Below the pieces are notes generated by a model. That model had not been told where the DNA came from and ran no database searches. It saw only the letters and a program-made list of their open reading frames with translations. From Pseudomonas sp. MAG733B (GTDB lineage Bacteria; Pseudomonadota; Gammaproteobacteria; Pseudomonadales; Pseudomonadaceae): a DNA stretch of 64,000 nucleotides. The DNA lies in assembly GCF_036884845.1 (NCBI RefSeq), contig NZ_CP145732.1, forward strand, positions 62,001 to 126,000. Reading direction: 5' to 3'. Each line of letters starts with the position of its first letter. Within the stretch, counting starts at the first letter, position 1. A program made the position numbers and the translations under genes. Of this stretch, positions 1 through 64,000 are shown piece after piece.

Positions 1-1893
1 GTCTTCAAGCAATGCGTCCGCCACCAGTTCAGCAATGTCCTTGATCAGCGGCCGAGGTTCGACCACGCCTTCAAGCATCGCGGTGCATTGCGGGCAACCC
101 ACGGCCACCAGTTCGGCGCCGGTCTCGCGGATGTCTTCCATGCGCATGTCGGGAATCCGCTGCTTGCCGGGAATGTCGGTGATCGGCGCGCCGCCACCAC
201 CGCCGCAGCAGCGCGATCGGAAACCGGAACGTTGCATCTCTTTGACTTCAATCCCCAGCGCGCGCAAGACCTGACGCGGCGCCTCGTATTCGCCGTTGTA
301 GCGGCCGAGGTAGCACGGATCGTGATAGGTCACGCTGTCGCCTTTGTGCTGGCCGAGGTTCAGCGCACCGGCCTCGATAATTTCGGCCATGTAGGTGCTG
401 TGGTGCTGCACGAGGTAGTTGCCGTCGAAGGCGCCATATTCGTTTTTCAGCACGTGGAAACTGTGTGGATCGCAAGTGACGATGCGGTTGAAGCTGTATT
501 TGGCCAGGGTCTGGATGTTGCGTTTGGCCAACAGCTGGAAGGTCGCTTCGTCACCCAGGCGTCGGGCCACGTCACCGCTGTCGCGCTCTTCCAGGCCGAG
601 TACGGCGAAGTCGATTTTCGCTGCTTTCAAAACTTTGACGAATGCGCGCAAGGTGCGCTGGTTGCGCATGTCGAAGGCGCCGTCGCCGACCCAGAACAAT
701 ACGTCGGTGGATTTCTTTTCGCTCAACAGATTGAGGTTCAAATCCGCCGCCCAGTTCATCCGCCCGCCCGGCGCAAAGCCGCCCGGGTTGTCGGTGGCGA
801 TCAGGTTTTCCAGGACTTCGGCACCCTTGTTCGGGGTCGCGCCTTTTTCCAGGGTCAGATGGCGACGCATGTCGACGATGGCATCGACGTGTTCGATCAT
901 CATCGGGCATTCCTCGACGCAGGCGCGGCAAGTAGTGCATGACCACAGGGTTTCGGCATCGACCAGACCGTTGACGATCGGTTGATGCGGATTGCCGGCG
1001 TGTTCGCCGATGGCCTTGCCTGGATAGGGGCTGCCAGCGAACTTGGCATCGGTGCCGCCCGCGAGGCCAACGACCATGTCCTGAATCAGTTTTTTCGGGT
1101 TCAGCGGCTGGCCGGCGGCGAATGCCGGGCACGCGGCTTCGCATTTACCGCACTGCACGCAGGCGTCAAAACCGAGCAACTGGTTCCAGGTGAAATCCTT
1201 GGGTTTTTCCACGCCCAGCGGCGCGCTCGGGTCGTTGAGGTCCAGCGGTTTCAAACCGGTGGAGCGACCGCCGCCAAAGCGTTCGGCGCGACGGTGCCAG
1301 GCCAGGTGCAGCGCACCGGCGAAGGCGTGCTTCATCGGCCCGCCCCAGGTCATGCCGAAGAACAGTTCCGACACGCCCCACAACACGCCAACCCCAAGAA
1401 TCGCAGCCAACAGCCAGCCACCGAAGTTTTCCGGCAGGATCCCGGCCACCGGCAGGGTCAGCAGGAAGAACGACGCCGAGAACGCCAGCAGGCTTTTCGG
1501 CAGGCGCATCCACGGTCCTTTCGACAGCCGTGAAGGTGGGTTACGTCGACGCAGGTAGACGAAGATCGCACCGACGAACATCACCGCCGACATCAACAAC
1601 AGTGCATAACCGAGGATGCGGTTATGCAGGCCGAAACCATGCACCAGAATCGCCAGCACGATGGACGCCACCGCGCCGCCAGCCGTGGCGACGTGGGTGT
1701 TGGCGATGTATTTGTCCCGCGCCACCACGTGGTGCAGATCGACCATGTAACGCTTGGGCATGGCGAACAGGCCGCCGATCAGGTCGACTTTCGAAGCCCG
1801 GCCCTGGCGCCACATGGCTACCCGCCGCAACGCGCCCAGAACCGCAAGGCCCAGGGCAGCGAACAACAGGATTGGAAGAAGGGTGTTCAACAT
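1..1893 (-). CDS. dgcB: Dimethylglycine demethylation iron-sulfur subunit DgcB (3' end outside window)
   Basis: Partner of DgcA in oxidative demethylation of dimethylglycine to sarcosine; as a family it is thought to pass electrons from the flavoprotein to the membrane chain. The frame opens at an ATG at 1893 and has no stop down to base 1 (631 codons), so the C-terminus lies outside the window. The N-terminal third holds several hydrophobic segments. Two ferredoxin-type [4Fe-4S] motifs follow: CVQCGKC..CP at residues 245-256 and CTTCRACVEECP at 319-330. Further on are heterodisulfide-reductase CCG-type motifs (DPCYLGRYNGEYE, then SRCCGGGGG). It lies 162 bp after dgcA, separated by a REP palindrome, in one operon. 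In P. aeruginosa GbdR activates this operon. Identity rests on motifs plus the conserved PA5396-PA5399 gene order. Confidence 0.92.
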   Translation of the reverse strand, partial: MLNTLLPILLFAALGLAVLGALRRVAMWRQGRASKVDLIGGLFAMPKRYMVDLHHVVARDKYIANTHVATAGGAVASIVLAILVHGFGLHNRILGYALLLMSAVMFVGAIFVYLRRRNPPSRLSKGPWMRLPKSLLAFSASFFLLTLPVAGILPENFGGWLLAAILGVGVLWGVSELFFGMTWGGPMKHAFAGALHLAWHRRAERFGGGRSTGLKPLDLNDPSAPLGVEKPKDFTWNQLLGFDACVQCGKCEAACPAFAAGQPLNPKKLIQDMVVGLAGGTDAKFAGSPYPGKAIGEHAGNPHQPIVNGLVDAETLWSCTTCRACVEECPMMIEHVDAIVDMRRHLTLEKGATPNKGAEVLENLIATDNPGGFAPGGRMNWAADLNLNLLSEKKSTDVLFWVGDGAFDMRNQRTLRAFVKVLKAAKIDFAVLGLEERDSGDVARRLGDEATFQLLAKRNIQTLAKYSFNRIVTCDPHSFHVLKNEYGAFDGNYLVQHHSTYMAEIIEAGALNLGQHKGDSVTYHDPCYLGRYNGEYEAPRQVLRALGIEVKEMQRSGFRSRCCGGGGGAPITDIPGKQRIPDMRMEDIRETGAELVAVGCPQCTAMLEGVVEPRPLIKDIAELVADALLED

Positions 1894-1947
1894 GGTGAAG
1901 CTCCCAAAGACCGCAGGGTCTTGCAGGTCGAGATGCCTTACTCGGTT

Positions 1948-2040
1948 CCTGTGGGAGCGGGCTTGCTCGCGAAAGCGGTGGGTCAGTCAATTCATGTGCG
2001 ACTGACAGAATGCATTCGCGAGCAAGCCCGCTCCCACAGG
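1948..2040. repeat. REP palindrome pair
   Basis: Two inverted copies of a GTGGGAGCGGGCTTGCTCGCGA-type element enclose about 45 bp in the dgcA-dgcB gap. The arms match almost perfectly and could fold in the operon mRNA. Confidence 0.9.
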
Positions 2041-2055
2041 GTCATGTGCAAACCT

Positions 2056-4116
2056 TTAGAAGTCTTTGCACAACCGCAGCGCGTCATAGATCGCCGCATG
2101 CACGTTGCGCTGCGCCACGCAGTCGCCGATGCGGAACAGCAGGTAGCCGTCGCCGCTCTGCTCCAGGCAAGGTTGCGGCTTGATCGCGAACAAGGCTTCG
2201 ACGTCGATCTGGCCTTTGTTGCGCGAGCCTTCCTTCAGCGCGTAGTAGATTTCCTCATCCGGGCGCACGCCGTTTTCGATGACCACCTGGTCCACCACCC
2301 GCTCCTCTTTGGCGCCGGTGTATTCGTTCTCCAGCACCGCCACCAGCTTGTCGCCTTCGCGGTAGACCTTCTCCAGCATCATGTCGCCGGTCATGATCAC
2401 TTCTTTCGGGTACATGCTGCGGTAGTAAGTCGGGAACGACGTACCACCGATGGCTACACCCGGCTTGATGTCGTCGGTGACGATCTCGACCTGGCTGCCC
2501 TTGTCCGCGATGAAGTCGGCGGTTGACATGCCGGTGAATTCGCAAATGGTGTCGTACACCAGCACGTTCTTGCCCGGCGCCACCTTGCCGTCGAGCACGT
2601 CCCAGCTGCTGACCACCAGGCCTTCAGCCGCGCCCCAGTGTTCGTTCTGCTCGATGAACGGATGACCACCGACGGCCAGCACCACCACATCCGGACGCAG
2701 GTCCATGATGGTCGGCGCATCCGCCGCGGTGCCCAGGCGCAGGTCGACTTTCAGCCGCGCCAGTTCCAGCTGATACCAGCGGGTGATACCGGCGATCTGG
2801 TCCCGTTGCGGCGCTTTCGAGGCCGTGGTGATTTGCCCGCCGATGAATTCTTTTTTCTCGAACAGGGTCACGTCGTGGCCACGTTCGGCGGCAACGCGGG
2901 CGGCTTCCATCCCCGCAGGACCGGCGCCGACAACCACAACCTTGCGTTTCACGCCGGTGGTTTTTTCGATGATGTGCGGCAGGCCCATGTATTCACGGGA
3001 AGTCGCCGCGTTCTGGATGCACAACACATCCAGGCCTTGATACTGACGGTCGATGCAATAGTTGGCGCCGACGCACTGCTTGATCTGGTCGATCTGGCCC
3101 ATCTTGATCTTGGCGATCAGGTGCGGGTCGGCGATGTGTGCGCGGGTCATGCCGACCATGTCGACGTAACCGCCTTCCAGAATGCGGGTGGCCTGGTTCG
3201 GGTCCTTGATGTTCTGCGCGTGCAGCACAGGAACCTTCACCACTTCCTTGATCCCGGCCGCCAGGTGCAGGAACGGCTCCGGTGGATAACTCATGTTCGG
3301 GATCACGTTGGCCAGGGTGTTGTGGGTGTCGCAACCCGAACCCACGACGCCGAGGAAATCGAGCATGCCGGTGTCGTCGTAATACTTGGCGATCTGCTTC
3401 ATGTCCTCGTGGGACAGACCGTCCGGGTGGAACTCGTCACCGCAGATGCGCATGCCCACGCAGAAATCGTCACCGACTTCGGCGCGCACGGCTTTCAAGA
3501 CTTCCAGACCGAACTTCATGCGGCCTTCAAAAGTGCCGCCCCATTCGTCGGTACGCTTGTTGACCCGCGGGCTCCAGAACTGGTCGATCATGTGCTGGTG
3601 CACGGCCGACAGTTCCACACCGTCCAGGCCACCGGCCTTGGCGCGGCGCGCAGCTTGCGCGTAGTTGCCGATCACCCGCCAGATTTCTTCCGGCTCGATG
3701 GTCTTGCAGGTCGCACGGTGCACCGGCTCACGCACGCCGGACGGCGACATCAGCGTCGGCCAGTTGAAACCGTCCCAACGCGAGCGACGGCCCATGTGGG
3801 TAATCTGGATCATGATCTTGGCGCCGTGCTTGTGCATGGCGTCGGCCAGATTCTGGAAATGCGGAATGATGCGGTCGGTGGACAGGTTCACCGAACTCCA
3901 CCATTCCTGCGGGCTGTCGATCGCCACGACGGACGAACCGCCGCAGATCGCCAGGCCGATCCCGCCCTTGGCCTTCTCTTCGTAATACTTGACGTACCGG
4001 TCGGTGGTCATGCCGCCGTCGGTCGCATAGACCTCGGCGTGCGCGGTGCTGAGCACGCGGTTGCGGATGGTCAGTTTGCCGATCTGGATCGGCTGGAACA
4101 TTGCTTCGAAAGCCAT
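2056..4116 (-). CDS. dgcA: Dimethylglycine demethylase flavoprotein subunit DgcA
   Basis: Catalytic subunit that demethylates dimethylglycine in the glycine betaine degradation pathway (686 aa, cytoplasmic face). The N-terminal half is an old-yellow-enzyme-like FMN barrel (FQPIQIGKLTIRNRV at the start; substrate-loop HQHMIDQFWSPRVNKRTDEW). The C-terminal half is a dinucleotide-binding region with VVVVGAGPAGMEAARVAAERG near residue 391. The layout is that of trimethylamine dehydrogenase and 2,4-dienoyl-CoA reductase. The linker that normally holds a [4Fe-4S] cluster reads C348-VGA-NY-C354 with another Cys at 366, so one of the four expected cysteines is Ala351. The gene lies 15 bp after the DUF5943 gene and starts at ATG 4116 behind GAGGAAC. 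The dgcA name is by operon order and family. Confidence 0.93.
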   Translation of the reverse strand: MAFEAMFQPIQIGKLTIRNRVLSTAHAEVYATDGGMTTDRYVKYYEEKAKGGIGLAICGGSSVVAIDSPQEWWSSVNLSTDRIIPHFQNLADAMHKHGAKIMIQITHMGRRSRWDGFNWPTLMSPSGVREPVHRATCKTIEPEEIWRVIGNYAQAARRAKAGGLDGVELSAVHQHMIDQFWSPRVNKRTDEWGGTFEGRMKFGLEVLKAVRAEVGDDFCVGMRICGDEFHPDGLSHEDMKQIAKYYDDTGMLDFLGVVGSGCDTHNTLANVIPNMSYPPEPFLHLAAGIKEVVKVPVLHAQNIKDPNQATRILEGGYVDMVGMTRAHIADPHLIAKIKMGQIDQIKQCVGANYCIDRQYQGLDVLCIQNAATSREYMGLPHIIEKTTGVKRKVVVVGAGPAGMEAARVAAERGHDVTLFEKKEFIGGQITTASKAPQRDQIAGITRWYQLELARLKVDLRLGTAADAPTIMDLRPDVVVLAVGGHPFIEQNEHWGAAEGLVVSSWDVLDGKVAPGKNVLVYDTICEFTGMSTADFIADKGSQVEIVTDDIKPGVAIGGTSFPTYYRSMYPKEVIMTGDMMLEKVYREGDKLVAVLENEYTGAKEERVVDQVVIENGVRPDEEIYYALKEGSRNKGQIDVEALFAIKPQPCLEQSGDGYLLFRIGDCVAQRNVHAAIYDALRLCKDF

Positions 4117-4131
4117 GGCGGGTTCCTCGAC

Positions 4132-4662
4132 TTACAACGGCTTGACGATGAACAAGCCGTCTTCGTGGCCCTCTTCGGAGCCACCGTAGACTTGCTCGGC
4201 CACGGTGCGGATCTTGCTGCCGCGAGCGGCGAGAATCTGATCCATTGCGCCGGCAAACCAACCAGTGAACATGTAGTCGACCTTGCGCCCGACCTTGCCG
4301 TACACGTAGACGAATGCCGAGTGTTCGAGCTTGACGCTGGCGGTGCCTTTGTCGAGGTCGATGTCCTGGATCTTGAACAGGCCCCAGCCGCGCTGCGACA
4401 GGCGCTTCATGTAGTGTTCAAACACCGCGACGCCTTCCAGGCCGTGGCATTCGGCTTCTTTTTCACACCAGTGCCAGGCAGATTTGTAGCCGGCCTTGTA
4501 GAGGATCTCGGCGTAGGCGTCGGCGCCCAGCACTTCCTCGATGCCCATGTGGTTGTTGACGAAGAAATGGCGCGGTACGTACAGCATCGGCAGGGCGTCG
4601 GAAGTCCAGACACCGGTTTCGCTGTCGACTTCGATAGGCAATTGCGGGGCGATCTTGGCCAT
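4132..4662 (-). CDS. DUF5943 protein of the dimethylglycine operon
   Basis: A 176-residue soluble protein with no signal peptide, matching the protein found between the dipeptidase-like gene and dgcA in other pseudomonads (PA5397-type). The C-terminal half (residues about 110-176, ending SEEGHEDGLFIVKPL) resembles small V4R-like ligand-binding folds; this is a weak impression. No catalytic motif is evident. The gene sits 78 bp after the dipeptidase-like gene and 15 bp before dgcA, so it is co-transcribed and probably serves dimethylglycine demethylation, perhaps as an accessory or assembly factor. That role is inference from position only. The ATG at 4662 follows a purine-rich stretch (GGAGTTAAGTTTCC). 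Confidence 0.8.
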   Translation of the reverse strand: MAKIAPQLPIEVDSETGVWTSDALPMLYVPRHFFVNNHMGIEEVLGADAYAEILYKAGYKSAWHWCEKEAECHGLEGVAVFEHYMKRLSQRGWGLFKIQDIDLDKGTASVKLEHSAFVYVYGKVGRKVDYMFTGWFAGAMDQILAARGSKIRTVAEQVYGGSEEGHEDGLFIVKPL

Positions 4663-4740
4663 GGAAACTTAACTCCAGAAAATTCGTTGTGTTGCCTGCG
4701 GCGCGGACGGCCGCAGGAAAGGATTCAGAAGTGCGGCGGC

Positions 4741-5718
4741 TTATTCGCCCCAGACATCTTTCAGGACGTTCACCCAGTTCTCGCCCATGATCTTGCGCAC
4801 CACGCGCTCGGAGTGGCCGCGCTTGAGCAAGGTTTCAGTCAGGTTCGGGAACTCGCCGACGGTGCGGATGCCCAGCGGGTTGATGATCTTGCCGAAGCTG
4901 GTCAGGCGGCGGGCGTAGCCTTTGTCGTGGGTCAGGTATTCGAAGAAGTCCTGGCCGTGACCCTGGGTGAAGTCGGTACCGATGCCGATCGAGTCTTCGC
5001 CGACGATGTTCAGGGTGTATTCGATGGCTTCGGCGTAGTCGTCGATGGTCGAATCGATGCCCTTGGCCAGGAACGGCGCGAACATGGTCACACCGACGAA
5101 ACCGCCGTGGTCGGCGATGAACTTCAGTTCTTCATCGGACTTGTTGCGCGGGTGCTCTTTGAGACCTGACGGCAGGCAGTGGGAGTAGCACACCGGTTTT
5201 TTCGATTCGAGGATGACTTCTTCGGAAGTCTTGGAGCCGACGTGGGACAGGTCGCACATCACGCCAACGCGGTTCATCTCGGCAACGATTTCGCGACCGA
5301 AGCCCGACAGGCCGCCGTCACGCTCGTAGCAACCGGTGCCGACCAGGTTCTGGGTGTTGTAGCACATCTGCACGATACCGACGCCGAGCTGCTTGAAGAC
5401 TTCGACATAGCCGATCTGGTCTTCAAAGGCGTGGGCATTCTGGAAGCCGAAGAGGATGCCGGTCTTGCCCTGCTCCTTGGCTTTACGGATGTCGGCGGTG
5501 GTGCGCACCGGAATCACCAGGTCGCTGTTCTCGCGGATCAGCTTCTGGCTGGCAGCGATGTTGTTGACGGTGGCCTGAAAGCCCTCCCACACCGACACGG
5601 TGCAGTTGGCCGCGGTCAAACCGCCCTTGCGCATGTCTTCGAACAGCTCGCGGTTCCATTTGGCAATGATCAGACCGTCGATAACGATGCTGTCGGCGTG
5701 TAATTCGGCTGGGCTCAT
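4741..5718 (-). CDS. Membrane-dipeptidase-like protein (peptidase M19 family, divergent metal site)
   Basis: First gene of the dgc operon, 325 aa, homologous to renal-type M19 dipeptidases. The second half keeps the family pattern: CDLSHVGSKT, YSHCLPSGLKEHPRN and GIGTDFTQG supply the later metal or active-site residues. The first metal motif, normally H-x-D after DG, reads DGLII (residues 14-18), and the bridging Glu (usually EGG) reads FGFQNAH. It is therefore unlikely to be an ordinary zinc dipeptidase, and its reaction in dimethylglycine catabolism is unknown. The frame extends upstream to 5886, but ATG 5718 is preferred because AAGGGGAC lies 7 nt before it and the upstream residues do not look like M19 sequence. 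Confidence 0.85.
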   Translation of the reverse strand: MSPAELHADSIVIDGLIIAKWNRELFEDMRKGGLTAANCTVSVWEGFQATVNNIAASQKLIRENSDLVIPVRTTADIRKAKEQGKTGILFGFQNAHAFEDQIGYVEVFKQLGVGIVQMCYNTQNLVGTGCYERDGGLSGFGREIVAEMNRVGVMCDLSHVGSKTSEEVILESKKPVCYSHCLPSGLKEHPRNKSDEELKFIADHGGFVGVTMFAPFLAKGIDSTIDDYAEAIEYTLNIVGEDSIGIGTDFTQGHGQDFFEYLTHDKGYARRLTSFGKIINPLGIRTVGEFPNLTETLLKRGHSERVVRKIMGENWVNVLKDVWGE

Positions 5719-5941
5719 CAGGCGTCCCCTTATTGGCGATTCATGCGCCGAATCGTCTGCCGGCGCTTTGGGGCCAGCATATGCCTCGGTGCAGGGGCAG
5801 CCGGGTGCAAAAACGACAGGGGAATTGCCGAAAGCGTCAATCCGCGACAAAGGGTCGTCGCCAGGCACTATTGGCGACCTGTTCAAGGCCGTCCGCTTGG
5901 GCCAGAATTCGCCCCATCACTGGAATAGAGCGGCGACCTGA

Positions 5942-6343
5942 ATGAAATCCATCCTTCTGGCTTTGGCACTGATTGCGACCGGCGTACACGCAGCGGAGGA
6001 GTCCGACGACAACCCCTGCGACAAAGTCGAAAACGACGTCCAGACCCTGGAATGCTCGGCCTTCAGCAAAACCACCGCCGAAGACCTGCTGAGCGAAAAC
6101 CTCAAAAGCCTCAACGAGCGCATGCAGTCGCTCTACGGCAAGAACCCGACGCAATTGGCCGACATCAGCGCCAAAATCAAAACCGCCCAAGCCCAATGGC
6201 TGAAAACCCGCGACGCCGACTGCGCCGTGGAAGCCTTCCCGGCTACAACCGGCAGCAAGGCGTTCACCATGGCGCAAAACGATTGCGTGGCGCGGATGAG
6301 TGATGAGCGGTCGGAGTTTTTGGAGTCGATTGGGCAGGAGTAA
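5942..6343 (+). CDS. LprI-like (DUF1311) secreted protein
   Basis: A 133-residue protein with a signal peptide (MKSILLALALIATGVHA, cleaved before AEESDD). The mature part has the four-cysteine pattern and TLECS...LN..MQ..Y helices of the DUF1311 family, whose M. tuberculosis member LprI inhibits lysozyme. It is probably periplasmic. The gene diverges from the dgc operon across 223 bp and is followed 61 bp later by a DUF3010 gene. The ribosome binding site is weak (GAGCGGCGACCTGA). Lysozyme inhibition is a family possibility, not shown. Confidence 0.75.
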   Translation: MKSILLALALIATGVHAAEESDDNPCDKVENDVQTLECSAFSKTTAEDLLSENLKSLNERMQSLYGKNPTQLADISAKIKTAQAQWLKTRDADCAVEAFPATTGSKAFTMAQNDCVARMSDERSEFLESIGQE

Positions 6344-6404
6344 TGCAATGGTCAGTCAACTTGAGCTGTAAGCTGCACGCCATCAGCCAGTCAAGGGATT
6401 CAAC

Positions 6405-6821
6405 ATGAAAGTCTGCGGCATCGAAATCAAAGGCAGTGAAGCGATCATCGCCGTAGCGTCCCTCGACGGTACGGCCCTGAGTCACGTCGCCCTCAACACC
6501 AAGAAAATCGCCCTCGACGATGATGACGAGGCGGCCAACGTCAAGCTGTTTGCCGCGCAGGTGGCGTCGTTCGTGCGTGAAAACTCCATCGACCGCATAG
6601 CGATCAAGAAGCGTGGCAAGAAAGGTGAATTCGCCGGCGGGCCGACCACGTTCAAGATCGAGGGTGTGTTCCAGTTGCTGGAGAATTGCGAGGTGACGTT
6701 GTTGTCGCCGCAGACGATCACGGCGCAGTGCAAGAAATTCAGTGTCGAGCTGCCGGAGACGCTGAACAAGTATCAGCATGAGGCGTACAAGGCGGCGTGT
6801 TCGGCGTTGGTGAAGAAGTAA
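6405..6821 (+). CDS. DUF3010 family protein
   Basis: A 138-residue protein starting MKVCGIEIKGSEAII, characteristic of DUF3010. The N-terminal beta-hairpin pattern (GIEIKGSEAIIAVASLDG) and the later RIAIKKRGKKGEFAGG segment suggest an RNase H-like or actin-like fold, but this is only an impression. No signal peptide or membrane segment is present. AAGGGATT precedes the ATG. Function unknown. Confidence 0.7.
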   Translation: MKVCGIEIKGSEAIIAVASLDGTALSHVALNTKKIALDDDDEAANVKLFAAQVASFVRENSIDRIAIKKRGKKGEFAGGPTTFKIEGVFQLLENCEVTLLSPQTITAQCKKFSVELPETLNKYQHEAYKAACSALVKK

Positions 6822-6847
6822 TCGATCTTCCTGAAATACCAAATTAA

Positions 6848-6938
6848 CTGTGGGAGCCAGCCTGCTGGCGATGGCGGTGCATCAGTCGACATTTATGTGT
6901 CTGACAGACCGCTATCGCCAGCAGGCTGGCTCCCACAG
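6848..6938. repeat. REP palindrome pair
   Basis: Inverted CTGTGGGAGCCAGCCTGCTG-type arms enclose about 40 bp between the convergent DUF3010 and cdhR genes. It may end transcription from both sides. Confidence 0.9.
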
Positions 6939-6951
6939 GGTTTTCGGGTGT

Positions 6952-7896
6952 TCATGCTTTTGCGGTACGCCGGTCCTCTCGCGGACAACGCTCATACTTC
7001 GCCCTATAACTGCGGGTGAAATACGACGGCGATTCAAACCCGCACGCGATGCTCACTTCCAGCACGCTCATATCCGTCTGCCTCAGCAATTGCCGAGCCT
7101 TTTCCAGCCTTAATCGCAGATAGAAATTGCTCGGTGTGTCGTTCAGGTGCAACCGGAACAGGCGCTCCAGTTGCCGACGCGTCACCTTGATCGATTCCGC
7201 CAGTTCCAGCGTGCTCAGCGGCGGCTCGCTGTGCTGCTCCATTTCCCCGATCACATGAACAAGCTTCTTGTTGCTGATGCCATAGCGCGTGGCAACTTCC
7301 ATGCGTTGGTGGTCTTTGCGCGGGCGGATGCGGCCGAGCACGAATTGTTCGCTGACCTGGATCGCCAGCTCAGGACCGTGGGCCTGGGCGATCAGATCCA
7401 GCATCAAATCGATGGAAGCGGTGCCGCCGGCGGAGGTGATGCGCCGACGGTCGATCTCGAACAGTTCCTGGGTAACGCTGAGCTGCGGATAGGATTCCTT
7501 GAAGGCATCGATAGCCTCCCAATGCAGGGTCAGGCGATGACCGTCGAGCAGGCCTGCTTCGGCGAGGATGAAGCTGCCGGTGTCGATGGCGCCGAGGGTC
7601 ACGCCTTCGTTGTCCAGTCGGCGCAGCCAGTGTTCCAGTGCCGGAGTGGCGAACTTCAGCGGCTCGAAGCCGGCGACCACCAACAGCGTCGCGCCTTTTT
7701 TCAGCGGCTCAAGCGCCGCATCGGCGTTGACCGACATACCATTGCTGGCCAGCACCGCCCCGCCATCCGCGCTCAATACATGCCAGCGATACAACTCGCC
7801 GCGAAAGCGATTGGCGACCCGCAACGGCTCGATGGCCGAGATAAATCCAATGGCCGAGAAACCCGGCATCAACAAGAAATAGAAATCCTGGGACAT
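6952..7896 (-). CDS. cdhR: Carnitine catabolism transcriptional activator CdhR
   Basis: GlxA-type AraC-family regulator, 314 aa. The N-terminal part (about 1-190) is a DJ-1/PfpI-like domain (YFLLMPGFSAIGFISAIEPL at its start). The C-terminal part is a double helix-turn-helix AraC domain (STLELAESIKVTRRQLERLF ... SPSYFTRSYRAKYERCPRED). It is divergent from caiX across 226 bp, the arrangement of P. aeruginosa CdhR, which activates caiX-cdhCAB in response to carnitine and cooperates with GbdR. The frame opens further upstream, but ATG 7896 (MSQDFYFLLMPGF) aligns with the family start. Confidence 0.88.
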   Translation of the reverse strand: MSQDFYFLLMPGFSAIGFISAIEPLRVANRFRGELYRWHVLSADGGAVLASNGMSVNADAALEPLKKGATLLVVAGFEPLKFATPALEHWLRRLDNEGVTLGAIDTGSFILAEAGLLDGHRLTLHWEAIDAFKESYPQLSVTQELFEIDRRRITSAGGTASIDLMLDLIAQAHGPELAIQVSEQFVLGRIRPRKDHQRMEVATRYGISNKKLVHVIGEMEQHSEPPLSTLELAESIKVTRRQLERLFRLHLNDTPSNFYLRLRLEKARQLLRQTDMSVLEVSIACGFESPSYFTRSYRAKYERCPREDRRTAKA

Positions 7897-8122
7897 GGAG
7901 CGCACTCGCTTAGCAGGTAACAAGAGGCCGAGTAACGAGAGGACGGGTAGCGTGAGGATGTAGATACGCCACTTGCAACAGGCATTCAAGAGGTCAGGTC
8001 GCTGCAGTGCAAGAGCTGGTCGCCGCAGTGCGCTTTTACGGGGACACAGCTGCGTAACTTGGCATCACCGGCGCACAAAGATGTCCGGACCCACAATAAT
8101 GAAACTGCCGAGGAACCTGAGA

Positions 8123-9067
8123 ATGAAACGACTGATCAGCAGCTGTGTTCTTGCACTCAGTGGTACCGCTTTGCTGAGCGCCAGCGTCATGGCCGCCGAA
8201 CCCGCCTCTTGCCAGAATGTGCGCATGGGCGTGGTGAACTGGACCGACGTAATCGCTACCAGCGCGATGACCCAGGTATTGCTCGACGGCCTCGGCTATA
8301 GCACCAAACAAACCAGCGCCTCCCAGCAAATCATCTTCGCCGGGATCCGCGATCAGCGCCTGGATCTGTTCCTGGGTTACTGGAACCCGCTGATGACCCA
8401 GACCATCACCCCGTTCGTCGACGCCAACCAGGTCAAGGTGCTTGAAGCGCCAAGCCTGAAAGATGCCCGCGCCACCCTGGCCGTGCCGACCTACCTCGCC
8501 GACAAAGGCCTGAAGACTTTCGCCGACATCGCCAAATTCGAAAAAGAACTGGGCGGCAAGATCTACGGCATCGAGCCTGGCTCGGGCGCCAACACTCAGA
8601 TCAAGGCGATGATCGCCAAGAACCAGTTCGGCCTCGGCAAGTTCCAGCTGGTCGAATCCAGCGAAGCCGGCATGCTCGCCGCCGTCGATCGCGCCGTGCG
8701 CCGCAAGGAAGCCGTGGTGTTCTTCGGCTGGGCGCCGCACCCGATGAACGTCAACGTGCAGATGACCTACCTCACCGGCAGCGACGACGCCCTCGGCCCG
8801 AACGAAGGCATGGCGACTGTCTGGACCGTCACCGCACCGAAGTACGCCGATCAATGCCCGAACATCGGTCGCCTGCTGAGCAACCTGACGTTCACCGCCG
8901 AAGACGAGAGCCGGATGATGCAGCCGTTGCTGGATCACAAGGACGCTTTCGAATCGGCCAAGCAATGGCTCAAGGATCACCCGCAAGACAAGCAGCGCTG
9001 GCTTGAAGGTGTGACCACTTTCGACGGCAAACCGGCTGCTGAAAACCTGAAACTGACCAGTAAGTAA
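8123..9067 (+). CDS. caiX: Carnitine-binding periplasmic protein CaiX
   Basis: Substrate-binding protein of the OpuAC/ChoX type, 314 aa, delivering carnitine to the Cbc ABC transporter. The signal peptide is [18 protein letters not shown]...AAEPA. The mature sequence begins with the quaternary-amine pattern ([26 protein letters not shown]) and shares long runs with CbcX encoded at 18276 ([26 protein letters not shown]). It has no permease or ATPase partner of its own, consistent with sharing CbcWV. ATG 8123 follows AGGAACCTGA; longer upstream starts lack a ribosome binding site. A GC stem-loop at 9101-9118 separates it from cdhC. Confidence 0.9.
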
Positions 9068-9100
9068 TCCGCTCTTTTTTCTGAACCGAACCACCGATTC

Positions 9101-9118
9101 GCAGCCCGACAGGGCTGC
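9101..9118 (+). other. Intergenic stem-loop between caiX and cdhC
   Basis: GCAGCCC and GGGCTGC pair over a 4-nt loop (GACA). There is no T tract, so it is not a full terminator. It could protect the caiX 3' end or partly reduce downstream expression. Confidence 0.5.
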
Positions 9119-9152
9119 GGACGGGACCACCACGCCTGAAGGAAACCGCCTC

Positions 9153-10040
9153 ATGAACCACGACGTCATCATCACCTGCGCACTCACCGGTGCTGGCGAC
9201 ACGACCGCCAGGAGCCCACACGTTCCGGTCACCCCGAAACAAATCGCCGCTGCCGCCGTGGAAGCCGCCAAGGCCGGTGCCACCGTGGTTCACTGCCACG
9301 TTCGCGACCCGCAAACCGGCAAGTTCAGCCGTGACGTGGCGCTGTACCGCGAAGTGATGGAGCGCATCCGCGAAGCGGACGTCGACATCATCGTCAACCT
9401 CACCGCCGGCATGGGTGGCGATCTGGAAATCGGCGCCGGTGAGAACCCGATGGAGTTCGGCCCGAACACCGACCTGGTCGGCCCGCTGACCCGTCTGGCC
9501 CACGTCGAAGAGCTGCTGCCGGAAATCTGCACCCTCGATTGCGGCACCCTGAACTTCGGCGATGGCGACACCATTTACGTGTCCACCCCGGCCCAGCTGC
9601 GTGCTGGCGCCAAACGCATTCAAGAACTGGGCGTGAAGGCCGAGCTGGAAATTTTCGACACCGGTCACCTGTGGTTCGCCAAGCAGATGATCAAGGAAGG
9701 CCTGCTCGACAACCCGCTGTTCCAGCTGTGCCTGGGCATCCCGTGGGGCGCCCCGGCTGACACCACCACCATGAAAGCCATGGTCGACAACCTGCCGGCC
9801 GATGCTGTGTGGGCTGGCTTCGGCATCGGTCGCATGCAGATGCCGATGGCTGCGCAAGCGGTGCTGCTGGGCGGCAACGTGCGGGTCGGTCTGGAAGACA
9901 ACCTGTGGCTGGACAAGGGCGTTCTGGCGACCAACGGCCAACTGGTCGAGCGCGCCAGCGAAATCCTCAGCCGCCTCGGTGCCCGCGTGCTGACCCCGGC
10001 GGAAGGTCGGGCAAAAATGGGCCTGACCAAGCGCGGTTAA
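9153..10040 (+). CDS. cdhC: 3-dehydrocarnitine cleavage enzyme CdhC (BKACE family)
   Basis: Member of the beta-keto acid cleavage enzyme family, 295 aa. It condenses 3-dehydrocarnitine with acetyl-CoA to give betainyl-CoA and acetoacetate. Visible motifs are [16 protein letters not shown] at the N-terminus, VVHCHVRDP with the metal-binding His-x-His near residue 50, and [15 protein letters not shown] in the second half. It lies between caiX and cdhA as in P. aeruginosa (PA5387). The start ATG 9153 follows GAAGGAAACCG. The length is usual for the family. Confidence 0.92.
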
Positions 10041-10057
10041 TCCAAACCTGCACCTCA

Positions 10058-10155
10058 CCTGTAGGAGCCGAGCTTGCTCGCGATAGCGGTACTTCGACCG
10101 CAAAAGATGTGCCGGATGTACTGACGCCATCGCGAGCAAGCTCAGCTCCTACAGG
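10058..10155. repeat. REP palindrome pair
   Basis: Inverted CCTGTAGGAGC(C/T)GAGCTTGCTCGCGAT arms lie in the cdhC-cdhA gap, inside the carnitine operon. Confidence 0.88.
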
Positions 10156-10182
10156 GATCATCGAACTCTTTAGGAAGTCACC

Positions 10183-11148
10183 ATGAGCTTTATCACCGAA
10201 ATCAAAACCTTCGCCGCACTGGGCAGCGGTGTCATCGGCAGCGGCTGGGTGTCCCGTGCCCTCGCCCATGGCCTCGACGTGGTGGCCTGGGACCCGGCGC
10301 CCGGCGCCGAAGCCGCGCTGCGCAAACGCGTCGCCAATGCCTGGGGCGCACTGGAGAAACAAGGCCTGGCACCCGGTGCCTCGCAGGATCGTTTGCGCTT
10401 CGTCGCCACCATCGAAGAATGCGTTCGCGATGCTGACTTCATCCAGGAAAGTGCTCCGGAACGCCTTGAGCTGAAACTGGAACTGCACAGCAAAATCAGC
10501 GCGGCGGCCAAGCCCAATGCCCTGATCGGCTCCAGCACGTCCGGCCTGTTGCCGAGCGAGTTCTACGAGAGCTCGACCCACCCGGAACGCTGCGTGGTCG
10601 GTCACCCGTTCAACCCGGTTTACCTGCTGCCTTTGGTGGAAGTGGTTGGCGGTAAAAACACCGCGCCAGAAGCTGTGCAAGCAGCGATGAAAGTCTACGA
10701 ATCCCTCGGCATGCGCCCGCTGCACGTGCGCAAGGAAGTACCGGGATTCATCGCTGACCGCTTGCTTGAAGCGCTGTGGCGTGAGGCGTTGCACCTGGTC
10801 AACGACGGCGTGGCAACCACTGGTGAAATCGACGACGCGATCCGTTTTGGCGCCGGTCTGCGCTGGTCGTTCATGGGCACATTCCTGACCTACACTCTGG
10901 CCGGCGGCGATGCCGGTATGCGCCACTTCATGGCGCAGTTTGGCCCGGCATTGCAGTTGCCGTGGACCTACCTGCCGGCGCCGGAACTGACCGAAAAACT
11001 GATCGACGATGTCGTGGACGGCACCAGCGATCAACTGGGCAAACACAGCATTTCGGCGCTGGAACGCTATCGTGATGACTGCCTGCTGGCGGTGCTTGAG
11101 GCAGTGAAGACCACCAAAGAGAAGCACGGGATGGCGTTCAGCGAGTAA
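10183..11148 (+). CDS. cdhA: L-carnitine 3-dehydrogenase CdhA
   Basis: NAD-dependent oxidation of L-carnitine to 3-dehydrocarnitine, first step of carnitine breakdown. The 321-residue protein is a 3-hydroxyacyl-CoA-dehydrogenase-type enzyme: an N-terminal Rossmann fold ([21 protein letters not shown]), the family signature [20 protein letters not shown] in mid-protein, and a helical C-terminal domain beginning [30 protein letters not shown] precedes the ATG. Order cdhC-cdhA-cdhB matches P. aeruginosa. Confidence 0.93.
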
Positions 11149-11171
11149 TCCGTCAACAGGGCCGGCCCCAT

Positions 11172-11233
11172 TGCGAGCAGGCTCGCTCCTACATTGGAAT
11201 GCGTTCCCCTGTAGGAGTGAGCCTGCTCGCGAT
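11172..11233. repeat. REP palindrome pair
   Basis: Inverted GCGAGCAGGCTCGCTCCTACA and TGTAGGAGTGAGCCTGCTCGC arms, about 20 bp apart, lie between cdhA and cdhB. Confidence 0.85.
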
Positions 11234-11272
11234 AGCCGCAGTCCAGTCACCACTTTTGTTGGAACCAAAACC

Positions 11273-11749
11273 ATGCCCACCCTCACCACCTACCAAACCA
11301 GAATCATCCCCGACTGGGTCGACTACAACGGCCACCTGCGCGACGCCTTCTACCTGCTGATTTTCAGCTACGCCACCGACGCCCTGATGGATCGCCTCGG
11401 CATGGACAGCAACAACCGCGAAGCCAGCGGCAATTCGCTGTTCACCCTCGAACTGCACCTGAATTACCTGCACGAAGTGAAGCTCGACGCCGACGTCGAG
11501 GTGCACACACAAATCATCGCCCACGACAGCAAGCGCCTGCACCTCTATCACAGCCTGCATCTGGTCGGTGACGACAAGGAGCTGGCAGGCAACGAACAAA
11601 TGTTGCTGCACGTGGATCTGGCCGGTCCTCGTTCCGCACCGTTCAGTGAAGAAACCCTGGGCAAACTGCAAGCCATCGTCGCCGAACAAACCGACCTGCC
11701 AACCCCCGAATACATCGGCCGAGTGATCGCGTTACCACCAAAAAAATAA
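11273..11749 (+). CDS. cdhB: Betainyl-CoA thioesterase CdhB
   Basis: Hotdog-fold thioesterase of 158 aa that hydrolyses betainyl-CoA to glycine betaine and CoA, completing the carnitine-to-betaine route. The 4-hydroxybenzoyl-CoA thioesterase-like start is clear (RIIPDWVDYNGHLRDAFYLLIFSYATDALM), with the catalytic-loop Asp/Asn in DYNGHL. The frame extends upstream through a REP element, so ATG 11273, preceded by GGAACC, is chosen. It lies 13 bp before the dioxygenase gene and is surely co-transcribed with it. Confidence 0.9.
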   Translation: MPTLTTYQTRIIPDWVDYNGHLRDAFYLLIFSYATDALMDRLGMDSNNREASGNSLFTLELHLNYLHEVKLDADVEVHTQIIAHDSKRLHLYHSLHLVGDDKELAGNEQMLLHVDLAGPRSAPFSEETLGKLQAIVAEQTDLPTPEYIGRVIALPPKK

Positions 11750-11762
11750 CAAGGAGATCGCC

Positions 11763-12926
11763 ATGAACACCGCCGCCGCTTTTGCCGACTTCCGTACTTA
11801 TCCGTTGATCAGCGCGCTGACAGGCGTGCAGGCCTTGGCGGATCGTGTTCTGGTGAAGTGGGCCGATACCCGCGTCAGCCCTTTCCACCATCAATGGCTG
11901 CGGGACAACTGCCCGTGCCCGCAATGTGTCTACACGGTGACCCGCGAACAGGTGCTGGAAATCGTCGACGTGCCTGAAAACCTGCTGCCCGCCGAAACCA
12001 GTGTCGACGCTGAGGGTTGCCTGTGCGTTCAATGGCAGGACGGCCACCTCAGTCGCTTCGATCCAGGTTGGTTGAGGGCCCACGCCTATGACGACGAGTC
12101 CCGCGCCGAGCGCCTGGCAGGCAAACCCAAAGCCCGGCTTTGGCACAGTGATTTGCAGTTGCCGGTATTCGAATATCACGCACTGATGAACGACAACGAC
12201 GCCTTGCTGCAATGGCTGCTGGCCGTGCGCGATACCGGTTTGACTCAGGTCCGTGGTGTGCCCACCGAGCCCGGCTCGTTGAAGCTGATCGCCCAGCGGA
12301 TTTCCTTCATCCGCGAGAGCAATTTCGGTGTCCTGTTCAACGTGCAATCCAAGGCCGACGCCGACAGCAACGCCTACACCGCTTTTAACCTGCCATTGCA
12401 CAGCGACCTGCCGACTCGGGAGTTGCAACCGGGGCTGCAATTCCTGCATTGCCTGGTGAACGACGCCGAGGGTGGCGAGAGTATTTTTGTCGACGGTTTC
12501 GCGATTGCCGATGCGTTGCGTCGGGAAGATCCGGAGTCGTTCAATAGCCTCTGCGAGATCCCCGTGGAGTTCCGCAACAAGGACCGCCACAGCGACTATC
12601 GCTGCCTCGCGCCGATCATCGCTCTGAACGCCTTGGGGCAAGTGTCAGAAATCCGCATGGCGAACTTTCTGCGCGGTCCGTTCGATGCGTCGGTGGAGCA
12701 GATGCCCAAGCTTTATCGCGCCTATCGCCGCTTTATAGCGATGACTCGCGAGCCTCGGTTCAGGCTGATGCAGCGGCTCAATCCCGGTGAGCTGTGGTGC
12801 TTCGACAACCGCCGCACCTTGCATGCGCGCAATGCGTTCGATCCCGCCACGGGGGCACGGCATTTCCAGGGTTGCTATGTCGACCGGGATGAGTTGCTGT
12901 CGCGGATTCTCGTGTTGCAGCGCTAA
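11763..12926 (+). CDS. Gamma-butyrobetaine dioxygenase
   Basis: Fe(II)/2-oxoglutarate oxygenase, 387 aa, expected to hydroxylate gamma-butyrobetaine to L-carnitine. The N-terminal GBBH-type zinc domain carries Cys50, Cys52, Cys55 (DNCPCPQCVY) and His95 (WQDGHLSRF), as in the human enzyme. The TauD-type catalytic domain has the iron triad His213-x-Asp215 (PLHSDLP) and His354 (RRTLHARNAF). It follows cdhB by 13 bp with AAGGAGATC before the ATG, so its product feeds directly into CdhA. Gene names differ between organisms, so none is given. Confidence 0.92.
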   Translation: MNTAAAFADFRTYPLISALTGVQALADRVLVKWADTRVSPFHHQWLRDNCPCPQCVYTVTREQVLEIVDVPENLLPAETSVDAEGCLCVQWQDGHLSRFDPGWLRAHAYDDESRAERLAGKPKARLWHSDLQLPVFEYHALMNDNDALLQWLLAVRDTGLTQVRGVPTEPGSLKLIAQRISFIRESNFGVLFNVQSKADADSNAYTAFNLPLHSDLPTRELQPGLQFLHCLVNDAEGGESIFVDGFAIADALRREDPESFNSLCEIPVEFRNKDRHSDYRCLAPIIALNALGQVSEIRMANFLRGPFDASVEQMPKLYRAYRRFIAMTREPRFRLMQRLNPGELWCFDNRRTLHARNAFDPATGARHFQGCYVDRDELLSRILVLQR

Positions 12927-12940
12927 ACCGCGTCATCGTT

Positions 12941-13019
12941 CATCGCTGGCAGGCCAGCTCCCACAGGGGTTTTGTGCACGACGCAGATCAAATGTGGGAG
13001 CGAGCCTGCTCGCGATGGC
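12941..13019. repeat. REP palindrome pair
   Basis: CATCGCTGGCAGGCCAGCTCCCACA and a diverged inverted partner (TGTGGGAGCGAGCCTGCTCGCGATG) follow the dioxygenase gene. The arms belong to two REP sub-types. Confidence 0.8.
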
Positions 13020-13057
13020 GTCAGTTCAAACACCCTCCTACCCCCTGAATCACAGAC

Positions 13058-13093
13058 AAAAAAAACCCCGATCAAGCCGTGACAGGATCGAGG
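13058..13093 (-). terminator. Strong rho-independent terminator, minus strand, with no coding gene upstream
   Basis: On the minus strand CCTCGATC pairs with GATCGGGG over a 12-nt loop (8 bp with one G-U wobble), followed by eight T. On the plus strand the same stem has a C-A mismatch and no T tract, which fixes the orientation. Confidence 0.8.
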
Positions 13094-13197
13094 CAGAGGG
13101 TACTGTTGAGGAGCTGCCGTGCGAGGGTGACCAAACCTTCGTGAAGCGAGCTGGGTCCAGTGTGCCCACTCCTCTTCGCGGCAAGTTAGCCGAAAAC
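13058..13197 (-). ncRNA. Candidate small RNA ending at the 13058 terminator
   Basis: The gap 12927-13304 holds a REP pair (12941-13019) and this candidate. Reading the minus strand, a TTGTCG box (13231-13226) and a TATGAA box (13209-13204) are 16 bp apart. They would start a transcript near 13197 that ends at the 8-T terminator, about 140 nt. No open frame with a ribosome binding site is seen in it. It runs towards the 3' end of the dioxygenase gene and does not overlap it. I do not recognise the family. Promoter and extent are inferred; the terminator is firm. Confidence 0.45.
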
Positions 13198-13304
13198 GAC
13201 CTGTTCATAGCCATTGCGGCCATTGCGACAAATCGCCCTTGCCGACACCCGACACCCCCACCAGAATCGAGTCACGACACCGTTCCCTGAAGAAGGATTG
13301 CGTC

Positions 13305-13568
13305 ATGATGTACGCCGATTTGATAGACCAGGAAGACCTGTTGGGCCAGCTCAAGGCATTGGGGTTTCAAGTGCCCAGTGGCGCGACCGCCGAACAGGCG
13401 TGCGAGTGCGCCGTAAGGGGCCTGGACGATGCCCGGGCGTATGAACTGCGCAAGATGGTCAAGGAGATGTACACCAGCAGCGCGACGATCCTGCCGGCCG
13501 TGCGCCAGGCCATCGACAAACAGTTGCTGCCGGCGTTGGCGGAGTATCAACAGAGCCGTAGCGCCTGA
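13305..13568 (+). CDS. Small hypothetical protein (87 aa)
   Basis: An 87-residue soluble, probably all-helical protein starting MMYADLIDQEDLLGQL. It has two cysteines (EQACECAVRG) and no signal peptide, membrane segment or known motif. GAAGGATT lies before the ATG at 13305, which supports it over longer upstream frames. It faces gbdR convergently with a 130-bp repeat between them. Function unknown. Confidence 0.65.
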   Translation: MMYADLIDQEDLLGQLKALGFQVPSGATAEQACECAVRGLDDARAYELRKMVKEMYTSSATILPAVRQAIDKQLLPALAEYQQSRSA

Positions 13569-13570
13569 TC

Positions 13571-13702
13571 TGTGGCGAGGGAGCTTGCTCCCGCTGGGCT
13601 GCGAAGCGGTCCCAAAACCAGTAAATGCTTTCCTTCAGATAGATAGCATTCGCTGGTTTTGCGACCGCTTCGCGCTCGAACGGGAGCAAGCTCCCTCGCC
13701 AC
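13571..13702. repeat. Long REP-type inverted repeat, copy 1 of 4
   Basis: Outer arms TGTGGCGAGGGAGCTTGCTC and GAGCAAGCTCCCTCGCCACA, with inner GCTGCGAAGCGGTC-type sequence, span 132 bp between two convergent genes. Close copies lie at 26007, 33208 and 56969. Confidence 0.9.
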
Positions 13703-13708
13703 AACGGT

Positions 13709-14812
13709 TTAAAGCCTTACGCTGGCGAACGTCGACTCATTACGCGCCTGACTCAGCGCCGACAACGGCCCGGACAACGGCGACAGCACCAACGCTTGCG
13801 GCAGCGGCATCATCGCCACTTGCTGGGTGGTGTTGGAGCCAACGCGCTCGTCACGCGGCGGAATGCCGAAGTATTCGCGGTAGCACTTGGAGAAGTGCGG
13901 CGTGGACACGAAGCCACACACCGACGCCACTTCGATGATCGACATCGGCGTTTGCTTGAGCAACTGCCGCGCACGGATCAGGCGCAGCTTCAGGTAGTAA
14001 CGCGACGGCGAACAATGCAGGTACTTCTGGAACAGCCGCTCGAGCTGACGACGGGACACGGCGACATACACCGCCAGCTCGTCGAGATCGATCGGCTCTT
14101 CCAGGTTGGCTTCCATCAGCGCAACGATTTCCTGCAGCTTCGGCTGGTTGGTACCAAGCATGTGCTTGAGCGGCACGCGCTGGTGATCCTGCTCGTTGCG
14201 GATGCGCTCGTAGACGAACATTTCCGAGATCGCGGCGGACAGTTCGCGACCGTGATCACGGCTGATCAAGTGCAGCATCATGTCCAGCGGCGCGGTGCCA
14301 CCGGAGCTGGTGAACCGGTTACGGTCGAGGGTGAACAGGCGCGTGCTCATGGCCACACGCGGAAACGCTTCCTGCATCGCCGCCAGACATTCCCAGTGCA
14401 CGCTGCAATCGAAACCGTCCAGCAGGCCGGCGCAGGCCAGGGCCCAGCTGCCGGTGCAGACCGCGCCGAGGCGTCGGGACTGACGCGCCTGGCTTTGCAG
14501 CCATGACACGTGTTCGCGGGTAACGGTGCGTTGAATACCGATACCGCCGCAGACAATCACGGTGTCCAGAGGCGGCGCTTTGTGCATGGAGGCGTCAGGG
14601 GTGATCTGCAGACCATCACTGGCCCAGACTTGACCGCCATCGACGGTGAGGGTGGTCCAGCGATACAGCTCACGACCGGACAACTGGTTGGCCATGCGCA
14701 GTGGTTCCACTGCGGACGCCAGGGAAATCAGCGTGAAATTGTCCAGCAGCAGAAAGCCGATGGATTGAGGCGCACGGTTCTGGGGTTGGGCCCCGGAGTT
14801 GAACGACGTCAT
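13709..14812 (-). CDS. gbdR: Glycine betaine-responsive activator GbdR
   Basis: AraC-family transcriptional activator, 367 aa, that senses glycine betaine or dimethylglycine and in P. aeruginosa switches on the gbc, dgc, cbc and sdaB genes. The N-terminal part is a DJ-1/PfpI-like domain (SIGFLLLDNFTLISLASAVEPLRMANQL). The C-terminal part is an AraC double helix-turn-helix (DLDELAVYVAVSRRQLERLFQKYL ... STPHFSKCYREYFGIPPRDER). GAGGAGATACC precedes the ATG. It is a paralogue of CdhR at 6952-7896. In P. aeruginosa it is next to sdaB; here an extra gene intervenes. Confidence 0.92.
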   Translation of the reverse strand: MTSFNSGAQPQNRAPQSIGFLLLDNFTLISLASAVEPLRMANQLSGRELYRWTTLTVDGGQVWASDGLQITPDASMHKAPPLDTVIVCGGIGIQRTVTREHVSWLQSQARQSRRLGAVCTGSWALACAGLLDGFDCSVHWECLAAMQEAFPRVAMSTRLFTLDRNRFTSSGGTAPLDMMLHLISRDHGRELSAAISEMFVYERIRNEQDHQRVPLKHMLGTNQPKLQEIVALMEANLEEPIDLDELAVYVAVSRRQLERLFQKYLHCSPSRYYLKLRLIRARQLLKQTPMSIIEVASVCGFVSTPHFSKCYREYFGIPPRDERVGSNTTQQVAMMPLPQALVLSPLSGPLSALSQARNESTFASVRL

Positions 14813-15034
14813 CGCGGTATCTCCTCACACAAAGCGGGTGATGGCCTCAGGCGGAGGCTCTTGTTATTGCCATCGTTCTCGCGTGGGAGACGGGCTTTAG
14901 TAATGACAGAGCAATTGCCATGCCTAAATTTGAATGCGCGTTCAATAACTCCTAAAAACGACGTCGGAATGTGTCTGTATATGACACGCAGGGAGTAAGG
15001 ATTTAAATGGCCATCAGGACTGGCAAGTGCCCGG

Positions 15035-15198
15035 CCCACAAGCGGTGAGCAAATCGGTAGCACTTGTGGGAACAGGGCTGCGAGCAGCCGGGGAAGAGTG
15101 TCACCGCAAGCACGGGTGACGGATGGTCGGACTCCGGTTGAGAGCCGACCACCGGGTGAGACGAGTTATCTGTTAGCGACGCGCCAAAAGGTGGCGCG
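15035..15198. other. Run of five hairpins in a gene-free stretch; possible structured RNA
   Basis: The gap 14813-15265 has no credible gene but holds five stem-loops in a row. They are CCCACAAG/CTTGTGGG (15035-15070), GGCTG/CAGCC (15076-15089), GTCACC/GGTGAC (15100-15120), GGTCGG/CCGACC (15125-15150, with a small inner stem) and CGCGCC/GGCGCG (15180-15198). GGTTTAAACC follows at once. They are not REP copies. Strand and family are unknown, and no clear terminator or promoter was found. It could be a small RNA, a leader or 3' UTR element, or a mobile-element remnant. Confidence 0.4.
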
Positions 15199-15265
15199 GT
15201 TTAAACCGGGTGTTCACTTAGCGCGCAGTTTTGACTGGTCTTCGTCGCAAACAGGCCTGCGATAA

Positions 15266-16366
15266 TCAGGACCGCCGCAACATACCTACTACCTGCTCTG
15301 AGGCAACCTCCAGCCGCTCTTTAAATGCTTGAACCTCCTTCATCCCGACTACCGCCGTATCGGGAAGATCAGTCATCGCTTTTCGAAAAGAAAGGTGAAT
15401 ATCCAACAAGTGCTGGGTGGTCAAAGAAGAAACCGAACTGCCACCTGAAATAGACTCAATTAATGCAAGATCATCACTCAGCCGGGTATTGCCGTTACCC
15501 AGACAGTCAGGCTCTGCAACGCGAAATTCGTTCATATGAGCACTCCGAAACACCTGGCCCGTGCTTACCTCTACATTTGCGCTACCCAGGGCAGTAAATG
15601 CACCAAACAACTCATCGCGAACCTGTGTTTTTGATGAGCCTGCACCGAGTTCACTTGGAATCAACTGGCGGACAGCTTTGATATCCATACGCAATGATGA
15701 CTTCGCAGCATCGTTCGCTGGCATCTTGCCAAGAATCAGTTCGATATCTTCTGCTGAAATGATTTCGCTCCCGGCGATTACCGTTCCTAAATCATTGAGA
15801 CTATTAAGTACATCAGCAACGGCTGCGGCAGTTAACCCACCCCGGAACTCAAGATGATAATGGGCCTGCATGCGACCATTTTCCGCAAAAGGAACTCCCA
15901 GCGTATGGTAACGATCATAATCGTCAGGGTTACCACTTCGGGGAATATTGCGATCCTCATGAACCAAACCATCACCGATCAAATGGTTTTCGTGAATTGT
16001 AATTAACGGTGGTCCGGCGTCGTTCCTTGCCATAACTTGATTCAGTGCGGCCACGGTAGAGGTCACTGCACGCTCAACCTCACGCTTGCTCTCTTGGCTG
16101 AGCGCACCGGTGGCAAAGTCCTTCGACGCATTCAAGTTCAACAGGCCACGCTTGGTATGAACTTCAACACTATGTAGCAACGTCGCTGGAGAACAATCGT
16201 GTTTCACCCATGCCGATTTGCTGCTACTGGCAAGATGAAGCGAGCCCGGATTGTTTGCTGCCGAAACCAATTGTTTGTGTACCAACGTTGTTTTCGCACG
16301 AAAGCCCGGATCCAGAAGCACTCCACCAAGATTGGGAACAGAACTGGATAGCGTTGTCGTTAACAT
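15266..16366 (-). CDS. Orphan protein of unknown function (366 aa) between gbdR and sdaB
   Basis: Codon use and GC content (about half) differ from the GC-rich neighbours. The protein has no signal peptide and no clear membrane segment. The N-terminus is rich in Ser and Thr (MLTTTLSSSVPNLGGVLLDP). A His-rich middle part includes ITIHENHLIGDGLVHEDRNI and MQAHYHLEFRGG. The rest is helical. The Ser-rich start would fit a secreted effector, but no hrp-box or ExsA-like site was found upstream, so that is only a thought. The ATG at 16366 follows GAGGACTT. It splits a gene pair that is adjacent in P. aeruginosa, so it was probably inserted. Confidence 0.7.
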   Translation of the reverse strand: MLTTTLSSSVPNLGGVLLDPGFRAKTTLVHKQLVSAANNPGSLHLASSSKSAWVKHDCSPATLLHSVEVHTKRGLLNLNASKDFATGALSQESKREVERAVTSTVAALNQVMARNDAGPPLITIHENHLIGDGLVHEDRNIPRSGNPDDYDRYHTLGVPFAENGRMQAHYHLEFRGGLTAAAVADVLNSLNDLGTVIAGSEIISAEDIELILGKMPANDAAKSSLRMDIKAVRQLIPSELGAGSSKTQVRDELFGAFTALGSANVEVSTGQVFRSAHMNEFRVAEPDCLGNGNTRLSDDLALIESISGGSSVSSLTTQHLLDIHLSFRKAMTDLPDTAVVGMKEVQAFKERLEVASEQVVGMLRRS

Positions 16367-16463
16367 AAGTCCTCGATGTCGGGAAATTGAGCGCCAGCAT
16401 TCTAGAGAACACTACTCCTGCAAAGGATTTACACCTGTATCCAAGTGATTCTGACATTACACA

Positions 16464-17840
16464 TCAACACTCAACCGCACTAACCGCCAACCCACCCCGC
16501 GATGTCTCTTTATATTTGTCATGCATATCGGCCCCCGTATCGCGCATCGTGCGAATCACCCGATCCAGCGAAATGAAGTGCTGCCCATCACCGCGCAAAG
16601 CCATCTGCGCCGCGTTGATCGCTTTCACTGCCGCAATGGCGTTGCGCTCGATGCACGGCACCTGCACCAGACCGCCCACCGGGTCGCACGTCAGGCCGAG
16701 GTTGTGTTCCAGACCGATTTCCGCCGCGTTGCATAACTGCTCCGGCGAAGCACCGAGGATTTCCGCCAGCCCCGCCGCTGCCATCGCGCAGGCCGAGCCG
16801 ACTTCGCCTTGGCAACCGACTTCGGCACCGGAGATCGAAGCGTTCTTCTTGCACAAGATCCCGACTGAAGCAGCACCCAGGAAGTAGTCGACGACATTGG
16901 CGTCGGTTACGTCTTCGCTGAATTTCATAAAGTAGTGCAACACCGCCGGAATGATCCCCGCCGCACCATTGGTCGGTGCCGTGACCATGCGCCCGCCGGC
17001 CGCGTTTTCCTCGTTGACCGCCAGAGCGAACAGGTTGACCCACTCCATGGCGCTCAACGTTGAGCCGATCACGTTGGGCTTGTTCAGCTCCTGCAAACTG
17101 CGATGCAGCTTGGCCGCGCGCCGGCGCACATTCAGGCCACCGGGCAGGATGCCTTCGTGCTTGAGGCCTTGCTCGACGCAATCCTGCATGGCGCGCCAGA
17201 GCGTCATCAGACCGCTGCGGATTTCTTCTTCGCTGCGCCAGACCTTCTCGTTGGCCAGCATCAGTTCAGCAACGCGCAAGTTGTGCTTTTTACACAGCGC
17301 CAGCAGCTCCGCCGCGCTGGAGAAATCGTACGGCAACACCGTGCGATCAAGATCGACCACGCCGCTGGAGGCTTGCGACTCATCGACGACAAAACCGCCG
17401 CCGACCGAATAGTAGGTATCGCGATGAAGTTCGCCGTCATCGCCTTCGACAATCAGGGTCATGGCATTCGGATGGAACGGCAGGTTTTCGTCGATCAGAC
17501 GCATGTCCCTGTTCCAAACGAACGGCACCGACAAGCGACCATCGAGCAGCAGCGTGTGGGTTTCGCGCAGGGTGGCGATGCGGATGCCGATTTGCGACGG
17601 ATCGATCGCATCCGGCCACTCGCCCATCAGGCCCATGATCACCGCGTTGTCGCTGCCGTGACCGATGCCGGTGGCCGACAACGAACCATAGAGCTGTACT
17701 TCGACGCGCCGTACTTGCTCAAGCAATCCGCGATCACGCAGACCCTGCACGAACAGCGCCGCCGCCCGCATGGGCCCCACGGTGTGCGAACTGGAAGGGC
17801 CGATGCCGATTTTGAACAGGTCGAAAACACTGATAGCCAT
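16464..17840 (-). CDS. sdaB: L-serine dehydratase (ammonia-lyase), iron-sulfur type
   Basis: Deaminates serine to pyruvate, draining the glycine and serine made from betaine. The 458-residue single-chain enzyme has the N-terminal ASB-like domain ([19 protein letters not shown]), the alpha domain, and a cysteine region [20 protein letters not shown] that supplies cluster ligands. A frame extends upstream, but ATG 17840 ([19 protein letters not shown]) aligns with the family. Its place beside gbdR and cbcX matches PA5379, a GbdR target. Confidence 0.92.
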
Positions 17841-18114
17841 TACTGCCGAACTCCTGGATGAGCCAACTCCAGACGCAAAAGCGCCCGGTGGCGGAGCTGC
17901 TACGCTCAAGCTGCAATCCGCCGAGATGGCCGCATCATCAGCCTTTTGTCATGTCGTTCGACGTCTCACACCGACGCACTCATGCCCAGTAACGCCGTGT
18001 GCGTTTTGCGCCATGTTTTCGCCGTTTTTTTGCGGCGCAGAGGGGAAAAAGGGACTGAAAAAATCTGTAAACGACGTCACTGACACTGGATGCGACCATC
18101 CCTGTACTGGTTAC

Positions 18115-18133
18115 GACGCCCCCTGTAGGCGTC
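18115..18133. promoter_or_regulatory. Inverted repeat upstream of cbcX, possible operator
   Basis: GACGCC and GGCGTC arms flank 7 bp, 142 bp before the cbcX start. In the sdaB-cbcX gap (17841-18275) this is the only notable structure I see. GbdR control of cbcX is known in P. aeruginosa, but I cannot match this site to its consensus. Confidence 0.25.
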
Positions 18134-18275
18134 AGATTTTCACTGGTACATGATCATATCGACTCGATTGCAAGGCGCCGTGGTAGAGCTGTCTCCAAAA
18201 CGCCATCCAACCGCAACCTATAAGTGCGGTGGTCCAGTCGGAACACTGCCAAAAAAAACACCAAGGAGTCCATCC

Positions 18276-19223
18276 ATGAAAGGTTCCCCGTCGTTGTTGT
18301 TGGCCGCCCTGCTTAGCCTGCCGGTTCTGGCGCAAGCCGCCGAACCGGCCCAATGCAACACCGTAAACTTCTCCGATGTCGGCTGGACCGATATCACCGC
18401 GACTACCGCGACCACCAGCGTTGTCCTCAACGCCCTCGGCTACAAGACCAAGACCACCATGATTTCCGTTCCCGTGACCTACAAGTCCCTGGCCGACGGC
18501 AAGAACATGGACGTGTTCCTGGGTAACTGGATGCCGACCATGGAAAACGACATCAAGGCGTATCGCGATGCCGGCACCGTGGAAACCGTACGCACCAATC
18601 TGAAGGGTGCCAAGTACACCCTCGCCGTGCCACAAGCGCTGTACGACAAGGGGCTGCATGACTTCGCCGACATCGCCAAATTCAAGAAAGAACTCGACGG
18701 CAAGATCTATGGCATCGAGCCTGGCAACGACGGTAATCGCCTGATCCAGAGTATGATCGACAAGAACGCCTTCGGCCTTAAAGACGCCGGTTTCAAAGTG
18801 GTCGAGTCCAGCGAAGCCGGCATGCTGTCGCAGGTCGACCGCGCCCAGAAACGCGACACCGCCGTGGTCTTCCTCGGCTGGGCCCCCCACCCGATGAACA
18901 AGCGCTTCAAGATTCAGTACTTGACCGGTGGTGACGATTTCTTCGGCCCGGACTTCGGTGCCGCCACCGTGGCGACCAACACCCGCAAGGGTTACGCCGA
19001 GGAGTGCAGCAACGTCGGCCAGTTGCTGAAGAACCTGGAGTTCACCGTCGACATGGAAAGTGAACTGATGGGCAACATCCTGGACGACAAAATGAAGCCT
19101 GACGCGGCCGCCAAGGCCTGGCTGAAAAAGAATCCACAGGTGCTCGATACCTGGCTCGCTGGCGTGACCACCATTGACGGTAAACCAGGCCTGGAGGCCG
19201 TGAAAGCCAAACTGACGCCTTGA
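18276..19223 (+). CDS. cbcX: Choline/quaternary-amine binding protein CbcX
   Basis: Periplasmic binding component, 315 aa, of the CbcXWV ABC importer for choline, with betaine and carnitine entering via other binding proteins. The signal peptide MKGSPSLLLAALLSLPVLAQA precedes AEPAQCNTV. The mature protein has the aromatic-box-type start VNFSDVGWTDITATTATTSVVL and the shared motifs KIYGIEPG and [18 protein letters not shown] precedes ATG 18276; the longer frame upstream lacks this. cbcW follows after 77 bp containing a strong stem-loop. Confidence 0.92.
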   Translation: MKGSPSLLLAALLSLPVLAQAAEPAQCNTVNFSDVGWTDITATTATTSVVLNALGYKTKTTMISVPVTYKSLADGKNMDVFLGNWMPTMENDIKAYRDAGTVETVRTNLKGAKYTLAVPQALYDKGLHDFADIAKFKKELDGKIYGIEPGNDGNRLIQSMIDKNAFGLKDAGFKVVESSEAGMLSQVDRAQKRDTAVVFLGWAPHPMNKRFKIQYLTGGDDFFGPDFGAATVATNTRKGYAEECSNVGQLLKNLEFTVDMESELMGNILDDKMKPDAAAKAWLKKNPQVLDTWLAGVTTIDGKPGLEAVKAKLTP

Positions 19224-19243
19224 ATTAGGGAGCATCGCTTATG

Positions 19244-19265
19244 CCGGACGGCTCACGCCGTCCGG
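19244..19265 (+). other. Strong stem-loop between cbcX and cbcW
   Basis: CCGGACGGC pairs with GCCGTCCGG over a TCAC loop (9 bp, perfect). With only a loose T-rich stretch after it, it may stabilise the cbcX mRNA end or partly terminate, giving more binding protein than permease. Confidence 0.55.
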
Positions 19266-19300
19266 GCTGTTTATTTCCTTGCATGCGGACGTTCACTACC

Positions 19301-20146
19301 ATGCTGATTGATCAGAAAATACCTTTAGGCCAGTACATCGCAGGCTTCGTTGAATGGTTGACGCAACACGGCGCCAACACCTTCGACGCAATTGCCGTGT
19401 CACTGGAAACGATGATCCACGGCGTGACGTTTGCGCTGACCTGGTTCAACCCGCTGGTCTTGATCGGCCTGATCGCAATACTGGCGCACTTCATCCAGCG
19501 CAAATGGGGCCTGACCGCCTTCGTCATCGCTTCCTTTCTGCTGATCCTCAACCTGGGGTACTGGCAGGAAACCATGGAAACCCTCGCCCAGGTGTTGTTC
19601 GCCACCCTGGTCTGCGTGGTCATCGGCGTACCGTTGGGTATCGTCGCCGCGCACAAACCGATGTTCTACACCATGATGCGTCCGGTGCTCGATCTGATGC
19701 AGACCGTACCGACCTTCGTGTACCTCATTCCTACCCTGACCCTCTTCGGTCTCGGTGTGGTCCCGGGTCTGATCTCGACGGTGGTGTTCGCGATTGCCGC
19801 GCCCATCCGCCTGACCTACCTGGGCATCCGCGATGTTCCGCAAGAACTGATGGACGCCGGCAAGGCCTTCGGCTGCTCGCGCCGTCAGCTGCTCTCACGC
19901 ATCGAACTGCCCCACGCCATGCCAAGCATCGCGGCGGGCATCACCCAGTGCATCATGCTGTCGTTGTCGATGGTGGTGATCGCGGCACTGGTAGGCGCCG
20001 ATGGACTTGGCAAACCGGTGGTCAACGCACTGAACACTGCTGATATCGCCCTGGGCTTCGAAGCGGGCCTGGCGATCGTACTGCTGGCGATCATGCTCGA
20101 CCGTATCTGCAAACAACCCGACGCCAAAGTAGGGGGTGACGCATGA
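19301..20146 (+). CDS. cbcW: Choline ABC transporter permease CbcW
   Basis: Inner-membrane permease, 281 aa, of the OpuAB/ProW type with about six or seven membrane spans and the EAA-like loop (GIRDVPQELMDAGKAFGCSRRQLLSRIELPHAMP) that contacts the ATPase. The start is taken at ATG 19301 (MLIDQKIPLGQYIAGF), the family start; an ATG at 19283 is also in frame and neither has a strong ribosome binding site. The last four bases overlap cbcV (ATGA), so the two are translationally coupled. Confidence 0.9.
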   Translation: MLIDQKIPLGQYIAGFVEWLTQHGANTFDAIAVSLETMIHGVTFALTWFNPLVLIGLIAILAHFIQRKWGLTAFVIASFLLILNLGYWQETMETLAQVLFATLVCVVIGVPLGIVAAHKPMFYTMMRPVLDLMQTVPTFVYLIPTLTLFGLGVVPGLISTVVFAIAAPIRLTYLGIRDVPQELMDAGKAFGCSRRQLLSRIELPHAMPSIAAGITQCIMLSLSMVVIAALVGADGLGKPVVNALNTADIALGFEAGLAIVLLAIMLDRICKQPDAKVGGDA

Positions 20147-21321
20147 GCATAATTCGCTTTGAAGACGTCGACGTAATCTTCACCAAGGATCCGCGCGAAG
20201 CCCTGAAGCTTCTCGATCAAGGTTTGACCCGCAGCGAGATCCTGAAAAAGACCGGACAGATCGTTGGCGTGGAAAAGGCCAGCCTGGATGTCGAGAAAGG
20301 TGAAATCTGCGTACTGATGGGCTTGTCCGGCTCGGGCAAATCCAGCCTGCTGCGCTGCATCAACGGCCTCAACACCGTCAGCCGCGGCAAGCTGTTCGTC
20401 GAGCACGAAGGCAAGCAGATCAACATTGCTTCCTGTACCCCGGCCGAACTGAAAATGATGCGCACCAAGCGCATCGCCATGGTGTTCCAGAAGTTCGCCC
20501 TGATGCCTTGGCTGACGGTGCGCGAGAACATCAGTTTCGGTCTGGAAATGCAGGGTCGTCCGGAGAAGGAACGCAAGAAACTGGTCGATGAAAAACTCGA
20601 ACTGGTGGGCCTGACCCAATGGCGCAACAAGAAACCCGATGAGCTGTCCGGTGGTATGCAACAGCGTGTGGGCCTGGCCCGAGCGCTGGCGATGGACGCC
20701 GACATTCTGCTGATGGACGAACCGTTCTCGGCGCTCGACCCGCTGATCCGCCAAGGACTGCAGGACGAACTGCTGGAGCTGCAACGCAAGCTGAGCAAAA
20801 CCATCGTGTTCGTGAGCCACGACCTCGATGAAGCCCTGAAGCTCGGCAGTCGCATTGCGATCATGAAAGACGGTCGGATCATCCAGTACAGCAAGCCGGA
20901 AGAAATCGTGCTCAACCCGGCGGACGACTATGTGCGGACCTTCGTCGCTCACACCAACCCGCTGAACGTACTCTGCGGTCGCAGCCTGATGCGCACCCTG
21001 GACAACTGCAAACGCATCAACGGTTCGGTATGTCTCGATCCGGGTGGCGATTCGTGGCTGGACCTGGCGGAAGGCAACACCATCAAGGGCGCTCGTCAGA
21101 ACGGCTCTGCCCTGGACTTGCAGAACTGGGTACCGGGTCAGGCCGTTGAAGGCCTGGGTCGCAAACCGACACTGGTGGATTCAAACATCGGCATGCGCGA
21201 CGCGTTGCAGATTCGTTACCAGACCGGCAACAAGCTAGTGCTGCATGACAACAACCATGTGGTGGGGATTCTCGGCGACAGCGAGCTGTATCACGCGCTG
21301 CTCGGCAAGAACCTGGGGTAA
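20143..21321 (+). CDS. cbcV: Choline ABC transporter ATP-binding protein CbcV
   Basis: ATPase of the CbcXWV importer, 392 aa. Walker A is GLSGSGKSSLLRCINGL, the signature is LSGGMQQRVGLARALA, Walker B is ADILLMDEPFSALD, followed by the H-loop VFVSHDLDEALKLG. The C-terminal 120 residues form a CBS-like regulatory region as in OpuAA/ProV proteins, which sense ionic strength. It overlaps cbcW by 4 bp and ends at a clear terminator. Confidence 0.93.
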   Translation: MSIIRFEDVDVIFTKDPREALKLLDQGLTRSEILKKTGQIVGVEKASLDVEKGEICVLMGLSGSGKSSLLRCINGLNTVSRGKLFVEHEGKQINIASCTPAELKMMRTKRIAMVFQKFALMPWLTVRENISFGLEMQGRPEKERKKLVDEKLELVGLTQWRNKKPDELSGGMQQRVGLARALAMDADILLMDEPFSALDPLIRQGLQDELLELQRKLSKTIVFVSHDLDEALKLGSRIAIMKDGRIIQYSKPEEIVLNPADDYVRTFVAHTNPLNVLCGRSLMRTLDNCKRINGSVCLDPGGDSWLDLAEGNTIKGARQNGSALDLQNWVPGQAVEGLGRKPTLVDSNIGMRDALQIRYQTGNKLVLHDNNHVVGILGDSELYHALLGKNLG

Positions 21322-21335
21322 AAGGCAACAGACAC

Positions 21336-21366
21336 AAAAACGCCGCGAGAGGATCGCGGCGTTTTT
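21336..21366 (+). terminator. Terminator of the cbcXWV operon
   Basis: AACGCCGCGA pairs with TCGCGGCGTT over a short loop, followed by TTT. A-rich on the other side, so it may also serve betT. Confidence 0.85.
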
Positions 21367-21410
21367 GTTTATCGGGATATCGGGTAAAGCGGCTTCGATG
21401 CTTATGACCC

Positions 21411-21478
21411 CATCGCGAGCAAGCTCGGCTCCTACAGGATTTGCGAAGCTCTTGTAGGAGCAAGGCTTGCCCGCGATG
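21411..21478. repeat. REP palindrome pair
   Basis: CATCGCGAGCAAGCTCGGCTCCTACA faces TGTAGGAGCAAGGCTTGCCCGCGATG between the convergent cbcV and betT genes. Confidence 0.88.
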
Positions 21479-21523
21479 AAGCCGACGCGGTGCTTCAGAC
21501 TGAAACACCGCGCCACTCACACC

Positions 21524-23521
21524 TCAGCTATACACCCGGCCAAGGAGCTGCCGATGGCTTTCAAACTGATCGAGCACATCCCGCGTGATCTGATCCTGAG
21601 TGAAGCCCATCAGGTCGTAATCCTGGCTGCCGTTGTGCAGGTACACCTCGGCACGGTAGTAGCGCTGACGCGCTTCATCGGACTGCGCCGACTCGGTTGG
21701 CGTGGCCAGATAACCGTCCAGGCTGACTTCGTAGACAAACGGGTTGCCCTCTTCCATCTCGACCCGCACGCCCATGCAACGCTTGGACTTGCCCAGCAGC
21801 GTCTGCACTTCCAGGCCTTGAGCACGCATTTGCGTCGTCGCGTCCTGCAATGCCGGGCTCACATGCTTGTCCATGAAACGCTGGACCACAGACTGGCTCG
21901 GTTGCAGGTCCAGTTGCGTCAAACGCTCACTGAAACCACGACGACCGCGCGCCGCCAACTCCGCTTGCTCCTGTTCGATCTGCACGTCCTGGCGCATGGC
22001 CTTGTGCAAGCCGAACATGAAGAACACCAGCACCACCGAGAACGGCAGGCCGGCCAGCACCACCATGGTTTGCATGGCTTCGAAGTTACCGGCGAACAGC
22101 AGGCCGATGGTCACCAGGGTGATCACCGCCGACCAGAAAATCCGCAGCCAGTGCGGGGCGTCTTCGTCGACGTTGCCGCCCTTGCAGGAAAGATTGGCCA
22201 TCATCACCGCGCCGGAATCCGCCGGGGTCAGGAACAGCACGAAACCAACGAAAATCGACACGCCGATCACAACCTTCGACGCCGGGTAATGCTCAAGCAA
22301 CTGGTAGATCGCCATGGACGGCTGTTCCAGCGCCGTTTTCCCAAGCTCCACCGCCCCGTGGTTCATCACCAGGTCCAGGGCCGAGTTACCGAAGATCGAC
22401 AGCCACGCCAGGGTGAAGCCCAGCGGGATCAGCAGCACGCCGGCCACCAGTTCACGCACCGTACGGCCACGGGAAATACGCGCGATGAACATGCCTACGA
22501 ATGGCGCCCAGGAAATCCACCAGGCCCAGTAGAACAGCGTCCACAGGCCCAACCAGCGGTCAGACTTCTCACTGTCGCCTTCGTACACATAGAGGTCGAA
22601 AGTCTTCAGCACCACGCCGTTCAGGTAGTCACCGACGTTCTGCACGAAGCCGTTGAGCAAGTGCAGGGTCGGGCCGAACAGCAGCACGAAAATCAGCAGG
22701 CCGCTGAACAGCACGATGTTCAGGTTGGACAGACGGCGAATGCCGTTTTCCACGCCCGACACGGCAGCGATGGTCGCCACGGTGCTCATCACGATGATCA
22801 CGATCAGCAGGTTGGTGTTGCTGTGTTCCATGCCGAACAGGTTTTCAAGGCCCGACGACACTTGCAGCGAACCAATCCCCAGGTTGGTCACCAGACCCAG
22901 CAGGGTCACGAACATGCCAAAGCCGTCTACCGCATGACCGGCCGCGCCTTTGACCCAGCGCTCGCCCACCAGCGGATACAGCGCCGAACGCAACGCCAGC
23001 GGCTGGTTATGACGGTAAGCAAAGTAGGCAACGGCCAGACCGACCAATGCGTAGATCGCCCAGCCGTGCAGGCCCCAGTGCAGGAATGTCAGCTGCACCG
23101 CCTGACGGGCGGCAAGATTGCTGCCGGCCACGCCTTCCGGCGGATTGAAGTAGTGGTCCAGCGGTTCAGAAGCACCGAAGTACAGCAACGAAATGCCGAT
23201 ACCCGACGAAAACAGCATCCCCGCCCAGGCGCCGTAGCTGAAGTCCGGGGTGTCGTCCTTGCTGCCCAGTTTCAGTTTGCCGTAAGACGAAAACGCCAGC
23301 CCGACCACGAAAATCAGATAGGCGGCAATCACCACCATGTAGTACCAGCCGAAGCTGCGGGACAACCAGGCCTGAGCCGTACCCAGCATTCTGCCGGCCT
23401 CTTGCGGGGCGATGATCAGAATGGCGGTCAACAACAGAATCAACGCGGTAGAGGTGTAGAACACCCAACCGTTGACCGTCACCTTCTCGGGTGGGGTCTT
23501 TATTAGCGAGGCAGAACTCAT
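21524..23521 (-). CDS. betT: High-affinity choline transporter BetT (BCCT family)
   Basis: Proton- or sodium-coupled choline uptake, 665 aa, with 12 predicted membrane helices. Family motifs are GMLFSSGIGISLLYFGASEP and the tryptophan-rich segment FYWAWWISWAPFVGMFIARI. A cytoplasmic C-terminal tail of about 150 residues after the last helix is the osmosensing region seen in BetT. It diverges from betI across 323 bp that contain a BetI operator. A REP pair and the cbcV terminator lie behind it. Confidence 0.93.
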   Translation of the reverse strand: MSSASLIKTPPEKVTVNGWVFYTSTALILLLTAILIIAPQEAGRMLGTAQAWLSRSFGWYYMVVIAAYLIFVVGLAFSSYGKLKLGSKDDTPDFSYGAWAGMLFSSGIGISLLYFGASEPLDHYFNPPEGVAGSNLAARQAVQLTFLHWGLHGWAIYALVGLAVAYFAYRHNQPLALRSALYPLVGERWVKGAAGHAVDGFGMFVTLLGLVTNLGIGSLQVSSGLENLFGMEHSNTNLLIVIIVMSTVATIAAVSGVENGIRRLSNLNIVLFSGLLIFVLLFGPTLHLLNGFVQNVGDYLNGVVLKTFDLYVYEGDSEKSDRWLGLWTLFYWAWWISWAPFVGMFIARISRGRTVRELVAGVLLIPLGFTLAWLSIFGNSALDLVMNHGAVELGKTALEQPSMAIYQLLEHYPASKVVIGVSIFVGFVLFLTPADSGAVMMANLSCKGGNVDEDAPHWLRIFWSAVITLVTIGLLFAGNFEAMQTMVVLAGLPFSVVLVFFMFGLHKAMRQDVQIEQEQAELAARGRRGFSERLTQLDLQPSQSVVQRFMDKHVSPALQDATTQMRAQGLEVQTLLGKSKRCMGVRVEMEEGNPFVYEVSLDGYLATPTESAQSDEARQRYYRAEVYLHNGSQDYDLMGFTQDQITRDVLDQFESHRQLLGRVYS

Positions 23522-23754
23522 GGCACAGATGCTCCGGGCAGTGCGAGAGAAGAACGCAAGACAAACGTGTTACCCGACCAATCGGTTAGTGGGCAGCCGA
23601 CCAGCGGGTGATATAAAGACACCCCGAAAAAAGCCCGAAAGCCTGAAGCGCCGTGGCGCGTAGGTTTCGAGCATTTTCGGAAGTCGATTTTTTCGCCGCA
23701 ACCTGTAGGAAAAATCTGTTGATAGCGACGATTTGTCGCAGATCTTATTCTTTG

Positions 23755-23774
23755 TTGATTGAACGTTCAATCAA
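23755..23774. promoter_or_regulatory. BetI operator (perfect palindrome)
   Basis: TTGATTGAAC and GTTCAATCAA form a perfect 20-bp inverted repeat, 70 bp before betI and 233 bp before betT. It matches the ATTGnACGTnCAAT core known for BetI operators. The rest of the 23522-23844 gap shows no other firm feature. Confidence 0.8.
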
Positions 23775-23844
23775 AACAAAATAGACTGGCCCACAAGCCG
23801 ATAGACGTTCTACGTCTGCCGGAAGGCCTAAGGAGATGTGCAAG

Positions 23845-24438
23845 ATGCCCAAGGTCGGTATGCAACCCATCCGCCGCCAGCAATTGATCGAAGCCACTTT
23901 GCAGGCCGTCGATCAGGTCGGAATGGGGGACGCCAGCATTGCGCTGATCGCCCGTTTGGCCGGTGTCTCGAACGGCATCATCAGTCACTATTTTCAGGAC
24001 AAGAACGGCCTGATTGCCGCCACCATGGGGTACTTGATGACTGTGCTGAGCGAGAACGTCACCGCGCGCCGACTGGCGCTGACAGATGACAGCCCGCGGG
24101 CGCATCTGCAGGTGATCATCGAAGGCAACTTCGACGCCAGCCAGGTCAACGGCCCGGCAATGAAAACCTGGCTGGCCTTCTGGGCCACCAGCATGCACCA
24201 GCCGTCTTTGCACAGGTTGCAGCGGATCAACGATCACCGTCTGTATTCCAACCTGTGCTGCCAGTTCCGCCGTGTGCTGCCGCTCGATGATGCGCGCAGC
24301 GCCGCCCGGGGCCTGGCAGCGTTGATTGACGGTTTGTGGTTGCGCGGCGCGCTGTCGGGAGATGCTTTCGACACTGAGCAAGCGCAACAGATCGCTTACG
24401 AATACATGGATTTCCAACTGGCCAAGCGGGTGAGTTAG
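23845..24438 (+). CDS. betI: Choline-responsive TetR-family repressor BetI
   Basis: Repressor of the bet genes released by choline, 197 aa. The TetR helix-turn-helix is at residues 8-55 ([40 protein letters not shown], read in two parts), with a helical ligand domain after it. An ATG at 23836 sits directly on the AAGGAG; ATG 23845 is 9 bp from it and is the better start. betB follows after 62 bp. Autoregulation through the 23755 palindrome is expected. Confidence 0.93.
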
Positions 24439-24500
24439 AGCACACACAGAACGCTCAACCACCGGACCGTGCCAACCACTTATGCTCTTGCGAGGACTTT

Positions 24501-25973
24501 ATGGCCCGTTTCGAATTGCAAAAACTCTACATCGATGGTGCTTACAGCGACGCCAGCAGCGACGCCACTTTCGAAGCCATCAACCCGGCTAACGGTGAAG
24601 TCCTCGCAAAAGTACAACGCGCAACCTTCGACGACGTCGAGCGCGCCGTCGTCAGCGCCGAAAAGGGCCAGAAAATCTGGGCCGCCATGACCGCCATGGA
24701 GCGTTCGCGCATCCTGCGTCGCGCCGTGGAAATCCTGCGCGAGCGCAACGACGAACTGGCCGCCCTGGAAACCCTGGACACCGGTAAATCGTTCTCCGAA
24801 ACCAAGTACGTCGACATCGTTACCGGCGCTGACGTGCTGGAATACTACGCAGGCCTGGTGCCGGCCATCGAAGGCGAGCAGATTCCGCTGCGCACCACGT
24901 CGTTCGTCTACACCCGTCGCGAGCCGCTGGGCGTCGTGGCCGGTATCGGCGCGTGGAACTATCCGATCCAGATCGCCCTGTGGAAATCCGCACCGGCCCT
25001 GGCGGCCGGTAACGCGATGATCTTCAAGCCAAGCGAAGTCACCTCGCTGACCACCCTGAAGCTGGCCGAGATCTACACCGAAGCCGGCCTGCCAAACGGC
25101 GTGTTCAACGTCCTGACCGGCAGCGGCCGCGAAGTCGGCACTTGGCTGACCGAGCACCCGCGCATCGAGAAGATCTCGTTCACCGGCGGCACCGACACCG
25201 GCAAGAAAGTCATGGCCAGCGCTTCGGCTTCGTCGCTCAAAGACGTGACCATGGAACTGGGCGGCAAATCCCCGCTGATCATCTGCGACGACGCCGACCT
25301 CGATCGCGCCGCCGACACCGCGATGATGGCCAACTTCTACAGCTCCGGCCAGGTCTGCACCAACGGCACTCGCGTGTTCGTACCGGCTCACCTGAAAGCC
25401 GCTTTCGAAGCAAAGATCGCTGAGCGCGTTGCTCGCATCCGCATCGGTAACCCGGAAGACGAAAACACCAACTTCGGTCCGCTGGTCAGCTTCGCACACA
25501 TGGAAAGCGTGCTGGGCTACATCGCCAAGGGCAAGGAAGAAGGCGCACGCGTTCTGTGCGGCGGCGAGCGTCTGACCGACGGCGAATTCGGCAAAGGCGC
25601 CTTCGTCGCGCCGACCGTGTTCACCGATTGCACCGACGACATGACCATCGTCCGTGAAGAAATCTTTGGCCCGGTGATGGCAATCCTGTCGTACGAAACC
25701 GAGGAAGAAGTGATCCGCCGCGCCAACGACACCGACTTCGGCCTGGCCGCCGGTATCGTCACCAAGGATCTGAACCGCGCGCACCGCGTGATTCATCAGC
25801 TGGAAGCCGGTATCTGCTGGATCAACGCCTGGGGCGAGTCCGACGCCAAGATGCCGGTCGGCGGCTACAAGCAGTCGGGTGTCGGCCGTGAGAACGGCAT
25901 CAGCTCGCTGAACAACTTCACCCGCATCAAATCGGTACAGGTCGAACTGGGCGATTACGTCTCGGTGTTCTGA
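24501..25973 (+). CDS. betB: Betaine aldehyde dehydrogenase BetB
   Basis: Oxidises betaine aldehyde to glycine betaine with NAD(P), 490 aa, cytoplasmic. Active-site Glu lies in [16 protein letters not shown] and the catalytic Cys in [13 protein letters not shown]; the NAD motif [11 protein letters not shown] is present. Length is usual. A 219-bp gap with a long REP-type repeat separates it from betA, yet the order betI-betB-betA indicates one transcription unit. Confidence 0.95.
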
Positions 25974-26006
25974 TCTGACGCAGAACCTGAGGTTTGGGGG
26001 CCTTTT

Positions 26007-26139
26007 GTGGCGAGGGAGCTTGCTCCCGCTGGGCTGCGAAGCGGCCCCAATCCCAGGTTCCGCTTTCATTCAGACAGAACTCGGTCGCTGATTTGCGACT
26101 GCTGCGCAGCCGAGCGGGAGCAAGCTCCCTCGCCACAGT
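26007..26139. repeat. Long REP-type inverted repeat, copy 2 of 4
   Basis: Outer arms GTGGCGAGGGAGCTTGCTCC and the inverse lie between betB and betA. This copy is inside an operon, unlike copy 1. Confidence 0.9.
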
Positions 26140-26192
26140 GAGTGACAGCTCGGCGACCGCGACCTGAACCAACTTCAAAGAGGGTGCATTCA

Positions 26193-27896
26193 ATGTCCCA
26201 AGTATTCGATTACATCATCATCGGTGCCGGCTCGGCCGGTAACACCCTGGCGACCCGTCTGACTGAAGACGCAGGCGTCACCGTCCTGCTGCTCGAAGCG
26301 GGCGGCCCGGACTACCGTTTCGACTTCCGCACGCAAATGCCTGCGGCGCTGGCATTCCCGCTGCAAGGCCGTCGCTACAATTGGGCCTACGAAACCGATG
26401 CCGAGCCACACATGGACGGTCGTCGCATGGAGTGCGGTCGCGGCAAGGGCCTCGGTGGTTCCTCGCTGATCAACGGCATGTGCTACATCCGCGGCAACGC
26501 CATGGACTACGACGGCTGGGCGAAACTGCCAGGCCTGGAAGACTGGTCGTACCTCGATTGCCTGCCGTATTTCCGCAAAGCGGAAACCCGCGACATCGGC
26601 CCGAACGATTACCACGGTGGCGAAGGCCCGGTCAGCGTAACCACGCCGAAAGCCGGCAACAATCCGCTGTTCCACGCCATGGTTGAAGCCGGCGTGCAGG
26701 CCGGTTACCCGCGCACCGAAGACTTGAACGGCTACCAGCAGGAAGGCTTCGGCCCGATGGACCGCACCGTAACGCCGAAAGGTCGTCGTGCCTCCACCGC
26801 CCGTGGTTACCTGGACGTCGCCAAGAAACGTTCGACCCTGACCATCGTCACCCACGCCCTGACCGACAAGATCCTGTTCGACGGCAAGCGTGCGGTCGGC
26901 GTGCGTTACCTGGTTGGCGACGCTGAAGAGCGTGTCGAAGTCAAAGCGCGCAAGGAAGTGCTGTTGTGCTCCGGCGCCATCGCTTCGCCGCAGATCCTGC
27001 AACGCTCCGGCGTCGGCCCGGCCGAATTGCTGAACAAGCTCGACATTCCGGTGGTCCACGACCTACCGGGCGTCGGTGAAAACCTGCAGGATCACCTTGA
27101 GCTGTACCTGCAATACGCGTGCACCCAACCGGTCTCGCTGTACCCGTCGCTGCTCTGGTACAACCAGCCGGCCATCGGCGCCGAGTGGCTGTTCAACGGC
27201 ACCGGCATCGGCGCCAGCAACCAGTTCGAAGCCGGCGGCTTCATCCGTACCCGTCCGGAATTCGAATGGCCGAACATCCAGTACCACTTCCTGCCGGTAG
27301 CGATTAACTACAACGGCAGTAACGGTGTGAAAGAGCACGGCTTCCAGGCGCACATGGGTTCCATGCGTTCGCCAAGCCGCGGGCGCATCCAGGCCAAGTC
27401 GAAAGACCCGCGCCAGCACCCGAGCATCCTGTTCAACTACATGGCCACCGAGCAGGACTGGCAGGAATTCCGCGACGGCATCCGCCTGACCCGTGAAATC
27501 ATGCAGCAACCTGCACTGGACGCCTTCCGTGGTCGCGAGATAAGCCCGGGCATCGACGTGCAATCCGATGAGCAGTTGGACAAGTTCATCCGCGAACACG
27601 CCGAAACCGCGTTCCACCCGTCCTGCTCGTGCAAGATGGGCACCGACGAGATGGCCGTGGTCGATGGCGAAGGTCGCGTGCACGGCATGCAAGGCCTGCG
27701 CGTGGTCGATGCCTCGATCATGCCGATCATCACCACCGGCAACCTGAATGCACCGACGATCATGATGGCCGAGAAAATCGCCGACAAGATCCGTGGCCGC
27801 CAGCCGTTGCCGCGCAGCAAGGCCGACTACTACGTAGCAGGCGATGCGCCGGTGAAGGGCAAGCCGATGCGGGAAGTGGGTCTGACTGCTCACTAA
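26193..27896 (+). CDS. betA: Choline dehydrogenase BetA
   Basis: GMC-family FAD oxidoreductase, 567 aa, oxidising choline to betaine aldehyde, membrane-associated. The FAD-binding start is [21 protein letters not shown], the first GMC signature is [20 protein letters not shown], and the active-site His is in [14 protein letters not shown]. The frame extends upstream, but ATG 26193, 7 bp after AAAGAGGG, gives the family start [12 protein letters not shown] clean terminator follows. Confidence 0.95.
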
Positions 27897-27919
27897 TAAT
27901 CAGCGCCCTTGCTTCAATC

Positions 27920-27955
27920 AAAACCGCCAACCTTTATGGGTTGGCGGTTTTTTTT
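27920..27955 (+). terminator. Terminator after betA
   Basis: AACCGCCAACC pairs with GGGTTGGCGGTT over a 5-nt loop, followed by eight T. The rest of the gap to 28126 is AT-rich with no other clear signal. Confidence 0.92.
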
Positions 27956-28126
27956 GGCTAACACAAACTCCGCACACCGAACAACAATCCTCACACCCAG
28001 TAACTAAAATCAAACAATACACTTAAACAAAACTCGTAACACTTGTATCCCCACGAACTTGATGACCTCCATTAATATCCGCGCCGCGCTTCAGCCAGAT
28101 AAAAATAATTTCAATGGAGACCCAAA

Positions 28127-29119
28127 ATGCCTGACATGAACTTCACTAAGGAAGTGAGTCATTTCCGAGAAAAAATATCCCAAGAAAAATCCATCATTCT
28201 GGATTTTAGTTACTTGGCCGGCGTTATTGAGTCCTGGTGGAAAAAAAACAACCTTCAAGAAACGCATATCTTGAAAACGCAATTGGTTAATCTATTTCTA
28301 ACGTACCTACGCACCGAAGACACCTTCTATTTTGACAAAGTCGGACTAGCAAATGGGTGCGCGGCAGTCTGCATCAAAAACATATTCAGCTTTGATTCAC
28401 CAAAACTGGCGCTAACCGTGCACGAGGCTTTGGCTGACCTGTTTCATCTCACTGACATAAAATACGATTACGAAGAACACAAAGCGCTGTATCTAAAACC
28501 TTCTGCAGAGAAATATCGGGAATGGGGCAATGGTCACGGCGATATCACACCACACTCCGATGACTTGTATGAAAACCTGAGCGTTGACTACCTGGCGCTG
28601 ACCGTTTGCCGCGACGTTACAAAAACTCCCACCGCCTATTATTTCCCAAGTGATTTACTGTGCGACTTAAGCGACGAGGAAGTGCACGAATTATTAACGA
28701 TGCAAGCAACGTTTATTTCCGGCAAAAACGTCAGCGGCTTAAAAGAAAGGGTTCGTCACGTCGTTGAGTATTCCGAACTCTGCGGCTTTCAGTTTTCGCT
28801 GGATTTCCGAATTGATTCGGAGAACGGTGAGCGGATGCGCGCAAAAAATGGCGGCCAGCATGTGCTGGACAAAATCCGCGTTGGCCTGCCGAATGCAAGA
28901 CACCATGTTTCAACAGCCGAAACCGGCACGTTCCTGATCGTAGCCAACCACAAGATACTGCATGCCCGTCCAATGCTGAACATCGATGCCAACGAGGCTC
29001 GCGATCAAGCGCACAACTCGACTTTCAACACAACGCCGCGACTACTGTTCCGGAGCAAGGGTCCTAGAAAACAATACTTCCCGCTGGATGAAACAACCTA
29101 TACGCAGGACGCAAGTTGA
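28127..29119 (+). CDS. Fe(II)/2-oxoglutarate amino acid hydroxylase (clavaminate synthase-like, AsnO/VioC type)
   Basis: A 330-residue oxygenase. Iron ligands are His143-x-Asp145 (GDITPHSDDLY) and His279 (NHKILHARP), with Arg305 (TPRLLFRS) placed to bind 2-oxoglutarate. The stretch LSVDYLALTVCRDVTKTPTA after the HxD matches the YRPDYLLLLCLR region of free amino acid hydroxylases such as VioC and AsnO, which act on arginine, asparagine or lysine. The substrate here is unknown. GGAGACCC precedes the ATG. Its stop overlaps the azlC start (TGATG), so hydroxylase and exporter are coupled. The AT-rich base composition contrasts with betA and tldD on either side, a sign of transfer. Confidence 0.85.
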   Translation: MPDMNFTKEVSHFREKISQEKSIILDFSYLAGVIESWWKKNNLQETHILKTQLVNLFLTYLRTEDTFYFDKVGLANGCAAVCIKNIFSFDSPKLALTVHEALADLFHLTDIKYDYEEHKALYLKPSAEKYREWGNGHGDITPHSDDLYENLSVDYLALTVCRDVTKTPTAYYFPSDLLCDLSDEEVHELLTMQATFISGKNVSGLKERVRHVVEYSELCGFQFSLDFRIDSENGERMRAKNGGQHVLDKIRVGLPNARHHVSTAETGTFLIVANHKILHARPMLNIDANEARDQAHNSTFNTTPRLLFRSKGPRKQYFPLDETTYTQDAS

Positions 29120-29844
29120 TGGCGATTCCAAATACCTCCACCCGATCCACGTCTGCCCAAGTTTTTAATGAAGGCGCGCGCGATTCAATAACGTTTGGCG
29201 CCGCGTTCATTTTTCTGTACTTATCCATAGGTATTTTAAGCGCAACACAATCCTTATCATTATCTCAATCGTTAGCAACGACTTTATTAATATTCTCCAC
29301 CCCACTACAGTTTTTGCTAATACAAAGCCATAGCGACGGATGGATACTGCTCCCAATAATCGTGGCGCTCAATGCTCGCTTCGTATTAATGTCCGCGACA
29401 CTTGCTCCCTACATAAGAAATACTTCCACCAGCAAAACCATGGCCTCCTTGATTCTGATCACACCCTCGATATTTACGGGCTGCCTCACTCGCTTCAAAC
29501 GGAAAGCGGATCATCCGTTCACTTACATGATTGGCCTCGGCCTTCCAATATTTGGCGTATCGATAATCTGCACCTACATCGGCTTCATCGCCGGAGCAGC
29601 GCTCACCTCACCGGTCATCTATGCAGCAATGACACTTCTATTGCCCTTACAATTCACCGCTTTGGCCGGTAAGCATTGGCCCCACTATTCAGAAGTATCG
29701 AGTTATTGGCTAGGCTTTATCGGAGCGCCACTACTCGTCTACCTATTCAAGGACTACAGCTTGCTCTGCACGCCATTTATAATCGGTGGATTAATTGTGC
29801 TAATTGAAAATAATTACAAAAAACGACGTGGTGTAGCGCCATGA
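29119..29844 (+). CDS. AzlC-family branched amino acid exporter, large subunit
   Basis: A 241-residue inner-membrane protein with about seven hydrophobic segments and the AzlC pattern: GARDSITFGAAFIFLYLSIG at the start, then ALNARFVLMSATLAPYIRN. AzlCD pairs export branched-chain or related amino acids, including toxic analogues. It starts at ATG 29119, overlapping the hydroxylase stop by one base, and overlaps azlD by four bases (ATGA). It is the most AT-rich gene in the window. Pairing with a hydroxylase suggests it exports the hydroxylated product; this is inference. Confidence 0.85.
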   Translation: MAIPNTSTRSTSAQVFNEGARDSITFGAAFIFLYLSIGILSATQSLSLSQSLATTLLIFSTPLQFLLIQSHSDGWILLPIIVALNARFVLMSATLAPYIRNTSTSKTMASLILITPSIFTGCLTRFKRKADHPFTYMIGLGLPIFGVSIICTYIGFIAGAALTSPVIYAAMTLLLPLQFTALAGKHWPHYSEVSSYWLGFIGAPLLVYLFKDYSLLCTPFIIGGLIVLIENNYKKRRGVAP

Positions 29845-30185
29845 CGATCTGGCTTCTTATTGCATTTTCCGCCATTACCGCCCTTGCATTTCGTGCTCTT
29901 CCATTTGCCTTCAAAAACAGCAACGCACTGACGCAAACCCAAGGTTCCTTTTATCGATTCATCAGCTACAGCGCACAAGCAATGTTGGGAGTCATCATTT
30001 ACGACACTGCATTCAACAAAAGAGATGTTCTGACCCTGATTGAGCAATTTGACACGCTGGATGCACTGAAGCTGTTCTTGCTGGTCGGCACCTTCCTCGC
30101 GGTCGCAAAAACTAGAAAAATTCTGCCTGCTTTTTTTGCAAGCCTATTCATTTATGTTGCAGCTTTCATTTATTTGAACGGCTGA
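29841..30185 (+). CDS. AzlD-family small subunit of amino acid exporter
   Basis: A 114-residue membrane protein with four hydrophobic stretches and the AzlD-type start IWLLIAFSAITALAFRALPF. Members form a two-component exporter with AzlC. Its start overlaps azlC by ATGA. It ends the three-gene operon, and a long hairpin follows at 30214-30247. Confidence 0.82.
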   Translation: MTIWLLIAFSAITALAFRALPFAFKNSNALTQTQGSFYRFISYSAQAMLGVIIYDTAFNKRDVLTLIEQFDTLDALKLFLLVGTFLAVAKTRKILPAFFASLFIYVAAFIYLNG

Positions 30186-30213
30186 AAGCAGTCCTTTGCC
30201 AGACAGTGGGATT

Positions 30214-30247
30214 GTTCGCGAGCTAGCCGCAATGGCTATTCGCGAAC
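30214..30247. other. Hairpin after the hydroxylase-AzlCD operon
   Basis: GTTCGCGA pairs with TCGCGAAC, enclosing TAGCC/GGCTA. There is no T tract. It may end the island's transcript or be a REP relative. The rest of the 30186-30416 gap shows nothing further except AAGGAGG before the next gene. Confidence 0.5.
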
Positions 30248-30416
30248 TAAATCATCAGCCAAGTCGTCACGCGCCGGCTGCAGCTCTTAATCCTTCCCGA
30301 GTCCGATCCAAACTTGATCCTCCCCCCGCGCAGGCCTACTCTAGCGCCACGCAATCGTTTCACCCCTCCCCTCGCAACACCGCTTCACCGTCACTCCATA
30401 CCAAGGAGGTTCCCGA

Positions 30417-31859
30417 ATGTTCGATTTCCACCCCCAGCTCAAGCAGCGCTTTGCTGCGTTGCGCACGGGCGCTGAATTCTTTTCCCTGCGTTATGTGCGC
30501 GAGTCCGGCCAGTACCTGTCGGTGCGCAAGAACGTCGCCGAACCGCCAAGCCTGAGCCGTGATGAAGGGGCAATGCTGACCGTGCGGGTCAACGGCGTCG
30601 AAGCCTATGCCGCGACCAACGATCTGTCGCAACAAGGCCTGCAAGCGGCGCTGGAGCGAGCCGAGCAACAAGCCCGTCGACTCAAGCCCCACGCCCTGCT
30701 GGACCTGCGCGAACAAGCCGTTTCGAGTGACCGCGCCGATTATTTTTCGCCGAACCTCGACCAGCCATTCCCGTCCCTGAGCGATTGCTACCAATTGCTC
30801 GGTACGGAATCCGCCGCTGTTCCAAAGGACGAGCGCCTGGTGAACTGGCAGGTGAGCATCGGCATCACCCACGTCGAGCAGATTTACCTCAACAGCGCCG
30901 GTGCCGAACTGCGCCAAGCCCAGCATTTCGTCTATCCCGGGCTGGAGGTCACTGCCTACGACGGTAGCGACAGCCAGACCCGCACTCTCGGCCGGGAAAA
31001 CTTCGGCCAACAGGGTGGCTTTGATGTCATCAGCCGCTGCGGATTGATCGGTGCCGGAGTAAAAATCGCCGATCAGGCGTTGCAATTGCTGCTTGCGCCG
31101 AATACACCGCAAGGTCCGCGCGACCTGCTGCTGATGCCCGACCAGATGATGCTGCAAATCCACGAGTCCATCGGCCACCCGCTGGAACTGGACCGCATCC
31201 TCGGCGACGAACGCAATTACGCCGGCACCAGTTTCGTCAAAGCCGAAGACTTCGGCCACCTGCAATACGGTTCGAAACTGCTGAACGTGACCTTCGATCC
31301 GGATATCCCCGAACAGCTCGCCAGCTACGGCCATGACGACGACGGCACAGCCGCCAGCAAACAATTCCTGATTCGCGAAGGCCTGTTGTTGCGGCCATTG
31401 GGCGGAGCGCTGTCGCAATTCCGCGCCGGCATGGATGGCGTCGCCAATAGCCGCGCGTGTGGCTGGAATCGTCCGCCGATCGACCGCATGGCCAACCTGA
31501 ACATCGAGCCGGGCGATCAACCGCTGGAACAGCTGATCGGCAACATCGAGCACGGCATCCTGATGAGCACCAACCGTTCGTGGTCAATCGACGATGCGCG
31601 CAACAAGTTCCAGTTCGGCTGCGAATGGGGCCAGTTGATCGAAAACGGCGAACTCAAGGGCGTGGTGAAAAACCCGAACTACCGGGCGATTTCCGCGCAG
31701 TTCTGGAAGAGCCTCAGCGCCGTCGGCGATGCCAACACCTTCAAGGTTCTCGGCACGCCGAACTGCGGCAAGGGCGAGCCGAATCAGGTCATTCGTGTCG
31801 GCCACGCGTCGCCAGCGTGCGTGTTCAGCAACGTTGATGTATTTGGGGGAGACGCCTGA
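30417..31859 (+). CDS. TldD-like metalloprotease subunit (peptidase U62)
   Basis: A 480-residue TldD/PmbA-superfamily protein. The zinc motif HESIGH (HExxxH) is at residues 249-254, in MMLQIHESIGHPLELDRI, which marks the catalytic subunit. Family members degrade unfolded or modified peptides as TldD-TldE heterodimers. AAGGAGG gives a strong ribosome binding site. It overlaps the partner gene by one base (TGATG). It is a second, less typical copy rather than the rng-linked tldD, judging by context, so no symbol is given. Confidence 0.85.
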   Translation: MFDFHPQLKQRFAALRTGAEFFSLRYVRESGQYLSVRKNVAEPPSLSRDEGAMLTVRVNGVEAYAATNDLSQQGLQAALERAEQQARRLKPHALLDLREQAVSSDRADYFSPNLDQPFPSLSDCYQLLGTESAAVPKDERLVNWQVSIGITHVEQIYLNSAGAELRQAQHFVYPGLEVTAYDGSDSQTRTLGRENFGQQGGFDVISRCGLIGAGVKIADQALQLLLAPNTPQGPRDLLLMPDQMMLQIHESIGHPLELDRILGDERNYAGTSFVKAEDFGHLQYGSKLLNVTFDPDIPEQLASYGHDDDGTAASKQFLIREGLLLRPLGGALSQFRAGMDGVANSRACGWNRPPIDRMANLNIEPGDQPLEQLIGNIEHGILMSTNRSWSIDDARNKFQFGCEWGQLIENGELKGVVKNPNYRAISAQFWKSLSAVGDANTFKVLGTPNCGKGEPNQVIRVGHASPACVFSNVDVFGGDA

Positions 31860-33196
31860 TGAGCACTTCAAAATCTCAGGCCGAGTCGTTCAAGGCCTTG
31901 GTCGCCGGATTGCGCGCAGCACTGCACGAACCGGAGCAATTCACCCTCAGTTATGCCGCCGAATCGTCAGCCTTCGTGCGTTTCAATCACGCCAAGGTGC
32001 GGCAGGCCGGGCAGGTGCAGCAGGCGAGCATCGGCCTGAAACTGATCAACGATGGTCGCCACGCCGATCTGCAGATCACCTTGGCGGGCGACCCTGAAGT
32101 CGACCTTCAGCGTCTGGCCGAAGGTCTGCAACAGCTGCGCGAAACCTTGCCGTTGCTGCCAAAGGACCCGTACCTGCTGCTCAACCACAACGGCTGGAAA
32201 AGCAAGAACGTGCAGGAACACCCGCTGCCGGACACTGAGCAAGCAGTCGCCGAAATCACCCAGGCCGCTGAAGGGCTGGACATGGTCGGCTTTTATGCTG
32301 CCGGCCCGATCAGCCGTGGTTTCGCCAGTTCCGCCGGAGCGTTCGGCTGGCATCAGGCCAACAGCTTCAATTTCGACTTCAGCCTGTTCCACGAAAACGG
32401 TCAGGCGGTGAAAGCCAGCTATGCCGGACATGACTGGAGCAGCGAAGGCTTTGCCAAGCGCTTCCAACAGGCCCGTGAGCAGCTTGAGTTTCTGGGGCGG
32501 CCGCTACGCACCCTGCCGCCGGGCCAATACCGCGCCTACCTCGCGCCGGCCGCACTGGAAGAAATCATGGGCATGCTGTGCTGGGGCGGGTTTTCCGCGC
32601 AGTCGATTGCCAGCAAGAGCAGTCCGCTGCAGAAGCTCTACGCGGGCGATCAACACTTCAGCCCGCTGATCTCGCTGGATGAAAAAGTCAGTGGTTCGCT
32701 GAGCCCGGCATTCTCTGACGAAGGCTATCCACGCAGCGATCTGAAGTTGATTGCCGAGGGTCAGGCCGGTGCTCAACTGGTCGGCTCACGAAGCGCCGCC
32801 GAATACGGCTTGACCGCCAATGGTGCCAGCGGCGGCGAATCGCCGAGTGCGTTGAACTTGAAGGCCGGGGAATTGGCTGAGGCGGACATCCTCAAACAAC
32901 TGGGCACCGGTTTGTACATCAGCAACCTGTGGTACCTGAACTTCTCGGATCAACCGGCGGCGCGCCTGACCGGCATGACACGGTTTGCGACTTTCTGGGT
33001 CGAGAACGGCGAGATACAAGCGCCGGTCAGCACCATGCGTTTCGATGACAGCGCGTTCAGCCTGCTGGGTTCGCAGTTGGAAGCGTTGACCGAGGAGCGC
33101 GAAATGTTGCTGTCGGCGAGTACCTACAGCCAGCGGGCGACGGCTTCTGCGTTGTTGCCTGGGGCGCTCGTTAGCCGATTGACTCTGACGCTGTAA
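31859..33196 (+). CDS. TldE/PmbA-like protease partner subunit
   Basis: A 445-residue TldD/PmbA-superfamily protein without a HExxxH motif, as expected for the non-catalytic partner. The C-terminal beta-rich part (GTGLYISNLWYLNFSDQPAARLTGMTRFATFWVENG) is the conserved PmbA signature. It is translationally coupled to the TldD-like gene. The pair most likely forms a heterodimeric peptidase; the substrate is unknown. Confidence 0.83.
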   Translation: MSTSKSQAESFKALVAGLRAALHEPEQFTLSYAAESSAFVRFNHAKVRQAGQVQQASIGLKLINDGRHADLQITLAGDPEVDLQRLAEGLQQLRETLPLLPKDPYLLLNHNGWKSKNVQEHPLPDTEQAVAEITQAAEGLDMVGFYAAGPISRGFASSAGAFGWHQANSFNFDFSLFHENGQAVKASYAGHDWSSEGFAKRFQQAREQLEFLGRPLRTLPPGQYRAYLAPAALEEIMGMLCWGGFSAQSIASKSSPLQKLYAGDQHFSPLISLDEKVSGSLSPAFSDEGYPRSDLKLIAEGQAGAQLVGSRSAAEYGLTANGASGGESPSALNLKAGELAEADILKQLGTGLYISNLWYLNFSDQPAARLTGMTRFATFWVENGEIQAPVSTMRFDDSAFSLLGSQLEALTEEREMLLSASTYSQRATASALLPGALVSRLTLTL

Positions 33197-33207
33197 ACAC
33201 AACACGC

Positions 33208-33342
33208 CTGTGGCGAGGGAGCTTGCTCCCGCTGGGCTGCGAAGCAGCCCCAAAACCCGCAAGTCCGGTTCACCTGGAAGACCACACAAACCGGATTTAC
33301 GACTGCTGCGCAGCCGAGCGGGAGCAAGCTCCCTCGCCACAG
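33208..33342. repeat. Long REP-type inverted repeat, copy 3 of 4
   Basis: CTGTGGCGAGGGAGCTTGCT and its inverse bound 135 bp just after the TldE-like gene. Confidence 0.9.
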
Positions 33343-33372
33343 GGGCCGAGCACTATTTGACTCAGAGGTCCC

Positions 33373-34800
33373 ATGCCCAACCGCCCGCCTCTCGATCCTG
33401 TCACCGCCCGCTGGGTGCCGTGGGTCGTCGCCATCGCGTTTTTCATGCAGTCCCTCGACGGGACGATCCTCAACACCGCCCTGCCCGCCATGGCCAGCGA
33501 CCTGGCCGAAGACCCACTGCGCATGCAAGGGGTGATCATCGCCTACATGCTCACCGTCGCCTTGCTGATCCCCGCCTCAGGCTGGATCGCGGATCGCTTC
33601 GGCACCAAGAAAATCTTCTTCAGCGCGATTCTGCTATTCAGCTTCGGCTCGTTGCTCTGCGCATTGTCGACCACCCTCACCCAGTTGATCGGCGCCAGGA
33701 TAATCCAGGGCCTGGGCGGTGCGCTGATGCTACCGGTCGGGCGATTGGTGGTACTGCGTGCCTACCCGCGTTCGGAACTGGTGCGGATCATGGGCTTCAT
33801 CACCATTCCCGGCCTGCTCGGCCCGCTGATCGGCCCGACCATGGGCGGCTGGATGGTGCAATACCTGACGTGGCACTGGATCTTCCTGATCAATCTGCCG
33901 GTCGGCGTGATTGGCTGTTACGCCGTGTGGAAATTCATCCCCGACCTGCGCGGCTCCGAACGCACTCGCTTCGATAGCCTGGGTTTCGTGCTGTTCGGCG
34001 CGGCGATGATCCTGATCACCGTCGCCATGGAAGGCCTCGGCGAACTGCACTTGCCGCACCTGCGGGTGATGCTGCTGTTGTTCGGCGGGATGGCGTGTCT
34101 GGCAGCGTACTGGCTGCGCGCCGGGCACATCGACAATCCGCTGTTCGCGCCGTCGCTGTTCAAGACCCGGACTTTTGCCGTGGGCATTCTCGGAAATCTG
34201 TTCGCCCGCCTCGGCAGCGGCGCCCTGCCGTTCCTGGTGCCATTGCTGCTGCAAGTGGCGCTGGGGTATTCGCCGTCTCAAGCGGGGATGAGCATGCTGC
34301 CGCTGGCGGCGGCGGCGATGATCGCCAAGTGGGTGGCGCGGCCGCTGATCGAACGCTTGGGCTACCGCATCGTGTTGACCGGCAACACCCTGGCGCTGGG
34401 GATCATGCTGGCGAGCATGGGCTTGGTCAGTGAGCAGACGCCGTACTGGCTGCTGTTGTGTCTGCTGGCGATCCTGGGCGCGATCAACTCCTTGCAGTTC
34501 ACCGCGATGAACACCGTGACCCTGATCGACCTCGACGATGCCAGCGCCAGCAGCGGCAACAGTCTGCTGTCGGTGGTCGCACAACTGTCGTTGAGCCTTG
34601 GCGTTGCGTGCGCCGGTGCATTGCTGGGCGGGTTCACGGCGGAGATTGGAAACGACGGTGTAGACACGGTTCTGGGTGCCTTCCAGCTGACATTCGTGAC
34701 GGTAGGCATCATGGCGATGCTGGCCGCGACGATCTTTTCCCAGCTCTCAAAGGAAGACGGACGGCGCGTCAAACGTCCGGAACAGCACATCGAACCTTAG
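33373..34800 (+). CDS. MFS multidrug efflux transporter, DHA2 type (MdtD-like)
   Basis: A 475-residue inner-membrane exporter with about 14 hydrophobic segments. The start VVAIAFFMQSLDGTILNTAL holds the DHA2 motif D1, GWIADRFGTKKIF is motif A, and IPGLLGPLIGPTMGGWMVQY is the antiporter motif C. It resembles MdtD/EmrB proteins that expel drugs by proton exchange. It stands just before dbpA, as a similar gene does in P. aeruginosa. Substrate unknown. Confidence 0.85.
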   Translation: MPNRPPLDPVTARWVPWVVAIAFFMQSLDGTILNTALPAMASDLAEDPLRMQGVIIAYMLTVALLIPASGWIADRFGTKKIFFSAILLFSFGSLLCALSTTLTQLIGARIIQGLGGALMLPVGRLVVLRAYPRSELVRIMGFITIPGLLGPLIGPTMGGWMVQYLTWHWIFLINLPVGVIGCYAVWKFIPDLRGSERTRFDSLGFVLFGAAMILITVAMEGLGELHLPHLRVMLLLFGGMACLAAYWLRAGHIDNPLFAPSLFKTRTFAVGILGNLFARLGSGALPFLVPLLLQVALGYSPSQAGMSMLPLAAAAMIAKWVARPLIERLGYRIVLTGNTLALGIMLASMGLVSEQTPYWLLLCLLAILGAINSLQFTAMNTVTLIDLDDASASSGNSLLSVVAQLSLSLGVACAGALLGGFTAEIGNDGVDTVLGAFQLTFVTVGIMAMLAATIFSQLSKEDGRRVKRPEQHIEP

Positions 34801-34857
34801 GGCGAATGGCCATCGGACTGGTACACTGCGCGACATTTTGTTTTGCAGGCCAGTCCC

Positions 34858-36243
34858 GTGACCACCATCGCCACCGAATTTAATACTTTGCCGCTGTCCG
34901 CCGCCATGCTGGCTAACCTCGACTCCCTCGGTTATGCCCAGATGACGCCGATCCAGGCGCAAAGCTTGCCGGTGATCCTCAAGGGGATGGACCTGATCGC
35001 CCAGGCCAAGACCGGCAGCGGCAAGACCGCCGCGTTCGGCATCGGCCTGTTGAACCCGATCAATCCGCGCTACTTCGGTTGCCAGGCCCTCATCCTCTGC
35101 CCGACCCGCGAGCTGGCTGACCAGGTCGCCAAGGAAATCCGTCGTCTGGCCCGTGCCGAAGACAACATCAAGGTCCTGACCCTGTGCGGCGGCGTGTCCC
35201 TCGGCCCGCAGATTGCTTCGCTGGAACACGGTGCGCACATCATCGTCGGCACGCCGGGGCGCATTCAGCAGCACTTGCGCAAGGGCTCGCTGGTCCTTCA
35301 CGGCCTGAACACGCTGATCCTCGACGAAGCCGACCGCATGCTCGACATGGGCTTCTACGATTCCATCGAAGAAATCATCATGCAGTCCCCGGAGCGTCGC
35401 CAGACGTTGCTGTTCTCGGCCACGTACCCGGTGGGCATCAAGCAACTGGCCTCGAAGTTCATGCGCAACCCGCAGCAAGTGAAGGCCGAAGCGTTCCACG
35501 ACGACACGCAGATCGAGCAGCGCTTCTACGAGATTTCCCCGGAAGAGCGCATGAGCGCAGTAACCAAGATCCTCGGCCACTTCCGCCCGGCGTCCTGCGT
35601 GGCGTTCTGCTACACCAAGCAGCAGGTCCAGGAAACCGTCGACCACCTGACCGCCAAAGGCATCTCCGCCGTCGGCCTGCACGGCGATCTGGAACAGCGT
35701 GACCGCGACCAGGTGCTGGCGATGTTCGCCAACCGCAGCACTTCGGTACTGGTCGCCACCGACGTCGCCGCCCGTGGTCTGGACATCGATTCGCTGGACA
35801 TGGTGATCAACGTCGAGCTGGCCCGTGACTCGGAAATCCACATCCACCGCGTCGGCCGTACCGGTCGTGCCGGTGAGAAAGGCCTGGCGATCAGCCTGGT
35901 CGCGCCGTCCGAAGCGCAGCGCGCTCAAGCCATCGAACAATTGCAGAAGTCGCCATTGACCTGGGATCAGGTGGACAATCTCGTCTCTCAGGGTGGCGGT
36001 CCGCTGCTGCCGCAGATGAGCACCCTGTGCATCGGCGCCGGCCGCAAAGACAAGGTTCGTCCGGGCGACATCCTTGGCGCTCTGACGGGTGATGCCGGCA
36101 TTCCGGGCGCCCAGGTCGGCAAGATCGCAATTTTCGACTTCCAGGCCTACGTGGCAGTGGATCGCGGCGTTGCCAAGCAGGCCTTGCAGCGCTTGAACGA
36201 CGGCAAGATCAAGGGCCGTTCGTTGCGCGTGCGTATTTTGTAA
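34858..36243 (+). CDS. dbpA: ATP-dependent 23S rRNA helicase DbpA
   Basis: DEAD-box RNA helicase, 461 aa, acting in 50S subunit assembly on 23S rRNA hairpin 92. Motifs in order: Q motif MTPIQAQSLP, motif I AKTGSGKT, motif II LILDEADRM, motif III FSATYP, and motif VI HRVGRTGRAG. The last 75 residues form the DbpA RNA-binding domain (DKVRPGDILGALTGDAGI). GTG 34858 (MTTIATEFNTLPLS) is chosen as the likely start; TTG 34843 is also in frame. Confidence 0.93.
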   Translation: MTTIATEFNTLPLSAAMLANLDSLGYAQMTPIQAQSLPVILKGMDLIAQAKTGSGKTAAFGIGLLNPINPRYFGCQALILCPTRELADQVAKEIRRLARAEDNIKVLTLCGGVSLGPQIASLEHGAHIIVGTPGRIQQHLRKGSLVLHGLNTLILDEADRMLDMGFYDSIEEIIMQSPERRQTLLFSATYPVGIKQLASKFMRNPQQVKAEAFHDDTQIEQRFYEISPEERMSAVTKILGHFRPASCVAFCYTKQQVQETVDHLTAKGISAVGLHGDLEQRDRDQVLAMFANRSTSVLVATDVAARGLDIDSLDMVINVELARDSEIHIHRVGRTGRAGEKGLAISLVAPSEAQRAQAIEQLQKSPLTWDQVDNLVSQGGGPLLPQMSTLCIGAGRKDKVRPGDILGALTGDAGIPGAQVGKIAIFDFQAYVAVDRGVAKQALQRLNDGKIKGRSLRVRIL

Positions 36244-36269
36244 GCGATCTTCGACCCAACGAAGATCCC

Positions 36270-36361
36270 CTGTGGGAGCGGGCTTGCTCGCGAATGCAAT
36301 CTGTCAGTTAGCCTATTGGTTGACTGACACACCGCTTTCGCGAGCAAGCCCGCTCCCACAG
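36270..36361. repeat. REP palindrome pair
   Basis: CTGTGGGAGCGGGCTTGCTC arms in inverted order lie between dbpA and the flavoprotein gene. Confidence 0.9.
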
Positions 36362-36396
36362 TTTGTTTTGTGGTGAAACACTGTGAGGACACCGTT

Positions 36397-37575
36397 TTGC
36401 GCTCTACCGAAGTCGTGATCATTGGCGCTGGCGCCGCAGGGTTGATGTGTGCGCTGACCGCCGCCGGGCGCGGGCGCAAGGTGCTGTTGCTCGACCATGC
36501 CAACAAGGCCGGCAAGAAAATCCTGATGTCGGGCGGCGGCCGCTGCAACTTCACCAACATGTATACCGAGCCGAGCAATTTCCTCTCGCAAAACGCGCAC
36601 TTCTGCAAATCGGCCTTGGCCCGCTATACCCAGTGGGATTTCATCGGCATGGTCGCCAAGCACGATGTGCCCTACCACGAGAAAAAACTCGGCCAGTTGT
36701 TTTGCGATAACAAATCCAGCGACATCCTCGAAATGCTGTTGAACGAGTGCGATCAGGTCGGCGTCAGCCTGCACCTGGACACGTCGATCCAGACCATCGA
36801 GAAGCTTGAGAAAGGTTATTTGCTCGACACGACGCTCGGGCAGGTGACGTGCGAATCGCTGGTGATCGCCACCGGCGGCCTGTCGATCCCGACCCTCGGC
36901 GCCACCGGTTTCGGCTATCAGGTGGCCAAGCAATTCGGCCACGACCTGCTGCCGACCCGCGCCGGTCTGGTGCCGTTCACCATCACCGATCAGCTCAAGG
37001 AATTGTGCACCGAGCTGTCCGGCACCTCGGTGGATTGCCTGGTGAGCTGCAATGACCAAAGCTTCCGCGAGAACATCCTGTTCACCCACCGCGGCCTCAG
37101 CGGCCCGGCGATTTTGCAGATTTCTTCGTTCTGGGAATCCGGTGACACGGTCGAGATCAACCTGATGCCGGATCATGACGTACCGAGCTGGCTGCAACAG
37201 CAACAAGCCGAGCGTCCCAACAGCGAGCTGAAAACCCTGCTTGGGGAAATCTTCACCAAGAAGATGGCCAATCTGCTGGCGGACAACTGGTTTGTCTCCA
37301 AGCCGATGAAGCAATACACCCACGCAGAAATTGCCGAGATCGCCGAAAAACTGGCGAGCTGGAAAGTCGTGCCGGCGGGCACGGAAGGCTACCGGACTGC
37401 GGAAGTGACACTGGGCGGCGTGGACACCAACGAGGTGTCATCCAAGACCATGGAATCGCTGAAAAGCCCGGGGCTGTACTTCATCGGTGAAGTGCTGGAC
37501 GTGACCGGGCATCTGGGTGGTTTCAACTTCCAGTGGGCATGGGCTTCGGGGTACGCGGCTGCGCAGTACGTCTGA
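36397..37575 (+). CDS. BaiN/HI0933-like FAD-dependent oxidoreductase
   Basis: A 392-residue flavoprotein of the HI0933/BaiN/RdsA family. The FAD-binding start is VVIIGAGAAGLMCALTAAGRG, followed by the family signature KILMSGGGRCNFTN, ATGGLSIPTLGATGFGY in the middle and VTGHLGGFNFQWAWASGYAA at the end. Its substrate is not established in Pseudomonas. A TTG at 36397, 7 bp after GAGGAC, is the best start (MRSTEVVIIGAG); a GTG at 36370 is possible. Confidence 0.85.
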   Translation: MRSTEVVIIGAGAAGLMCALTAAGRGRKVLLLDHANKAGKKILMSGGGRCNFTNMYTEPSNFLSQNAHFCKSALARYTQWDFIGMVAKHDVPYHEKKLGQLFCDNKSSDILEMLLNECDQVGVSLHLDTSIQTIEKLEKGYLLDTTLGQVTCESLVIATGGLSIPTLGATGFGYQVAKQFGHDLLPTRAGLVPFTITDQLKELCTELSGTSVDCLVSCNDQSFRENILFTHRGLSGPAILQISSFWESGDTVEINLMPDHDVPSWLQQQQAERPNSELKTLLGEIFTKKMANLLADNWFVSKPMKQYTHAEIAEIAEKLASWKVVPAGTEGYRTAEVTLGGVDTNEVSSKTMESLKSPGLYFIGEVLDVTGHLGGFNFQWAWASGYAAAQYV

Positions 37576-37598
37576 CCAACTGGCGTACACAAAACAAC

Positions 37599-37688
37599 TG
37601 TGGGAGCGGGCTTGCTCGCGAAAGCGTCGGATCAGTCAACATTGATGTTGAATGACACACCGCCTTCGCGAGCAAGCCCGCTCCCACA
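37599..37688. repeat. REP palindrome pair
   Basis: TGTGGGAGCGGGCTTGCTCG arms, inverted, about 45 bp apart, follow the flavoprotein gene. Confidence 0.9.
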
Positions 37689-37825
37689 TTGGGTCTGTGA
37701 TGATTTGCAGAGTGTATTCGCACAAGGAAGGAACAAATTTTGCTGCCCAATGTGATCGGCGCCATTGCGTCGGCGTCATTAGTGGCTCAATTTAGCGTCA
37801 TCGCCTCGGAAGGCCTTCGCATTTC

Positions 37826-40009
37826 ATGTCATCGACTTCGTTTCGTCAGTCTCTGCGTCGCCTTTGGGCGCTGGATAAGTTCAGCTACAGCGTGCGGGTA
37901 TTCATCGCCCTGACCGGCACCATGGCGCTGTGTTGGTATCAGGATGAAATGGGGCTGCTGATCCCGTTGTTCCTCGGGATTATCGCCAGTGCCCTGGCCG
38001 AGACCGACGACAGTTGGCAGGGCCGCCTCAATGCGCTTGCAGTGACGCTGGTGTGTTTCGCCGTCGCCGCCCTGTCCGTCGAACTGCTGTTCCCCTATCC
38101 CATTCTTTTCATCATTGCCTTCGCCCTCGCCGCGTTCTGCCTGACCATGCTCGGCGCCCTCGGCGAACGCTATGGCGCGATTGCCTCGGCGACCCTGATC
38201 CTGTCGGTCTACACCATGATCGGCGTGGACCAGCGCGGTGGTGCGGTCACCGATTTCTGGCACGAACCGGTGCTGCTGGTGGCCGGTGCGGCCTGGTACG
38301 GCTTGCTCTCGGTGTTGTGGCAGGCGCTGTTTTCCAATCAACCGGTGCAGCAAAGCCTGGCACGGTTGTTCCGGGAGTTGGGTTTTTACCTGAAATTGAA
38401 ATCGTCGCTGTTCGAGCCGATCCGGCAGATGGACGTGGAAGCACGCCGACTGGAACTGGCGCAACAGAACGGTCGCGTGGTCGCGGCACTGAACGCCGCC
38501 AAGGAAATCATCCTGCACCGAGTCGGCAACGGTCGGCCGGGATCGAAAGTCAGCCGTTACCTGAAGCTGTACTTCCTCGCCCAGGACATCCACGAGCGCG
38601 CCAGTTCTTCGCACTACCCTTACAACGCGCTGGCCGATGCGTTCTTCCACAGCGACGTGCTGTTCCGCTGTCAGCGCTTGCTGCGCCAGCAAGGCAAGGC
38701 CTGCCGGGCGCTGGCCGAGTCGATCCAGTTGCGCCAGCCGTTCATCTATGACGCCAGCTTCGCCGAAGCCCTGGGCGACCTGCACGCCTCCCTCGAACAC
38801 CTGCGCATCCAGAGCAATCCAGCCTGGCGCGGTTTGCTGCGTTCGTTGCGAGCGCTGGCGGCGAACCTTGGCACCCTCGACCGTTTGCTCAGCGACGCCA
38901 GCAACCCCGACGCCCTCGCCGACGCCACCGACAGCAGCCTGCTCGACCGTTCGCCGCGCAACCTCAAGGACGTCTGGATACGCTTGCGTACGCAGCTGAC
39001 GCCGACATCGCTGCTGTTCCGTCATGCCCTGCGCTTGCCCCTGGCCTTGAGCATCGGCTACGCGATGGTGCATTTGATCCACCCGTCCCAAGGTTACTGG
39101 ATCATCCTCACCACGCTGTTTGTCTGCCAACCGAACTACGGCGCCACCCGGCGCAAGCTCGGTCAGCGGATCATCGGCACCGCCATCGGCCTGACCCTGG
39201 CGTGGGCGCTGTTCGATCTGTTCCCCAATCCGCTGATCCAGTCCTGCTTCGCCATCGCCGCCGGGATCGTATTCTTTACCAACCGCACCACCCGCTACAC
39301 CCTGGCGACGGCGGCAATCACCTTGATGATTCTGTTCTGCTTCAACCAGGTCGGTGACGGCTACGGGCTGTTCCTGCCGCGGTTGTTCGATACCTTGCTC
39401 GGCAGCCTGATCGCGGGGCTCGCGGTGTTCCTGTTCCTGCCGGACTGGCAGGGTCGGCGCCTGAACAAAGTGCTGGCCAACACCCTGACCTGCAACAGCA
39501 TTTACCTGCGTCAGATCATGCAGCAATACGCCGCCGGCAAAAGCGACGACCTGGCCTATCGCCTGGCCCGCCGCAACGCGCACAACGCCGACGCGGCGCT
39601 GTCGACCACTTTGGCCAACATGCTGATGGAGCCGGGGCATTTCCGTAAGGAAGCGGATGTAGGGTTCCGTTTTCTGGTGCTGTCGCACACCTTGCTCAGT
39701 TACTTGTCAGGCCTCGGCGCGCATCGGGAAACCCAGTTACCGCAGGATGTGCGCGAACACTTGATCGAAGGAGCCGGTGTGAAACTGGCCAGCAGCATCG
39801 ACGAAATCGCCCAGGGGCTGGCGAGCAAATCCGTCATTGCCATTCAGAGTGATGAAGAGGAAGCGCTGGCCAATACGCTTGAGCAGATGCCTGACGAAAT
39901 CGATGAAGGCCAACGATTGGTACAGACACAACTGGCCTTGATCTGCCGGCAGTTGGGGCCGCTGCGCACACTGGCGGCGCATTTGATCAAGGATACGAGT
40001 GAGGACTGA
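37826..40009 (+). CDS. yccS: YccS/YhfK-family inner membrane protein (FUSC domain)
   Basis: A 727-residue membrane protein with two blocks of about five hydrophobic helices, near residues 25-170 and 395-530, separated by a cytoplasmic region of about 220 residues with coiled-coil character. This is the YccS and aromatic-acid-exporter (FUSC) layout. The second block contains HPSQGYWIILTTLFVCQPNYGATRRKL, a strong family signature. Transport role unproven. The ATG follows CGGAAGGCC at a rather long distance. The last 140 residues are soluble and helical. Confidence 0.85.
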   Translation: MSSTSFRQSLRRLWALDKFSYSVRVFIALTGTMALCWYQDEMGLLIPLFLGIIASALAETDDSWQGRLNALAVTLVCFAVAALSVELLFPYPILFIIAFALAAFCLTMLGALGERYGAIASATLILSVYTMIGVDQRGGAVTDFWHEPVLLVAGAAWYGLLSVLWQALFSNQPVQQSLARLFRELGFYLKLKSSLFEPIRQMDVEARRLELAQQNGRVVAALNAAKEIILHRVGNGRPGSKVSRYLKLYFLAQDIHERASSSHYPYNALADAFFHSDVLFRCQRLLRQQGKACRALAESIQLRQPFIYDASFAEALGDLHASLEHLRIQSNPAWRGLLRSLRALAANLGTLDRLLSDASNPDALADATDSSLLDRSPRNLKDVWIRLRTQLTPTSLLFRHALRLPLALSIGYAMVHLIHPSQGYWIILTTLFVCQPNYGATRRKLGQRIIGTAIGLTLAWALFDLFPNPLIQSCFAIAAGIVFFTNRTTRYTLATAAITLMILFCFNQVGDGYGLFLPRLFDTLLGSLIAGLAVFLFLPDWQGRRLNKVLANTLTCNSIYLRQIMQQYAAGKSDDLAYRLARRNAHNADAALSTTLANMLMEPGHFRKEADVGFRFLVLSHTLLSYLSGLGAHRETQLPQDVREHLIEGAGVKLASSIDEIAQGLASKSVIAIQSDEEEALANTLEQMPDEIDEGQRLVQTQLALICRQLGPLRTLAAHLIKDTSED

Positions 40010-40033
40010 TGGCTGCGGTGTGGTGGTGGACGT

Positions 40034-40126
40034 CATCGCTGGCAAGCCAGCTCCCACAGGGAGTTGTGTTAGACCCAAATCCTATGTAAACCACCAGACA
40101 CTGTGGGAGCTGGCTTGCCAGCGATG
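40034..40126. repeat. REP palindrome pair
   Basis: CATCGCTGGCAAGCCAGCTC and the inverse lie between convergent genes. Confidence 0.9.
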
Positions 40127-40143
40127 AGGCCAGCCGCTCAACC

Positions 40144-40881
40144 TCACATCCCATGCTGCTTCATCAACCGCGCATAACTCCCATCCGCCTTCATCGCCGC
40201 AATCTCGCGGTCGAAACCGGCGACGATCTGCTCATGCTGGGGGTTCTTCAGGCTGACCAGAATGTGCAGGCTGTTCTCGCTCAACGGCTTGGGCAGAAAC
40301 TCCACGGCATTGCGCACCTTGGCAGGCTCGCGGGCCAGGTAATAACGCGCGACGTATTCGTCCTCCAGCGTCAGCTTGACCCTGTCGGCAGCCACCATGC
40401 GCACAGCCATCGCAAAACTGTGCACCGGGATTTTCTGCAGTGATTCGTCCTCGTCAAAGGCCGGTGAATAGGCGTAGCCGCGCACCACGGCAATCGGGTA
40501 CGTGTGCAGTTGCTGCAGATTGTTGAATTCGATCGGTGCGTCTTTGCGCTTGAGAAAGCGCACGCGATTGACCAGGTACTCACCGGAAAACTGCCCGAGC
40601 TTGGTGCGTTCATCGGTGTACCAGGCGTTCACCAATACGTCGTAGCGGCCCTCGCCCACTCCCAGCAAGGCCCGCGCCCAAGGCACCTGTTCAAAATCAC
40701 TGGCAAAGCCGGCCCGCGCCAGCGCGGTGCTGACAATATCCGTGGCCAACCCGCCATTGACCAGCGTGGCGTCGGTAAAAGGCGGCCAGGCATCAGCCAC
40801 CAGACGCAGCTTTTCTGCTGCAGCGTGTTGAGTCAGCAACAGCAATCCAATCAAAGCAAAGGCTTGATGCAATCGCGGCAT
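40144..40881 (-). CDS. Periplasmic solute-binding protein, family 3
   Basis: A 245-residue protein with a signal peptide (MPRLHQAFALIGLLLLTQHAAA). The mature part has the SBP_bac_3 pattern (LRLVADAWPPFTDATLVNGGLATDIVSTALARAG, then YDVLVNAWYTDERTKLGQFS). There is no permease or ATPase gene beside it, so it is an orphan receptor, perhaps for a sensor or for a distant transporter. Ligand unknown; amino acids are usual for the family. Confidence 0.8.
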   Translation of the reverse strand: MPRLHQAFALIGLLLLTQHAAAEKLRLVADAWPPFTDATLVNGGLATDIVSTALARAGFASDFEQVPWARALLGVGEGRYDVLVNAWYTDERTKLGQFSGEYLVNRVRFLKRKDAPIEFNNLQQLHTYPIAVVRGYAYSPAFDEDESLQKIPVHSFAMAVRMVAADRVKLTLEDEYVARYYLAREPAKVRNAVEFLPKPLSENSLHILVSLKNPQHEQIVAGFDREIAAMKADGSYARLMKQHGM

Positions 40882-41052
40882 GCTAGAAAATCCTTAGCGG
40901 GCGGGCTGCCCGACGTGTTTTCAGCCAAAACTCCAAGCCCCGTACCGGCACACCCAGGCACTAAACGTTAGCTCATTGAAGCCACTGCACATCGCTTGAT
41001 TCCAGATTACACAAAGAAGGCAGCGGCGCGCGAAATGAATGATGGCATTTTG

Positions 41053-41084
41053 GTCTTTATCACAGATTTCTCCGCCATAAAGAC
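41053..41084. promoter_or_regulatory. Inverted repeat before the ElaA-like gene
   Basis: GTCTTTAT and ATAAAGAC flank 16 bp, 52 bp before the ATG. It may be an operator or leader hairpin. Confidence 0.3.
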
Positions 41085-41136
41085 ATCCAGCGTCAGGACG
41101 CTTAGTATCGGAGGGACGTTTTCAGGGAATCAAAAC

Positions 41137-41589
41137 ATGACAATCGAATGGGTCTGCAAACACCACAGCGATCTGGGCAAAGAACAGCTGTACGCCATTT
41201 TGCAGTTGCGTGACGAGGTGTTCGTCGTCGAGCAGAAGTGCATTTATCAGGATATCGATGGCCAGGATCTGGCAGGTGATACCTGCCATTTGATGGGTTG
41301 GGACGGGGATCGACTGGTAGCGTACCTGCGCTTGCTTGATCCCGAGCTACAGGGCGGTGATGTGGTCATCGGCCGGGTTGTGACCGCGCCGCTGGGCCGG
41401 GGCAAAGGGTTGGGCCACATAATGATGGAGAAGGCGCTGGTGCAGGCTGAAAAACGCTGGCCTGAGACGCCGATCTATCTCTCGGCCCAGGCGCATTTGC
41501 AGGGGTATTACGGGCGATACGGGTTTGTGGTGGCGGGCGAGGAGTTTGTCGAGGATGGCATTCCGCATATCGGGATGCGTCGTTCCTGA
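41137..41589 (+). CDS. ElaA-like GNAT acetyltransferase
   Basis: A 150-residue GCN5-type acetyltransferase. The ElaA start LYAILQLRDEVFVVEQKCIYQDIDGQD, the acetyl-CoA loop VVTAPLGRGKGLGHIMMEKAL and the C-terminal QAHLQGYYGRYGFVVAGEEFVEDGIPHI are all present. The longer frame upstream is rejected because AGGGAATC lies before ATG 41137. Substrate unknown. Confidence 0.88.
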   Translation: MTIEWVCKHHSDLGKEQLYAILQLRDEVFVVEQKCIYQDIDGQDLAGDTCHLMGWDGDRLVAYLRLLDPELQGGDVVIGRVVTAPLGRGKGLGHIMMEKALVQAEKRWPETPIYLSAQAHLQGYYGRYGFVVAGEEFVEDGIPHIGMRRS

Positions 41590-41595
41590 GGGCCC

Positions 41596-41687
41596 CATCG
41601 CGGGCAAGCCCGCTCCCACAGGTTTTATAACTTACTCAAAATCTGTATTCACTGGAGATCCCTGTGGGAGTGAGCCTGCTCGCGATG
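41596..41687. repeat. REP palindrome pair
   Basis: CATCGCGGGCAAGCCCGCTCCCACA faces TGTGGGAGTGAGCCTGCTCGCGATG between convergent genes; the two arms are of different REP sub-types. Confidence 0.85.
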
Positions 41688-41711
41688 ACGTCAGCAGCCG
41701 CGCCACCAATC

Positions 41712-42011
41712 TCAGGGATACTCCAGCACTGCCTTGACCTGCCGCAGATTACGCTCGATCCACCCCCGATCAATCGCCCCCCACTCGCGAATCCGATAGC
41801 GTCCGGCATGGTTGCGTGCGCCTTCTTCCTGCTCGAACTCGCAGATGATATCCAGATCCGCAAGCGCAGCGATGGTGTCCTGGGCGGTGCGGCGCGGCAT
41901 GCCGGTGACTTCGGTCAGCGCCGGGACGCTGCTGGCCAGACCGCTGTCGATCAGGTACGCCACGTACAAGCGGCGGTAGAAGCTGCTCTTGGTCTTGCTT
42001 ACGTCAGTCAC
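41712..42011 (-). CDS. Small winged helix-turn-helix protein
   Basis: A 99-residue protein with a winged-helix pattern: SSVPALTEVTGMPRRTAQDTIAALADLDIICEFEQEEG carries the recognition helix and the wing. It is likely a DNA-binding regulator. The GTG at 42011 follows AAAGGAGCG, a strong ribosome binding site, and upstream residues look non-coding. It lies 20 bp after the YgjP-like gene and is co-transcribed with it. Target unknown. Confidence 0.75.
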   Translation of the reverse strand: MTDVSKTKSSFYRRLYVAYLIDSGLASSVPALTEVTGMPRRTAQDTIAALADLDIICEFEQEEGARNHAGRYRIREWGAIDRGWIERNLRQVKAVLEYP

Positions 42012-42031
42012 GTTCGCTCCTTTCTGGAAGA

Positions 42032-42532
42032 TCAAATCGCAGTCTGCAAATCCCGCCACGTCAGGTACACCCGCACATCGAACTCCACCTGGTGATAGCC
42101 CGGCTGCATGTGTTCGCACAGCTTGTAGAACGCCTTGTTGTGATCCGACTCTTTGAAATGCGCCAGCTCGTGCACCACGATCATTTTCAGAAACTCCGAC
42201 GGCGCTTCCTTGAACAACGAAGCAACGCGGATTTCTTTCTTCGCCTTGAGTTTGCCGCCCTGCACCCGAGAGATCGTGGTGTGCAGGCCGAGGGCGCGGT
42301 GGGTCAGGTCGAGGCGGTTATCGAACAGCACTTTGTCGATGGTCGGAGCGTTACGCAAATACGCCTGCTTGAGGTCCAGCGCGTAGGTGTACAGCGCCTT
42401 GTCGCTCTGCACGCTGTGCTGTTCTGGGTAACGCTTGCTCAAGTATTCGCCAAGCCGACCGTCAGCGATCAACTGACGCACCTGATCCTGCAACGAAGCG
42501 GGATAAGCCTGGAGGTATTTCAACGCGGTCAT
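42032..42532 (-). CDS. YgjP-like metallopeptidase-domain protein
   Basis: A 166-residue protein with the zinc motif HELAH in MIVVHELAHFKESDHNKAFYKLCEHM, typical of the YgjP/WLM (DUF45) group. The third ligand would be the His in SDHNKAF. No signal peptide; cytoplasmic. Some relatives are adjacent to restriction or repair genes; here the partner is a small winged-helix protein. Function unknown. Confidence 0.82.
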   Translation of the reverse strand: MTALKYLQAYPASLQDQVRQLIADGRLGEYLSKRYPEQHSVQSDKALYTYALDLKQAYLRNAPTIDKVLFDNRLDLTHRALGLHTTISRVQGGKLKAKKEIRVASLFKEAPSEFLKMIVVHELAHFKESDHNKAFYKLCEHMQPGYHQVEFDVRVYLTWRDLQTAI

Positions 42533-42577
42533 CGCAGCGGCAACACAAATAACGAAAAGGTCGCCAGTGTAGCGAAT

Positions 42578-44701
42578 TCAGCGGGTGAGCGCGCTCCAGT
42601 CGAAGGGCTGCACAAAGTGCCCGGTGTCTTCGGCCATCATCGGCCGCGCCACCAGAAACCCCTGCACATACTCACAACCATTGGCTTGCAACCACTCGTA
42701 TTGCGCCACGGTTTCCACGCCTTCGGCGATCACCAGCATGTCGTACTGTTTGCACAGCTCAATCACATTGCGCACCAGCGCTGCGTCCCGCGACGACTCG
42801 GGCAGTCGCGCGATCAAATGGCGGTCGAGTTTGAGCGTATCCAGTTCCAGGTCGCGCAAATGCGCCAGCGAGCATGGCCCGGTACCGAAATCATCCAGCG
42901 CCACCCTGACGCCCAATCCGCGCAGCAAACGCAGCTGCTTGCGGGTCTCTTCCGGGTTGTGCATCAAGGCGTCTTCCGTCACCTCGACTTCCAGATGACG
43001 CGGTTGCAAACCATGACGCTCCAGCACCTGACGCAACTCGGTGACCAGATTCGGCATGGCGAACTGACTGCCGCTCAAACTGACGCCCAGCACCAGGTCC
43101 TCGGCAAACAGCGCTTCCCAGGCTTTGCGTTGCCCGGCGCCGCGCTGGTAAATCCAGCTGCCCAGGCGACTGATCAACCGCGCTTCTTCCAGCAACGGTA
43201 AAAACAGCCCCGGCGGCACGTCGCCGACGCTCGGATGCTGCCAACGCAGCAGGGCTTCAAACCCGCGAATCTGCCCGCCGACAATGGCTACCTGCGGCTG
43301 ATAAACGAGGTTGAAGTCACGGTTCTCGATAGCGTCGCGCACGCTTTCTTCGAGCATCAGCCGCGAGCGGGCCCGGCCGTTCATTTCGTGATCGTAGAAG
43401 CGATATTGCTGGCGACCGGCGCGTTTGGCTTCGTACATCGCGATGTCTGAAGCCCGCAGCAAACCGTCCAGATTCGCTCCGCAATCGGGGAACGTGGCAA
43501 TGCCGATGCTCGCGCCCAAGGCGATATCCAGACCGTCGATCTGCTGACAGATCGACACGCGCTCAATCAGTTTCTCGGCAATCTTCGCCGCTTGTTCGGG
43601 GAACTCCAGATCCAGCAATGCGGTGAATTCGTCACCGCCCATGCGCGCCAGAATGTCGAAGGGCCGCAGGCAAGCTTTCAACTGCTCGGACACCCAGCGC
43701 AGCACCCGATCGCCGGCATCGTGACCGAGAGAATCATTGACCCGTTTGAAGCCATCGAGGTCCAGGTACATCAGGACCCAGGTGCTGTCGGTGCGTTCGC
43801 CACGCAGCAACAGGTTTTCCACGGTCTGGTAAAAGCCTCGGCGGTTGAGCAACCCGGTCAGCGGATCAGTGACGGCCTGGAATTCGAGTTGCTTGTGCAG
43901 GTGTCGCACCACCGACATGTCCAGCACCGTCACCACCATGGCGTGCTGCTCGGCGGGTAACGGCGCACACGACAGCGCCACCGGCACCTGCTGGCCGGGC
44001 GCGGTACGCAGCAACGCATCGTGCAAACGAAATGTCTCGCCGCGCTTGTACCCGGCCAGCAGGTCGGATTCGGCCCACACCGGGATATGCGGCTTTTGCA
44101 GGAAATCCAGAAACTCCTTGCCTTGCAGCTCCTGCACCGTGGCATTGAGCAGGCGCGACATCGCCGGATTGGCGAAGCGGATCAGACCGTCCTCGCTCAC
44201 CACCAGGATGCCTTCGGCGGCGTTCTCCAGCACCGAGGCATTGAAGGCGCGAGCGACCTCCAGGTCATGGCTCAGGCGCTGCAAGGCCCGACGATTGCGC
44301 TGATGCTCCAGCAGCGCCTGGACCTTGGGCTTGAGAATCTGCGGATCGAACGGTTTGAACAGGTAATCCACCGCGCCACTGGCATAGCCCTTGATCACGG
44401 CGTCCTGGGATTGCTCGTTGGCGGTCAGGAAAATGATCGGCGTGAGGCGGGTCCGTTGGCTGCCGCGCATCAGGCGCGCCACTTCAAAACCGTCCATGCC
44501 CGGCATCTGCACGTCCAGCAGCACCAGGTCGACATCGTGTTCGAGCAACAGACTGAGGGCCTCGAAACCCGAGGCAGCCGTAATGACCTGCCAGTCCTGG
44601 CGCTGCAACAACGCGCGCATGCTGATCAGATTCTCAGGGTAATCATCGACTATTAATAACGTTGAGTTGCCGTCAGTTGGCCGGGGCTGCGCGCATTCCA
44701 T
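42578..44701 (-). CDS. Response regulator with REC, PAS, GGDEF and EAL domains
   Basis: A 707-residue c-di-GMP signalling protein. REC is at 14-130 with phospho-acceptor Asp63 (LVLLDVQMPG) and KPF near 116. PAS is at about 150-265. GGDEF is at 355-359 with an allosteric I-site R346-x-x-D349, so the cyclase looks active and product-inhibited. The EAL domain has Glu482 (FEALLRW), Glu573, Asp603-Asp604, Lys624 and Glu660, but the usual metal-binding Asn is Ser541 (VSLSGSQF rather than VNLS). Phosphodiesterase activity may thus be weakened. No histidine kinase gene is adjacent. It is divergent from the PL7 lyase gene. Confidence 0.9.
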   Translation of the reverse strand: MECAQPRPTDGNSTLLIVDDYPENLISMRALLQRQDWQVITAASGFEALSLLLEHDVDLVLLDVQMPGMDGFEVARLMRGSQRTRLTPIIFLTANEQSQDAVIKGYASGAVDYLFKPFDPQILKPKVQALLEHQRNRRALQRLSHDLEVARAFNASVLENAAEGILVVSEDGLIRFANPAMSRLLNATVQELQGKEFLDFLQKPHIPVWAESDLLAGYKRGETFRLHDALLRTAPGQQVPVALSCAPLPAEQHAMVVTVLDMSVVRHLHKQLEFQAVTDPLTGLLNRRGFYQTVENLLLRGERTDSTWVLMYLDLDGFKRVNDSLGHDAGDRVLRWVSEQLKACLRPFDILARMGGDEFTALLDLEFPEQAAKIAEKLIERVSICQQIDGLDIALGASIGIATFPDCGANLDGLLRASDIAMYEAKRAGRQQYRFYDHEMNGRARSRLMLEESVRDAIENRDFNLVYQPQVAIVGGQIRGFEALLRWQHPSVGDVPPGLFLPLLEEARLISRLGSWIYQRGAGQRKAWEALFAEDLVLGVSLSGSQFAMPNLVTELRQVLERHGLQPRHLEVEVTEDALMHNPEETRKQLRLLRGLGVRVALDDFGTGPCSLAHLRDLELDTLKLDRHLIARLPESSRDAALVRNVIELCKQYDMLVIAEGVETVAQYEWLQANGCEYVQGFLVARPMMAEDTGHFVQPFDWSALTR

Positions 44702-44920
44702 GCTGCTTCTCTATGTTCGGGACAGGCCGGCTTCTCGTGAAAACCGGACAAATACTAACCACCACTCTAGACCTGGATCCACAAAAGCAGAAGCTATCAG
44801 TACGCCACCATCTAACTAAAGGGTTAATTCGCCGACTAACGGTCGTCCCCACAGCCCGCTAAAACCGGGAAAGATGGCCTTTTAACAGGATTTTGACGTC
44901 ATCCATCTGTCAGTCCGTCA

Positions 44921-44949
44921 TTAACAAAACGGCCGCCTACGCTTATAAA
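44921..44949 (+). promoter_or_regulatory. Probable sigma-70 promoter of the PL7 lyase gene
   Basis: TTAACA and TATAAA boxes with a 17-bp spacer lie 70 bp before the lyase start. The rest of the 44702-45019 gap, shared with the divergent c-di-GMP gene, shows no other clear signal. Confidence 0.5.
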
Positions 44950-45019
44950 GACCGCCCTCCAAGGCGCGTGCTAGAGCTTCTGGCACGTGCGTGCAGCACA
45001 ATTCGTGGAAGCTATTTTT

Positions 45020-45688
45020 ATGATCGACCTCGCAACCTGGAACCTCAGTGTTCCCGTCGGCAGCCCGCCGTACACCGTTGAAACGTCAAAATTGGTGGAC
45101 GGCTTCAAGGATCAATACTTCCACTCCGACACCGGCACGCTGTTTTTCTGGTCCCCGGTAACCGGCTCAAAGACTGAAAACGCCATCTATCCACGCACCG
45201 AACTGCGCGAAACCTACAGCAACGGCACGCTGCGCAACTGGTACTACCCGGATGCCGACAACCTGCTGCATGCCACGCTGGCGGTGAATCAGGTGCCGAG
45301 CTCGGGCAAAATCGTCATCGGGCAGATCCATGCCTATAACAGCCAGAAGCCGCTGGTGAAGGTCGAATACCAATACAAGACCAAAACAGAGACCGGCAAC
45401 ATTGTCGCCAAGGTGCGCATGCGCCCGGATGATGACGAAGGCCGGGTCATCACCATCGCCACCGGCGTGAAACTCGACCGCGAGTTTTCCTACCTTATTC
45501 ACCTCAGCCCTGGCGGTGCGCTGGGCATCAGTGCCGCGGGCTATCAGTGGGACACCAACATCAGTGCGACCTGGCGCGACAAGCCGCTGTACTTCAAGGC
45601 TGGGGTGTATGTGCAAGACAACACCGGGTACACCAGTGAGGGCGGGAAAGTGACGTTCAGCAAGCTGGATATTGATCACGACAAGTAG
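45020..45688 (+). CDS. Polysaccharide lyase family 7 (alginate lyase-like), no signal peptide
   Basis: A 222-residue single-domain PL7 protein. All three family motifs are present: PRTELRE (substrate-binding Arg and Glu), GQIHAY (catalytic His) and YFKAGVYVQ (catalytic Tyr). It would cleave alginate or a related uronate polymer by beta-elimination. There is no signal peptide, so it is cytoplasmic or leaves by a non-Sec route. ATG 45020 is chosen because GTGGAAG precedes it and homologues begin near the IDLATWNLSVP segment. A shared terminator separates it from fba. Confidence 0.88.
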   Translation: MIDLATWNLSVPVGSPPYTVETSKLVDGFKDQYFHSDTGTLFFWSPVTGSKTENAIYPRTELRETYSNGTLRNWYYPDADNLLHATLAVNQVPSSGKIVIGQIHAYNSQKPLVKVEYQYKTKTETGNIVAKVRMRPDDDEGRVITIATGVKLDREFSYLIHLSPGGALGISAAGYQWDTNISATWRDKPLYFKAGVYVQDNTGYTSEGGKVTFSKLDIDHDK

Positions 45689-45703
45689 CCGAAACGCGCC
45701 CAC

Positions 45704-45730
45704 AAAAAACCCGCCTCTCGGCGGGTTTTT
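45704..45730. terminator. Bidirectional terminator between PL7 lyase and fba
   Basis: AAAACCCGCC pairs with GGCGGGTTTT over a short loop, with A and T tracts on the two sides, so it can end transcripts from both convergent genes. Confidence 0.9.
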
Positions 45731-45754
45731 CATACGAATTAAACGCGGCGGGTC

Positions 45755-46819
45755 TTAGTTGACCTTGGCGTTCAACTCACCTTTCAGGTAACGCTGATAC
45801 ATCGCTTCCAGGGAGATCGGCTTGATCTTCGAAGCGTTGCCGGCGGTGCCGAAGGCTTCGTAACGGGCGATGCACACGTCGCGCATGGCGGTTACGGTGG
45901 CGCCGAAGAATTTACGCGGGTCGAACTCGCTCGGGTTGGTGGCCATCAGGCGACGCATCGCGCCGGTGGACGCCAGGCGCAGGTCGGTGTCGATGTTGAC
46001 CTTGCGCACGCCGTACTTGATGCCTTCGACGATTTCTTCAACCGGTACGCCGTAGGTTTCTTTGATGTCGCCGCCGTACTGGTTGATGATCGCCAGCCAC
46101 TCTTGCGGAACCGAAGACGAACCGTGCATCACCAGGTGAGTGTTCGGGATGCGCTTGTGGATCTCTTTGATACGGTCGATCGCCAACACGTCGCCGGTAG
46201 GTGGCTTGGTGAACTTGTAAGCGCCGTGGCTGGTGCCGATGGCGATGGCCAAGGCATCGACCTGAGTGCGTTTGACGAAGTCAGCGGCTTCTTCCGGGTC
46301 GGTCAGCATCTGGCTGTGATCCAGAACGCCTTCGGCGCCGATGCCGTCTTCTTCACCGGCCATGCCGGTTTCCAGCGAACCCAGGCAACCCAGCTCGCCC
46401 TCTACCGAAACGCCGCAGGCGTGAGCCATGGCTACGGTTTGCTGGGTAACGCGGACGTTGTAGTCGTAGTCGGTCGGGGTCTTGCCGTCTTCGCCCAGGG
46501 AACCGTCCATCATTACCGAGCTGAAGCCCAGTTGAATGGAGCGCTGGCAAACGTCAGGGCTGGTGCCGTGGTCCTGGTGCATGCACACCGGGATGTGCGG
46601 GAATTCTTCGATGGCTGCCAGGATCAGGTGACGCAGGAACGGTGCGCCGGCGTATTTGCGAGCACCGGCCGAAGCCTGGACGATCACCGGGGAGTCAGTC
46701 TTGTCAGCGGCTTCCATGATGGCGCGCATCTGCTCAAGGTTGTTGACGTTGAAGGCTGGAACGCCGTAGCCGAACTCGGCTGCGTGGTCCAGCATCTGGC
46801 GCATGCTGATAAGTGCCAT
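45755..46819 (-). CDS. fba: Fructose-bisphosphate aldolase, class II (Calvin type)
   Basis: Zinc-dependent aldolase, 354 aa, reversibly cleaving fructose 1,6-bisphosphate; in Pseudomonas it mainly serves gluconeogenesis. Metal-ligand motif [13 protein letters not shown] is near residue 83, with later ligands in the GTSHGAYKF and VMHGSSSVP segments. The start [27 protein letters not shown] is typical. It ends the tktA-epd-pgk-fba cluster and has its own 253-bp leader containing a REP pair. Confidence 0.95.
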
Positions 46820-46958
46820 TGTGTGTGTCTCTCCCGGTTGAGGGTCGTTAATCGTGCCAGCCTGCCGGAGCGGCGGCGGCTATTCAAGTTATTGCAGATC
46901 GGGGGTTAGGGCCGGGCTGCGAATTCGGTGTTGCAAAAGTCCTGAGAAACATCGATTT

Positions 46959-47054
46959 CCTGTAGGAGCCGAGCTTGCTCGCGATGGCGGTCTGACTGCT
47001 AGCACATACGTCGAATGTGCTGACGCTATCGCGAGCAAGCTCGGCTCCTACAGG
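46959..47054. repeat. REP palindrome pair
   Basis: CCTGTAGGAGCCGAGCTTGC arms, inverted, in the gap between the MliC-like gene and fba. No other signal seen in that 253-bp gap. Confidence 0.9.
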
Positions 47055-47072
47055 ATTACGCGTCGTCCCGTG

Positions 47073-47405
47073 TTATTCAGCCTTACAGCCACGGCCAATC
47101 AAATCATTGGTGGCGACCCAGTAAACCAGGCCTTCCTCACCTTTCATGTGAAACGCCAGCATGTTGTCGCTGTACAGCGAACCCGAAGCGCCCGGCTCTT
47201 CCTTCAGGCGATAGACCTGATCGGCGCCGCCCAGGCGTACGTCGACTTGCTTGCGGCTGTCGTCGGTGTAGCGCCACAGCACCTTGGCCTGACTGTCGCA
47301 GGTCCAGGTGGTCCAGTTGTCAGCCGGGGCCGACGATTGGAACGGGTTCAAATTGGCGCACCCTGCCAGCAGTGCCAGCGCCGTAATGGCGATAAAACCT
47401 TTCAT
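47073..47405 (-). CDS. MliC-family lipoprotein (lysozyme inhibitor-like)
   Basis: A 110-residue lipoprotein: signal MKGFIAITALALLAGC with lipobox LLAGC. The mature part has the MliC signature ASGSLYSDNMLAFHMKGEEG, with the SGxxY motif and KGxE loop that block C-type lysozyme, and two cysteines for a disulfide. It would sit in the outer membrane. GAGGAAC precedes ATG 47405; the longer frame is not supported. Its place inside the glycolytic cluster is conserved in P. aeruginosa (PA0554 position). Confidence 0.75.
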   Translation of the reverse strand: MKGFIAITALALLAGCANLNPFQSSAPADNWTTWTCDSQAKVLWRYTDDSRKQVDVRLGGADQVYRLKEEPGASGSLYSDNMLAFHMKGEEGLVYWVATNDLIGRGCKAE

Positions 47406-47461
47406 CCGTGTTCCTCGACTGACGGCGCACGCCACCAGCCCTGAGTAAAGAGTCAGACCCG

Positions 47462-47683
47462 TCAAGGACAACCATGTTCCTTGGCGGGCGTCTGGGTCTC
47501 GTATTTGTCCAGGCCTTCAGGCCCGGAACGCTTGTTGAGCACCGGATTGGTTTCCGCCTGCCAGTCGGCCTGGTAGCAACCTTTTTCCGGCGCCGATGGC
47601 GCAGGCTCCGGAGTGGCTTTCGGGTTACTCCCGCAAGCCACCAGCGAACCGGCGACGATCAACAGCGCTAACGTCTTGACCAT
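47462..47683 (-). CDS. Small hypothetical lipoprotein (73 aa)
   Basis: A signal MVKTLALLIVAGSLVAC with lipobox LVAC precedes a Pro-rich linker (SNPKATPEPAPSAP) and a short tail with two more cysteines. GAGGGAG lies before ATG 47683. It is 35 bp after pgk and 56 bp before the MliC-like gene, so is in the same operon. Function unknown. Confidence 0.75.
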   Translation of the reverse strand: MVKTLALLIVAGSLVACGSNPKATPEPAPSAPEKGCYQADWQAETNPVLNKRSGPEGLDKYETQTPAKEHGCP

Positions 47684-47718
47684 TTCAACACTCCCTCGCC
47701 TGGTCAAACGGGCGACTC

Positions 47719-48882
47719 TCAGGCCTTGGCCCGGCTTTCCAGGACTTCAACGGCTGGCAGTACTTTGCCTTCGACGAATTCGAGGAATGCGCCACCGCCG
47801 GTAGAAATGTAGGAGATTTGGTCGGCAACGCCATATTTGTCGATGGCCGCCAGCGTATCGCCACCGCCCGCGATCGAGAACGCCGAGCTTTCAGCAATGG
47901 CCTGGGCCAGCACTTTGGTGCCGTTACCGAACTGGTCGAATTCGAACACGCCGACCGGACCGTTCCACAGGATGGTTTTCGACGATTTCAGCAGCTCGGC
48001 GAAGTTGGCCGCGGTCTGCGGGCCGATGTCCAGAATCATGTCGTCGGCAGCAACGTCAGCGATCAGCTTGACGGTGGCCGCAGCGCTTTCAGCGAATTCC
48101 TTGGCAACCACAACATCAACCGGCAACGGCACGCTGACTTTGGCGGCGATGGCACGGGCGGTGTCCAGCAGGTCAGGCTCGTACAGCGACTTGCCGACCG
48201 GGTGACCGGCTGCGGCCAGGAACGTGTTGGCGATGCCGCCGCCGACGATCAGTTGATTGCAGATCTGGCTCAGGCTGTTCAGTACGTCGAGTTTGGTCGA
48301 CACCTTGGAGCCGGCAACGATGGCTGCCATTGGCTGGGCTGGAGCGCCCAGGGCTTTGCCCAGTGCATCCAGTTCTGCGGCCAGCAACGGGCCGGCAGCA
48401 GCGATTTTGGCGAACTTGGCCACGCCGTGGGTCGAACCCTCAGCACGGTGCGCGGTGCCGAAAGCGTCCATCACGAACACGTCGCACAGGGCGGCGTATT
48501 GCTGGGCCAGTTCATCGGCGTTCTTTTTCTCGCCCTTGTTGAAGCGCACGTTTTCGAACAGCACGATGTCGCCCGCTTTCACGTCGACGCCGCCCAGGTA
48601 ATCAGCCACCAGCGGCACTTCGCGGCCCAGGGCCTTGCTCAGGTAGTCGGCGACTGGCTTGAGGCTGTTCTCGGCCGAGAATTCACCTTCGGTCGGACGG
48701 CCAAGGTGCGAGCAAACCATTACGGCCGCGCCTTTTTCCAGGGCCAGCTTGATGGTCGGCAGCGAAGCCAGGATTCGCGCATCGCTGGTGACAACACCGT
48801 CCTTGACTGGGACGTTGAGGTCTTCGCGGATCAGTACGCGCTTACCTTGCAGATCGAGGTCGGACATCTTCAACACGGTCAT
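47719..48882 (-). CDS. pgk: Phosphoglycerate kinase
   Basis: Transfers phosphate between 1,3-bisphosphoglycerate and ADP, 387 aa, the usual bacterial length. Motifs: [16 protein letters not shown] at the start, [12 protein letters not shown], and the C-terminal nucleotide-binding [14 protein letters not shown]. An ATG at 48891 abuts the AGGAA, so ATG 48882 ([12 protein letters not shown]), 9 bp away, is the start. 24 bp after epd, one operon. Confidence 0.96.
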
Positions 48883-48906
48883 GGGTCGCATTTCCTGGGT
48901 AGCTAT

Positions 48907-49965
48907 TTAGAGAGCAGGTTTTTTGGATGAAGCTATTTGCAGATAGTGTTCCGCAACGTCGAGCATTCGGTTGGCAAAACCCCATTCGTTGTCGAACCAG
49001 GCCAGGATGTTCACCAGCCGTGGGCCGGAAACGCGGGTCTGACTGGCATCGACGATCGCCGAATGTGGGTCATGGTTGAAATCACAACTGGCGTGAGGCA
49101 ACTCGGTGTAAGCCAGAAGGCCTTTGAGCGGGCCGCTGGTGGCAGCCTCGCGCAGGATCCGGTTGACCTCGGTGGCGTCGGTGTCGCTAACCGTTTGCAT
49201 CGTAATGTCGAGGCAAGACACGTTCACCGTCGGCACACGTACGGCTTTGGCCTGAATTCGTCCGGCAAGTTCCGGCAACAGGCGCTCGATGCCGCGCGCC
49301 AGACCAGTGGACACCGGAATCACCGACTGGAACGCCGAACGGGTGCGGCGCAGGTCTTCGTGGTGATAGGCATCGATCACCGGCTGATCGTTCATCGCCG
49401 AGTGAATCGTGGTGATCGACACGTATTCCAGGCCAATGGCCTGGTCCAGCAGACGCAACAAAGGCACGCCGCAGTTGGTGGTGCAGGAGGCGTTGGACAC
49501 CAGCAGTTCGTCGCCGGTCAGGCAATCCTGGTTCACGCCGTAGACGATGGTGGCGTCGACATCCGCCTCGCTGGCCATCGGCTGGGAAAACAGCACACGC
49601 GGCGCGCCGGCGTCGAGGAAACGCTGGCCGTCTTCACGGGTGTGGTAAGCGCCGGAGCACTCCAGCACCAGATCGACGCCCAACGACGCCCAATCGATGC
49701 CTTCAGGGGTGGCACTGCGCAGGACCTTCACGCAGTCGCCATTAATATGCAGACAATCGCCGTCGACCTTCACATCACCGGGAAAACGCCCGTGAGTGGA
49801 GTCGAAGCGTGTCAGGTATTCGATGCTGGCCATGTCGGCCAGATCGTTGATCGCGACAATTTCAAACCCGGCTTTCTCGCCTCGCTCGAACAACGCACGC
49901 AAGACGCAACGACCAATCCGGCCGTAGCCGTTGAGTGCAACTTTGTAGGGACGCGGTTGAGGCAT
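48907..49965 (-). CDS. epd: Erythrose-4-phosphate dehydrogenase
   Basis: NAD-dependent oxidation of erythrose 4-phosphate to 4-phosphoerythronate, the first step of the DXP-dependent pyridoxal phosphate pathway. GAPDH-like, 352 aa: VALNGYGRIGRCVLRALFERG at the start and active-site SNASCTTNCGVPLLRLLD (Cys in ASCTTN). Location between tktA and pgk is the classical epd position. A long frame continues upstream through a REP element; ATG 49965 (MPQPRPYKVALNGYGR) is the family start. GAPDH cannot be fully excluded by sequence alone. Confidence 0.9.
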   Translation of the reverse strand: MPQPRPYKVALNGYGRIGRCVLRALFERGEKAGFEIVAINDLADMASIEYLTRFDSTHGRFPGDVKVDGDCLHINGDCVKVLRSATPEGIDWASLGVDLVLECSGAYHTREDGQRFLDAGAPRVLFSQPMASEADVDATIVYGVNQDCLTGDELLVSNASCTTNCGVPLLRLLDQAIGLEYVSITTIHSAMNDQPVIDAYHHEDLRRTRSAFQSVIPVSTGLARGIERLLPELAGRIQAKAVRVPTVNVSCLDITMQTVSDTDATEVNRILREAATSGPLKGLLAYTELPHASCDFNHDPHSAIVDASQTRVSGPRLVNILAWFDNEWGFANRMLDVAEHYLQIASSKKPAL

Positions 49966-50002
49966 GGGGTTCTCGATAGTATTCGCTAACAACACAATCC
50001 CG

Positions 50003-50095
50003 TGTAGGAGCTGTCGAGTGAAACGAGGCTGCGATCTTTTGATCTTGGTTTTGAAGATCAAGATCAAAAGATCGCAGCCTGCGGCAGCTCCTACA
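50003..50095. repeat. REP-like inverted repeat with GATCTTTTGATC core
   Basis: TGTAGGAGCTG and CAGCTCCTACA arms with GAGGCTGCGATCTTTTGATC inside, between tktA and epd. Related copies are at 58865 and 60212. Confidence 0.9.
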
Positions 50096-50131
50096 GGGAG
50101 CGGCGGTGGTCGTGAGACCACCGCACGGAGC

Positions 50132-52129
50132 TTAGTCTTCCAGCAGCTCTTCAGCCTGACCCAGAATGTTTTCCAGGGTGAAGCCGAACTCTTCGAACAA
50201 GGCAGGCGCAGGCGCCGACTCGCCGTAGGTGGTCATGCCGATCACGCGACCTTCCAGGCCCACGTACTTGTACCAGTAGTCCGCGTGAGCAGCTTCGATG
50301 GCGATACGGGCGCTGACCTGCAACGGCAGAACCGATTGCTTGTAACCGGCGTCCTGGGCATCGAACACGCTGGTGCAAGGCATGGAAACCACGCGCACCT
50401 TGCGGCCTTGCTCGGTCAGTTTGTCGTAGGCCTGAACGGTCAGACCCACTTCCGAACCGGTAGCGATCAGGATCAGCTCAGGCTCGCCTGCGCAGTCTTT
50501 CAGCACATAACCACCACGGCTGATGTCGGCGATCTGGCCATCATCACGGGTTTGATGCTGCAGGTTCTGACGCGAGAAGATCAGGGCCGAAGGACCGTCC
50601 TTGCGCTCCAGAGCGTTTTTCCAGGCCACAGCCGATTCAACGGCATCGGCCGGACGCCAGGTGTCGAGGTTCGGCGTGCAGCGCAGGCTGGCCAGTTGCT
50701 CGATTGGCTGGTGAGTCGGACCGTCTTCGCCCAGACCGATGGAGTCGTGGGTGTAGACGTGGATCACACGCTGCTTCATCAGGGCCGACATGCGCACGGC
50801 GTTGCGGGCGTATTCCATGAACATCAGGAAGGTCGCGCCGTAAGGCACCAGGCCGCCGTGCAGGGCAACGCCGTTCATGATCGCGGTCATGCCGAATTCG
50901 CGCACGCCGTAGTACATGTAGTTGCCGCTGGCGTCTTCGGCGGTAACGCCTTTGCAACCTTTCCACAGGGTCAGGTTGGAACCGGCCAGGTCAGCCGAAC
51001 CGCCGAGGAACTCAGGCAGCAGCGGGCCGAACGCGTTCAAGGCGTTCTGGCTGGCTTTACGGCTGGCGATGGTTTCGCCTTTGGCAGCCACTTCAGCGAT
51101 GTAGGCTTCGGCCTTCTCGGAGAAGTCCGCTGGCAACTCGCCGCTCAGGCGACGCACCAGTTCGTTGGCTTCGGTCGGGAACGCAGCGGAGTAAGCAGCG
51201 AAACGCTGATCCCACTCGGCTTCAACTGCACGACCGGCTTCCTTGGCATCCCACTCGGCATAGATGTCGGCCGGGATTTCGAACGGGCCGTGGTTCCACT
51301 TCAGCGCCGCGCGGGTCAGGGCGATTTCCGCGTCACCCAGTGGGGCGCCGTGGCAGTCTTCCTTGCCTTGCTTGTTCGGCGAACCGAAGCCGATGGTGGT
51401 CTTGCAGCAGATCAGGGTCGGCTGGGCGCTTTTGCGTGCAGTCTCGATCGCAGTCTTGATCTCTTCCGGGTCGTGACCGTCGACATTGCGGATCACTTGC
51501 CAGTTGTAGGCCTCGAAACGCTTCGGCGTGTCATCGGTGAACCAGCCTTCGACTTCGCCGTCGATGGAGATGCCGTTGTCATCGTAGAAAGCGATCAGCT
51601 TGCCCAGGCCCAAGGTGCCGGCCAGCGAAGCGACTTCGTGGGAAATGCCTTCCATCATGCAGCCATCACCCAGGAACACGTAGGTGTGGTGATCGACGAT
51701 GTCGTGGCCAGGACGATTGAACTGCGCCGCCAGGACTTTTTCAGCCAGGGCAAAACCCACGGCATTGGCCAGACCCTGGCCCAGTGGACCGGTGGTGGTC
51801 TCGACGCCCGGGGTGTAGCCGAGCTCCGGGTGGCCCGGGGTGCGGCTGTGCAGTTGGCGGAACTGCTTGAGGTCTTCGATCGACAGGTCGTAGCCGGTCA
51901 GGTGCAGCAGCGAGTAGATCAACATCGAGCCGTGGCCGTTGGACAGCACGAAGCGGTCACGGTCGGCGAACGATGGATTGCTCGGGTTGTGCTTGAGGTA
52001 GTCGCGCCAAAGCACTTCGGCGATATCTGCCATACCCATAGGGGCACCGGGATGGCCGCTGTTGGCTTTTTGCACGGCATCCATGCTGAGGGCACGAATG
52101 GCGTTGGCACGCTCACGACGGCTAGGCAT
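50132..52129 (-). CDS. tktA: Transketolase
   Basis: Thiamine diphosphate enzyme of the pentose phosphate pathway, 665 aa, supplying erythrose 4-phosphate for Epd and aromatic amino acids. ThDP-binding motif [18 protein letters not shown] is at about 155; transketolase signatures [25 protein letters not shown] and [17 protein letters not shown] are intact. AGGAGATCAGCG precedes ATG 52129. Its leader holds an upstream terminator structure at 52176-52242. Confidence 0.96.
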
Positions 52130-52175
52130 CGCTGATCTCCTGGGGTTCTGTAACAAGGGTGAATAATCGAAACGG

Positions 52176-52242
52176 AAAAAAGGCGAGCATTTTCCCTCAC
52201 CCAGACGCCTCGGGGCAATGACAGATAGTCATCTGGAGGCGT
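52176..52242 (-). promoter_or_regulatory. Leader terminator (possible attenuator) upstream of tktA
   Basis: Reading the minus strand, a nested hairpin comes first: ACGCCTC/GAGGCGT (52242-52205) enclosing ATGAC/GTCAT. It is followed at once by GGTGAG/CTCGCC (52201-52182, one G-U pair) with six T, a rho-independent terminator 47 bp before the tktA start. This is the layout of an attenuator or riboswitch-controlled leader, or the end of a small RNA. The first hairpin also has five T on the plus strand (52242-52246), but nothing upstream there needs ending. Confidence 0.55.
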
Positions 52243-52332
52243 TTTTCCAATGGATAACGGCGGTTTGGGCTGGTGAAACCTTTCCGCCATTCGTTTGTTG
52301 ACTGAAGCTAACGTTAAGAAGTGCCATCTATC

Positions 52333-52362
52333 GAGCAATATCAAAACTTTTTGATATTGCTC
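52333..52362. promoter_or_regulatory. 30-bp perfect palindrome, likely operator of the ArsR-methyltransferase regulator
   Basis: GAGCAATATCAAAA and its exact inverse TTTTGATATTGCTC are separated by CT. It is 39 bp before the regulator gene and overlaps its likely promoter zone. ArsR-family regulators bind such AT-rich dyads; ownership is inferred from position. Confidence 0.7.
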
Positions 52363-52400
52363 TTGCGATGCTATCAGTGCGTGACTAGACTGCCGGCCTT

Positions 52401-53396
52401 ATGAATTTACGCGTGCCTTCCATTCGCCATGACGATTGCGATGAGCTGGCGGCCCTGTGCAAGGCCGGCGGCGATCCTCTGCGGTTGAATGTTTTGCGCG
52501 CACTGGCCAACGACTCGTTCGGCGTACTGGAACTGGCGCAGATCTTCGGCATCGGCCAGTCCGGCATGAGCCATCACCTCAAGGTTCTGGCCCAGGCCGA
52601 CCTGGTGGCGACCCGCCGTGAAGGCAACGCGATTTTCTATCGTCGCGCCCTGCCCCACACCGATCTGCTGGGCGGCAAGCTGCATGCGGCCCTGCTCGAA
52701 GAAGTGGACGACCTGACCTTGCCTGCCGATGTGCAGTCGCGGATCACTCAGGTCCATGCACAACGGGCGGCGGCCAGTCAGGACTTTTTCTCACGGGTCG
52801 CGGAGAAGTTTCGCGCCCAGCAAGATTTGATCGCCGGCCTGCCGCAGTACCGCGAAAGCGTGGTGGCCTTGCTCGACAAGCTGAGTTTCAGCGCAGACGC
52901 TACCGCCATTGAAGTCGGCCCCGGAGACGGTGCTTTTCTGCCGGAACTGGCGCGCCGCTTCACCCAGGTCACGGCGCTGGACAATAGCCAGGCGATGCTC
53001 GAACTGGCGCGCGAAGTGTGCGAACGGCAAATGCTGACTAACGTCAGCCTGCAATTGGCCGATGCCTTGAACGGCGTGAGCCTCAAGGCCGATTGCGTTG
53101 TACTGAACATGGTGCTGCATCATTTCGCCGCGCCGGCCGATGCACTCAAGCACATGGCAAATTTGCTGCAACCAGGCGGTAGCCTGTTAGTGACAGAGTT
53201 ATGTAGCCACAACCAGAGTTGGGCCAGGGAAGCCTGCGGTGATCTCTGGTTGGGGTTTGAACAGGACGATCTGGCCCGTTGGGCCACCGCTGCGGGACTC
53301 GTTCCCGGGGAAAGCCTCTATGTAGGCTTACGTAATGGTTTCCAGATTCAGGTCCGCCACTTTCAGCGACCGACTGGCGACACTCACCATCGGTAA
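52401..53396 (+). CDS. ArsR-family regulator fused to a SAM-dependent methyltransferase domain (probable SahR)
   Basis: A 331-residue fusion. Residues about 15-90 form an ArsR winged helix (GVLELAQIFGIGQSGMSHHLKVLAQADLVATRREG). Residues about 150-310 form a class I methyltransferase fold with motif I AIEVGPGDGAFLPELARRF and the downstream VLNMVLHHFAAP. This fusion next to metK is that of SahR, the S-adenosylhomocysteine-responsive regulator of the methionine cycle; the SAM/SAH fold would be the sensor. metK starts 18 bp later. No ribosome binding site precedes the ATG, and a TTGCGA-17-TAGACT promoter would start transcription within a few bases of it, so the mRNA may be leaderless. Confidence 0.82.
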   Translation: MNLRVPSIRHDDCDELAALCKAGGDPLRLNVLRALANDSFGVLELAQIFGIGQSGMSHHLKVLAQADLVATRREGNAIFYRRALPHTDLLGGKLHAALLEEVDDLTLPADVQSRITQVHAQRAAASQDFFSRVAEKFRAQQDLIAGLPQYRESVVALLDKLSFSADATAIEVGPGDGAFLPELARRFTQVTALDNSQAMLELAREVCERQMLTNVSLQLADALNGVSLKADCVVLNMVLHHFAAPADALKHMANLLQPGGSLLVTELCSHNQSWAREACGDLWLGFEQDDLARWATAAGLVPGESLYVGLRNGFQIQVRHFQRPTGDTHHR

Positions 53397-53414
53397 TTTC
53401 AGGAAAACATCGAG

Positions 53415-54605
<1,191 letters not shown>

Positions 54606-54623
54606 GACTTCCCCGGTTGTACC

Positions 54624-54657
54624 AAAAGCCCCGCACGGTTCGCCGTGCGGGGCTTTT
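54624..54657 (+). terminator. Terminator after metK
   Basis: AAGCCCCGCACGG pairs with CCGTGCGGGGCTT over TTCG, then a T run. Very stable. Confidence 0.95.
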
Positions 54658-54733
54658 TGTTGTTTTGCGTGCAGCCGCGTCGCCACCGGTAATACCCGGC
54701 AAAACACCTTCTCTACTACCCACGCAATCCTGA

Positions 54734-56440
<1,707 letters not shown>

Positions 56441-56539
56441 CCACCGACAATGCCTTCCCACCCGGGAACCCAATAGTACTGATGGGCTCAAACAAGCCAT
56501 CGCCGCTTCGACCCGATTGCCTTTTCAAATGGAGCTTTT

Positions 56540-56935
56540 ATGAAATTTCTTTCACCGCTGGCCCTGTTGACCCTTTGCAGCGTAATGGCCGCTCCATTGA
56601 TGGCCGCCGAAGACGCCCCGGGCCTGACCGGCTGCGCCGCCAAGAAGCAAGGCATCATCAACCAGATCGAACTGGCCAAATCCCATGGCAATGCCGACCA
56701 GCAGGCAGGCCTGGAAAAAGCCTTGAGCGAAGTCACCGCCAACTGCACCGACGCCTCGCTGAAGAAAGAACGGGAAAACAAGGTGCTCGACGCCAAGCAC
56801 GAAGTCAGCAAGCGTCAGGCTGATCTCGACAAGGCCATGAAAAAAGGCGACCCCGAGAAGATCAACAAGCGCAAAGACAAACTCGCCGAATCCCGCAAGG
56901 AGTTGCAGGAAGCGGTGGATGAGCTGGATAAGTAA
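56540..56935 (+). CDS. DUF1090 periplasmic protein (YqjC-like)
   Basis: A 131-residue secreted protein: signal MKFLSPLALLTLCSVMAAPLMA, then a charged coiled-coil helix rich in Lys and Glu, typical of DUF1090. Two cysteines (GCAAK and ANCTDA) probably form a disulfide. A TTTTATG start with GGAGC before it. Function unknown; some relatives respond to acid stress. Confidence 0.8.
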   Translation: MKFLSPLALLTLCSVMAAPLMAAEDAPGLTGCAAKKQGIINQIELAKSHGNADQQAGLEKALSEVTANCTDASLKKERENKVLDAKHEVSKRQADLDKAMKKGDPEKINKRKDKLAESRKELQEAVDELDK

Positions 56936-56968
56936 GACGCTCTGGTTTTATGGGGTGAAGCGCATTTC

Positions 56969-57098
56969 GTGGCGAGGGAGCTTGCTCCCGCTGGGTTGCG
57001 AAGCGACCCCAAGACCAGCCACTGCGGTTAGCCGGACAGACCGCGTTGACCGGTTTACGACTGCTTTGCAGCCGAGCGGGAGCAAGCTCCCTCGCCAC
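56969..57098. repeat. Long REP-type inverted repeat, copy 4 of 4
   Basis: GTGGCGAGGGAGCTTGCTCC arms bound 130 bp between the convergent DUF1090 and cytochrome genes. Confidence 0.9.
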
Positions 57099-57109
57099 AA
57101 TTGTGCCAA

Positions 57110-57559
57110 TCAATGATCCCGAAACTGCTTATGGCACGCACTACAGGCATCTTCGACCTTCTGCATCGCCGGCCCCAGGTTGCTGGCTTTGTAGGGTTGA
57201 ACCTGACTGGCGATCACCAATTCACCGGTGGCGGCTTCAAGGGTGCGGGCCATTTCCTGGAAACGTGCCTGCTTGTCCCAGACATCGCTTGTGGCGCTGG
57301 TGTGGTCTTCTTCACGCACCTGAGGAAAATGCTTCCATGGCTCATGGGACAGCGCGTCGAGTTTCACCGCGCCGTCAGCGAACTTCGGACCATCGAACGG
57401 AATACGGCCACGCAACATGCCGCCCAGGTCTTCGCCGGTCTTGAGCATTTGCTTGAAAATGGCCTTGCGCTGACCGAGTGGAGAATTGGGATCGATAGCA
57501 CCGCAAGCGGACAAGGTCAAACAGGCCAGCAATACAACAGAAAGTCTTTTGAGAGTCAT
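57110..57559 (-). CDS. Class II cytochrome c (cytochrome c'-type) lipoprotein
   Basis: A 149-residue protein with a lipoprotein signal (MTLKRLSVVLLACLTLSAC) and a C-terminal haem motif CSACHKQF preceded by helices, as in cytochrome c' proteins. The haem is bound near the end, typical of class II. It would be anchored in the periplasm or outer membrane. Partner and function unknown; some cytochromes c' bind NO. Confidence 0.82.
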   Translation of the reverse strand: MTLKRLSVVLLACLTLSACGAIDPNSPLGQRKAIFKQMLKTGEDLGGMLRGRIPFDGPKFADGAVKLDALSHEPWKHFPQVREEDHTSATSDVWDKQARFQEMARTLEAATGELVIASQVQPYKASNLGPAMQKVEDACSACHKQFRDH

Positions 57560-57687
57560 GGTGGCTTCAGGTCACGGGAAACGGCGGCCAGTATCCCCGT
57601 GTCATCGGCAAACACCAATAGCCCTATTATCAATACGGGTTGCCTGAGCGCATGGAGCACCCAGGCAACCGGCAAAGGAATTACTCC

Positions 57688-58860
57688 ATGAACAGCCGTT
57701 TCAAGGCGTGGCGTCACAGCCTGGCCTGGACCCTGCCGATGGTGGCCCTGCTCGCAGGCTGCACCGGTGGCGACAAGCAACAACCGAAAACCCATGCCTT
57801 GGCCACTTACTCCAGTGCTACATGGGAAGCGCTGCCGGCAGTATCGGACACCGATCTCGTCGCCGGTTTCGGTTCATGGCGCAGTGCATGTACCCGACTC
57901 AAGGCCGATCCGGTCTGGGGCGGCACCTGCGCAGCGGCCGCCAACGTGCCGCAGACCGCCAGCGACATTCGCGGCTTTCTCAAGCAGAACCTCGACGTCT
58001 ACGGCCTGCGCGCCGCCAACGACAACCCCAACGGCCTGATCACCGGCTACTACGAACCGGTTTATCCCGGCAGCCTGACCCAGACCGCCACAGCGAACAT
58101 CCCGGTGTACGGCGTCCCCGAAGACATGATCATCGTCTCCCTCGACAGCATTTATCCGGAACTCAAAGGCAAGCGCCTGCGCGGCCGGCTCGAAGGTCGA
58201 GTGCTCAAGCCTTACGACGATGCCGCGACCATCGAAACCAACGGAGTCAAGGCGCCGGTAGTGGCCTGGCTGACTGATCCAATGAACCTGCAATTCCTGC
58301 AAATCCAGGGATCGGGTCGTATCCAGCTCGACAGTGGTCGCCAACTGCGCATTGCCTATGCCGACCAGAATGGCCACCCGTATCGGCCAATCGGTCGCTG
58401 GCTGGTGGAACAAGGCGAGCTGAAAAAAGAAGACGTAACCATGGGCGCGATCAGTAATTGGGCGAAGGCCAATCCGTCGCGCATTCCAGAGCTGCTCGGC
58501 AGCAACCCGAGCTATGTGTTCTTCACTCGCAACCCGGACAGCAACGAAGGGCCGCGCGGCTCGCTCAATGTGCCGCTGACGGCGGGATACAGCGCTGCGG
58601 TAGATCGCAAGGTGATTCCGCTAGGCAGCCTGCTTTGGTTATCCACAACCAAACCGGATGGCACAGCATTGGTTCGGCCGGTCGCGGCGCAGGACACCGG
58701 TGGCGCGATTGCCGGTGAAGTGCGTGCTGACTTGTTCTGGGGCACCGGCGATGCGGCCGGGCAACTGGCCGGAGACATGAAGCAGCTGGGTCAAATCTGG
58801 ATGCTCTGGCCCAAAGGTGCAGCGCTGCCGCAAGTGCCTCAAGTGGCCGACAAGCTTTAA
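57688..58860 (+). CDS. mltA: Membrane-bound lytic murein transglycosylase A
   Basis: Cleaves peptidoglycan glycan strands to 1,6-anhydromuropeptides, outer-membrane lipoprotein, 390 aa. Lipobox LLAGC near residue 29. The MltA barrel (GLITGYYEPVYPGSL) and the C-terminal 3D domain (VAAQDTGGAIAGEVRADLFWG) with the catalytic Asp are present. ATG 57688 follows AAAGGAA; the longer frame upstream is rejected. Confidence 0.93.
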   Translation: MNSRFKAWRHSLAWTLPMVALLAGCTGGDKQQPKTHALATYSSATWEALPAVSDTDLVAGFGSWRSACTRLKADPVWGGTCAAAANVPQTASDIRGFLKQNLDVYGLRAANDNPNGLITGYYEPVYPGSLTQTATANIPVYGVPEDMIIVSLDSIYPELKGKRLRGRLEGRVLKPYDDAATIETNGVKAPVVAWLTDPMNLQFLQIQGSGRIQLDSGRQLRIAYADQNGHPYRPIGRWLVEQGELKKEDVTMGAISNWAKANPSRIPELLGSNPSYVFFTRNPDSNEGPRGSLNVPLTAGYSAAVDRKVIPLGSLLWLSTTKPDGTALVRPVAAQDTGGAIAGEVRADLFWGTGDAAGQLAGDMKQLGQIWMLWPKGAALPQVPQVADKL

Positions 58861-58864
58861 AAAC

Positions 58865-58919
58865 AAAAGATCGCAGGCTGCACGCTCGATGTAGGAGCTG
58901 GCGCAGCCTGCGATCTTTT
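58865..58919. repeat. Short REP-like inverted repeat with GATCTTTTG core
   Basis: AAAAGATCGCAGGCTG faces CAGCCTGCGATCTTTT just after mltA. It is a reduced relative of the repeats at 50003 and 60212 and may act as terminator for mltA. Confidence 0.8.
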
Positions 58920-58929
58920 GATCCTTCTT

Positions 58930-59313
58930 TTAAGCCGACACCACAAAGAAACTCACGATCAGCCCCATCCCCACAAACCACATCAACGACCGCAGCGTCG
59001 CCAGGTCCGTCAGATAGAAAATGATGTAGAGCAGACGACTGGTGATGAACAACACCGACAGCACATTGATCGTCACCAATTCGGCATTGCCCGCCAGATG
59101 CGCCACGATCACTGCAGCCGCAAACGCTGGCGTCACTTCAAAGCTGTTCAGCTGCGCCGCATTCGCCCGCTTGCCCAGACCTTCCAGGGAATCAAGAAAC
59201 CCCCGAGGGTCATGATTGTGTCTCAAACCATATCCGCCGCTGATCTTGGCCACGCCCGTGCACACATACGGCAGGAAAATCGCGATCAAGATGCACCACA
59301 GAGCAACCGTCAT
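58930..59313 (-). CDS. MAPEG family membrane protein
   Basis: A 127-residue protein with four hydrophobic helices. The MAPEG pattern is visible: HNHDPRGFLDSLEGLGKRANAAQLNSFEVTPAFAAAV. MAPEG proteins act in eicosanoid and glutathione metabolism in animals; bacterial roles are unclear. It is 31 bp after the EamA gene, same direction. Confidence 0.83.
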   Translation of the reverse strand: MTVALWCILIAIFLPYVCTGVAKISGGYGLRHNHDPRGFLDSLEGLGKRANAAQLNSFEVTPAFAAAVIVAHLAGNAELVTINVLSVLFITSRLLYIIFYLTDLATLRSLMWFVGMGLIVSFFVVSA

Positions 59314-59344
59314 AAAGCAGTCCCTTTTTCACGTTTCAGAGCAG

Positions 59345-60178
59345 TCAGAATTTCATCACCAGCATGCCGATCAACACCATTCCGCAGGCCAGAAGCCGGG
59401 GTCGGCCGAAAGGTTCTTTCAGGTAGCGCATGCCGAACAGCACCACCAGAATCACGCTGATTTCACGCAGGGCCGCCGCTTCTGCAATCGAGCCCAGCTG
59501 CATGGCCCACAGCACCAGAGCGTAGCTGAACAACACGCAGAAACCGACCGCCAATCCCAATCGCCACTGTTCACGCCAGAACAACTTGAAGGCCGGCCGC
59601 TTGCGCACCCACGCCAGCAACGGGAACGGCCAGGCACTGAGCAGCGTGACCCAGACCAGATAATCCAGTGGATGCGACCAACGCCGCAGCGCCTGCCCAT
59701 CGATGAAGGTGTAGCAACCGATACACAGGCCGATCAGCGCCACCACCGGCAACATCGACCACGGCAGGCGCGCACCACCTCCGCCCTGCCAGAGCAGGCA
59801 CAACATGCCGAGCGGAATCAGCAGGATCCCGAAGATCTGCTGGTTCGTCAGCACCTCGCCGGCAAAAATCAGCGTCAGCGCCAATACCACCAGCGGCGAC
59901 AACCCGCGCATCAGCGGATAGACCAGCCCCAGATCGCCGACCCGATACGCCTGAATGAGCAAATAGCGGTAGAGCAACTCGAAGGCCGCCGAAGCCAGAA
60001 TCCACGGCCATAGTTCCAGTGGCGGCAGGGACACGAACGGCAACATCATGGCGACAAACAGCAACGCCACGCTGTCCATGCAGGCCACGACCAGCAACCG
60101 TTCCGCACTGAATTTGATCAGGGTATTCCACGCCGCATGCAACAGCGCCGCCACCAACACCAACGCCGTCGCAAGCAC
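59345..60178 (-). CDS. EamA-family drug/metabolite transporter
   Basis: A 277-residue inner-membrane protein with ten predicted helices in two EamA halves. The start LVAALLHAAWNTLIKFSAER and the repeat-two region ALREISVILVVLFGMRYLKEPFGRPR are typical. Exporters of this group move amino acids or metabolites; substrate unknown. Forms a unit with the MAPEG gene behind it. Confidence 0.85.
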   Translation of the reverse strand: MLATALVLVAALLHAAWNTLIKFSAERLLVVACMDSVALLFVAMMLPFVSLPPLELWPWILASAAFELLYRYLLIQAYRVGDLGLVYPLMRGLSPLVVLALTLIFAGEVLTNQQIFGILLIPLGMLCLLWQGGGGARLPWSMLPVVALIGLCIGCYTFIDGQALRRWSHPLDYLVWVTLLSAWPFPLLAWVRKRPAFKLFWREQWRLGLAVGFCVLFSYALVLWAMQLGSIAEAAALREISVILVVLFGMRYLKEPFGRPRLLACGMVLIGMLVMKF

Positions 60179-60211
60179 GGCACACTCCTTATTGTTGCCC
60201 CAATTTCCACC

Positions 60212-60291
60212 TGTAGGAGCTGCCGAAGGCTGCGATCTTTTGATCGTGCTTTTTAAAAATCAAAAGATCGCAGCCTTCGGCAGCTCCTACA
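60212..60291. repeat. REP-like inverted repeat with GATCTTTTGATC core
   Basis: TGTAGGAGCTGCCGAAGGCTG and its inverse are the arms. It lies in the 60179-60479 gap between two divergent genes; the remaining 190 bp show no clear signal. Confidence 0.9.
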
Positions 60292-60479
60292 TAAAGCGGA
60301 TGGAGATTTGATTCGCCATATGTCAGCGGCTGTTTATACTGCAAACGACCACGCCGCACTCAGTTGCACACAGACTAATTCCAATAGAAAAATCTGCCCT
60401 GGCCCGCTCTCGTCGAGAACGGTCTTCGGCATGCGTATGCCTGATCAGAGCGTCAAGACTACCGACAGAGACCTTGCGC

Positions 60480-61661
60480 ATGCCACTCGCTTTGCTTGCC
60501 CTCGCTGTTGCCGCGTTCGGCATCGGCACCACTGAATTCGTCATCATGGGCCTGCTTCCCGATGTCGCCCGCGACCTCGCGGTGAGCATTCCCCATGCTG
60601 GATTGTTGATCACCGGTTACGCCCTGGGCGTGGTGTTCGGCGCGCCGATCCTCGCAGTCGGCACCGCCAACATGCCACGTAAAGCCACGTTGCTGGGCAT
60701 GACGCTGATGTTCATCCTCGGCAACATGCTCTGCGCTTTAGCGCCGAACTACGCCACGTTGATGGCCGCGCGAGTGGTCACGGCGCTGTGTCACGGTGCG
60801 TTTTTCGGGATCGGCTCAGTGGTTGCAGCCGGGTTGGTCGCACCGAACAAACGTGCCCAGGCGATTGCCATGATGTTTACCGGGCTGACCCTGGCCAACG
60901 TGCTCGGCGTGCCACTGGGCACTGCGCTCGGACAATACGCCGGCTGGCGCTCGACGTTCTGGGCCGTTTCGGTGATCGGCGTGATCGCGGTAATCGCGCA
61001 GTGGGTTTGGTTGCCGAAAGACATCGCCATGGACAAGGCCAACCTCGCCAGCGAGTTCAAAGTACTGGGCAAGATCAATGTGCTGCTGGCTCTGGGCATG
61101 AGCGTACTGGCCTCGACCAGTCTGTTCAGCGTATTCACCTACATCGCGCCGATTCTGCAGGACATCACCGGCGTCAGCCCCCACGGCGTGACGATCATGC
61201 TGCTGTTGTTCGGGGTCGGCCTGACCGCGGGCAGCATGCTCGGCGGCCGTCTCGCCGACAGCCGATTGCTGCCTTCACTGGTCGGTATGGCACTGTCCGT
61301 GGTGGTGGTATTGGCCGCTTTCAGCCAGACCAGCCACTCGGTTGTCCCGGCAGCGATCACGCTGGTGCTGTGGGGAATATTTGCCTTCGCCCTGTGTCCG
61401 ATCCTGCAACTGCTGATCATCGATCAGGCCCACGAAGCCCCTAACCTCGGTTCAACCCTGAACCAGAGCGCGTTCAACCTCGGCAACGCGGCGGGTGCCT
61501 GGATTGGCGGTTTGGTAGTAGCCAGCGGAGCCGATCTGGCGGATCTGCCCTGGACCGGCGCACTGGTCAGCGGTCTGACCGTCCTGACCGCGCTCTTCTA
61601 CATCTATCTGCAACGCCGCAGAGCAGAGGAAGAAAAAAACCTGGTCCAGATTGAGCCGTGA
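60480..61661 (+). CDS. MFS exporter of the AraJ/YdhP type
   Basis: A 393-residue transporter with 12 hydrophobic segments. The AraJ/YdhP-type start is FGIGTTEFVIMGLLPDVARDL, with motif A-like AVGTANMPRKATLLG and motif C-like NVLGVPLGTALGQYAGWRS. Drug or sugar efflux is typical; substrate unknown. TTG 60474 and ATG 60480 are both possible starts; ATG is chosen. Confidence 0.82.
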   Translation: MPLALLALAVAAFGIGTTEFVIMGLLPDVARDLAVSIPHAGLLITGYALGVVFGAPILAVGTANMPRKATLLGMTLMFILGNMLCALAPNYATLMAARVVTALCHGAFFGIGSVVAAGLVAPNKRAQAIAMMFTGLTLANVLGVPLGTALGQYAGWRSTFWAVSVIGVIAVIAQWVWLPKDIAMDKANLASEFKVLGKINVLLALGMSVLASTSLFSVFTYIAPILQDITGVSPHGVTIMLLLFGVGLTAGSMLGGRLADSRLLPSLVGMALSVVVVLAAFSQTSHSVVPAAITLVLWGIFAFALCPILQLLIIDQAHEAPNLGSTLNQSAFNLGNAAGAWIGGLVVASGADLADLPWTGALVSGLTVLTALFYIYLQRRRAEEEKNLVQIEP

Positions 61662-61894
61662 CCCGATCAGAAATCGGCCGCGGACACCCACGCACCGGGG
61701 ACAGACGTTGTGTGAATACTTTCCAAACCGTATAGCCGATTACTGACGCGCACCGGAATGGCCTATGCCAGAGCGTTTCAGGTATTTTTTTGCTGGCCTT
61801 CCCCGGCTTTATTGCCAATTGATGCGTGAGGTTTTGCTGCGCCGCATCGGGGCTAAAGTGTCGCTTCCGAACATTTATCAAGGAAGAGGCAAAC

Positions 61895-63904
61895 ATGACT
61901 GGTGCCATCAGCCAATCAATTTCGACACGTCTTTTGAGTGTCGCGAACACCACCGATCACAACTCACCCACAACCCCGATAGACAATGATTGCGCAGACT
62001 TTCAGAACGGTTCCATGCGTATCGGACAGGGTACGTGCGAAGTGTTGGTGCACTGCGTGACAGATCGAGCGCTGACTATCCGGCGCTACGAAGACGGCGT
62101 TGTCGAGATGGACCTGAAACTCCCCGACATCGAGCGCCTGGTACTCAGTGGTGGCGGTGCCAAGGGTGTCGCCTTCTCGGGGATGGTCAAGGCACTGGAG
62201 GCCGACCAGGTGCTGGACAAGATCCGCACTATCTCCGGCTCATCGGCCGGGGCCATTTCAGCGGCTTTTCTGGCCAGTGGCATGGGCCACTCAGACTTCG
62301 ACAAGATGTCGGACGAGACTAACCTCGTCGCACTGCTCGACAGTCACAACAAGATTCTCGGGCCGATTCAGCACGTCAGCTCCGTCATCGGCAAGGGCAT
62401 CGCAAAAGTCCCCGGCAAGGCGGGTAGCATTGGACGGCTGCTGCTCGATCTGATGCCTCGCCTCCAGTCCAAAGCCGCACCGCTGGAAGAACTGCTTCAC
62501 GAGAAAATGGTTGAGTCTGTTCAGTCACGCTTCAAACACGCCCTTAACGATCCGCAGCGACAGCTTTCACAGGCCACCAAAGACTGCGTTGAGCAAATAA
62601 ACACCAACGGCTATGTGACATTCGGCGATCTGGCGACACTCAGCAAAGAGCTGCCTGAAATCAAACAACTGAACATCACCGGAACGGCCATGCTCGACGG
62701 ACGCCCGCAAATGGTGGTGTTCAATGCCAGTCTGACACCGGATATGGATGTAGCCCGCGCGGCCCATATATCAGGTTCGTTGCCCGTCGTTTTTCAGAAG
62801 CCTTCGGAACAGGGACTGCCCTTTCAAACTAAGGGAGAGCTAACGTCCTTCCAGGACGGCGGAATCATGCTCAACACACCGGTTCTGGACCTTTACGAAC
62901 CTCAATTTCCAATGAGTCCGATTCCCGAAAGCGATCAGCTAATCCTCAAGTTCGAGAGCGGGAATAACGACACCAAAAAAGATCGTGGGACCGTGGGCTC
63001 GGCACTGGCCGATAAAATCGTCGGCGTTCGCTACGCGGCTCGGGACGCACAAGAAGCAAGCGGCCTCAAGGCCTTTGAAAAGCAAACAATCGTCGTTCCA
63101 TTGAAGACTGAAAAAGGCGACTTTACGGGTACGTTCAATGGCACCGTCAACTTCAGCATGCCGTTGAAGCACAAAAACCACTTGCAGCAAAAACTGGAAG
63201 TTGAGGTGAGTGAATATCTGAAACGCCATGAAAGCAGCGAAACCTACACATTCAACTCCATCGGTGGCGCACTTCTGGCCCTCGATGACCAAATGTTCGA
63301 AGCTGCAGCGAATGAACTGCAAAATGATCCCGGCTGTGCAGAAGTCATCGACTTCCGCCAAAAATCTCAACAGACGATGACGGACTTAAGCCAAGCCTTG
63401 ATCGAGGCGAAAGCCACAGGCTCCGACAAGCTGAACCTCACTGCTCCACTGAAAGATGCAATTCACGCTCTTGATCAACTCGGCGACACGCCGGGCAAGA
63501 TTGAATGGCTGGCAAAAAAACTCAACCATGGAAACGTTCCGGATCACATGGAACTGCTTCAAGCGGTTAAACGCATTGATGCCGATACAGGGGGGCCGAA
63601 ATCCGTCGTGCTGACTAAAGCGATCGAGGAAATGGGCGCCCGCGACATCGTAACCAAGAGCGAAAACTTCATTCGCGAAGTGATCTATCCTTCCTTGTAT
63701 CGTCTTGACCAGCCTGATTCAAACGTCAGGCTGTTAAAGGCAGCAATCGTTGACCTGCGAGAGACTACCAGCACCGAGGGTTACAACGCTGTACTCAATC
63801 GGATTGCCGATCAGTACGTCTCGCGCAACTTCCCGAACTCGTCACGCCCGTTCAACTCGACAACAGTCGATCAAGCCCGGGCATGGGTGATTCCCGGCGG
63901 ATAA
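61895..63904 (+). CDS. ExoU-family patatin-like phospholipase (type III effector homologue)
   Basis: A 669-residue homologue over the full length of P. aeruginosa ExoU (687 aa), a ubiquitin-activated phospholipase A2 injected into host cells. The patatin oxyanion loop SGGGAKG is at 85-91, the catalytic serine is Ser117 in GSSAG, and the catalytic Asp321 is in DGG. Other runs shared with ExoU are LNITGTAMLDGRPQMVVFNA and the C-terminal SLYRLDQPDSNV, in the membrane-localisation region. The N-terminus is Ser/Thr-rich with no Sec signal, as for type III effectors. ATG 61895 follows AAGGAAG. No chaperone gene like spcU follows within the window, and base composition is less GC-rich than the neighbours. 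Confidence 0.9.
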   Translation: MTGAISQSISTRLLSVANTTDHNSPTTPIDNDCADFQNGSMRIGQGTCEVLVHCVTDRALTIRRYEDGVVEMDLKLPDIERLVLSGGGAKGVAFSGMVKALEADQVLDKIRTISGSSAGAISAAFLASGMGHSDFDKMSDETNLVALLDSHNKILGPIQHVSSVIGKGIAKVPGKAGSIGRLLLDLMPRLQSKAAPLEELLHEKMVESVQSRFKHALNDPQRQLSQATKDCVEQINTNGYVTFGDLATLSKELPEIKQLNITGTAMLDGRPQMVVFNASLTPDMDVARAAHISGSLPVVFQKPSEQGLPFQTKGELTSFQDGGIMLNTPVLDLYEPQFPMSPIPESDQLILKFESGNNDTKKDRGTVGSALADKIVGVRYAARDAQEASGLKAFEKQTIVVPLKTEKGDFTGTFNGTVNFSMPLKHKNHLQQKLEVEVSEYLKRHESSETYTFNSIGGALLALDDQMFEAAANELQNDPGCAEVIDFRQKSQQTMTDLSQALIEAKATGSDKLNLTAPLKDAIHALDQLGDTPGKIEWLAKKLNHGNVPDHMELLQAVKRIDADTGGPKSVVLTKAIEEMGARDIVTKSENFIREVIYPSLYRLDQPDSNVRLLKAAIVDLRETTSTEGYNAVLNRIADQYVSRNFPNSSRPFNSTTVDQARAWVIPGG

Positions 63905-63949
63905 AAACTACATGCCATTCGGTCGGGCGACCGTTGAGGCCTCGCCCGG

Positions 63950-64000
63950 CTAGTGTTCATCAGACTCCGGCTCGGCTTGGTTTCCCTTATCTTTTGGCGC
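63950..64000 (-). CDS. C-terminal fragment of a gene cut by the window edge
   Basis: From the right edge the minus strand reads 16 codons and a TAG stop, ending in an acidic tail (KDKGNQAEPESDEH). A stem CGGGCGA/TCGCCCG at 63922-63949 lies just behind it and could end transcripts. Too short to identify; it may be chance. Confidence 0.3.
   Translation of the reverse strand, partial: APKDKGNQAEPESDEH

Follow-up and report, generated by a model that had tools for sequence, protein, structure and literature searches.

Operons that combine the oxygenation of a free amino acid with an exporter have been described. According to the accessible part of PMC3684760, the IDO operon of Bacillus thuringiensis encodes an isoleucine dioxygenase, a reductase, and the RhtA exporter, and its product has been discussed as a conditional antibiotic. 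The same excerpt covers the Hil operon, composed of dioxygenases, the ligase HilD, and the MFS exporter HilE, and the bacilysin operon, composed of BacABC, BacD, and BacE. In Pseudomonas aeruginosa, the AMB cluster encodes a putative LysE-type transporter, AmbA, along with the Fe/2OG oxygenases AmbC and AmbD, as far as the accessible part of PMC4357302 tells. A three-gene unit was analyzed here in a 64,000-nucleotide stretch (hereafter, the window) of the genome of Pseudomonas sp. MAG733B, which is a single contig of 6.65 Mb and, going by how its closest relatives are named, of the Pseudomonas fluorescens type. Like the IDO operon, the unit would join a free-amino-acid hydroxylase to an exporter. 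In contrast, the IDO oxygenase belongs to PF10014, its exporter is of another kind, and a reductase gene accompanies it, while the window unit has no reductase gene. The PF10014/PF13640 dioxygenase domain of the IDO and Hil operons did not match the window oxygenase at a Pfam E-value of 0.1. The unit also differs from the Hil and bacilysin operons in having no ligase, an AzlCD exporter, and an oxygenase of another family, and the similarity of the ligases found in its relatives (see below) is distant. It shares with AMB the presence of an Fe/2OG oxygenase and a putative amino-acid-type exporter in Pseudomonas. However, AMB needs two NRPSs and a thiotemplate-linked tripeptide route, while inspection by eye of the ORFs in positions 24000-34500 revealed no NRPS gene. 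The preliminary description knew of no hydroxylase-AzlCD module, and this specific pairing was indeed not found, by title or abstract start, in the open-licence literature searched. Since the kind of operon had already been published, as the excerpts show, that claim of novelty was overstated; the unit follows the known logic with AzlCD and with another, apparently undescribed oxygenase family.

The oxygenase gene (28127..29119, plus strand) starts with ATG and encodes a putative Fe(II)/2-oxoglutarate oxygenase of 330 residues; by eye, a GGAG at 28116..28119 on the same strand is its likely ribosome-binding site. The next gene, azlC (29119..29844, plus strand), encodes the large exporter subunit of 241 residues when its start is taken as the ATG at 29119, although the ORF list itself gives an upstream TTG at 29116. 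The small subunit of 114 residues is encoded by azlD (29841..30185, plus strand). The two adjacent genes are assigned at the family level, both above the Pfam cut-offs: AzlC matches PF03591 at 4.2e-16 (60.1 bits against a cut-off of 32.1) and AzlD matches PF05437 at 3.1e-07 (30.9 bits against 23.7). The TGA of the oxygenase gene and the ATG of azlC have one base in common at 29119, and azlC and azlD overlap by 4 bases. By Pfam, one flanking gene is of the TldD/PmbA type and the other, betA by name, encodes a GMC oxidoreductase. The GC content is 0.472, 0.463, and 0.446 for the oxygenase gene, azlC, and azlD, against 0.618, 0.625, 0.611, and 0.609 for the neighboring betB, betA, tldD, and pmbA, and GC3 is 0.50-0.54 in the three unit genes against 0.74-0.80 in the same four neighbors. 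Thus, the overlaps of 1 and 4 bases, the AzlC and AzlD identities, and an AT-rich island between betA and a tldD-like gene, all given in the preliminary description, were confirmed.

The left edge of the AT-rich stretch is marked by a terminator-like hairpin 3′ of betA (27920..27951, plus strand), and a similar hairpin is visible by eye in the upstream alignment. Within positions 28000-28126, a block around GTAACACTTG and TCCATTA-TATCCGCGCC is kept in most of 14 aligned sequences and is a candidate regulatory region. Promoter-like sites were no more common than in shuffled sequences (2 found, shuffle mean 3.1), and Rfam gave no RNA element at the gathering score in positions 27800-30450. A search for insertion repeats at the unit gave a single 14-nt direct pair at 86% and no tandem array.

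The oxygenase is a rare and apparently undescribed family that has no name in the libraries searched. It matched none of the Pfam families at an E-value of 0.1, and so none above a cut-off; the single NCBIfam match, GntD at 0.0056, fell far short of its cut-off; and a PDB sequence search with the window protein alone gave no match. With the family profile, the best PDB match was a designed scaffold (0.075), followed by NapI at 0.86. The predicted structure (pLDDT 91) was more telling. Structure comparison gave the best fit with amino-acid hydroxylases of the clavaminate-synthase-like (CSL) type, and VioC, NapI, CmnC, OrfP, KDO1, AsnO, and clavaminate synthase were the best-ranked folds, with the glutarate hydroxylase slightly lower. 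Identities to the CSL hydroxylases in the structural alignments were 10-16%. The clavaminate-synthase-like nature proposed earlier is hence invisible to Pfam and supported by the fold.

The residues agree with this placement for the most part. In an alignment of 50 sequences, the window oxygenase included, the iron triad proposed at His143, Asp145, and His279 (H143-x-D145...H279) is unchanged in 50/50. Equally invariant are R305 and R309, four residues apart and aligned to the DRWLxR motif, the former for 2OG and the latter for the substrate carboxylate. E116 is present in all 50 and aligns to the Glu of AsnO that lies 30 residues ahead of the first iron His, which is the amine-binding position; an amine-binding Gln or Glu is found in a large majority of the groups of the CSL family. 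D230, aligned to the P15 Asp that meets the substrate side chain, is likewise in 50/50. The window oxygenase thus has in common with the CSL hydroxylases the triad layout, the Arg pair four apart, the amine Glu, and the side-chain Asp. Unlike them, it has an Asp for the Glu of the triad, an invariant G-K-N at 199-201, and a lid that seems to lack the second Asp: P12 corresponds to positions 193-194, which are Q/V/K/E and A/P in four sequences, within an uncertain lid alignment. The Asp in place of Glu counts against the reading favored below. The lysine halogenase BesD was also considered as a relative and was rejected. BesD has a Gly two residues after the first His, and this residue is Asp in 50/50 sequences. 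Taken together, fold and residues indirectly support a CSL enzyme whose substrate would be a free amino acid.

I regard it as probable, if far from certain, that the operon hydroxylates a free amino acid, that AzlCD exports the product, and that this make-and-export unit has moved between lineages. The reading builds on the observed gene order and its recurrence, the predicted fold, the invariant residues, and the family assignment of the exporter. The oxygenase would hydroxylate a free L-amino acid using Fe(II), 2-oxoglutarate, and O2, with the substrate amine held by E116, the carboxylate by R309, and the side chain by D230. AzlCD would then pump the hydroxy-amino acid out, so that secretion and protection of the producer would be achieved together. 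The class of substrate, its side chain, and the carriage of the product by AzlCD are what I infer from these observations, and the product may serve as an antimetabolite or a signal. For a cationic side chain, the paper on the CSL family expects two pocket Asp residues (lid P12 and P15). Because D230 is invariant but the lid Asp is seemingly absent, as in AsnO, and because the AzlCD of B. subtilis reportedly detoxifies L-asparagine, the side chain is perhaps neutral polar, Asn- or Gln-like, an idea that I hold weakly. If the reading is right, the gains are an oxygenase family that had no name, a source of a hydroxylated amino acid, and, for an AzlCD exporter, a substrate of physiological meaning; with a pathway of one enzyme and one exporter, few candidate secreted metabolites would be simpler to test.

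An unlikely alternative is that the substrate is a small dicarboxylate or a similar acid, as for CsiD/GlaH, and that AzlCD exports a derived amino acid or something unrelated. By fold, CsiD/GlaH is hard to tell apart from the window oxygenase. In Foldseek, a GlaH chain came sixth at 1.5e-10, against 8.8e-11 for the top match, and the best Z of GlaH was 20.8, which is within 1 of OrfP and AsnO and 1.9 under NapI and VioC. A1 matched one CsiD sequence at 2.5e-5 and single amino-acid hydroxylases more weakly (0.003-0.1), although this comparison is biased because that CsiD sequence had been retrieved with A1. PF08943 (CsiD) did not match the window protein and matched 2/50 aligned members weakly, at best 0.0019. 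The dicarboxylate reading is opposed by E116, the Glu aligned to the amine-binding position, which is kept in 50/50 sequences; the glutarate used by CsiD/GlaH has no amine. The neighbors of the oxygenase gene point in the same direction, as they are an amino-acid exporter or a BacD-like ATP-grasp ligase. Furthermore, a CsiD gene in locus L038 adjoins a DAO-type, L-2-hydroxyglutarate-oxidase-type gene, while no such gene was seen by eye beside the oxygenase in the window, L014, or L024 (the locus of genome G670).

The unit has a rare and patchy distribution. A scan of a genome collection gave 12 loci with the oxygenase, and 11 were from Pseudomonas. The order betA, oxygenase, azlC, azlD, tldD was found in 11/11 of these named Pseudomonas loci, as were the one base shared by the oxygenase stop codon and an ATG, and the AT-rich stretch (GC 0.45-0.50, against 0.61-0.64 in betA and tldD). 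In L012, the oxygenase frame ends after 48 codons, which may be a sequencing error, and in L009 the oxygenase is full-length and the azlD frame ends after 63 codons. In L013, azlD and tldD are about 1 kb apart; in the ten remaining named Pseudomonas loci, the distance is 0.2-0.3 kb. In a sample of the genus, 8/398 genomes had the oxygenase, counting the window genome (G000), and the other seven carriers showed the same neighbors; some carriers are probably the same strains as the named loci. In a later search of the genus, a betA-type match was found in 167/169 Pseudomonas genomes. Among the best 30 of these betA loci, the full unit was present in 2, one being the window itself, while tldD lay 223-408 bases from betA and the unit was absent in 23; the gap between betA and tldD was about 1.2 kb in 3, and 1 was cut by a contig end. 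The locus of one genome with a gap of about 1.2 kb and no unit (L079) has an RraA-like gene (2387-3082) at this site. The betA-tldD interval may be an insertion spot. In the remaining one of the 30, G149 (L050, L078), the site holds full-length azlC and azlD (90 and 89% identical), and the oxygenase is a short stump.

Outside Pseudomonas, the complete unit was found in a Rodentibacter-type genome (G670), whose oxygenase, AzlC, and AzlD are 43, 54, and 44% identical to those of the window. The overlaps are again 1 and 4 bases, and the GC content of the unit is 0.296, against 0.39-0.41 around it. By eye, it is flanked by cytochrome-c-peroxidase-like and uvrB-like genes, so that the site is unrelated to that of Pseudomonas. 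Of all the observations, this repetition of the unit at an unrelated site speaks most strongly for three genes that act and move as one, and with the 11/11 Pseudomonas loci it shows an arrangement beyond chance. The refutation foreseen in the preliminary description, oxygenase homologs without any exporter nearby, did not occur: an AzlCD exporter adjoins the oxygenase homologs in all 11 named Pseudomonas loci and in G670. A second genome of the genus of G670 (G909) has an interrupted oxygenase gene and an azlC of full length, and its azlD diverges near the end.

The oxygenase was scarce in the wider samples, which overlap one another and count G000 wherever it was sampled. It was found in 2/57 relatives sampled, in 2/140 genomes of the family of G670, in 3/16 of the order of G448, in 1/112 of the order of G459, in 0/11 of the order of G513, and in 1/7 of the order of G716, that one being G716 itself. 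A class sample gave 3/369 genomes with a match, one of them remote (G716), and an order sample gave 2/341, one of them a remote CsiD (G1114). A relative of the oxygenase (P0109) was also noticed in Moraxella cuniculi. Some oxygenase and AzlC matches come from contigs of identical length (for example P0055/P0182 at 3700 and P0075/P0190 at 2163), which hints at linkage and was given no weight as evidence. Because of the low GC content and the recurrence of the unit elsewhere, acquisition at the one Pseudomonas site is favored, and the earlier suggestion of likely acquisition gains further support from the absence of the unit in 23 of the 30 best betA loci.

Some relatives of the oxygenase have a different company. 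In L014, a contig labelled as a Marivirga MAG that is probably misbinned, an oxygenase (55% identical) is followed by genes for a ligase-like protein, a polytopic membrane protein, and a PhzF-family protein, joined by overlaps or a short gap. The membrane protein has 11 hydrophobic segments and looks MFS-like by eye, and it gave no Pfam match and no PDB match. The same four genes occur in G1334 (L040), where the oxygenase frame is incomplete, and the cluster proteins of the two loci are 57-77% identical. In L035 (5783-7978), the ligase-like domain and the oxygenase are fused into a protein of 731 residues, with a membrane protein that has no assignment and then a convergent PhzF gene on the 3′ side. 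The two parts are in separate frames in L034, and L036 has a ligase disrupted in its front part. The ligase hosts other than L014 belong to families where IcmQ was found. The ligase-like proteins reached no Pfam cut-off (best 1.8e-4), and their NCBIfam ATP-grasp matches were also under the cut-offs. However, a profile of four of them matched BacD, the alanine-anticapsin ligase, at 7.4e-07, with no other molecule under 0.03, and they are presumably ATP-grasp proteins distantly resembling BacD. By my own comparison with the accessible part of PMC3684760, L014 and L040 appear to share the logic of the Hil and bacilysin operons: modify an amino acid, ligate it, and export it. Since ligases of amino acids need amino acids, this context points to an amino-acid product independently of AzlCD.

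The company of ligase and PhzF-family genes in other lineages also lends something to another improbable reading, in which a compound made elsewhere in the cell incorporates the hydroxy-amino acid, and AzlCD does no more than bleed off a surplus or protect the cell. In the window and L024, however, neither a ligase gene nor a PhzF gene was seen adjoining the unit.

The accessible part of PMC10882977 reports that the AzlCD of B. subtilis makes cells resistant to amino acids that are toxic and to analogues. It reportedly detoxifies L-asparagine, histidine, and 4-azaleucine and does not matter for serine, and that part states that no condition with substantial AzlCD expression had been identified. 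The resistance is consistent with a detoxifying or catabolic pair, where the enzyme would disarm a foreign amino-acid analogue and AzlCD would remove it. I consider this very unlikely, as neither the window nor G670 showed a catabolic gene attached to the unit, and the oxygenase family lies in ligase-containing clusters elsewhere. It is most improbable that descent alone keeps the oxygenase and AzlCD side by side, with no joint action: G149 keeps the exporter without the enzyme, and AzlCs of the same clade occur in Helicobacter and Neisseria, but the order and the overlaps are identical in Pseudomonas and G670 at unrelated sites, with oxygenases as divergent as noted above. The AzlCs in question, from Helicobacter and Neisseria leonii (P0197, P0201, P0204), have an identity of 50-51%; no relative of the oxygenase from these groups was among the 120 matches listed, which counts against the favored reading.

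Returning to hydroxylation followed by export, the indirect support extends to AzlCD as the amino-acid exporter partner of the oxygenase, so that the enzyme subgroup, the substrate class, and the exporter partner in the earlier proposal of a hydroxylated amino acid that is made and secreted all gained support of this kind. A damaged oxygenase gene beside a full-length azlC in G149, G909, and L012 fits self-protection by AzlCD. L009 is a counter-example and the reverse of this prediction, since a full-length oxygenase there goes with a short azlD. Moreover, azlD itself is altered in G909, and so few cases carry no weight. A possible but rather doubtful extension is that the hydroxylated amino acid is a weapon, released free via AzlCD in Pseudomonas and the Rodentibacter type or, in the ligase-bearing relatives, coupled to another amino acid so that the dipeptide masks its toxic part; strains with AzlCD only would then be immune non-producers.

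Other origins and roles of the unit were also assessed. A phage origin was rejected, as tblastn of viral contigs found no relative, and a plasmid origin was rejected, as the plasmid collection held none. The three proteins match no PADLOC family, and a defence system was likewise rejected. Apart from the unit, the window has a single low-GC dip; it lies inside a minus-strand ORF of 366 residues (15266-16366), which has no Pfam family at an E-value of 0.1. The remote oxygenase of G716 (L025:4739-6386) is of the CSL type, with AsnO as its best PDB match (6.7e-22). Its gene overlaps a gene for a LysE/RhtB-type exporter, and a PLP decarboxylase-like gene lies near this pair.
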